Assembly (NCBI GenBank): GCA_016871535.1
Contig: VHCZ01000047.1
Span: 1-32,131, forward strand
DNA: 32,131 bases
Source: Verrucomicrobiota bacterium
GTDB taxonomy: Bacteria; Verrucomicrobiota; Verrucomicrobiia; Limisphaerales; SIBE01
Direction: 5' to 3'
A program made the position numbers and the translations under genes. Numbering within the stretch: the stretch's first letter is position 1; every line of letters starts with the position of its first letter. The notes under the pieces were generated by a model, which worked only from the letters and a program-made list of their open reading frames with translations, did no database searches and had not been told where the DNA came from. Below are positions 1 through 32,131 of this stretch, piece by piece.

Positions 1-244
1 GGGATGAAGGCCTTTGGAGGAGGGATAAGACGGGCTGTCCGCACGAGATTTTGCGAAACGCTGCGGACAGCTTGAGCCTCCCCCTCTGTCCGGGTGGGGT
101 TAGAATTCCGGTCTCCACCACCTTTTTCCGAGAGTTCGCGGGACAGGATTCCCGCCTTGGGCGGCCTCCGAGACCCTCTCAGCCGGGAAGCCTCCAAGGA
201 TCGCCTCAAAAGGGCGTTTTTCTTGCGGCAGAGACCCGGAACGT

Positions 245-575
245 TCAGGCTTCGCCTCCAGCCGTGAAAAGCAAATTCCTATTAGTAACCTGCTTCATTC
301 GAGCTTTCTCCGCGCGGTCTTGTTCCAATCGCCGTTCGTATCGTTTGGCGTTCGTCGCCACCACTCCGTAATTTCGCAAACCTACCGCCCGGGCCAGTTC
401 CGCCAGTTTCATCCCGCACAACCGCCGCCCCAAATACAGCGCCAGGTCCCGTCCACTGTCGCCATATTCGTCCCGAAATTCAGCCTACTGGCGCCCTTTG
501 ACCTGCTCCACCGCCGCGATGACCGCCCCTAACGCCCAAACGCTGATCGCTCCGCCATCAATCGCCTGGCCCCGC
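245..575 (-). pseudogene. REP-associated (RayT-like, Y1_Tnp family) transposase, C-terminal remnant
   Basis: On the minus strand the frame reading FRDEYGDSGRDLALYLGRRL and then GLRNYGVVATNAKRYERRLE resembles the C-terminal tail of REP-associated tyrosine transposases, which ends in a DnaA-like helix-turn-helix. An in-frame TAG near position 488 interrupts it, where the upstream peptide VEQVKGRQ would otherwise run on into AEFRDEYG; a TGG to TAG change is the simplest explanation. Still further upstream the similarity continues only with another frame change (RRLMAERSAF in one frame, LGAVIAAVEQVKG in the next). The N-terminal HUH domain with its catalytic tyrosine is absent. The call is a decayed fragment, not an active enzyme. 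The family assignment rests on remembered motif shape, so it is moderately sure. Confidence 0.55.
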
Positions 576-692
576 GCTGCTCCTGGCCATCCCCGAGGAC
601 GATTCCGATCTCGGCGGGCCGAGCCACGGAAAAAAGAAATGAGTGCTTCACGGGGACATCTGGAAAGAAACGGCGCAGTCCCGGGCGCGCCT

Positions 693-791
693 ATTCGCGT
701 GGGCTGGGCGAGTCCGTTACGCGTGGCGACCGGCGGCGCCGCGAACTGGAGTTCGAAAGCCCGTCGCCGCCGCTCGCCCGCCCACGCGAAT
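693..791. repeat. 99-bp imperfect palindrome (REP-like)
   Basis: The left arm ATTCGCGTGGGCTGGGCGAG and the right arm CTCGCCCGCCCACGCGAAT are reverse complements except for one extra base. GC-rich inner arms (GGCGGCG and CGCCGCC) extend the potential hairpin. It lies in the gene-free stretch between the transposase remnant and the 275-bp element; nothing else convincing is seen in 576-945, and open frames there look like GC-rich chance frames. Confidence 0.6.
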
Positions 792-945
792 GGACGGCGC
801 GACGGGGCCATTCTGCCGAGCCACGCCAGCAGGTGCCTCCAGCGATGCGGCGAGGGAGGAAGCTCCTTTTCGCTCGACCGGTCTGAATGCCACAGCCCAA
901 TCCCTACTTCCGTTCAGGTCCAGAGGCCATCGCCCAAATCGCATA

Positions 946-1220
946 AGAGCGTGTCCGAAAATTGCGCGGGGTCCTGCGGCGAGGGATTTTGGCTGTGGCC
1001 AAGGCGGCGAGGTCCGAGCATCCCCAACGCGGGCTGTAAGGACCGAGCCAACGCAGGCCACGGACAAAAGACCCGCCGCCCGGAGGGTTTTCGCGCCAAA
1101 GGCCGCCTGGCTTCGTTGCTCCTCAGTCGAAGATCCAGGGAGGATATTCTCCTTCGTCGCGCCTCGCCATCCGGCCTTTGGCGCGAAAACAGGACCCCGC
1201 GGAATTTTCGGACACGCTCT
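946..1220 (-). mobile_element. 275-bp inverted-repeat element, copy 1 (MITE-like, non-coding)
   Basis: The ends are 31-nt terminal inverted repeats with one mismatch, starting AGAGCGTGTCCGAAAATT and running to GGGGTCCTG (946-976 and 1190-1220). A second perfect 17-nt inverted pair, TTTTCGCGCCAAAGGCC and its complement, sits inside at 1088-1104 and 1173-1189, directly against the right terminal repeat. TA flanks both sides here (944-945, 1221-1222), which could be a target duplication, but the other copies do not clearly show it. No reading frame in it looks like a protein. Read in reverse complement it is identical, as far as could be checked by eye, to 23955-24229 and to the 123 visible bases of 32009-32131. 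The strand given is relative to those two copies. Confidence 0.8.
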
Positions 1221-1293
1221 TAGCAGGACGTCGCTTTGACGGCAAATTGAACACAACGACATGGGTAGAAATTTATGACGTTGCGTTTAGAAA

Positions 1294-2427
1294 TCAGGCC
1301 GCGGGCTTCGCCTCAAGAATGTCGTCGCCCTCGCGCTTCCAGATTTGCAGCGGATCGACGTCCCCTTTCTTTAGTCGGGCAAACTCACCGGGCAACGCGC
1401 GCTTCATCAAGCGACGGTCGCGGACACCGGAAGAGTCGCACGCAAAAATCAGCGCGTGAGTTTTTTGGATTCGCGGGCGTCCGATGATGCGGACCGTTCC
1501 GTCCGGCAGCGGTTGGAACGGGCGTTTGTCCAGCACGAGAAAGCTGAGCGGCAAACTGCGCAGATCGATGCCGGCCAACTTCGCGAACCGGGACCACTGG
1601 CCATCGGTGAAAACCTCCGGCGGCGGCGGCGCGAAATGGTGGCACCAGTGGCGCGCGTTTTCCGTCGCCAGCATGCCGCAACCCTCCTGATGCGTGCAGG
1701 GAGCGATGACACGGAACTGGCCTCGCAACCGCTCGCGAATCTGGATGAGCGCCCGGCTGGCTGCGTGCGTGCCGGGTTCGACCCAGAGAATCGCCGTGAC
1801 CGATTGAGCCAGGGCCAGAAGAGAATCGACCTGCGCGGATTTCAGTTCCGTAAGGACGTGACTCAAAATCAGCGTGCCGACCGCAGGGCACGGGTTGGAA
1901 GGCGTGTCTTGTGATTGTTCGTGAAGGCATCCCTTGAACAGAACCCCCTCATCCCGTCCCTCTTCCCCAGTGGGGGAGAGGGTGTCCGCAGGACGAGTGA
2001 GGGGGATTCTCAACGGCCCAAGGGCCTTGTGCAGGTTTCCGAAACCATCGCCACTTTCCGTGACCACAGCGAGGTCGGGAAATCTCTCCCGGACCTTGCG
2101 CGCCGCGTAGTTCATGGCCAGCGGAGAACGATCCCACAAACCCAGCGCCGATACGCTTTCGATCCCGAAATGATCGAGAAGCGCGCGGCTGGCGACGCCG
2201 CTGCCGCAGCCCCAATCGAGCACGGCACGGCCTGGCGGCGGCCAACGGCGGCGTTTCAGTTCCGACAGGACATAATCCCATTTCCAGCCGATACGCTGGG
2301 CGAACGTTTGATCGTAACTCGCGAGATCGCTTTCACTCTGCCAGTAATCCCGCTCGCCGGCGTCGCCGGACAGAAATGCAGCGCGCAGCCGCTCCAAGGC
2401 TTTCCAATCGACATCGCCACGCTTCAT
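1294..2427 (-). CDS. Rsm22-like SAM-dependent methyltransferase (ribosomal small subunit family)
   Basis: This 377-residue protein has a class I SAM-binding motif (LDWGCGSGV, residues 70-78), an ILSHVLTEL segment (187-195), VEPGT (216-220), and a cysteine pattern (C244, C250, C262, C330) with the WCHHF context at 261-265. That order matches the Rsm22 family, a methyltransferase-like group associated with the small ribosomal subunit in which four cysteines hold an Fe-S cluster. The start at 2427 was chosen because the upstream in-frame extension (to 2565) is translated from a REP palindrome; no clear Shine-Dalgarno is seen. Residues about 140-165 are encoded by another repeat (1944-2005) that sits in frame between the SAM motif and the EPG motif. 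It follows the methyltransferase at 2534-3859 in the same direction. Whether it methylates RNA or acts as an assembly factor cannot be told from sequence. Confidence 0.75.
   Translation of the reverse strand: MKRGDVDWKALERLRAAFLSGDAGERDYWQSESDLASYDQTFAQRIGWKWDYVLSELKRRRWPPPGRAVLDWGCGSGVASRALLDHFGIESVSALGLWDRSPLAMNYAARKVRERFPDLAVVTESGDGFGNLHKALGPLRIPLTRPADTLSPTGEEGRDEGVLFKGCLHEQSQDTPSNPCPAVGTLILSHVLTELKSAQVDSLLALAQSVTAILWVEPGTHAASRALIQIRERLRGQFRVIAPCTHQEGCGMLATENARHWCHHFAPPPPEVFTDGQWSRFAKLAGIDLRSLPLSFLVLDKRPFQPLPDGTVRIIGRPRIQKTHALIFACDSSGVRDRRLMKRALPGEFARLKKGDVDPLQIWKREGDDILEAKPAA
1944..2005. repeat. Palindromic repeat inserted in frame in the Rsm22-like gene
   Basis: The outer arms begin CCCCCTCA and end TGAGGGGG; inside, CTTCCCCAGTGGGGGAGAG forms a second small palindrome. 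On the minus strand it is read as RIPLTRPADTLSPTGEEG, a low-complexity stretch unlike the rest of the protein and absent from the family core. It keeps the frame open. Confidence 0.6.
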
Positions 2428-2445
2428 CGAGGTCGATTTCCAGTC

Positions 2446-2540
2446 GGCAGGGCGAGCCTGTCCCCAGCGAGCCGAGTCAGACGTGTGCCACGCACGTCGA
2501 GCGGCTCGCCGGGACGGACTCGCCCTACCGGGTTCATGAA
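2446..2540. repeat. REP-like palindrome, family A, copy 1
   Basis: The arms GGCAGGGCGAGCCTGTCCC and GGGACGGACTCGCCCTACC are imperfect inverted repeats around a GAGCCG/CGGCTC core, ending in GGGTTCATGAA. It is shared with 6843-6944 and in part with 31239-31299. Its outer TCATGAA edge carries the TGA stop codon (2534-2536) of the minus-strand methyltransferase upstream. It lies just upstream of the Rsm22-like start. Confidence 0.75.
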
Positions 2541-3859
2541 TCGTGTGACCTCTCCAACAACGCATCCAGCGCGTGCTGTTGAATGCCGAAAAATGATTTC
2601 AACTCGACGATGCGCTCGCGGACTTTTCCGGATGAGAACGGTTCTGTGGCGCGGACCGCGGAGATCATCAAGTTTTTGGCCGTATGCTCGGTAGAGACAA
2701 ACTCGAAGATCTTTGTGCGGTACCCTGCCCATTCCAGAAAGAGCGCGCGCAGCCCGTCGGTGACCCATTCGGCCATGCGTTCCTCCATCACGCCGTGCTT
2801 GAGCACGGACGCCAGCGTGGGAGGATGCTTGAGTTGTGGGCGCAATTCTTTGTGGCAACACGGCGCGGTGAGGATCAACCGCGCGCCCCGATCAATCCCG
2901 CGCAAGATCGCGTGGTCGGTAGCCGTGTTGCAGGCATGCAAAGCGATCAACGCATCGACTCGCGGCAGCGCCACGGAATCGATGGTCCCTTGCCTGAACT
3001 CCAGGCCGGCCGCTCGAATCTCCCGCGCGACTTTCAGGGTGGAGGTCGCAAGGTCCTTACGTTCCTCGACGCCGATCACGCACACCGGAATTCTCCAGAC
3101 GCGCTGGAACAAATGCCAGATTCCGAAGGTGAGGCAGCCTTTGCCAGATCCCATATCGGCAATCGTGAGCGGCGCGGCTGTACTGGGAGAGCGTTGGAGC
3201 GGGGAGCGTCCGAGCGTGGGGAGCGGGGCCGCGTTTTCATCTTGCCCGCACCTTGATGCTTCCACGCTCGGACGCTCGGACGCTTCGACGCTCGCACGCT
3301 CTGAAGAGCCAGGCGAGCGCCATCCGCAATCGATCGCCAGATGCGAGAAAATCTCGATGTAGCGGTTGATTTGCCGGTATTTGTCTGCCATGCGCTCGCG
3401 AACCTTGCCGGTGGCGTCCGTCACTCCGAGCGCCCGCAACCAATCCTGCGCCGTCGCCTCGAGGATTTCCTGGCGCGCGCGATCGTGCTCGCGGGAAGGC
3501 GCCTGAGTGACGGAAGGCTGGTGGGCCACGATTCGGCACTCGCCGGACTTCGGCCATGCAAGCTGCCAGTCGCGTCGGGTTGTGCAGAGCAAAGCGCTGC
3601 GAAAATCCCGGCCGATCTGTTCCTTCAACCAGTCAATCCCGGCAGCCAGCGACATGTTCTTTGTGATGTCTTTGGTGGGGAAACGAAACGTGAAGGACAG
3701 GTGCGGCGCGTCGCGCAAGTCCACACAGCGCGCGAAAATTTTTTCCGGATTGTGTTCCGGGTGCGCAGGTCGCGACAGGATCAACCGAACGAACGTCCGG
3801 TCTTGAAGGCTTGCGGAGAGATGCTCCAGCAGTTGCTGTTCCGGCCCGCGTTTTGTCAT
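2534..3859 (-). CDS. SAM-dependent methyltransferase (Methyltransf_32-like)
   Basis: In this 441-residue protein the SAM-binding loop is ADMGSGKGCLTF (234-245), followed by VIGVEERKDL (261-270), IALHACNTATD and APCCHKELRPQ. This set, including the 'LHACDTATD' and 'CCHKEL' motifs, is typical of the Methyltransf_32 group seen in putative RNA or protein methyltransferases of the METTL25/TRM13 kind. The N-terminal 180 residues form a conserved-looking accessory domain (for example KNMSLAAGIDWLKEQIGRDF). Residues about 184-228 are a low-complexity insert (SERASVEASERPSVEASR) encoded by a repeat at 3186-3302 and should not be read as a domain. The stop codon lies inside a REP palindrome. Substrate is unknown. 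It sits in a co-directional run with the YchF-like and Rsm22-like genes, which suggests a translation-related role, an inference only. Confidence 0.75.
   Translation of the reverse strand: MTKRGPEQQLLEHLSASLQDRTFVRLILSRPAHPEHNPEKIFARCVDLRDAPHLSFTFRFPTKDITKNMSLAAGIDWLKEQIGRDFRSALLCTTRRDWQLAWPKSGECRIVAHQPSVTQAPSREHDRARQEILEATAQDWLRALGVTDATGKVRERMADKYRQINRYIEIFSHLAIDCGWRSPGSSERASVEASERPSVEASRCGQDENAAPLPTLGRSPLQRSPSTAAPLTIADMGSGKGCLTFGIWHLFQRVWRIPVCVIGVEERKDLATSTLKVAREIRAAGLEFRQGTIDSVALPRVDALIALHACNTATDHAILRGIDRGARLILTAPCCHKELRPQLKHPPTLASVLKHGVMEERMAEWVTDGLRALFLEWAGYRTKIFEFVSTEHTAKNLMISAVRATEPFSSGKVRERIVELKSFFGIQQHALDALLERSHDS
3186..3302. repeat. GCGTCCGAGCG-type repeat inserted in frame in a methyltransferase gene
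   Basis: The stretch contains GAGCGTCCGAGCGTGG on one side and CCACGCTCGGACGCTCGGAC on the other, giving an imperfect hairpin with short internal direct repeats of the ACGCTCGG type. It encodes a serine/glutamate-rich spacer just before the SAM-binding loop and leaves the frame open. Confidence 0.65.
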
Positions 3860-3885
3860 TTGGATGAAGGGATTGGGACTCCGCA

Positions 3886-3968
3886 GAGTAGGGCAGGCTT
3901 CCAGCTTGCTTCTCTTTCCAAGGTTTGCCCAGCCCGCGCATGAGGCAGGCTGGAAGCCTGCCCTACTC
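3886..3968. repeat. REP-like palindrome, family B (GGGCAGGCTTCCAGC)
   Basis: The left arm GAGTAGGGCAGGCTTCCAGC and the right arm GCTGGAAGCCTGCCCTACTC are perfect complements over the outer 20 bases and diverge slightly toward the loop. It fills the gap between the YchF-like gene and the downstream methyltransferase. It could act on the transcript as a stem-loop, but it has no T-tract of a classical terminator. A shorter relative lies inside the UxaA-like gene at 8707-8727. Confidence 0.75.
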
Positions 3969-3974
3969 TCGGCT

Positions 3975-4676
3975 TCATTTGTTGAACCGGAAGTTCGTCA
4001 GATCGTAGTCCTGCATCACGTATTGCTTGGTTTCCAGGCGCTGCTTGCCGGCCCGCTTGGCTTGCGTTTCGCCGCCGGCTTGGATGAAATCATCGAAGCT
4101 GATGATTTCCGCGCGGATAAATCCCTTCTGAATATCGGTGTGGATGGCGCCCGCCGCCTCCCACGCGGTCGTGCCTTTGCGGATGAGCCAGGCGCGGTTT
4201 TCCTTTCCGCCGACGGTCAGAAACGAGATGTAACCGCTCTCCTGCACGACGCGCAGCAGCAACTTCTCAGGCTCGGAGACGTCTGTGTCTTCCGCAATCA
4301 CCACCGGTTTGTTGGTGTAGAAATTGTGCGCCACGACCGCGGCAAGTTCTTCCTTCGACAATCCCGCGGCAAACACGCCTTCCTCATTCTCCAGCCGGCT
4401 CCTGATTTTCTCCAGGACGACTTTTTCAGAGTCTTGCGGAGCGCGGCTCAGGCGCGTCTCGATGAACTCCAAGTCTTTCAAGAGCAAATCCGCGCGGGTG
4501 TCACGCGTGACCAGAATGGCGTCCGCAGTCAAAGCTTCCTCTTCGCCGACCACGTCCACCTGCGCGCAGGTTTTCTTGTCGGCCTCGACCAGCTTGTCCG
4601 CCTGGTCGAGCCGGGGGTCTTTCAAATTGTGTTTTCCCGTTTTGATGCCGCCGATTCCAAAAAGACTAATCTTCAT
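3975..4676 (-). CDS. YchF-like DUF933 protein lacking the GTPase P-loop
   Basis: The C-terminal part of this 233-residue protein (about 160-233) is clearly the YchF_C/DUF933 domain: TTAWEAAGAIHTDIQKGFIR, AEIISFDDFI, then AKRAGKQRLE and DLTNFRFN. YchF/OLA1 proteins are ribosome-associated NTPases of about 360 residues. Here the N-terminus is MKISLFGIGGIKTGKHNLKD, so the GxxxxGKS P-loop and most of the G domain are missing. PRLDQADKLV, LTADAILVTRD and NKPVVIAEDTD still align in order with the shortened G-domain scaffold and the coiled-coil insertion. The ATG at 4676 begins at the expected beta-strand; no upstream in-frame similarity was seen. It is therefore more likely a stable non-hydrolysing paralogue than a truncation by chance. 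A role in stress or translation is inference. Confidence 0.8.
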   Translation of the reverse strand: MKISLFGIGGIKTGKHNLKDPRLDQADKLVEADKKTCAQVDVVGEEEALTADAILVTRDTRADLLLKDLEFIETRLSRAPQDSEKVVLEKIRSRLENEEGVFAAGLSKEELAAVVAHNFYTNKPVVIAEDTDVSEPEKLLLRVVQESGYISFLTVGGKENRAWLIRKGTTAWEAAGAIHTDIQKGFIRAEIISFDDFIQAGGETQAKRAGKQRLETKQYVMQDYDLTNFRFNK

Positions 4677-4796
4677 CGGCGCTGATTAAGGTCGAGAATC
4701 CAATTGAAGGGAAGCGCATTTCGTGGAATGCCGTTTCGATTCCGTCTCCTGTTGGCTTCGCCAAAACGGAAGCGTGACCCTGGGGACGCTGCGACG

Positions 4797-6005
4797 CTAA
4801 CTCGCCGCGCAATCGGGCAGAGAGGCCGGCTGTTCGTCCAAACGTTCGCGGGAGCGACGGTGCAATTCCTGAATGGACTCCACGACTTTCGTCGTTTTCA
4901 TGTCATGCACTTCAAGGCCTTGTCCGATCTTCCTGAGCAAGGTGATCGTGAGTTCGCCGCCGAGGTGCTCGCGGAATTCCTCCAGGCCTTCGAGCACAAT
5001 GAGCGCGCCGGACGAATCGACGTGCAGCAGCTCGTTGGCGAACAGTTCAAAGCCCAATTTCTCCAGCAGGCCCAAGATGCGTCCAGCGATCTGAGGATCG
5101 ATGAAACCCATCAGTTTCGAATAGATCACATCCACCGCGATGCCGATGGCGACGGCCTCGCCGTGGCGGATTTCGTATCCCGAGACTTGCTCCAGCTTGT
5201 GCGCGACCCAATGGCCGAAATCCAACGGCCGAGCCGAGCCGAACTCGAACGGATCGCCCGACGCCGCGATATGATTCACGTGCAGTTCAGCGCAGCGGTA
5301 AATCAACCGTTGCATTGACGCCGGCTCGAACTCGCGGAGCGCGTCGGCATCCCGTTCGATGGCTTCGAAAAACGCCGCGTCGCGGATCAGCGCGACCTTG
5401 ACGGCTTCGACGTAGCCCGCCCGCTTGTCGCGCGGCGACAACGACGCCAGCAATTGAAAGTCGTTGATCACGGCGAAGGGCGGCGCAAAGGCGCCGATGA
5501 AATTCTTCTTTCCAAAGGCGTTGATGCCGTTCTTCACGCCCACGCCCGAATCGTCCTGGCTCAGCGTGGTGGTGGGAATGCGCACATGACGCAACCCGCG
5601 GTGAGCCGTCGCCGCCGCGAGGCCCACCATATCCAGAATGGCCCCGCCGCCCACTGCGACGACGTAGGAATGGCGGTCGATGTGGTAGCGGTCCACGTGC
5701 GATTGGATTTCCGAGACGTGGAAAAAGGAGTTCTTCGTGCGCTCGCCGCCTTCGATAATGAGAGGGGAGCAAACGAGCCTGAGACACTCCGGGAAAGCGG
5801 CAAAATAGGTTTCGATTTGTTTCGCAAGCCCGCGTTGAGCTTGAGCGAGCGTTTCATCCACGACCACCAGCGCCTTGTGGCATTCTCTTTTCTCGGCGTT
5901 GACGAGGATGTCTTTCAGGAGCGGGTTCGCCGGGTCGAACACGTGGTGCGTGAAATGCACCTGATGGCGGAAGCTTACGCGAAAGGTTCGTTCTATGGCC
6001 GGCAC
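4797..6005 (-). CDS. eboD: 3-dehydroquinate synthase-family cyclase, EboD-like
   Basis: This 402-residue sugar-phosphate cyclase has the NAD-binding GGGAILDMVG (119-128), and IPTTTLSQDDSGVGVKNGIN (143-162). Probable metal ligands are E200 in GYVEAVK, H264 in DFGHWVAH and H280 in RHGEAVAIG. The QDDSGVGVKNGINAFGKKN segment and the N-terminal VHFTHHVFDPANPLL resemble the EboD branch, found in ebo clusters that help export or mature specialised metabolites, rather than housekeeping AroB. The start is GTG at 6003-6005. No eboA, B, C, E or F homologue is visible beside it; a PAP2 phosphatase is divergently placed 149 bp away. Product could be a DHQ-like or valiolone-like cyclitol. The branch assignment is less sure than the superfamily. 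Confidence 0.75.
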   Translation of the reverse strand: MPAIERTFRVSFRHQVHFTHHVFDPANPLLKDILVNAEKRECHKALVVVDETLAQAQRGLAKQIETYFAAFPECLRLVCSPLIIEGGERTKNSFFHVSEIQSHVDRYHIDRHSYVVAVGGGAILDMVGLAAATAHRGLRHVRIPTTTLSQDDSGVGVKNGINAFGKKNFIGAFAPPFAVINDFQLLASLSPRDKRAGYVEAVKVALIRDAAFFEAIERDADALREFEPASMQRLIYRCAELHVNHIAASGDPFEFGSARPLDFGHWVAHKLEQVSGYEIRHGEAVAIGIAVDVIYSKLMGFIDPQIAGRILGLLEKLGFELFANELLHVDSSGALIVLEGLEEFREHLGGELTITLLRKIGQGLEVHDMKTTKVVESIQELHRRSRERLDEQPASLPDCAAS

Positions 6006-6154
6006 GGAATCAATGTGAAGTCTCGGACGGCAGTTTTCTAGTTTTTAATTGGGCTGGGAAAGGCTTGCCCCGCTCGCTGTAACTCACCAAGCTTTCGACG
6101 CGCTCGCGAAGGCGACGCCGGCGAGCGCCTGACTCCGAGGACGAAAGGACTCTT

Positions 6155-6847
6155 ATGCGCTTACTGTTTTCGATCATCCCAAGACCAGCCTTTACATTGT
6201 TGTGCCTGTGTTCGGCGCTGTTTTTCGCGCTCACGGCGGATGCGCGATATCAAGGGTTGATTTCGAGATTGGACCGGCCCATCAGCGAGCGCCTGCACGC
6301 CGCCGGCACGGCGAACAGTTTGTTTCTTCAGGCCGGCACCGAACTGGGAGGCGGAGCCATTTCCGGAATGACGTGGGCCGTGGCGCTGGTTCTGGTCCTG
6401 TTGCGGCGCTGGCACTATCTGCCCTTCCTCGGGGTGGCCGTGTCGTTGGGCCGCGCGATCAATGGCAAAATGCAGGCCTTCTTCGCACGCCCGCGGCCCA
6501 GCTTTCCTGACATGGAGGTTTTGACGCGCCCCGGTTTTCCGAGCGGTCACACGGCCGCGGCGGCTCTGCTTTTTGGCTTCTTGATTATCCTTGCGCTGCG
6601 CGAACTGCGGAGCAAGGAGGCGAAGATCATTGCCGTCGGCGTGGCTTCGGCCGCGATCCTGTTCGTGGGGTGGACGCGCATCGCGCTGCTCGTCCATCAT
6701 ACCACCGATGTGATTGGATCCCTTCTCTGGTGCACCGCCTGGCTGGTGGGTTGTCATTACGGCAACATCGCCGCGTATCGATGGTCGGCGGACAACGTGG
6801 AAGCCTGGGGGCGGGCGGCAATGCAGAAAGATCCTCGCGTCCCATGA
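6155..6847 (+). CDS. PAP2-family membrane phosphatase
   Basis: This 230-residue membrane protein carries the three PAP2 phosphatase motifs: KMQAFFARP (KX6RP), PSGHTA, and RIALLVHHTTD (RX5HX3D). Hydrophobic segments lie at the N-terminus (TLLCLCSALFFALTA) and around WAVALVLVLL, LLFGFLIILAL and AVGVASAAILFVGW, so it should act at the membrane on lipid phosphates such as phosphatidate or undecaprenyl pyrophosphate. AAAGGA lies six bases before the ATG and supports this start. The stop codon TGA (6845-6847) falls in the edge of a REP palindrome, so the last few residues may be repeat-derived. It is divergent from the EboD-like gene and followed by the UxaA-like gene. Confidence 0.85.
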   Translation: MRLLFSIIPRPAFTLLCLCSALFFALTADARYQGLISRLDRPISERLHAAGTANSLFLQAGTELGGGAISGMTWAVALVLVLLRRWHYLPFLGVAVSLGRAINGKMQAFFARPRPSFPDMEVLTRPGFPSGHTAAAALLFGFLIILALRELRSKEAKIIAVGVASAAILFVGWTRIALLVHHTTDVIGSLLWCTAWLVGCHYGNIAAYRWSADNVEAWGRAAMQKDPRVP

Positions 6848-6944
6848 ACCCGGTAGGGCGAGTCCGTCCCGGCGAGCCGCTCGACGTGTGGAACACGCCC
6901 GGATCGGCTCGCTGGGACAGGCTCGCCCTGCCATCAGGTTCATG
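6843..6944. repeat. REP-like palindrome, family A, copy 2
   Basis: CATGAACC at the left edge and GGTTCATG at the right edge bracket the arms GGTAGGGCGAGTCCGTCCC and GGGACAGGCTCGCCCTGCC. It is the same family as 2446-2540, here in the opposite orientation. The left edge supplies the TGA stop of the PAP2 gene, as the corresponding edge does for the methyltransferase at 2534-3859. Confidence 0.8.
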
Positions 6945-7020
6945 GAAAGCCGCGTACTGGACAGGCCGGCTTCCCAGAGTATCATCCCCGGCATGGCGCC
7001 AACCGTTGCGCCAAAGAGTC

Positions 7021-9804
7021 GTGAGCGCACACCATTCACTTGATGAGATCAGCCGGCTGCCGGCGGAGGGGGACAATGTCGCGATCAGCAATCGAAGGCT
7101 GGAAGCGGGGACTGAAATCGCGTTTCGCGGGCGGTCATTACGTTTGCCGCACACGATTCTCGAAGGACACCGTTTTGCCGTGGTCCCGATTTCCGGCGGT
7201 GCATCGTTGTTGTCATGGGGTTTGCCATTCGGCACCGCGCTCCGGGATATCGCGCCGGGGGACTACATTTGCAATGCGCGTATTCTCGACGCGTTGCGCC
7301 AGCGGCATGTTGATTTCGCGCTGCCCGACCAGCCGAACTTGCTGGATCGCCTGGTCCGCTACGAATTCGACGAAACGCGTTTCAAGCCGGGCCGCCCAAC
7401 GGCCCGCGCCGCCGAAAAGCGATTCTTCCAGGGGTTCGCGCGCGGCGCGCAACGCGGCGTCGGAACTCGCAATTACATCGTGATCCTCGGCACGAGTTCG
7501 TGGACGTCGGGCTTCGCGCGTTCGCTCGCCGAACGATTCAAAAACATTCCGGCGCAGTTTCCGAACATCGACGGCGTCGTCGCCATCGCCCACACTGAAG
7601 GCGGCGGCAGCGCTCGACCGAACAACTTCGACTTGTTGCTCCGAACCCTCGCAGGATTCCTTATCCATCCCAACGTCGGCGCCGCGCTGGCGGTCGATCT
7701 GGGCGCCGAGCCGGTCACGAATGGTCTGCTTCGGGATTACCTGATCGCGCACCATTACCCTATCGCCGATTTGCCGCACCGGTTCCTGAGCGTGAACGGG
7801 AATTATCAGTCCGCATTGAAGGAGGGCGAAGCGATTGTGCGGTCTTGGCTGGAGACGGTGAACCAGTGCCGCCGTTCTCCGCAAGCGGTCGAGCATTTGA
7901 AAATCGGCCTGCAGTGCGGCGGCTCCGACGCGTTCTCAGGTGTTTCGGGGAATCCGCTGGTGGGCTGGGTCTCGAAAGAATTGGTTCGCTATGGCGGCGC
8001 GGCGAATCTCGCGGAGACCGACGAACTGATCGGCGCGGAGGAATACATTCTCCAGAACGTCCGCGATCTCGCGACGGCGCGCCAATTCCTGGAGAAACTC
8101 GAACGCTTTCAGGAACGCGTCTCCTGGCACGGACACACTGCCGAAGGCAATCCGAGCGGCGGCAACAATTATCGCGGACTTTACAACATCGCAGTCAAAT
8201 CCATCGGCGCCGCGCGCAAGAAAGATCCGGAAACCTGCCTGGACCACGTCATCGACTACAGCCAGCGCATGCGGGATCCGGGATACTATTTCATGGACAG
8301 TCCGGGCAACGACCTGGAAAGCGTCGCCGGCCAGGTGGGCGCCGGTTGCAACCTGATTCTCTTCACGACCGGCAACGGCTCGATCACTAACTTTCCGTTT
8401 GTCCCGACGATCAAGATCATGACGAGCACCGCGCGCTACCGAATGTTAACCAGAGAAATGGATGTGAACGCCGGGCGTTACATGGACGGAACACCGCTGG
8501 AGGAGTTGGGCCGCGAGACCTTCGATCTGATGCTGCGGATTGCGTCCGGCGAAAAAAGCGCCGGCGAAAGCGCCGGGCAATCTCAAGTCCAGATCTGGCG
8601 GGAATGGCGGCAAACGGATTCCACGCGGCTCGCGCAACTCCGCAACGCGCCCGCTCCGACCGGCGAGCCGTTGGCTTTAAGAGATGCACGTTCGCCCTCC
8701 AACGCAGGGCAGGCTTCCAGCCTGCCCATTTCGCCATCGGCTCTAGAGACAGGCAAGATGCCGGACCATCTCGCAACTCAGTATCGATTCAAAGCGTACC
8801 AGACACGGCGCGGGTGGGCTTCCGACCGCGTCGGGTTGATCGTGCCCACCAGCCTTTGCGCCGGACAGATTGGCCGGATGATTGCGGACAAGTTGAATCG
8901 CGAGGCTGCGGACACGGGCCTGCGCTACGTCGCCCTGGCCCATACCGAAGGCTGCGGCGTGTCCGGGGGTGATTGCGAGCACCTCTACTTGAGGACCATG
9001 GCGGGATACCTGGCTCACCCACTCGTCAAAAACGGGTTGGTGCTGGAGCATGGCTGCGAGAAAACCCACAACGACGCGATGCAGAATTTTCTCGAACAGC
9101 AAGGCATCGACCCGGATCTATTCGGCTGGGCCAGCATTCAGATGGACGGCGGGATTGAGTCCGTGACGGCCAAAGTGGTGGCCTGGTTTGGAAAAGCCCA
9201 GGCCGAGCATCCGCCCGAGGCCGAGAAGGAAGTCGGACTTGAAGCGTTGCGGTTGGGGCTCGTGTCGAACGGGCCGGTTCCGGGACCGTTCGCAGAGGCT
9301 TGCGCCATGCTTGCGAGAACCGTGGTCCGCGCGGGTGGGACGGTTGTCGTCGCTGAGAATTCCTCCCTCACGTCGAGCGAGGTGTTCACAAAAGAGTTGT
9401 TCGACTCGGCGCCCGTGCGACCGACACTGGCCTACGGCCAGGCCTGCGTGAAGCCGGGCTTTCACGTGATGGAAACGCCCACGGATCACCAGGTTGAAAC
9501 GCTGACGGGTCTGGGCGCAACGGGAGTACAGGTGATTCTGGCGCACCTCTCGGATCGATTTCTGCAAAGCCATCCGATGGTCCCGCTGGTTCAAGTGGGC
9601 TCGCGAAACGAAGGCCGCACCGCGGAACAGACGGAAGCACTGGACTTGCTTTTGGACGCAAATCGCCTCTCGCGGGAAACGATGATGGAACAGATGCTGA
9701 AGCGCGTGTTGCAGGCCGCTTCCCGGGAGTATCTGCCTAAAGCGTTCGCCAGCGGCAACGTCGATTTTCAGATGACTCGCGGATGGCTGGGCGTGTCGTT
9801 GTAG
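7021..9804 (+). CDS. UxaA-family altronate dehydratase-like protein with duplicated C-terminal module
   Basis: From a GTG at 7021 this is 927 residues. Residues about 1-100 form the SAF domain (GDYICNARILDALRQRHVDF) and about 125-540 the UxaA catalytic region, with AIAHTEGGG, LQCGGSDAFSGVSGNP, TAEGNPSGGNNYRGL, YYFMDSPGNDLESVAGQVG and TGNGSITNFPFVPTIK. Such enzymes remove water from sugar acids such as altronate or galactarate. A repeat-encoded linker follows (about 560-580), then a second UxaA-like module (about 585-927): GLIVPTSLCAGQIGRMIADK, ALAHTEGCGVSGGD, LVLEHGCEKTHND and ETPTDHQVETLTGLGATG. The second module seems to repeat the catalytic fold with a shorter C-terminus. The open frame extends upstream to 6670, but that part is antisense-like to PAP2 and REP sequence, so it was not taken as coding. 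AAAGAG before the GTG is a fair ribosome-binding site. Substrate is unknown. Confidence 0.8.
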   Translation: MSAHHSLDEISRLPAEGDNVAISNRRLEAGTEIAFRGRSLRLPHTILEGHRFAVVPISGGASLLSWGLPFGTALRDIAPGDYICNARILDALRQRHVDFALPDQPNLLDRLVRYEFDETRFKPGRPTARAAEKRFFQGFARGAQRGVGTRNYIVILGTSSWTSGFARSLAERFKNIPAQFPNIDGVVAIAHTEGGGSARPNNFDLLLRTLAGFLIHPNVGAALAVDLGAEPVTNGLLRDYLIAHHYPIADLPHRFLSVNGNYQSALKEGEAIVRSWLETVNQCRRSPQAVEHLKIGLQCGGSDAFSGVSGNPLVGWVSKELVRYGGAANLAETDELIGAEEYILQNVRDLATARQFLEKLERFQERVSWHGHTAEGNPSGGNNYRGLYNIAVKSIGAARKKDPETCLDHVIDYSQRMRDPGYYFMDSPGNDLESVAGQVGAGCNLILFTTGNGSITNFPFVPTIKIMTSTARYRMLTREMDVNAGRYMDGTPLEELGRETFDLMLRIASGEKSAGESAGQSQVQIWREWRQTDSTRLAQLRNAPAPTGEPLALRDARSPSNAGQASSLPISPSALETGKMPDHLATQYRFKAYQTRRGWASDRVGLIVPTSLCAGQIGRMIADKLNREAADTGLRYVALAHTEGCGVSGGDCEHLYLRTMAGYLAHPLVKNGLVLEHGCEKTHNDAMQNFLEQQGIDPDLFGWASIQMDGGIESVTAKVVAWFGKAQAEHPPEAEKEVGLEALRLGLVSNGPVPGPFAEACAMLARTVVRAGGTVVVAENSSLTSSEVFTKELFDSAPVRPTLAYGQACVKPGFHVMETPTDHQVETLTGLGATGVQVILAHLSDRFLQSHPMVPLVQVGSRNEGRTAEQTEALDLLLDANRLSRETMMEQMLKRVLQAASREYLPKAFASGNVDFQMTRGWLGVSL
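8707..8762. repeat. Family B-related repeat inside the UxaA-like gene
   Basis: GGGCAGGCTTCCAGCCTGCCC (8707-8727) is a near-perfect palindrome matching the arms at 3886-3968; GACAGGCAAGATGCC follows about 20 bases later and looks like a second part of the same repeat type. It is translated as AGQASSLPISPSALETGKMP, which forms the linker between the two UxaA modules. Confidence 0.65.
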
Positions 9805-9936
9805 ACCGGTGGCGGGAGCCCGGCAGTTCTTCCGGTTGATTCAGGAATTCGCGCGCCGACACTTGAGGATTAGGAAATCCAAATCGCAACATCGCGTTCG
9901 CTGATCGAGATGGCGGTGGAAATTCTCAATCGAAGC

Positions 9937-9966
9937 TTGATTCGATTTTTTGAACTCCGCTAGGAT
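9937..9966 (+). promoter_or_regulatory. Possible sigma-70-type promoter for the sdh operon
   Basis: TTGATT at 9937-9942 and TAGGAT at 9961-9966 are separated by 18 bases. If used, the transcript would carry a leader of about 330 bases containing the palindrome before the first start codon. Promoter rules in this phylum are poorly defined, so this is weak. Confidence 0.3.
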
Positions 9967-10092
9967 TTGGCGCATGCAATCCCGGCGCCGGACTCTTGCT
10001 CAAGGCACTGCGCCCTTTCATCGACCGCGCCGCGGAGGTTTTTCTCGGCACTCCATTTCGTGGGGAGATGTGTCGAGCGCACCGGCAATCCT

Positions 10093-10228
10093 CGTAGCGC
10101 AGAGTTGCACTCTGCCGTATCGCAGTTTTGCAAACTGCGGTGCATCGAAAGGAACGGGGCGCGCCGGTGAGTCCGCAGCCCTGCCGACTGCAAGTCGGAG
10201 ATACGCCAGAGTGCAACTCTGCGCTACG
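10093..10228. repeat. 136-bp cloverleaf-like palindrome, family C
   Basis: The outer arms (10093-10121 and 10200-10228) are 29 bases with one mismatch; the left begins CGTAGCGCAGAGTTGCACTC. Two smaller perfect hairpins sit inside: CGCAGTTTTGCAAACTGCG just after the left arm, and CCGACTGCAAGTCGG just before the right arm. The fold is an outer stem with two side hairpins. It lies between the UxaA-like gene and the succinate dehydrogenase anchor gene, ending 71 bases before the chosen start. Confidence 0.8.
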
Positions 10229-10299
10229 GTCAGCACAGCCTCACAGCGCTCCTTCGATTCCCGTTGCAGCGCCGCAAGGCTGCGGCATCGAACTTGTCT

Positions 10300-11103
10300 A
10301 TGTCCTGCGCGAAGACCTCTCTGAAGCAGCCCGCCTTTGGCCAGACCCTGCGTCCGGATGCATGGTGGGTTCAACCCGCGCTGGTCTTTCTCGGGCTCTC
10401 GGCGTTCATCGTTTACTCCACGTGGGCGGCCTTCCAGGGGCAGTACTACTATTCAGGACCGTATCTTTCGCCGTTTTATTCCCCGGAACTGTTTGGCGAA
10501 TCGGCTCACAGTTGGTTCGGCCCCAAGCCCGGCTGGTGGCCGCAATGGCTGCCGTGGTCTCCCGCGCTGCTGATTCTCTGGGCGCCGGGCGGATTCCGGC
10601 TCACCTGTTATTACTACCGCGGGGCGTACTACAAATCGTTCTGGGGCGACCCGCCAGCATGCACGGTGGGCGAGCCCCGCAACGTATATCGCGGAGAACA
10701 CTCTTTCCCGCTCATCCTCCAGAACGCGCACCGCTATTTCCTTTACGTCGCTCTAGGCTTTCTCCTGATTCTTTCTCACGACGTCTGGAAAGCGATGTGG
10801 TTCGCGAACCCGGCAACGGGCCAGCCGTCTTTCGGCATCGGTGTGGGAACGGTGGTGCTGGCGTTGAACGTGGTTTTCCTCGGCAACTACACGCTCGGCT
10901 GCCATTCCTTGCGCCATCTGGTCGGAGGATTTGGCGACCAACTTTCTCGCGCGCCCATGTGCCAGAAAACTTACTCGTGCGTGAGCTGCCTGAACCGCCG
11001 CCACATGCTGTGGGCCTGGATGAGCCTGTTCTGGGTTGGATTCTCCGATCTCTACGTGCGGCTGTGCGCGATGGGAGTGTGGAGGGACATAAGAATCCTT
11101 TGA
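10300..11103 (+). CDS. Succinate dehydrogenase membrane anchor, Sdh1-like
   Basis: This 267-residue membrane protein has about five hydrophobic helices (around 23-45, 84-100, 146-162, 178-200 and 236-255). It is rich in aromatic residues in the loop YYYRGAYYKSFWGDPPACTV (104-123), followed by HSFPLILQNAHRYFLYVALG (134-153). This arrangement, directly upstream of flavoprotein and iron-sulfur subunits, resembles the single large anchor of the mycobacterial Sdh1 type rather than the small SdhC/SdhD pair. Cys201-His202, His206, Cys227, Cys230 and His235 lie near the ends of the last two helices and could hold a cofactor. ATG at 10300 was chosen because upstream codons come from the region next to the palindrome; no strong ribosome-binding site is seen. 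The anchor function is well supported by context, the cofactor idea is inference. Confidence 0.75.
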   Translation: MSCAKTSLKQPAFGQTLRPDAWWVQPALVFLGLSAFIVYSTWAAFQGQYYYSGPYLSPFYSPELFGESAHSWFGPKPGWWPQWLPWSPALLILWAPGGFRLTCYYYRGAYYKSFWGDPPACTVGEPRNVYRGEHSFPLILQNAHRYFLYVALGFLLILSHDVWKAMWFANPATGQPSFGIGVGTVVLALNVVFLGNYTLGCHSLRHLVGGFGDQLSRAPMCQKTYSCVSCLNRRHMLWAWMSLFWVGFSDLYVRLCAMGVWRDIRIL

Positions 11104-11137
11104 GAAGGTCCGGTCCTGAACGCACACACTCAGACCA

Positions 11138-11238
11138 ATGCCGAATGACGAAATCCGAATGACGAAAAAAGCTCCAATGACCAATCCCGAAGGCATGGCT
11201 CAAGATTCGCGGCGTTTTGTCATTCGGCCTTCGTCATA
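11138..11238. repeat. Palindromic repeat, family D (CCGAATGACGAAA)
   Basis: AATGCCGAATGACGAAA at the left is partly complementary to TTTTGTCATTCGGCCTTCGTC at the right, with an internal direct repeat CGAATGACGAAA. It fills the gap between the anchor and flavoprotein genes. Next to it, 11263-11276 (CATTTAACGATTCA) matches the end of the palindrome at 27812-27911, so the gap is a patchwork of repeat pieces. Confidence 0.55.
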
Positions 11239-11279
11239 GCCGATTTAACGATGTAACTCATTTAACGATTCACGAACCC

Positions 11280-13106
11280 GTGCCTGATTACGAGACTCAC
11301 GAACACGACGTGCTGATCATTGGCGCGGGCGGCGCCGGGCTGCGCGCGGCGATTGAAGCGTCCGCGGCAGGTGTCTCTGTGGGTGTCGTCTGCAAATCCC
11401 TTCTGGGAAAGGCGCACACGGTCATGGCCGAAGGCGGGATTGCCGCGGCCCTGGCCAACGTGGATGACCGCGACAACTGGAAGGTCCACTTCGCCGACAC
11501 CATGCGCGGCGGCCAATACGTCAACAATTGGCGCATGGCCGAATTGCACGCCAGGGAAGCGCCCGACCGCGTCCGCGAACTCGAAGCCTGGGGCGCGGTC
11601 TTCGATCGCACGAAGGACGGCCGCATCCTGCAAAGAAATTTCGGCGGGCACAAATACCCGCGACTTGCGCACGTCGGGGACCGCACGGGCCTGGAGATGA
11701 TTCGCACGCTCCAGGATCACGGCCTCCACCAGGGCATGCAGGTCCACATGGAGACCACGATTCTCACGCTTCTGAAAGAGGGGGACCGCGTGGTGGGAGC
11801 GTTTGGATACGAACGCGAGCGCGGGCGATTCAAAGTTTTCCGCGCGAAGGCAGTAGTGCTCGCCACCGGCGGCCTGGGCCGCGCCTACAAAATCACCAGT
11901 AACAGTTGGGAAGGCACGGGCGACGGCCATGCCCTCGCGTATCACGCCGGCGCGGAACTGATCGACATGGAATTCCTTCAATTCCATCCCACAGGCATGG
12001 TCTGGCCGCCCAGTGTGTGCGGGATCCTGGTGACCGAAGGCGTGCGCGGCGAAGGCGGCATCCTGCTCAACAAGGACGGGCGCCGCTTCATGTTCGATGA
12101 CATTCCCGATCTCTACAAAGCCCAGACCGCCGACAACGAAGAGGAAGGCTGGCGCTATTGCCAGGGCGACAAGAACGCGCGCCGGCCGGCTGAATTGCTG
12201 ACGCGCGATCACGTGGCGCGGTGCATCGTTCGCGAGATCAAAGCCGGACGCGGCAGCCCGCACGGCGGCGTGTTTCTGGACATTTCCTGGATCAAGAAAA
12301 GGATTTCCAACGCGGAAGAGCACATCAAACGCAAGCTGCCCAGCATGTATCACCAGTTCAAGCAGCTCGCCGATATCGACATCACCAAAGAACCGATGGA
12401 GGTGGGGCCGACGACGCATTACGCAATGGGAGGAATTCGCGTGGATTCCGACACCCAGATGTCGCGCTTGCCCGGATTGTTCGCCGCCGGGGAGTGCGCG
12501 GCGGGAATCAACGGCGCGAATCGGCTGGGCGGGAATTCCCTCTCAGACTTGCTGGTTTTTGGGAAGCGCGCCGGGGAATTCGCCGCCCAATTCGCCAAGT
12601 CGAACAAAGCGGGAACGATCAACGCCGCACAGATTGAAGAGACCGCGCGGCACGCTCTTGCCCCGTTCGATCGCCGTCCCCAGAGCGGCGCGGAGGCCGA
12701 AGGCCCTTTCCAGATTCAATATGACCTTCAGGAGATGATGCAGGATTTGGTCGGCATCGTGCGGAGAGAAGACGAGATGGTTCGGGCCATGGGTGGCTTG
12801 CAAAAGCTCTGGGCCCGCGCGCGAAACGTCGGCGTGCATGGCAATCGCGAGTATAATCCCGGCTGGCACACGGCGCTTGACTTGACGAATTTGCTCACCG
12901 TCTCCGAAGCCATTACCCGCGCCGCGCTCGAACGCAAAGAAAGCCGGGGCGCACATTTCCGCGAGGATTATCCGAACAAAGATGCCGCCTCCGGCAAAGT
13001 GAACGTCCTGGTCTGGAAGGGACCGGATGGCGCCATGCAAGTGCGGCGGGAGCCGATTCCGGATATGCCGGCCGAACTCAAACAGATTATCGAAGAGATG
13101 AAATGA
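11280..13106 (+). CDS. sdhA: Succinate dehydrogenase / fumarate reductase flavoprotein subunit
   Basis: This protein has the FAD-binding motif VLIIGAGGAGLRAA near its N-terminus. KAHTVMAEGG carries the histidine that normally binds FAD covalently. EFLQFHPTG, TEGVRGEGGILLNKDGRRFM and THYAMGGI match the substrate site, and LFAAGECAAGINGANRLGGN is the C-terminal FAD-contact segment. It oxidises succinate to fumarate (or the reverse) and passes electrons to the iron-sulfur subunit. A TTG at 11217 would extend the frame into repeat sequence, so GTG at 11280, giving 608 residues, was preferred. Its stop overlaps the next start by four bases (ATGA), so the two are translationally coupled. Confidence 0.93.
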   Translation: MPDYETHEHDVLIIGAGGAGLRAAIEASAAGVSVGVVCKSLLGKAHTVMAEGGIAAALANVDDRDNWKVHFADTMRGGQYVNNWRMAELHAREAPDRVRELEAWGAVFDRTKDGRILQRNFGGHKYPRLAHVGDRTGLEMIRTLQDHGLHQGMQVHMETTILTLLKEGDRVVGAFGYERERGRFKVFRAKAVVLATGGLGRAYKITSNSWEGTGDGHALAYHAGAELIDMEFLQFHPTGMVWPPSVCGILVTEGVRGEGGILLNKDGRRFMFDDIPDLYKAQTADNEEEGWRYCQGDKNARRPAELLTRDHVARCIVREIKAGRGSPHGGVFLDISWIKKRISNAEEHIKRKLPSMYHQFKQLADIDITKEPMEVGPTTHYAMGGIRVDSDTQMSRLPGLFAAGECAAGINGANRLGGNSLSDLLVFGKRAGEFAAQFAKSNKAGTINAAQIEETARHALAPFDRRPQSGAEAEGPFQIQYDLQEMMQDLVGIVRREDEMVRAMGGLQKLWARARNVGVHGNREYNPGWHTALDLTNLLTVSEAITRAALERKESRGAHFREDYPNKDAASGKVNVLVWKGPDGAMQVRREPIPDMPAELKQIIEEMK

Positions 13107-13849
13107 AAACGGCCACCTTCCAAATCTGGCGCGGCGAAGCGGGCGGCGGCGAGTTCCGCGATTACACCACGGAAGTCTCGGAAGGCATGGTGGTGCTCGA
13201 CGCGGTCCATCGCATCCAGGCCACGCAAGCGAACGACCTGGCTTGCCGCTGGAATTGCAAGGCCGGCAAGTGCGGCTCGTGCTCAGCCGAAATCAACGGC
13301 TTGCCCCGCTTGATGTGCATGACTCGGCTCAGCGACATTCCCCTGGACAAGCCCGTGACGATTGAGCCGATGAAAACATTTCCGCACTTCAAGGATCTGG
13401 TGACGGACGTTTCCTGGAATTTCGGAGTGAAGAAGCGAATCCGAAAGCTCCAGCCCAGAACGCCCGACTCGCCGGACGGCACCTGGCGCATGGCGCAGGA
13501 GGACATCGATCGCGTGCAGGAATTCCGCAAGTGCATTGAGTGTTATCTGTGCCAGGACGTTTGCCACGTGTTGCGCGAGCACCGGAAGCACGACGAATTC
13601 ATCGGGCCGCGTTTCCTGGTTCACCTGGCCGGATTGGAGATGCATCCGCTCGATACTGCGAACCGGCTCCAAGCCGCCAAGAACGACTACGGCCTGGGCT
13701 ACTGCAACATCACCAAGTGCTGCACCAACGTTTGCCCCGAGGAAATCAAGATCACGGACAACGCCATCATCCCCATGAAGGAACGCGTGGTGGACGAGTA
13801 TTACGATCCGCTCGGCAAGCTGTGGCGGATGCTCCGGCCCAAAGTCTAG
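13103..13849 (+). CDS. sdhB: Succinate dehydrogenase / fumarate reductase iron-sulfur subunit
   Basis: This 248-residue protein has the ferredoxin-type [2Fe-2S] set C52, C57, C60 and C72 (NCKAGKCGSC then MC). The second set C144, C147, C150 with C154 (CIECYLCQDVC) and the third C201, C207 and C211 (YCNITKCCTNVCP) supply the [4Fe-4S] and [3Fe-4S] clusters. It carries electrons from the flavoprotein to the membrane anchor. It starts inside the last codons of the flavoprotein gene with an ATGA overlap. Length is usual for the family; nothing odd was noted. Confidence 0.93.
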   Translation: MKTATFQIWRGEAGGGEFRDYTTEVSEGMVVLDAVHRIQATQANDLACRWNCKAGKCGSCSAEINGLPRLMCMTRLSDIPLDKPVTIEPMKTFPHFKDLVTDVSWNFGVKKRIRKLQPRTPDSPDGTWRMAQEDIDRVQEFRKCIECYLCQDVCHVLREHRKHDEFIGPRFLVHLAGLEMHPLDTANRLQAAKNDYGLGYCNITKCCTNVCPEEIKITDNAIIPMKERVVDEYYDPLGKLWRMLRPKV

Positions 13850-13907
13850 GGCCAGTTTGCAGTTGAGAATTCTCGTTTTTCGATTTCCAATCCCTGCCAC
13901 TGATCCC

Positions 13908-14420
13908 ATGCACGGCAGCACAGACTTTGAATTAAAGCCGCTCTCCCGAGAGGGCATTCCCGCCGCGCTGGACAAGGCCGTCCGGTACCGGCTGCTCAAT
14001 GAGCCCGGCGAAGCCGAGAGCATCTGCCGCGACGTGCTGCGCGTTGAACCGGACAACCAGCAAGCGTTGGTCGTGCTGCTGCTGGCTCTGACGGACCGGT
14101 TTGGCGAAGGCCACGCCGTCGCTGTCAGACAAGCTCAGGAAGTTTCAACACAGCTTCGCAGCGAATACGAACGCCTCTACTACGCCGGGATCATTTGCGA
14201 ACGGCGCGCCAAAGCGCAACTTCATCTGAGCGTGCCTGGCGCAGGCCACGACGCTTACGAATGGCTCTGCGAAGCGATGGATTGGTACGAAAAGGCCGAG
14301 GCCGTCCGTCCCGAGGGCAACGACGACGCGCTGCTCCGCTGGAACGCCTGCGCCCGCATCATCATGCAAAGGCATCTCGCGCCGCGTCCGGAAGAAAAAA
14401 TCGAGTCCTCGCTCGAATAG
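13908..14420 (+). CDS. TPR-like hypothetical protein
   Basis: This is a 170-residue soluble protein if read from the ATG at 13908, where MHGSTDFELKPLSREGIPAA begins; a start at 13857 would add a hydrophobic stretch of doubtful value. Residues about 20-60 (ALDKAVRYRLLNEPGEAESI, then CRDVLRVEPDNQQALVVLL) look like a tetratricopeptide helix pair, and DAYEWLCEAMDWYEKAEAVR like another. No enzyme motif is seen. It lies 58 bases after sdhB in the same direction and may be co-transcribed. Function is unknown; a scaffold role is only suggested by the repeats. Confidence 0.6.
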   Translation: MHGSTDFELKPLSREGIPAALDKAVRYRLLNEPGEAESICRDVLRVEPDNQQALVVLLLALTDRFGEGHAVAVRQAQEVSTQLRSEYERLYYAGIICERRAKAQLHLSVPGAGHDAYEWLCEAMDWYEKAEAVRPEGNDDALLRWNACARIIMQRHLAPRPEEKIESSLE

Positions 14421-14562
14421 CGGACAGTAAGCACCGTAAACGCGCGCAAACGCCGCGCTCCGACTTCGATCTGTGTTGAGGGCGCCCGTGTGCGGAAGTG
14501 CTTGCCACTGGCTTTTCCGGTGGTCGGTCCTATGATCGCAACGCTCTTTGCAGGTCGTCGCC

Positions 14563-15231
14563 ATGCTGGCCCAATTGATCCATAACATCTACTTCAAGAA
14601 GTCCTGTTTTTACGCGGTGATAGGGATCGATTTCCTGTTCGTTTTGGTCTTCGCTTTTGTCTATGCCGATCTCCTGCCCTGGCTGCAGGGCGGGCCCGCT
14701 TTGAGATTCAACATCGTGCGCGAGAGAGCGATTTTCGACGGTCCCGTAACCGATTACCTCCACTGTTTCTACTTCAGCGTCGTGACGCAGATGACCGTAG
14801 GATTCGGCGACATCATCCCGGTCTCGGAGCCGGCGCGGCTGGTCGTTTCGCTCCAGGCGGCCTTTGGCTACTTCTACCTTGCGGTCTTGGTTTCTGTGTT
14901 GGTGGGCCGGGTTTTCAGCAGCAAGCGAATCCTTGTCCTTCTTGGATTATCCGCACTCCAACAACTGACGAGTGGCGGTGGGATTGGCCCGAGAGAGAAG
15001 CGCTGTCAGAGCAGAACTGCGTTCTCCTTCAGCCAGTCTTGGGATCGTTCCGGGATTTTCGCCGGTAGCGGGTGGCGACGCGATGGCGGGGTTTCAGAAA
15101 CATGCCGCAAAAGCTGGCGGGGCGAGTGTGCGTGTAGAACCTCGGCGTTCCGCCAAAGAGCCCGAACAGGGGAATCCAGAGCGCGCCTCGGGGAATGCGC
15201 GGTTGATAGAAGAAAGCGACCGCCGGGATGA
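14563..15231 (+). CDS. Two-TM potassium-channel-like protein with a doubtful C-terminus
   Basis: A first membrane helix (FYAVIGIDFLFVLVFAFVY) is followed by a pore helix and selectivity filter, FYFSVVTQMTVGFGDIIPVS, in which TVGFGD is the potassium-channel signature. A second helix is FGYFYLAVLVSVLVGRVF. This is the Ion_trans_2 pattern. ATG at 14563 was chosen over a TTG at 14548, with AGG about nine bases before. After roughly residue 135 the sequence turns into arginine- and serine-rich, non-conserved peptide that overlaps an opposing gene by 203 bases, so the genuine C-terminus may have been lost by frameshift or the protein may naturally end near 15000 in another frame. Confidence 0.65.
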   Translation: MLAQLIHNIYFKKSCFYAVIGIDFLFVLVFAFVYADLLPWLQGGPALRFNIVRERAIFDGPVTDYLHCFYFSVVTQMTVGFGDIIPVSEPARLVVSLQAAFGYFYLAVLVSVLVGRVFSSKRILVLLGLSALQQLTSGGGIGPREKRCQSRTAFSFSQSWDRSGIFAGSGWRRDGGVSETCRKSWRGECACRTSAFRQRARTGESRARLGECAVDRRKRPPG

Positions 15232-15385
15232 ACAGCAAAGCCACAGCCAGCGGCAACCACGTCCCGCGCACCAATTCGCCGACAAACGACGCCAGGGCTG
15301 ACAGCGCGCTCTCGCGTTGGATTGCCTCCTGGACCTGGTTCCACAGGAACTCCTGAAGCTGGATCAGTTCAACCGGGACGTTCAT
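15029..15385 (-). CDS. Small membrane protein of unknown function
   Basis: This 118-residue protein has an N-terminal amphipathic region (VELIQLQEFLWNQVQEAIQR), then LVRGTWLPLAVALLFIPAVA, which should cross the membrane, and a short hydrophobic stretch GALWIPLFGLFGG. The tail is basic (KPRHRVATRYRRKSRNDPKT). AGGGA lies about six bases before the ATG at 15385 and is one of the better ribosome-binding sites in the window, which is why the frame is preferred over the antisense part of the channel gene. I do not recognise the family. The convergent overlap with the channel gene is odd. Confidence 0.5.
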   Translation of the reverse strand: MNVPVELIQLQEFLWNQVQEAIQRESALSALASFVGELVRGTWLPLAVALLFIPAVAFFYQPRIPRGALWIPLFGLFGGTPRFYTHTRPASFCGMFLKPRHRVATRYRRKSRNDPKTG

Positions 15386-15533
15386 GCGATATCCCTGAAT
15401 TCGATGATCGCTCGAATATACCGCGACCCCATCCGTGTCAAGTCAATTGCCTGATAAGCCTGATAAGCGCAGCGGCTGTCCTGGGCTGATCGCGGGTTGA
15501 AAAGTCTTCCGATTCAGATTCTATTTGTCGGTG

Positions 15534-18296
15534 ATGCGCCAGCAACGTCAGTCCGAGAGACCTTTTTGCCTCTGCCGATGGCGCGTCCTGATCTGCGGGC
15601 TTGCGGTGAGCGCGCTTTGCGGCAGATCGCAAGACTCTTCGCCGGAATCCTGGTGGTCGCTTCAGCCGCTTCAAAAAACCTCGCTGCCTGCTGTCAAAAA
15701 CCTCGCCTGGCCGCGCTCGCAGATCGATTGCTTTGTCCTGGCCAAACTTGAGGCCAAGAATCTACTGCCTTCACCCGAAGCCGATCCTCGGACGTTGCTG
15801 CGAAGACTTTACTTCGATTTGATCGGGCTCCCGCCCACGCCAGACGAAATCCAGAGCTTCCTGGCGGACGATTCGCCCGGCGCCTATGACCGCGTCGTGG
15901 ATCGTCTTCTTTCCAGCCCGCGCTACGGGGAACGTTGGGCGCGGCATTGGCTTGATGTCGTGCACTACGCGGACAGCCATGGCCACGACCAGGACCGGCC
16001 CCGCACGAATGCCTGGCCTTACCGCGATTACCTCATCCGATCGTTCAACGAGGACAAGCCTTACGCGCGCTTCGTCCAGGAGCAGCTTGCCGGGGACGTG
16101 CTGTTTCCGGACGATCCGAACGGCGTGATTGCCACCGCCTTCATCGCGGCGGGGCCCTGGGATGAAAGTTCGCAAATGCACATCATGGCGGACACGGTCG
16201 ATAAGAAGATCGCGCAAAGCCTGGACCGCGACGACATGGTGACGACGGCCACCTCGACTTTTCTCAGCAGCACCGTTCACTGTGCGCGCTGCCACGATCA
16301 CAAGTTCGATCCGATTTCCCAGGAGGAATACTACGGTTTGCAGGCGGTCTTTTCCGGCGTGGACCGGACGGATCGGCCCTTCGATTGGGACTCCGCGATT
16401 CATTGGAAACGCCAGACGCTGCTCAAAGAGAAGACGGCACTCGAAGTCCGGCAGCGCACGCTGGCGCAAACCCGGCTCGACGCCGAGTCCGAGGCCGCGC
16501 TTGCAGCCGGCCAGGCGGCCTGGGAACAGCGGCTCCGGGAAGGGACGCCCTGGACGACCCTGAACCCGATTTCTTTTATCTCGACCGGCAGGGCCACTCT
16601 CACGCGACAGCCGGACTGGTCGCTGCTGGTTTCCGGCGAGAAACCGGAGCGCGACATTTACACGATCGTCGTGCAAACGGAGCTCAAGGCCATCACCGCA
16701 TTCCGATTGGAGGTCTTGCCAGACGACCGTTTGCCGAAGAATGGGCCGGGCCGGGCCGCAGACGGCAATTTCCAGCTTTCGGAATTCGAGGTCAAAGTTG
16801 AACCCGCCTCGACAGTGGGAGCGATGACAAACGTGGAACTGCGCAACGCGACGTCGGATTTCCATCAACCGGATTCCGAAGCGGACAAAGCGATCGACGG
16901 CCGCACCAATACGGCCTGGGGGATATTCCCAGCGGTGGGCAAACCGCACGCCGCGGTCTTCGAGACGAAGCGAACGTTCACCTCCAAAAATGGCCTCACG
17001 CTGACTTTCGTGCTGCAACAGCTTTCGGGAAAAACGAATTTGCTGGGGCGATTCCGAATTTCCGCCACGGCGTCGCCACGGCCGATCCGCGTCGATCCAA
17101 TGCCGGCGAACGTCACGCGCGTCCTGGCCGTGACGCCGAAGCAACGGACCGAATCTCAAAAAGAGGAATTGGCCGCGTATTACCGCACGATTTCTCCGGA
17201 AATCCAAACCCGGCTGGACGAGATCGACGATCGACTGTCCGCGCTGCCTCGACCCAACCTGGTTTACGCCGCCGCCAACAACTTCCAGCCACAGGGAAAA
17301 TTCACGCCGGCGAAAGTCCCGCGAGCGATTCATGTCCTGGCGCGCGGCGAAGTGACGCGATCGGGCCAACTGGCCCCGCCCGCCACGCTGGCGTGCGTGC
17401 CGGGACTCTCGCACCGTTTCGAATTGCGGAACGCGGCGGATGAAGGCGAGCGCCGCGCCGCCTTCGCGAGATGGGTGACCGACCCGAAGAATGCTCTGAC
17501 GTGGCGGTCGATCGTGAACCGCGTCTGGCACTACCACTTCGGCCGCGGCATCGTCGAGACGCCGAACGACTTCGGACGCATGGGATCGCCGCCGACGCAT
17601 CCGGAGTTGCTGGATTGGCTGGCGAACTCTTTTCTCGAAAACGGAGGTTCGCTCAAGTGGCTGCACAAGTTGATCGTGACCAGCGCGACCTACCGGCAAT
17701 CTTCGCAATCCCGCCTGGAGAGCGTCGCGGTCGATGCCGACAACCGGTTTCTCTGGCGGATGAATCGCGCCCGGCTGGATGCGGAATCGCTGCGGGATTC
17801 CATTCTGTTCATCACGGGCAAGCTCGATCTGAAGATGGGCGGTCTGCCGGTCAAACAGTTTCATTTCGAGGATCCAAACCCGGGCGTCACACCGACCGTC
17901 GATTATGGCCGGTTCGACGTGGATCAGCCCGAGAGTTTTCGCCGCAGCGTGTATCGGTGGATTTACCGGACCTTGCCGGACCCGTTCATGGAAGTGATGG
18001 ATTGTCCGGATGCTTCGCAGCTCGCGCCGGCGCGCAACGCCTCGGTCACTCCGCTGCAAGCGCTCTCCATGCTGAACAACCCTTTCGTGGTCCGGCAAAG
18101 CGAGCATTTCGCCGAGCGGCTGGGCAAGAGCGGTGACAGTCTGCGGGAACGGATCGAACTGGCTTACGAGTTGGCGTTCGGGCGGGAGTCAAGTGCCGCG
18201 GAGGCAACCGCTCTGACGAACTACGCTCGCAAGCACGGCCTGGCAAACGTCTGCCGATTGATTTTGAACAGCAACGAATTCATGTTTGTAAACTGA
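15534..18296 (+). CDS. DUF1549/DUF1553 (PSD1-type) secreted protein
   Basis: After an N-terminal hydrophobic segment (WRVLICGLAVSALCG) the DUF1549 region begins with IDCFVLAKLEAKNLLPSPEA and continues through LRRLYFDLIGLPPTPDE and YGERWARHWLDVVHYADSHG. CARCHDHKFDP carries a CXXCH motif (C250, C253, H254) that in this family might bind heme. A middle region of about 350 residues has a galactose-binding-like composition (EADKAIDGRTNTAWGIFP). DUF1553 follows near the C-terminus: RAAFARWVTDPKNALTWRSI, NRVWHYHFGRGIVETPNDFG, and PSD-like ends. ATG at 15534 is preferred to a TTG at 15525. In Planctomycetota and Verrucomicrobiota these genes are paired with DUF1501 genes, as here, and are linked with polysaccharide use; a precise reaction is not known. 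Confidence 0.9.
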   Translation: MRQQRQSERPFCLCRWRVLICGLAVSALCGRSQDSSPESWWSLQPLQKTSLPAVKNLAWPRSQIDCFVLAKLEAKNLLPSPEADPRTLLRRLYFDLIGLPPTPDEIQSFLADDSPGAYDRVVDRLLSSPRYGERWARHWLDVVHYADSHGHDQDRPRTNAWPYRDYLIRSFNEDKPYARFVQEQLAGDVLFPDDPNGVIATAFIAAGPWDESSQMHIMADTVDKKIAQSLDRDDMVTTATSTFLSSTVHCARCHDHKFDPISQEEYYGLQAVFSGVDRTDRPFDWDSAIHWKRQTLLKEKTALEVRQRTLAQTRLDAESEAALAAGQAAWEQRLREGTPWTTLNPISFISTGRATLTRQPDWSLLVSGEKPERDIYTIVVQTELKAITAFRLEVLPDDRLPKNGPGRAADGNFQLSEFEVKVEPASTVGAMTNVELRNATSDFHQPDSEADKAIDGRTNTAWGIFPAVGKPHAAVFETKRTFTSKNGLTLTFVLQQLSGKTNLLGRFRISATASPRPIRVDPMPANVTRVLAVTPKQRTESQKEELAAYYRTISPEIQTRLDEIDDRLSALPRPNLVYAAANNFQPQGKFTPAKVPRAIHVLARGEVTRSGQLAPPATLACVPGLSHRFELRNAADEGERRAAFARWVTDPKNALTWRSIVNRVWHYHFGRGIVETPNDFGRMGSPPTHPELLDWLANSFLENGGSLKWLHKLIVTSATYRQSSQSRLESVAVDADNRFLWRMNRARLDAESLRDSILFITGKLDLKMGGLPVKQFHFEDPNPGVTPTVDYGRFDVDQPESFRRSVYRWIYRTLPDPFMEVMDCPDASQLAPARNASVTPLQALSMLNNPFVVRQSEHFAERLGKSGDSLRERIELAYELAFGRESSAAEATALTNYARKHGLANVCRLILNSNEFMFVN

Positions 18297-18331
18297 ATTC
18301 CGCATCAAAACTCTTACTGAATGGGCGTCTC

Positions 18332-19798
18332 ATGAGAGCGAAACATCATGAAATCCCTGCGTTTCCCAGGCGTGATTTCCTTTGGCGTGTCGGCGGCGGG
18401 TTGGGTGGGATTGCGCTGACGCATCTGCTCGCGCGGAGTGGGGCGTTCGCGGATGCGGCCGCGGAATCCCGAGGACTCGCGTCCACAGCAACGTCTGATC
18501 TCAACGGCGGGCTGCACCATCGGGCGAAAGTCAAACGCGTCGTCCAGCTTTTCATGAACGGCGGCGCGAGCCAGTGCGACACGTTCGATTACAAACCCGA
18601 ATTGATCAAACGCAGCGGGGAGAAGTTCGATTCCGGCTTGACCGCGACGGCGACCAGCGTGCCGGGGAACCTGATGACGAGCCCGTGGGACTGGAAGCAG
18701 CACGGCCAATGCGGCCGCTGGGTCAGCAGCGTGTTCCCGCACCTTGCGACGTGCGTCGATGATCTCGCGTTTCTCATGGCGATGGCGTCGAAGACGAACG
18801 TTCACGGACCCGGGGTTTATTTCCAAAACACCGGATTTGTCATGCCAGGCTTTCCTTGCCTGGGCGCGTGGATTTCCTACGGATTGGGCAGCTCGAGCGA
18901 GAACTGGCCCGCGTTCGTCGTGATCCCGGACTCACGCGGATTGCCCTACAACTCGACGGGAGCTTTCTCCACCGGCTTCCTTCCGGTCGTTCATCAGGGT
19001 TTGGTGATCAAACCGGGTTCTCCAAATCCGATTGCGGATTTGCGGCCGCCCGAATCCGCCCAATTCATCAGCGAGGCCAGTGAAGCGGAAGGGCTGGCGC
19101 TGTTGAACAAGATGAATCGCGAGCATTTGGCGGAATGGCCCGACGACTCGCGGTTGGAAGCGCGCATCGCGTCTTACGAAATGGCTGCCAAGATGCAACT
19201 CAACGCACCCGCCGCGCTTGATCTCTCCGGAGAAACTGACGCCACGCGCAAGCGGTATGGGCTCGACAACAAAATCACGGAGGATTTTGGCCGCAACTGT
19301 CTCGTGGCCCGGCGGCTTTTGGAGCGCGGCGTGCGGTTCGTGCAGGTCTGGAGCGGAACCGCCGGCGCGAGCGGGAACTGGGACAACCATAACGACGTCG
19401 GCAAGGAACTGGAATTCATCGCCACGCGAACCGACAAGGGCGCGGCGGGCCTGGTGAAGGATCTGAAAGCGCGCGGCATGTTCGAGGACACGCTCGTGAT
19501 CTGGACCACGGAATTTGGACGCATGCCTTTCAGTCAGGGCAGCAAGGGCCGCGATCACAACGGCGGCACGTTTGTGACCTGGCTGGCGGGGGCCGGGATC
19601 AACGGTGGCGCGACTTTCGGCGAGAGTGACGAACTATCGTTTAAGACCGCGCACGACCGCACTTACTGCTACGATCTCCACGCGACAGTTCTGCACCTGC
19701 TGGGGATCGACCATGAGAGACTGACCTTTCGGCACAACGGCACAAACCGCCGGCTCACGGATGTGCACGGGCGGGTGTTAAAAGAGATCCTCGTTTGA
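18332..19798 (+). CDS. DUF1501 protein (sulfatase-like fold), probable Tat substrate
   Basis: This 488-residue protein starts with PRRDFLWRVGGGLGGIALTH (12-31), a twin-arginine-type signal, so it is probably exported folded. VKRVVQLFMNGGASQCDTFD marks the beginning of the DUF1501 domain, and TLVIWTTEFGRMPFSQGS, GRDHNGGTFVTWLAGAGING and LHATVLHLLGIDHERLTFRH its conserved C-terminal part. The domain is related to the alkaline phosphatase/sulfatase superfamily. It follows the DUF1549/DUF1553 gene by 35 bases and is surely in one operon with it. It ends eight bases from the stop of the opposing flagellin gene. Confidence 0.9.
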   Translation: MRAKHHEIPAFPRRDFLWRVGGGLGGIALTHLLARSGAFADAAAESRGLASTATSDLNGGLHHRAKVKRVVQLFMNGGASQCDTFDYKPELIKRSGEKFDSGLTATATSVPGNLMTSPWDWKQHGQCGRWVSSVFPHLATCVDDLAFLMAMASKTNVHGPGVYFQNTGFVMPGFPCLGAWISYGLGSSSENWPAFVVIPDSRGLPYNSTGAFSTGFLPVVHQGLVIKPGSPNPIADLRPPESAQFISEASEAEGLALLNKMNREHLAEWPDDSRLEARIASYEMAAKMQLNAPAALDLSGETDATRKRYGLDNKITEDFGRNCLVARRLLERGVRFVQVWSGTAGASGNWDNHNDVGKELEFIATRTDKGAAGLVKDLKARGMFEDTLVIWTTEFGRMPFSQGSKGRDHNGGTFVTWLAGAGINGGATFGESDELSFKTAHDRTYCYDLHATVLHLLGIDHERLTFRHNGTNRRLTDVHGRVLKEILV

Positions 19799-19806
19799 GG
19801 CTCGCG

Positions 19807-20646
19807 CTAGATCTCCAAGAGATCGAGCAAACCCAGGCGCAGCGACTCGTAATTGGCCAGCATGGTCTGGCCGGTCTGGGTGAGCAGGCTGAGGCGGTTG
19901 TACTCGACGGTCTCCGTGGTCGTGTTCGTGTTTTGAATGCGATCCACGGTGGACTGTAGATTCTCTTCCAGGCTGACCAGAAGATCATTGGCGTCGTCGA
20001 TGAAGTCCTTGGTGGAACTGGCTCTCGTCTGGAGAATGCCCAGATTCGCGATGGCGGTGCTCACCGTTGCCTGGGCGGCCGCCGCGGCCGTGGTAGTGGA
20101 GACGCTGACGGTGTCGAAGAAAACGTCGTTGATCCCGCCCGCCGCCGCGTTGGCGTTGTAGTTGATCGCTTGCAGCGTGTATTGCGCCCCGTCCTCGTCG
20201 ATGATGGTCGTGTAACTGGTCCCGAACAGGGACTGGTTGTTGAACGTCCTCCGGCCAATGTCGCTGATGAAAGCCTGGATCTGCGCGAACTCGATCTGGT
20301 AAGACGACCGCTCATCGGCCGTTGTCGAAGTGTTGGAGGACAGCACGGCAAGCGCACTGAGCCGGCTGAGTTTGGTGGAAACCGTTGTGAGAAAATCGCT
20401 CTGGCTCTGAACTAGGTCGGACGCATTGCTGAGGTTCGCTTCCACGGCGTCCAACCGCTTGATCTGGCTGTTTAGCTTGCCGGTTTGGGCAACGCCGGAC
20501 GGATCATCTCCGGAATCGACAATGTGCAACCCGCTGGTGAGGCGTTCCAGAGACTTCTGGAGCAGCAACGTGTTGTCGTCCAGGATGCGCGCCAGTTTCT
20601 TGCTCTGAAAGCTGGTGAGGATTTCGTTGACAGGACTTATGGCCAT
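19807..20646 (-). CDS. Flagellin
   Basis: The N-terminal D0/D1 signature of this 279-residue protein is LLLQKSLERLTSGLHIVDSG (27-46) followed by DDPSGVAQTGKLNSQIKRLD, the position where flagellins have 'LSSGLRINSA.DDAAG'. The C-terminal helix NRLSLLTQTGQTMLANYESL with LRLGLLDLL fits the flagellin C-domain. The middle has the variable domain (FGTSYTTIIDEDGAQYTLQA) and a low-complexity alanine run. It is short, as for minimal flagellins. No other flagellar gene is in the window and no sigma-28 or sigma-54 promoter was convincing. It faces the DUF1501 gene. It could instead be a hook-associated FlgL-like protein, but the length argues for flagellin. Confidence 0.8.
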   Translation of the reverse strand: MAISPVNEILTSFQSKKLARILDDNTLLLQKSLERLTSGLHIVDSGDDPSGVAQTGKLNSQIKRLDAVEANLSNASDLVQSQSDFLTTVSTKLSRLSALAVLSSNTSTTADERSSYQIEFAQIQAFISDIGRRTFNNQSLFGTSYTTIIDEDGAQYTLQAINYNANAAAGGINDVFFDTVSVSTTTAAAAAQATVSTAIANLGILQTRASSTKDFIDDANDLLVSLEENLQSTVDRIQNTNTTTETVEYNRLSLLTQTGQTMLANYESLRLGLLDLLEI

Positions 20647-20786
20647 AGGATTTCCCGTGCTCCCGACTGGAAAAGCTATTTCAACGCCGGATTAAGCTAT
20701 CACATCAAATGCTCTCGAATTGGACCGTTCCTGACACGCTGGGGATTGCATACACCAAGCCAGCCCGATTGTCGAAACAATTCTTT

Positions 20787-20868
20787 CTTAGAGCCTGTCC
20801 GAAAATGTCCGAAAGTGCCCGAAAGTCTATCTAAGAATTGCAGAAGATTGCAGAAAAATCTGTTGACA
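20787..20868 (+). promoter_or_regulatory. Helically phased direct repeats upstream of a TTGACA box
   Basis: Three 10-base direct repeats of the type TGTCCGAAAR lie end to end at 20796-20825, flanked by CTTAGA and TCTAAG. Two further 10-base repeats, ATTGCAGAAG and ATTGCAGAAA, lie at 20837-20856. TTGACA at 20863-20868 is a perfect -35 box; the -10 hexamer 17 bases downstream (GAGATT) is poor. A protein binding one face of the DNA would contact all repeats. It precedes the secreted protein gene at 20924. Confidence 0.5.
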
Positions 20869-20923
20869 TGGGTGACGCGATTTGAGAGATTGCCACCACA
20901 CACGGAACAACTAACATCATAAA

Positions 20924-21559
20924 ATGAGAACAAAAACACTACTTCTTACAGCTGCACTGAGTGCGGCAGGTGTCGCCACCTCAATGGCGCAAGTCTTCTC
21001 TGTAAACGCGGTGGGTTACGTTACGACGAAAATCCCGGCCGGGAAGTTCGCCCTGATTTCCAATCCATTGATCGCCACCGACAACAAGATTGAAACATTG
21101 TTCGCCGGGCAAAACGTCCAGATCTTCAAGTTCGACTCCACAAAAGGAGCTTGGGATACTGCGCAGTTTGACGATCTTGAGAACAAGGTTATTGGGCCTG
21201 CGGCAGCCAAGGAATTGAAGCCGGGAGAAGGCGTCTTCGTTAAGAACCTTGGAAAGACCGACATCAGCGTGACGTTCGTTGGTGAAGTGCCTGCTGGCGA
21301 TCTATCCAATCCGTTGCCAAAAGGTTTGTCAGTTAGGAGTTCCCAAGTCCCACAGAAGGGAAAACTAAAAGATGCTCTCGGTCTTAGCGGTGAAGTTGGA
21401 GATTCAATCTTCCGCTGGACTGGTGACAACTATAAACAGCTCCTCTACGACGACCTGGATAATAATTGGTCGCCAAACGACGACATCGACGTCGGCGAAG
21501 CGTTCTTTATCTCCAAGAAAAACGCAGGTGATTGGAAACGAAAATTCACGATTAACTAA
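20924..21559 (+). CDS. Secreted protein of the 'VNAVGYV' kind
   Basis: This 211-residue protein has a signal peptide (MRTKTLLLTAALSAAGVATS, cleavage probably after the A at 22) and then FSVNAVGYVTTKIPAGKFAL at 25-44. That motif recurs in secreted proteins of verrucomicrobial genomes, often near PEP-CTERM genes. The rest reads as beta-rich repeats (FVKNLGKTDISVTFVGEVPA; GEAFFISKKNAGDWKRKF). No catalytic motif is seen. Base composition is visibly less GC-rich than the flanking genes. It is followed by the PEP-CTERM gene 36 bases downstream, in the same direction, and both end at the terminator at 22148. A surface or matrix protein is the likely class. Confidence 0.7.
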   Translation: MRTKTLLLTAALSAAGVATSMAQVFSVNAVGYVTTKIPAGKFALISNPLIATDNKIETLFAGQNVQIFKFDSTKGAWDTAQFDDLENKVIGPAAAKELKPGEGVFVKNLGKTDISVTFVGEVPAGDLSNPLPKGLSVRSSQVPQKGKLKDALGLSGEVGDSIFRWTGDNYKQLLYDDLDNNWSPNDDIDVGEAFFISKKNAGDWKRKFTIN

Positions 21560-21595
21560 TAAACAAATCAGAACTCTAACTCACTAAAATCAAAT

Positions 21596-22123
21596 ATGAA
21601 AAAGGTACTGATCGCCTTAGCTGCACTTGTAGTGACAACCTCGGTCTTCGGACAAGGAACTGTCGTATTTAACAATCGAAACCCGGCCGCTGGAATTGAT
21701 GCAAAGATTCTACTGCCTGGTGGAGCGGGAGTGAGTGGTGCGGCGTTCACGGCCGATTTGATAGCTGGTCCGGCGGGCACTGCTTTGGCCAAGCTTGTGC
21801 CAGTCGCAGGTTCAACGACGACATTCAGAACTGGCGCTGCAGCTGGTTATGTTAACTCTACTACGGTGACCATTCCTGGCATCGCTGCTGGAGGGCAAGC
21901 AACCATCGCAGTGCGCGCCTATAACGGCAGCACATACGCTGGCTCTTCGTTATTCGGAACATCAGCACCGATCACTATCGGCACTGGCAATCCAACTACA
22001 TCTCCTCCGGGCACACCTACGGACATGGTTGGGCTGACCGGATTCACGCTCGTTCCAGAGCCATCTACTATCGCGTTGGCAATCCTTGGCATCGCTGGTC
22101 TGCTGATCCGACGCCGTAAGTAG
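21596..22123 (+). CDS. PEP-CTERM sorting domain protein
   Basis: This 175-residue protein starts with a signal peptide (MKKVLIALAALVVTTSVFGQ). It ends with VPEPSTIALAILGIAG and a basic tail LLIRRRK, the PEP-CTERM pattern: a VPEP motif, one membrane helix and arginines. Such proteins are cut and anchored by an exosortase and are usually part of an extracellular matrix. The body is rich in glycine, alanine, serine and threonine (GTGNPTTSPPGTPTDMVG), as in surface proteins. It lies directly after the secreted protein gene and directly before a strong terminator. No exosortase gene is visible in this window, so it must be encoded elsewhere. Confidence 0.85.
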   Translation: MKKVLIALAALVVTTSVFGQGTVVFNNRNPAAGIDAKILLPGGAGVSGAAFTADLIAGPAGTALAKLVPVAGSTTTFRTGAAAGYVNSTTVTIPGIAAGGQATIAVRAYNGSTYAGSSLFGTSAPITIGTGNPTTSPPGTPTDMVGLTGFTLVPEPSTIALAILGIAGLLIRRRK

Positions 22124-22147
22124 GGGTCCTTTCGCCTGTTCTCATTT

Positions 22148-22175
22148 AGCCGCTCGAAAGAGCGGCTTTTTTTTT
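22148..22175 (+). terminator. Rho-independent terminator
   Basis: AGCCGCTC and GAGCGGCT form a perfect eight-base-pair stem closed by a GAAA tetraloop and followed by nine Ts in a row (counting the T at the stem end). It lies 24 bases after the PEP-CTERM stop codon. Confidence 0.93.
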
Positions 22176-22230
22176 CGATCAATGCAAATGAAAGCGAAAG
22201 AGAGCTGGAGTCGCTGGAGTCGGAGATTGA

Positions 22231-22258
22231 TTGACAGAGCAACTTGCTGAATTAGCAT
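22231..22258 (+). promoter_or_regulatory. Promoter of the tRNA-Glu gene
   Basis: TTGACA (22231-22236) and TAGCAT (22253-22258) are separated by 16 bases, and the tRNA 5' end follows 14 bases later. A direct repeat of CTGGAGTCG lies just upstream. Confidence 0.6.
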
Positions 22259-22272
22259 TAGCAGGACTTGGC

Positions 22273-22348
22273 GGCGCGTTCGTCTATCGGTTCAGGACAC
22301 GGCCCTCTCAAGGCTGAAAGACGGGTTCGATTCCCGTACGCGCTACCA
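22273..22348 (+). tRNA. tRNA-Glu (anticodon CTC), CCA encoded
   Basis: The 76 bases fold into a full cloverleaf. The acceptor stem pairs GGCGCGT with ACGCGCT (with a G-U at the first pair), the D-stem GTCT with GGAC, the anticodon stem CGGCC with GGCTG around the loop CTCTCAA, and the T-stem ACGGG with CCCGT around TTCGATT. The anticodon is CTC. The discriminator A is followed by a genomic CCA. The layout matches standard bacterial tRNA-Glu. Confidence 0.93.
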
Positions 22349-22359
22349 TCCACCCACTG

Positions 22360-22728
22360 ATGAGGCCATTCCAAATCATCTTTAATCCAATCAGTGCGGC
22401 TGAACTTGCAAAGATGCCACGTGAGTTGCAGTTATTCATCCTGGGTGAATTCCGAGGATTGCCTCACGAGGTACTGACAACCGAGCTCGAGCGATTTGGG
22501 AAGCTTGAACGAGATGGCAAGGTCCTTCACCGCTTTCGGCTTGGCGATTACCGTGTTTACTTCGAGCGACACGAGCTTGGACTCGTTGTTTATCGAATCC
22601 TTAGCAAGAACACGTTGAAGGATTTTCTGTTCCGATCCAGTTTGCCGACGGGAGAGGACGCAGCACTTCAGGATAACCCTAAGTTCTGGGAGTTGATCGA
22701 AGCCACGCGTGGTAGAAACCGGGAATGA
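22360..22728 (+). CDS. RelE/ParE-like toxin candidate
   Basis: The 122-residue protein begins MRPFQIIFNPISAAELAKMP, which fits the first strand and helix of RelE-fold toxins. HRFRLGDYRVYFERHELGLV then YRILSKNTLKDFLFRS looks like the RelE core ('lr.GdyRvyy...e..i.vlriv.K'). RelE toxins cut mRNA in the ribosomal A site. The ATG lies 11 bases after the CCA of tRNA-Glu, so it may be transcribed from the tRNA promoter. No antitoxin-sized gene lies directly upstream or downstream in the same direction; the next gene is on the other strand. The fold call is moderately sure; toxicity is inference. Confidence 0.55.
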   Translation: MRPFQIIFNPISAAELAKMPRELQLFILGEFRGLPHEVLTTELERFGKLERDGKVLHRFRLGDYRVYFERHELGLVVYRILSKNTLKDFLFRSSLPTGEDAALQDNPKFWELIEATRGRNRE

Positions 22729-22753
22729 TGGGGATGGAGCAGTCCGGAGAGAA

Positions 22754-23371
22754 TCAGACACCGTCTCCGATCTCGACGTTCCAATAGGCGATATCGAGAA
22801 AGTGCTTCCAACTATCGTGGTAATTCAAGCCCAGATTGACTTGAATGAATGGGCGCCACTTCGGCCGTTTCGGCTTTCGGATGAGATGCATCCCGGCTTC
22901 CTGGGGCGTTCGATTAGCCTTCTTCGTGTTGCAAGGGACGCAGGAACAAACGATGTTTTCCCAGGAAGTTGGTCCTCCGCGATGTTTGGGGATGACGTGA
23001 TCCAGGTTTAGGTCTTTTCTGTCAAAGACCCCGCCGCAATACTGACACGTATTCTCGTCCCTCTCGAATACATTGAAGCGAGTGAACTTGACCTCCTTCT
23101 TTGGAAGCCTATCGAAGAGCACCAACAGGATGACTCTTGGGACCCGGATCCGAAATGAGATGGTATGGATGCTCTCGGGGTGGGGTTGCCGCTCAGAAAA
23201 ATCCTGCCACTGGTTAAAATTAAAAGTCTGGAATGAGCCATCATGCGCTCCAAGCACGGCTTGGGCGCGGCCTTCAAACAAGAGCGTCAATGCCCTGCGC
23301 GCACTGCACACATTGACTGCTTGCCAGAGGCGATTGAGCACCAAAACCTGTTGATTCAAGCATGAGATCAT
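22754..23371 (-). CDS. HNH endonuclease
   Basis: The HNH core of this 205-residue protein is complete: CQYCG (109-113) as first metal pair, LDHVIPKHRGG (123-133) with the catalytic D124-H125, ENIVCSC (138-144) with N139 and CVPCNTKK (144-151) as second metal pair. The N-terminal 90 residues (VLNRLWQAVNVCSARRALTL, LFEGRAQAVL) are the extension usual in the stand-alone HNH family that is common in bacteria, where the role is often nuclease or unknown. It is convergent with the RelE-like gene. Nothing next to it suggests restriction, intron homing or a phage terminase; the region between tRNA and 275-bp element suggests accessory DNA. Confidence 0.85.
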   Translation of the reverse strand: MISCLNQQVLVLNRLWQAVNVCSARRALTLLFEGRAQAVLGAHDGSFQTFNFNQWQDFSERQPHPESIHTISFRIRVPRVILLVLFDRLPKKEVKFTRFNVFERDENTCQYCGGVFDRKDLNLDHVIPKHRGGPTSWENIVCSCVPCNTKKANRTPQEAGMHLIRKPKRPKWRPFIQVNLGLNYHDSWKHFLDIAYWNVEIGDGV

Positions 23372-23521
23372 AAACCGTCGGCGCGGACGCTAACATATGG
23401 CTCACGAAAGTGTCAATCGCCTCAGAATCATTTTGAATCATGCGTCCGTGAACGGCCTGCGCAATCGGCAGGTTCAAACCGTCGAGCCGCTGCGCGCCGA
23501 CTGGAAAGAGAGGTTGGCCGC

Positions 23522-23795
23522 GTGAAGTCCTGGGTCAGTCTCCTCCAGAAAACGCGTCAGGTCTTCGGCGGACTGACCGATGAGCGCCAAGGCAAGAACC
23601 TCCGTTACTCGATGGAGGATTGCCACCAGCGCCTTCAGTGTGTTCTTTACGCAGTCGCCCTCGTTTCTGACCTATCAGAAAACCATGCCGCAAAACAAAG
23701 GGCGCAGCAATGCCCAGACGCTTTTCGAAATGGAGCAAATCCCAGTGACTGGCAAAACAATCTGCAATGGGGCGGTCCGGATTGCGCTGATGTAG
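23522..23795 (+). pseudogene. Transposase N-terminal remnant with frameshift
   Basis: The first frame reads SWVSLLQKTRQVFGGLTDER and QGKNLRYSMEDC; near 23617 the similarity moves to another frame with SAFSVFFTQSPSFLTYQKTM, then GRSNAQTLFEMEQIPVTG. 'DxRQGxNxRY.' followed by 'SAF.VFFTQSPSFL.YQ' and 'KGRSNAQTLF...IP' are the usual opening motifs of a DDE transposase group. The catalytic domain is absent, so it is a broken fragment. The bases to 23954 hold no further recognisable piece. Confidence 0.65.
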
Positions 23796-23954
23796 TCCCT
23801 GAGTCTCCCGACAAGGATTGATTGTAGAGTATATGGTGCGGGGTGTGGTCTGTTTGCACCCTGGACGCCCGGCTCCGGCACATGCCAATTCTTGTTAATC
23901 TGGGGCAGGACGGCGACCAATGCTTGGATACGAATTTGGGGGGTATAAGGTCTT

Positions 23955-24229
23955 AGAGCGTGTCCGAAAATTCCGCGGGGTCCTGTTTTCGCGCCAAAGG
24001 CCGGATGGCGAGGCGCGACGAAGGAGAATATCCTCCCTGGATCTTCGACTGAGGAGCAACGAAGCCAGGCGGCCTTTGGCGCGAAAACCCTCCGGGCGGC
24101 GGGTCTTTTGTCCGTGGCCTGCGTTGGCTCGGTCCTTACAGCCCGCGTTGGGGATGCTCGGACCTCGCCGCCTTGGCCACAGCCAAAATCCCTCGCCGCA
24201 GGACCCCGCGCAATTTTCGGACACGCTCT
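23955..24229 (+). mobile_element. 275-bp inverted-repeat element, copy 2
   Basis: It has the same length and the same ends as 946-1220, in reverse orientation, with the inner 17-base arms at 23986-24002 and 24071-24087. An internal palindrome GGAGAATATCCTCC lies in the loop between them. No difference from copy 1 was found by eye in the compared stretches. It is flanked by TT on the left and TA on the right, so a clean target duplication is not seen. It lies between the transposase remnant and a diverged relative. Confidence 0.8.
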
Positions 24230-24297
24230 TAGTCACGCCTGGAGCTTGTGGCCAAGCAACGACCTAGTGATGCGTCTCACAAATGGCTGGAGTTATG

Positions 24298-24397
24298 TTG
24301 CGCCCAAAACGGCCTGGGGCAAGGCGCGACGAGGGAGCATAGCCCCAGTGCTCTGCGACCGAGGAGCGACGCAGCCCCAGACCGTTTTCGGCGCAAC
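24298..24397 (+). repeat. Diverged relative of the 275-bp element's inner stem-loop
   Basis: The outer arms (24298-24321 and 24374-24397) are 24 bases with two mismatches, beginning GTTGCGCC. Between them GGCGCGACGAGGGAG and CGACCGAGGAGCGACGCAGCC follow the same order as GGCGCGACGAAGGAG and CGACTGAGGAGCAACGAAGCC inside the 275-bp element. After the right arm both continue with GGTCTTTTG-like sequence. It lacks the AGAGCGTGTCC ends. The rest of 24230-24542 shows nothing else. Confidence 0.6.
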
Positions 24398-24542
24398 CCT
24401 TCGGCCGCAGGTCTTTTGGCCTCCCGCTTCGTTGCTCGCGCCTTACAAACCTTTGCCATTTTGTATCAAACCTCGCGCGGCCTTCTGAGTTGCATAGGTC
24501 CAGCGCCGATGCCACACTTCAACCGCCAAATCCAACTCTGCT

Positions 24543-25343
24543 ATGAAACTCAAAACCCAAGCTTTCACTCTCATCGAACTGCTCGTCGTCATAGCCATCA
24601 TTGCCATCCTGGCGGGGATGTTGTTGCCCGCGCTCTCGAAGTCCAAGACCAAGGCGCAAGGCATCTCCTGCATGAGCAACCTCAAGCAGATTCAATTGGC
24701 CGGATTGATGTATCCCGAGGACAACAATGACAAGATCGCGCCGTCCGGCGACGACAACAACCCGGCCTGGGTCTATGGCTGGCTGGATTTCTCGCCGAAC
24801 AATCAGGTCAATACGAACATCCAATACCTGATCGATCCGAAGTGGTCGTTGTTCGCGCCCTACATCTCGTCGCCGACCGTTTATCTCTGTCCCGCTGACA
24901 GAAGCTGGGTCATGATGGGCGGGAAGAAGATGTCCCGCGTCCGGAGCATGGGGATGAGCCAGGCGTTCAATTGCATGGGATCCTGGCTGCCGGCGCCGAA
25001 ATACAAAGTTTTCCGAAAGCTCGCCGAAATCACCAAGCCTTCTCCCGCACAGGTCTATTGTCTGGTGGATGAGCATCCGGACAGCATCAACGCGGGCGGC
25101 TTTGCCAATCAGATGGTGGAGAGCGCCGCCGCCGCACGGATCATCGACTTTCCCGCGAGCTACCACAACGGGGCAGGCGGCATCAGTTTCATGGATGGCC
25201 ACGCGGAAATCCGGAAATGGTCGGACCCTCGCACCCGCCCTCCAGTCAAAAACAACAACCAACTCACCCTCAACGTCGCCTCGGCGAACAACAAGGACAT
25301 GATCTGGTTGAGCGAACGCACGACGAGCCTCACGAAAGAGTGA
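24543..25343 (+). CDS. Prepilin-type N-terminal cleavage, H-X9-DG protein
   Basis: This 266-residue pseudopilin-like protein starts with [20 protein letters not shown] after a short basic leader, the type IV prepilin signal with cleavage before the phenylalanine and a glutamate five residues on. [19 protein letters not shown] is the H-X9-DG C-terminal motif typical of the large paralogous families in Planctomycetota and Verrucomicrobiota. It would sit in the inner membrane or be assembled into a pseudopilus. It has its own start after the repeat region and no close downstream partner in the same direction. A second copy-like gene lies at 27932-28765 on the other strand. Confidence 0.9.
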
Positions 25344-25454
25344 TTGTGCGGGAGCCAAGCCGGAAAGACGGCTCAATGCACAAAGCCGCCTGAGCTGAGG
25401 CTGAGGCACGGGCCAGGCGCGCGCGCTCCCCAATGCTTGCCGGTTTCTCTGGTC

Positions 25455-26564
25455 TTAGAAAACTTGCCGGACAGTGGCTTGCCTCGCGAAGGCCGACCAG
25501 TTTCGGATCAGTTCGTGACGTGACAAACGATACGCGCCGGCCAGCGCCTCCAATTCACTGGCGCCTTTCTTCATCGCGGTGACGAACTGAATGAAGGCAT
25601 TCGCATTCGTCCGGATGAGATACCGGACCAAGCTCTGGGCGATTCCGTAATCGATCGCACTCAATTCCTTCTTGTCGAAGAGACGCGAGACGGCGCTCGG
25701 CTGGCGCAACGCGTAGCGCGCGCCTTCGATGTGCTTCCGGCTCGCGTCTGAAGCCGGGACCAGCGTTGCCGCCATGAAATCGGCCAAACCTTCCTCGACC
25801 CAGCGGGCAACCGACCGGGAGGAAATCAACCGGTTCATGAACGCATGCGTGCCTTCGTGCACCAGCACTTCGGAGAACCTCCGAGTCGCTTCCGCTTTGG
25901 TGTCCCCGAAGTCCCGCACGCCGCTGATGACGATGTGCGAGAAGGCCCCGCGCGTCGCGTGGTAGCCGTCGGCGTGCGAGGCGGAAGCATTCGACCGCGA
26001 CACGCGATCCACTTCCTCCGTGAACCGAAGGAAGTGCGCTGGTTCCCAGAAGATGTAGATGGGGCATTTCCCGATCCACACCGGGTCCGTCTTCGCCAGA
26101 TTGAATTGCGCGCGCAGCCTGGCGAACATGTCCTCGCAAATTCGGCCGAGCGCGGCGTCGTTGGAAGGATTCCACGCGCTGAAGATGAGAAAGTGTTCCG
26201 TCTCCACCAGATGCATGGTGGGCGCGATGGTCTGGCGCGTTTGCTCGGCCCAGTCCATGGCCAGGAGACGGTTCAGAGCGACCTGCGCTGAGAAAGGCGG
26301 AGGGCTGACGGCAATTCGGGACGCGTTCGGAGCGGCTGGAACACCTGGACTGGAATAGCCGATCCCTTGAAAAGCGATAAAAAGAATCGCCAGGATGGGT
26401 CTTAAATTTCGAGATTGCGGAGCGCGACTGCGTCCGGAGGAACAGTCGCCGTGCAGCGGCTGGTCTGCGACAGAGCCGTGCCCCGGCCCAGGCAACGAAG
26501 AGAACCGAGGCTTTGTTGTCTTCGTTGCCTTTTGTTGAAACTTTGTCCGGCGCTTGGCCATCAC
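25455..26564 (-). CDS. HEXXH metallopeptidase-like protein (gluzincin, MA-like)
   Basis: VLVHEGTHAFMNRL contains HEGTH (236-240), the zinc-binding HEXXH motif, and RWVEEGLADFMA supplies the third ligand glutamate downstream (E257 or E258), as in peptidase MA-like gluzincins. TEHFLIFSAWNPSNDAALG fits the N-terminal part of that family, known from DUF1570-like proteins. A hydrophobic stretch (PILAILFIAFQGIGYSS, 56-72) suggests export. The first 50 residues (QQKATKTTKPRFSS and GDCSSGRSRAPQSRN) look repeat-derived, so the true start may be later; there is no other good ATG before the hydrophobic stretch, so 26564 was kept. Its neighbour upstream is the ROK kinase gene, 120 bases away. Confidence 0.7.
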   Translation of the reverse strand: MMAKRRTKFQQKATKTTKPRFSSLPGPGHGSVADQPLHGDCSSGRSRAPQSRNLRPILAILFIAFQGIGYSSPGVPAAPNASRIAVSPPPFSAQVALNRLLAMDWAEQTRQTIAPTMHLVETEHFLIFSAWNPSNDAALGRICEDMFARLRAQFNLAKTDPVWIGKCPIYIFWEPAHFLRFTEEVDRVSRSNASASHADGYHATRGAFSHIVISGVRDFGDTKAEATRRFSEVLVHEGTHAFMNRLISSRSVARWVEEGLADFMAATLVPASDASRKHIEGARYALRQPSAVSRLFDKKELSAIDYGIAQSLVRYLIRTNANAFIQFVTAMKKGASELEALAGAYRLSRHELIRNWSAFARQATVRQVF

Positions 26565-26684
26565 GATTTGACGCTCAATGATTTAGCACTTCCTCTGCCA
26601 ACAAACGAACTGCAGCCAGGAGTCGAGGAATCCTTCGGCGGGAAACTGGGGGTAACAGGAGGAAACAGAGTCAACAGAGTTCCG

Positions 26685-27668
26685 TCACTTTGTTTCCCGG
26701 CGGGCGAGCACGGCGCCACCGACGATGCCGGCGTCGTCGCCGAGCTTGGAGGCGATGATCTCGATTCCTTTGGCGATGCCGCCGAGCGCGTAGTCCTTCG
26801 CCGTTTCCACAATGATCGCCATCATGTCGTCCTCCAGCGCGTAGATGATTCCGCCGCCGAGCACGACGACTTCCGGGTTGAGCAGGTTGATGACGTTGGC
26901 CACGCCGATGCCGATGTATTCGGCGGCTTCTTCGATGAGCTTTTCCAGAAACTTGTCACCCTTCCGCAGCGCCTTGCGGAGATCCCCGCTGCGCATGTCG
27001 ATGAGATCATCACCCAGGATGTCGGTCAGGACGGTTTTCTGGCCGTCTTTGACGGCGGCCTGGATTTTGCGAAAGATGGCCTGGCGGCTGGCGACGGCTT
27101 CGAAGCAGCCGCGATTGCCGCAACTGCACTTTGGCCCGGCGACTTCGATGACCATGTGGCCGATTTCGCCTGCGGACCGGTTGAAGCCGGAATAGGGTTT
27201 GCCATTCAAGATCAAGCCGGCGCCAATCCCGGTGCCGATGAAGATTCCGACCATATCCTTCGGCTTGGACTGCAGTTCGCATTCATACACTCCCAAAGTG
27301 CACACGTTGCAGTCATTCTCCACGAACACCGGGATATCGAGAATCTTCTCCAACTCCTTCTTCAACGGCGCGTCTTCCCAGCCCAAATTGGGCGCGACAC
27401 GCACCTGGCCGGTCTCGGGATCAACGGGGCCTGGCGCGCCGACGCCCACGCCTTTGACTTTCTTGAGGTCGAGATCGCATTCGTCCACGGCATCGCGGAC
27501 GCACCGGGCGATGCGTTCGATGACCGCCTCCGGGCCGCGCTGAGCTTTGGTGCTGATCTTGGCGCGGCCCGCGCACTTGAGGTTGTGACTGAAGACCCCG
27601 GCGAGGATTTTCGTCCCGCCGAGATCGACCCCTACGTAATATTCCTGCTTGCCGCCGGATTCGGCCAT
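26685..27668 (-). CDS. ROK-family sugar kinase (glucokinase-like)
   Basis: From the ATG at 27668 this is 327 residues. GVDLGGTK (13-20) is the phosphate-binding loop. VENDCNVCTLG (117-125) holds the catalytic Asp119. GTGIGAGL (145-152) belongs to the second ATP loop. GEIGHMV with CSCGNRGCFE (181-190) is the ROK zinc motif with H171, C181, C183 and C188. It phosphorylates glucose or a related hexose, possibly an N-acetylated one, with ATP. An ATG 33 bases earlier gives MVNGDSWLKWH, with no ribosome-binding site preference; the later start fits the family better. No DNA-binding N-domain is present, so it is an enzyme and not a repressor. Confidence 0.9.
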   Translation of the reverse strand: MAESGGKQEYYVGVDLGGTKILAGVFSHNLKCAGRAKISTKAQRGPEAVIERIARCVRDAVDECDLDLKKVKGVGVGAPGPVDPETGQVRVAPNLGWEDAPLKKELEKILDIPVFVENDCNVCTLGVYECELQSKPKDMVGIFIGTGIGAGLILNGKPYSGFNRSAGEIGHMVIEVAGPKCSCGNRGCFEAVASRQAIFRKIQAAVKDGQKTVLTDILGDDLIDMRSGDLRKALRKGDKFLEKLIEEAAEYIGIGVANVINLLNPEVVVLGGGIIYALEDDMMAIIVETAKDYALGGIAKGIEIIASKLGDDAGIVGGAVLARRETK

Positions 27669-27811
27669 ATGCCATTTGAGCCAACTGTCTCCATTCACCA
27701 CAAGCTTACCGGGAAGGTCAATGGGGAAAGGGGCGCGGGGCGAAACGGAGACCGCGCCAAAGCCTCAATTGCAGGCGGATATTGCCAAAGCGACGAACAA
27801 GATCTGCAAAA

Positions 27812-27911
27812 CGTTAAATGGGTTAAATCGGTTAAATCGGGAGGGAGAAAGTTCACAGAATGGAGCACTTTCCACCTTGCCCGACGTTTGACCCATTTAA
27901 CCCATTTAACG
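27812..27911. repeat. Palindromic repeat, family E (TTAAATGGGTTAAAT)
   Basis: The arms CGTTAAATGGGTTAAAT (27812-27828) and ATTTAACCCATTTAACG (27895-27911) are perfect 17-base complements. The left arm is followed by a further CGGTTAAATCGG repeat. It is AT-rich, unlike its surroundings, and lies between the ROK and H-X9-DG genes. Its edge sequence occurs again at 11263-11276. Confidence 0.75.
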
Positions 27912-27931
27912 ATTCAACTTTGTAACCCAGT

Positions 27932-28765
27932 TCAAAGGTCGGTCAACAGATCAGGATGCGGCTCGTTGTCGTTGTTCCAACGCCGAAGGGCCGGATCGGC
28001 GCGCTGGAACAGTTTCTCTTCCTTGATGTTCTCGGAATGGCCGTCGCAGAAAGTAATGTTGTACGTGCCGCGATGACGCGCTTTGCTGGCGCGCGTGGCA
28101 TCAACGCTGAAGAAGTTTTTCGCGGCCTGGGCATTGTTGCGGATGTTGATGTCGAGCAAGCCGTGCCCGCTGTAAGTGGTGGGGCCTTTGAGATTGTAAT
28201 ACGCCTTCAACATCAACGGCGTCACCAGGACCAGCGGCGCGTCTCCAAACGCAATCATATCCGCGGGCACCTTCACCTTGGCATCCGGGATGGCGGCCCA
28301 TTCGTCCAGGCCGGAAATCTTGGCGTAGCCGCCGAGGCCCAGTTCGCTGAGCTCGAACTGAACTCCACTGGCGTTGTATCCATAGCTGCCGAGAGGCACA
28401 GCGCCCTCCGTGCCCTTGATCGTCATCCCCTTGTAGGTCGGGCACCGGTACAGCGGATCCATCCACTGGCTGGCCGTGTAGGGCTGCAACTCATCGTACC
28501 AATACACATACCAATCGCTGACGTCCGGACTCACGTTGTAGATCGGATACGCCTTGTGATCATCGACGTACATCGTCGTGGCGATCCCGAATTGGCGGAT
28601 GTTGTTCCGGCATTTGGCGGACAACGCGCTGGACTTGGCGTTGGACAACGCAGGCAGAAGCATCCCGGCCAGGATGGCGATGATCGCGATCACAACCAGC
28701 AGTTCGATCAGCGTAAAGGCTCGAAGGGCCTCCGGATTTCGGGATGGATCACGCCGTGTTTTCAC
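27932..28765 (-). CDS. Prepilin-type N-terminal cleavage, H-X9-DG protein
   Basis: This 277-residue protein starts with a 16-residue leader and then [19 protein letters not shown], the prepilin signal, followed by [20 protein letters not shown]. The C-terminal H-X9-DG motif is [20 protein letters not shown]. It shares family with 24543-25343 but the middle differs ([20 protein letters not shown]). The ATG lies 21 bases after the stop of the secreted protein gene at 28787-29905, so the two are probably one operon. That pairing suggests joint surface or export duty, which is inference. Confidence 0.9.
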
Positions 28766-28786
28766 AACACTGAACCGCCAGGCACC

Positions 28787-29905
28787 CTAATTCGCCACGC
28801 CGACGATGCGATAGAACCGAGTCGCGCCTGAATTCGTCATGGTGTCGAGCAAGAACGGCTCCTTGGTTTCACCCAGCTTTCGCCAGGAAGCCTTGTCGCC
28901 GGGGTTTGTCGTGTACTCCACGCGATAAAGTCCCGTGTTGGCTTTGTCCCAGTTGATCAGAACGCGGCCGCTTGTGAGAGTGATTTTCAGGCCGGTGATT
29001 CCAGGCGGCGGGAGTTCTCCCTGCTGTCCAGAACGATTGGTCTCGAAAAGCCGGATAAACGAGGTCGCTGTCGTGAAATTATCGGGCGGCGGAGTGCTTT
29101 GCTCCCTGGAATTAACCTGAGCGACAATCCCGTAGCCCGGACGCAGCCAGTAGTAATTGCGGCTGAATTGCTGGGTAATCGGCTGGAACTGGCCGTCGCC
29201 GAAGAGATCGACCTCGACGTCGTATTGCACCAATTCGTTCACGCGGAGCGCTTCGCCGAAACCAATGCTCGGCAGATTGACCAGGCCGTGGGCATCTACC
29301 GTGAAGGTCGAAGTCACTTTGAAAATGGCGGCGATGGAGATTCGCTCGGGCGGGGCGGTGGGATCCTCAGGATCGGGTTCGCTGTCGAAAGTCGCGATGT
29401 CGATCTGGTAACTCGTGCTGGTCGTCCAGGTGTCTTTGTAATTGATGGTTTCTGGGAAATCGATGATCGGTTCGCTGAACTTGACGCCGGGTTTGTTCGG
29501 GTTCACGTCGGAGTCGTAGAACCCATAGACTTTGCGGCCCATTCCAGGAACCTGTTCCAGGTAGAGCCAATTTCGCGTTCCGTTGGCTTCCTCGGTCTTC
29601 CGTTCGGCGATTTTGGCATTTGGAAAGTCAGCGCCATGGTTGCCGTCCGACGGGGCTACATAGTCAAAGCGATAAACCTGGTCCACTGGCCCCGAGGTGA
29701 AATCCCAGACTTGCGGGCCGCCCGCGATGCCAAGTTTGCCGCTGACCGAGACGCTGCCTTTGTTCGCGTAAGCGCGGTAGTATTGTCCGATCTGGTAAAC
29801 GATGTCCCTGGAGGTCACGTTGATCTGAGCGTGCGCCAGGCTGAGCGCAGACAGATTAACCGCGAGGATCAAACCGAGCCGGAAGAGAATCTTCGATGAT
29901 ATCAT
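28787..29905 (-). CDS. Secreted protein of unknown function with C-terminal beta domain
   Basis: The ATG at 29905 gives 372 residues and has GGAG about seven bases before it; the longer frame to 30052 has no support. The signal peptide is SSKILFRLGLILAVNLSALS with cleavage after AHA. The body has no enzyme motif that I recognise: RDIVYQIGQYYRAYANKG, DFTSGPVDQVYRFDYVAP, and PIIDFPETINYKDTWTTSTS. The last 70 residues (GLKITLTSGRVLINWDKANT, LYRVEYTTNP, RFYRIVGVAN) look like a fibronectin-III or 'WXXa' beta-sandwich tail often seen in verrucomicrobial secreted proteins. It is upstream of the H-X9-DG gene in the same direction. Confidence 0.75.
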   Translation of the reverse strand: MISSKILFRLGLILAVNLSALSLAHAQINVTSRDIVYQIGQYYRAYANKGSVSVSGKLGIAGGPQVWDFTSGPVDQVYRFDYVAPSDGNHGADFPNAKIAERKTEEANGTRNWLYLEQVPGMGRKVYGFYDSDVNPNKPGVKFSEPIIDFPETINYKDTWTTSTSYQIDIATFDSEPDPEDPTAPPERISIAAIFKVTSTFTVDAHGLVNLPSIGFGEALRVNELVQYDVEVDLFGDGQFQPITQQFSRNYYWLRPGYGIVAQVNSREQSTPPPDNFTTATSFIRLFETNRSGQQGELPPPGITGLKITLTSGRVLINWDKANTGLYRVEYTTNPGDKASWRKLGETKEPFLLDTMTNSGATRFYRIVGVAN

Positions 29906-30164
29906 AGTCGTCTCCAGACTTATCAGCAGTCCAATGCTTCTCTGAATAGCACTATTGGTGCCAGCCGGCAGTTTGGTTCGGCTTGGCGGCCGCGGTGGTT
30001 TTGGCGAACGCAGGAGGCAAGATCGAAGCCACTTTCCGCGTAGCGCTTCCACAAACCGGCTTGCTTCTGCAACGCTTTTAATCTCGTAAAGTTTCCAGGA
30101 TTATCAAGAGCCAAGTTGGGGGCAAGTTGCGGCTTTTCCGCGCGCATCGCGCAACTACAACCGA

Positions 30165-31123
30165 TCAGGACACGTGAGGGCGCGTGTCCTCTCCAATTGG
30201 GACTGCAAGTCCGCCCGGAACCGATTCCCAGTTCATGGCGGACCATTCGCTTTCGATGTGAGGCGGCTTTTCCCCGTAGGGCCGCAGCGCCATGCCGCGG
30301 AAATGTTCTTCCAGATTTTTCTGCGCGCTGCGCCAGAAAACCAGGTTGTTCACGACGGCCAGGAGGGACCACGCGATCGCCAATTCCAACGGCCCGCTGC
30401 CCGCGAAGAGCATTCCGACCATGCCAACGAGAATCCAGGGCAGGACTAGAGTCCTGAAGACGGTTCCCAAAGTTGCGACCGCGGAATGCATTGAGACCAG
30501 GCCGCGCCACAAGCCGACCCGGCACACACACCAACAGTAACACAGGAACATGGCCGTGCCGCAGGCGATCATCAACGCCGCCACGCCCTGATTTGAGGCG
30601 AAAAGCCGGAATGCAAAGAGAGCGTCCAGGAAGGCCAGCGCGAGTGTGGGCCGCAGAAATCGTCTGTTGAACGCCTCCTGCATTCCGCAGGAGATTTCCC
30701 GGATCAGCATCGCTCGAAATCGTCGCAGGCCACGCAAATCTTCTCGTCGTCGTCCTCGTAATCGCGGCAATCAAGGACGAAGGACGAGTGCGTGGACGAG
30801 GACGAATCTGATTGTGCCCTCGACGCGGCTGCTTCGCATCGTGGCTTTGAAATTCCGAATGCCAGCGGCGTGCGACGAACCAGCAGGCCAGCCCGGCACA
30901 AAGCCACGCCGCGAAGTTCGTGCTGACGATGGAACTCCAAAACCACAACGTCGCTTGCGAGTAGGATCGGTCGAAGGCGAGTCCGAAACTTCCGGTTGGA
31001 CTCAGCAAGGCGGCCAGATGGCTCCAGACTGGGTTGCCCCACGTGCGGCGAGCCCAAGTCCCAGAGCTGGAATTCCGGCAGCGCTGATCAGCATAAACAA
31101 GAGCGCGCTGCTATAAGCCGTCC
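30165..31123 (-). pseudogene. ABC-type permease-like membrane protein, frameshifted
   Basis: Three pieces in different minus-strand frames follow one another in the order expected of a single multi-pass protein. The first (about 31020-31123) reads SSALLFMLISAAGIPALGLG. The second (about 30850-31050) reads RTWGNPVWSHLAALLSPTGS, then GLAFDRSYSQATLWFWSSIV and WLCAGLACWFVARRWHSEFQ. The third (30165-30730) reads FNRRFLRPTLALAFLDALFA, VATLGTVFRTLVLPWILVGM and LAVVNNLVFWRSAQKNLEEH. The pieces resemble ABC-2 type permeases with a long C-terminal helix. At least two frame changes are needed. A repeat cluster lies right beside its 5' end. I judge it a decayed gene, unless sequencing error is behind the shifts. 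Confidence 0.6.
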
Positions 31124-31238
31124 GGGCTTGTTCACACAGCGACGAGGAACCGAGATGCGACAGATCGCCCCCTCTCCTGGGAGGGGAAGGGGTGGGTTCA
31201 TGAGCCGTGCGCAGAGGTTCTTAAAACTTGGCTCCTCG

Positions 31239-31299
31239 GTGAGCCGATCCAATTGTTCCACGCGCGTCGTTCGGCTCGCCGAGACGGACTCGCCCTACC
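31239..31299. repeat. REP-like palindrome, family A, partial copy 3
   Basis: Its GGCTCGCCGAGACGGACTCG end and CCCTACC edge match the right arms of 2446-2540; the other arm is only partly present (GGTGAGCCGATCC). GTTCATGAGC just upstream and a CCCCTCTCC/GGAGGGGAAGGGG palindrome at 31170-31192 make a repeat cluster between the permease pseudogene and the methyltransferase. Confidence 0.65.
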
Positions 31300-31306
31300 T
31301 TACTCC

Positions 31307-31996
31307 TCACGGCTTGTGACGAGCGCGCGAGCAGCGATAGACAAACGCCGGCGGAAGGTTCTTCCAGACCACAGGGCTGAGTTCGATGTGGGAAAAGCTG
31401 GCTTCCAATCTCCGCCGGAATTTCCGCGCCGCGGGCATCCAGAGCGCGTGAACGTAGGCGAACGAGGTGAAGACGCCGTCGGGAGCGAGCGCGTGCAAGA
31501 CGGCGTTCATGATTCGTTGCTGCAACGCCGCATCGAACGTCGCCCAGGGCAAACCGCTGATGATGTATTTCGCCACCTGTTTGCGGTGCTGCGCGAGGTA
31601 CTCGCTCAGTTTCTCCGCGGAATCATTGTAAACGATGAGCTCCGGGAATCGCCGCTGCAATGAGCGGGCATAGCTCGCGTTCAGTTCCAGGGTGAAAAAC
31701 GTCGTGTCATTCCCAATGCGTTTCAGGATCAGCCCCGTGAACGCGCCGGTGCCCGGGCCGATCTCAATCACGGTGTCCGCCGACTTGAGGGCCAGCCCAT
31801 GAATCATGGCGCGTGCGAGCGACCTTGAACTGGGACTCACGGAGCCGACCCGGGCGGGTTCTTTCATGAAGGCGCGGAAGAACTTGATACGCTCTTTCAG
31901 GTCATCTTCCAGTTCGCGAAGAAGCCAGGAGCCTTTGCCCCGGTCTTTGCCCCGGGATTCGTCCCTCCGCCTCCGCGTCGATGAAGAATCTTTCAT
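31307..31996 (-). CDS. Phospholipid N-methyltransferase-like (PmtA/KsgA-like fold)
   Basis: This 229-residue protein has a class I SAM motif DTVIEIGPGTGAFTGLIL (74-91) and ISGLPWATF (146-154), which corresponds to the NPPY-like active-site position in the PmtA and rRNA adenine dimethylase branch. EPARVGSVSPSSRSLARAMI (46-65) is typical of bacterial phospholipid N-methyltransferases, which methylate phosphatidylethanolamine. AGGAG is placed six to seven bases before the ATG at 31996, which fixes the start; a longer frame runs into the 275-bp element and is rejected. It begins 13 bases from the third 275-bp element, so upstream promoter sequence must be inside or beyond that element. Confidence 0.8.
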   Translation of the reverse strand: MKDSSSTRRRRDESRGKDRGKGSWLLRELEDDLKERIKFFRAFMKEPARVGSVSPSSRSLARAMIHGLALKSADTVIEIGPGTGAFTGLILKRIGNDTTFFTLELNASYARSLQRRFPELIVYNDSAEKLSEYLAQHRKQVAKYIISGLPWATFDAALQQRIMNAVLHALAPDGVFTSFAYVHALWMPAARKFRRRLEASFSHIELSPVVWKNLPPAFVYRCSRARHKP

Positions 31997-32008
31997 GCGT
32001 TGCTCCTG

Positions 32009-32131
32009 AGAGCGTGTCCGAAAATTCCGCGGGGTCCTGTTTTCGCGCCAAAGGCCGGATGGCGAGGCGCGACGAAGGAGAATATCCTCCCTGGATCTTC
32101 GACTGAGGAGCAACGAAGCCAGGCGGCCTTT
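32009..32131 (+). mobile_element. 275-bp inverted-repeat element, copy 3 (cut by the window end)
   Basis: The first 123 bases of the element are visible, identical by eye to 23955-24077. The AGAGCG end lies two bases from the AGGAG ribosome-binding site of the minus-strand methyltransferase gene. The remaining half is beyond the window. Confidence 0.78.

Follow-up and report, generated by a model that had tools for sequence, protein, structure and literature searches.

Helically phased A-tracts before a conserved extended -10-type promoter in the Limisphaerales, with an IS5-family end in the outermost unit of one array

In a Verrucomicrobiota genome, one contig stretch of 32,131 nucleotides (the window) carries a series of repeated 10-base units that leads up to a perfect TTGACA box and a gene for a secreted protein. 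The question raised by this locus is what the units do at that position and how they arose. The first-pass annotation of the region, made from the letters alone, read them as an operator-like site, possibly derived from the end of a mobile element or bound together with that element by one protein. The gene and its neighbours are as follows.

19807..20646, minus strand: divergent flagellin gene, whose orthologue in the genus relative G002 lies on a different contig from the VNAVGYV locus
20924..21559, plus strand: gene for the VNAVGYV secreted protein of 211 aa, assigned to neither a Pfam nor an NCBIfam family
21596..22123, plus strand: PEP-CTERM protein gene, 3' of the VNAVGYV gene and also adjoining its orthologue in a second genus relative, G001

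Matches to the VNAVGYV protein were found in 210 of the 293 genomes of the order, with a signal peptide that is nearly invariant within the family. The structure model consists mostly of strands (mean pLDDT 67) and gave no convincing match when compared with the PDB, and no literature on 'VNAVGYV' was found. Close to the flagellin gene, the palindrome-like sequence TTGTCGAAACAA (20770-20781) is conserved 5' of the flagellin orthologue in G002, and is possibly a flagellin control site.

The repeated units lie between the two genes, in two sets separated by a short bridge.

20787-20792: CTTAGA, left arm of the 'bracket' described around the first set
20796, plus strand: 10-bp unit TGTCCGAAAA, rung 61 bases before TTGACA
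20806, plus strand: 10-bp unit TGTCCGAAAG, rung 51 bases before TTGACA
20816, plus strand: 10-bp unit TGCCCGAAAG, rung 41 bases before TTGACA
20796..20825, plus strand: the three-unit set formed by these units, genome-unique
20830..20836, plus strand: TCTAAGA, degenerate ancestral box, A-run 30 bases before TTGACA
20837, plus strand: 10-bp unit ATTGCAGAAG, A-run 19 bases before TTGACA
20847, plus strand: 10-bp unit ATTGCAGAAA, A-run 9 bases before TTGACA
20837..20856, plus strand: the two-unit set formed by these units, single copy in G001 and G002

Most of what had been described here was recovered. Both ATTGCAGAAR units, the perfect TTGACA at 20863-20868, and the CTTAGA and TCTAAG (20830-20835) arms on either side of the first set are present as reported, while the three TGTCCGAAAR units occupy the positions given for them but are not all exact, the third having one mismatch. 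The 10-base periodicity also exceeds chance. Identity at lag 10 over 20795-20860 is 36/56, against 19/55 for the next best short lag, which makes this the highest lag-10 stretch of the window, and in 3000 dinucleotide-shuffled versions of the intergenic sequence that score was never reached, whether at lag 10 itself or across lags 6-20. Tandem Repeats Finder reported both sets, among 23 low-scoring arrays in the window. A feature overlooked in the first description is the bridge TCTAAGAATTG, with its A-run at 20833; because it joins the two sets, we treat them as one continuous ladder of six rungs. An Rfam scan of the region returned three sub-threshold matches, which were rejected.

Upstream regions of the VNAVGYV gene were gathered from 91 relatives, of which 81, representing 34 families, gave an alignment anchored on the -35 box and leader. 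The relatives are metagenome assemblies, with one genome per species and the order sampled in part. TTGAC and the leader were required for choosing promoters, so that their own 100% conservation is uninformative and the flanking pattern is the informative part. In this genome the aligned features are:

20863..20868, plus strand: -35 box TTGACA; TTGAC anchors 81/81 aligned promoters, and the sixth base is A in 69%
20883..20891, plus strand: predicted extended -10, TGA followed by GAGATT, after a 17-base spacer; conserved order-wide
20897..20907, plus strand: 5' leader CACACACGGAA, conserved, where transcription is expected to start

The layout shared across the order comprises AAAAA at -9 to -5 before TTGACA (here 20854-20858, directly 5' of the box), a 17-base spacer ending in TYTGN, GANATT, and then CACACACGGAA. 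In the consensus TYTGN-GANATT the conserved positions reach T 83, Y 95, T 81 and G 79 percent, followed by A 90 and T 86 percent in the hexamer. The TTGACA, the 17-base spacer, the TGN and the hexamer A2 and T6 expected of a sigma-70 promoter with an extended -10 were all found, the first base of the hexamer being G rather than T. The hexamer GAGATT is weak (3/6) and was missed by a consensus scan; its assignment as the -10 is based on conservation. As judged from sequence, the promoter is sigma-70-like, of the extended -10 type, and its conservation extends across the order. The region upstream of the C23 paralogue (L034) has no such promoter. Between 20892 and 20938, the leader lacks a Shine-Dalgarno sequence, and conservation throughout the order extends into the start of the coding sequence, ATG AGA ACA AAA, with Arg2 encoded by AGA in 76/76 and Lys4 by AAA in 81/81; this conservation of codons and leader points to a constraint on the initiation region.

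The informative pattern upstream of the -35 box is one of helical steps. In the 81 promoters, tracts of at least four A begin at means of 9.0, 20.0, 30.7 and 42.0 bases before TTGACA. Starts per promoter are 0.76 at 9-10, 0.43 at 19-21 and 0.20 at 30-32 bases, and fall to 0.06 (13-17), 0.02 (24-28) and 0.01 (34-38) in the gaps; at 166 control TTGACA sites in the same DNA, the values at the three preferred distances are 0.012, 0.024 and 0.030. GTTCAA boxes behave in the same manner, as all 46 within 40 bases of the -35 box lie 12-14, 23-26 or 34-36 bases upstream. For 29 unique family-distance pairs at a period of 11 bp, the Rayleigh R is 0.91 (p ~3e-11) and 0 of 20000 random placements reached the observed value; the families are related and hence not fully independent events, yet the three registers occur in different families with no intermediate positions. 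These alignments show that A-tracts and GTTCAA boxes are spaced at one helical turn per step. Two promoters carry several boxes, with double GTTC boxes in L151, 24 and 13 bases before TTGACA, and three GTTCAAAA boxes in L088 (the G056 promoter), at 36, 25 and 12, which form the clearest natural ladder of this box.

The array of the present genome follows the same ruler. Its A-runs of at least two bases stand 9, 19, 30, 41, 51 and 61 bases before TTGACA, with a fitted period of 10.49 bp and an rms deviation of 0.35 bp from 10.5; one AA, at 27, lies off the ladder. At this threshold the ladder is the longest of the 81 promoters, whereas at a threshold of three A it shrinks to one rung and other promoters are longer, most rungs here being only AA or AAA. 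Thus A-tracts directly 5' of the -35 box are both present here and conserved in the order, and the subsites recur at each helical turn, in fixed positions relative to the -35 box. Predicted curvature is moderate, at 55 degrees compared with 30 +/- 15 in shuffles (56 of 1000 were as high), calculated with one set of wedge values; strong intrinsic curvature was ruled out since the value is only moderately raised.

The outermost unit has a separate origin. Positions 20788..20805 match exactly, at 18/18 bases, the ends of 275-bp miniature elements (MITEs) and of a complete IS5-family element in the same genome, and with one mismatch the end of a 147-bp MITE variant.

20788..20805, plus strand: solo IS5-family end, with triplet TTA (20788-20790) and 15-bp terminal repeat GAGCCTGTCCGAAAA (20791-20805)
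946..1220, no strand assigned: 275-bp palindromic-ended element copy, terminal repeat as in the first unit
23955..24229, no strand assigned: second 275-bp element copy

The resemblance to the 275-bp element reported by the first-pass annotation is therefore real and longer than stated, the element end being the 18-base TTAGAGC[G/C]TGTCCGAAAA. There are 291 such ends in the genome at up to 2 mismatches and none in the reversed control. Ends of the 275-bp elements are flanked by TNA triplets, mostly duplicated, and are held in common with the 147-bp variant and the complete element of ~950 bp, whose transposase is recognised by the IS5-family model NF033580 at 227 bits (cut-off 110) and also matches DDE_Tnp_1. 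At our site the terminal repeat and target triplet of these transposase-bearing elements are thus present, and the comparison shows the outermost unit to be an IS5-family end by sequence. A complete two-ended element with matching target duplication was not found there; no second matching end was seen nearby, and the right flank, TAA, does not repeat TTA. A hidden second end at TCTAAG was ruled out, as in the alignment these bases correspond to the ancestral box, which reads TCCAAG in G001 and TTCAAA in G002. The suggested derivation from an element end is supported for the first unit, by the exact match and a synteny breakpoint described below, and only this unit lies within the terminal repeat. 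A second TGTCCGAA unit follows none of the other element ends read, and natural subterminal repeats of IS ends were rejected as the source of the array because no end read continues with TGTCCGAAAG.

Other observations concern the elements themselves. The 275-bp MITE-like elements with IS5-type ends are present in very large numbers here but are sparse in relatives, and their abundance therefore reflects a recent burst; the contig itself ends inside a copy (32009-32131). The second, 147-bp MITE family has GAGCCTGTCTGAAAA ends and internal inverted repeats (L050 466-612, L052, L055 and L056). Near 1600-1880 of L049, another element end (GGACAGGCTCTAAGAGCG) comes immediately after a MITE end, which suggests that one element inserted beside another.

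The position of the IS5-family end coincides with a break in synteny. Homology to the region upstream of the flagellin orthologue in G002 stops at 20782, and homology to the VNAVGYV loci of G001 and G002, which covers 20844-23429, begins at 20844-20847. Therefore the segment from 20783 to ~20832, comprising the element end and the tandem copies, fills a junction that is missing from the relatives, and the array is without counterpart in them. The ATTGCAGAAR unit is single in both relatives and double here; accordingly, the pair is a 10-bp duplication in this lineage. G001 carries its own 10-bp duplication at the corresponding place (TGCGTCCAAA TGCGTCCAAG). The idea that tandem duplications of 10 bp are generally enriched upstream of orthologues was rejected, since only three clear cases were seen (this genome, G001 and L144, the last consisting mostly of A-tracts). 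The extra rungs of the present array arose by 10-bp duplication.

Whether the site serves one gene or many was addressed by its recurrence. Searched literally with up to three mismatches, or as degenerate units at two, the array has its sole site in the 6.67-Mb genome at this locus; beyond it there were two dispersed matches, each with two mismatches, a level also seen in the control. The core ATCTRTTGACA-N12-TTTGAGA is likewise unique in the genome, the other three matches having three mismatches. When A5-N4-TTGACA-N12-TYTG-N2-A-N3-T was scanned with one mismatch in 30 whole genomes, it matched in 24, usually once each and nearly always at the VNAVGYV gene; a handful of places elsewhere matched (G089, G191, G141 and G036), and the reversed control gave 1 match in total. 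Searching 16 genomes for GTTCAAAA plus TTGACA recovered essentially the VNAVGYV promoter, plus dispersed others that have no spacing in common. None of these three patterns made any gene other than this one stand out, and the same site was not found 5' of other genes. Because each genome has essentially one copy of the core promoter, at the VNAVGYV gene, a regulon operator is unlikely, and the proposal of an operator-like site common to other genes is not supported. That proposal was to be abandoned if the arrays did not recur upstream of any other gene; the literal array is indeed absent elsewhere in this genome, while the helical-step architecture recurs before orthologues throughout the order.

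Taking these results together, we lean, at slightly better than even, toward a helically phased A-tract UP element of an extended -10 promoter, bound by the alpha-CTD and lengthened through capture of an IS end. The region would form the 5' part of a conserved housekeeping-type promoter of the VNAVGYV gene, in which short A-tracts, one per turn on the helix face set by the -35 box, act as an extended UP element. C-terminal domains of the RNA polymerase alpha subunit would occupy one rung after another, probably with the aid of a slight bend that the phased A-tracts impart, and would drive strong transcription at the perfect TTGACA with its extended -10. An IS5-family end left at the rearrangement junction may have contributed one TGTCCGAAAA rung in phase; tandem duplication in 10-bp steps could then have made three of it, and the separate ATTGCAGAAR duplication would have added one more rung with phase kept. 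Alpha-CTD binding, high expression and selection for phase are parts of this proposal that we infer. The conserved GTTC before many A-tracts speaks against a UP element, in that it looks more specific than the alpha-CTD requires. The shortness of most rungs in this genome, the moderate curvature and the weak -10 hexamer also count against the proposal.

The array could instead be a scar, an IS end with slippage-made 10-bp repeats that is functionless and happens to lie upstream of an intact core promoter. The IS end falls exactly at the synteny breakpoint and the array sequence is confined to this genome, both as expected of a scar, and the reading is viable because an IS-derived rung could fall in phase by luck roughly one time in three. 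Arguing the other way, all six rungs keep the order-wide phase within 0.5 bp of a 10.5-bp ruler and an in-phase 10-bp duplication of separate origin stands at the corresponding position in the sister genome, although either could be coincidence. We hold a scar to be possible, with some doubt. Equally tentative is the suggestion that copies of the IS5 terminal repeat, amplified in 10-bp steps, replaced lost GTTCAAAA boxes and are read by a dedicated factor or by the alpha-CTD. If so, a mobile-element end would have been co-opted as promoter boxes that stay in register on one helix face.

Spacing by helical steps is what activator sites usually show, class I and class II activators being comparable cases. 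A dedicated activator might recognise the GTTCAAAA box, here degenerated to TGTCCGAAAR, and contact RNA polymerase from sites one turn apart. Such a protein would account for the spacing and for the conservation of GTTC beyond the A-tract at all three distances, whether single (in most promoters), double or triple. Yet many orthologues have A-tracts only, without GTTC, the core is a one-gene promoter, and GTTCAAAA outside it is scattered with no common spacing relative to TTGACA, so we regard a dedicated activator as unlikely. A contingency locus, in which slippage varies the number of 10-bp units and tunes expression, is very improbable in our estimation: the tandem units are near-perfect and tract length and A-box phase have a precedent in Helicobacter pylori sabA (PMC4081817), but ten-base steps preserve rotational phase and would affect dose only, and the comparison covers a single strain. 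Least probable of all, and hardly credible, is an operator for a regulator common to the 275-bp elements, for instance IS5 transposase binding its own end and affecting the promoter, as the intact 15-bp terminal repeat and the full element with identical ends and a transposase ORF would permit, since only the first unit belongs to the terminal repeat and the phased architecture is present also in relatives where no end of this kind is seen upstream.

The order-wide promoter marks one uncharacterised secreted protein, and its natural alignment of ~80 promoters, found without expression data, places boxes at discrete one-turn positions. This is a direct comparative test of rotational phasing, which is usually shown only with engineered promoters. 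The locus also indicates that an insertion-sequence end can feed promoter evolution.

UP elements are A-rich sites for the alpha-CTD located 5' of the -35 box. The present region resembles them in its A-rich subsites directly 5' of the box, about one turn apart and beside a strong -35; it differs in having six rungs (to ~-97), a conserved GTTC/CC before the tracts and order-wide occurrence at one gene, with alpha-CTD contact being presumed here. The E. coli UP-element consensus is NNAAAWWTWTTTTNNAAANNN, as quoted in PMC4081817. At H. pylori sabA, A-boxes 10 bp apart lie upstream of the core promoter and their phase to it sets output (PMC4081817). The 10-bp spacing is shared, whereas at sabA a variable T-tract rotates the boxes, and here the steps keep phase and one box is IS-derived. 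Helically phased A-tracts 5' of bacterial promoters have long been known (PMC9825172 and references therein), and A-tracts at helical pitch aligned to the promoter are common to those cases and ours. In Synechocystis, however, the signal is genome-wide and aligned to the -10 and start site (PMC9825172), while here it belongs to one gene and is fixed to the -35 box, site by site. Finally, IS5-family insertion sequences and MITEs share with the elements of this genome their GAGCSTGTCYGAAAA ends, TNA target triplets and IS5 transposase; at the site itself, in contrast, only a single end is left, and its final ten bases are repeated in tandem after it.
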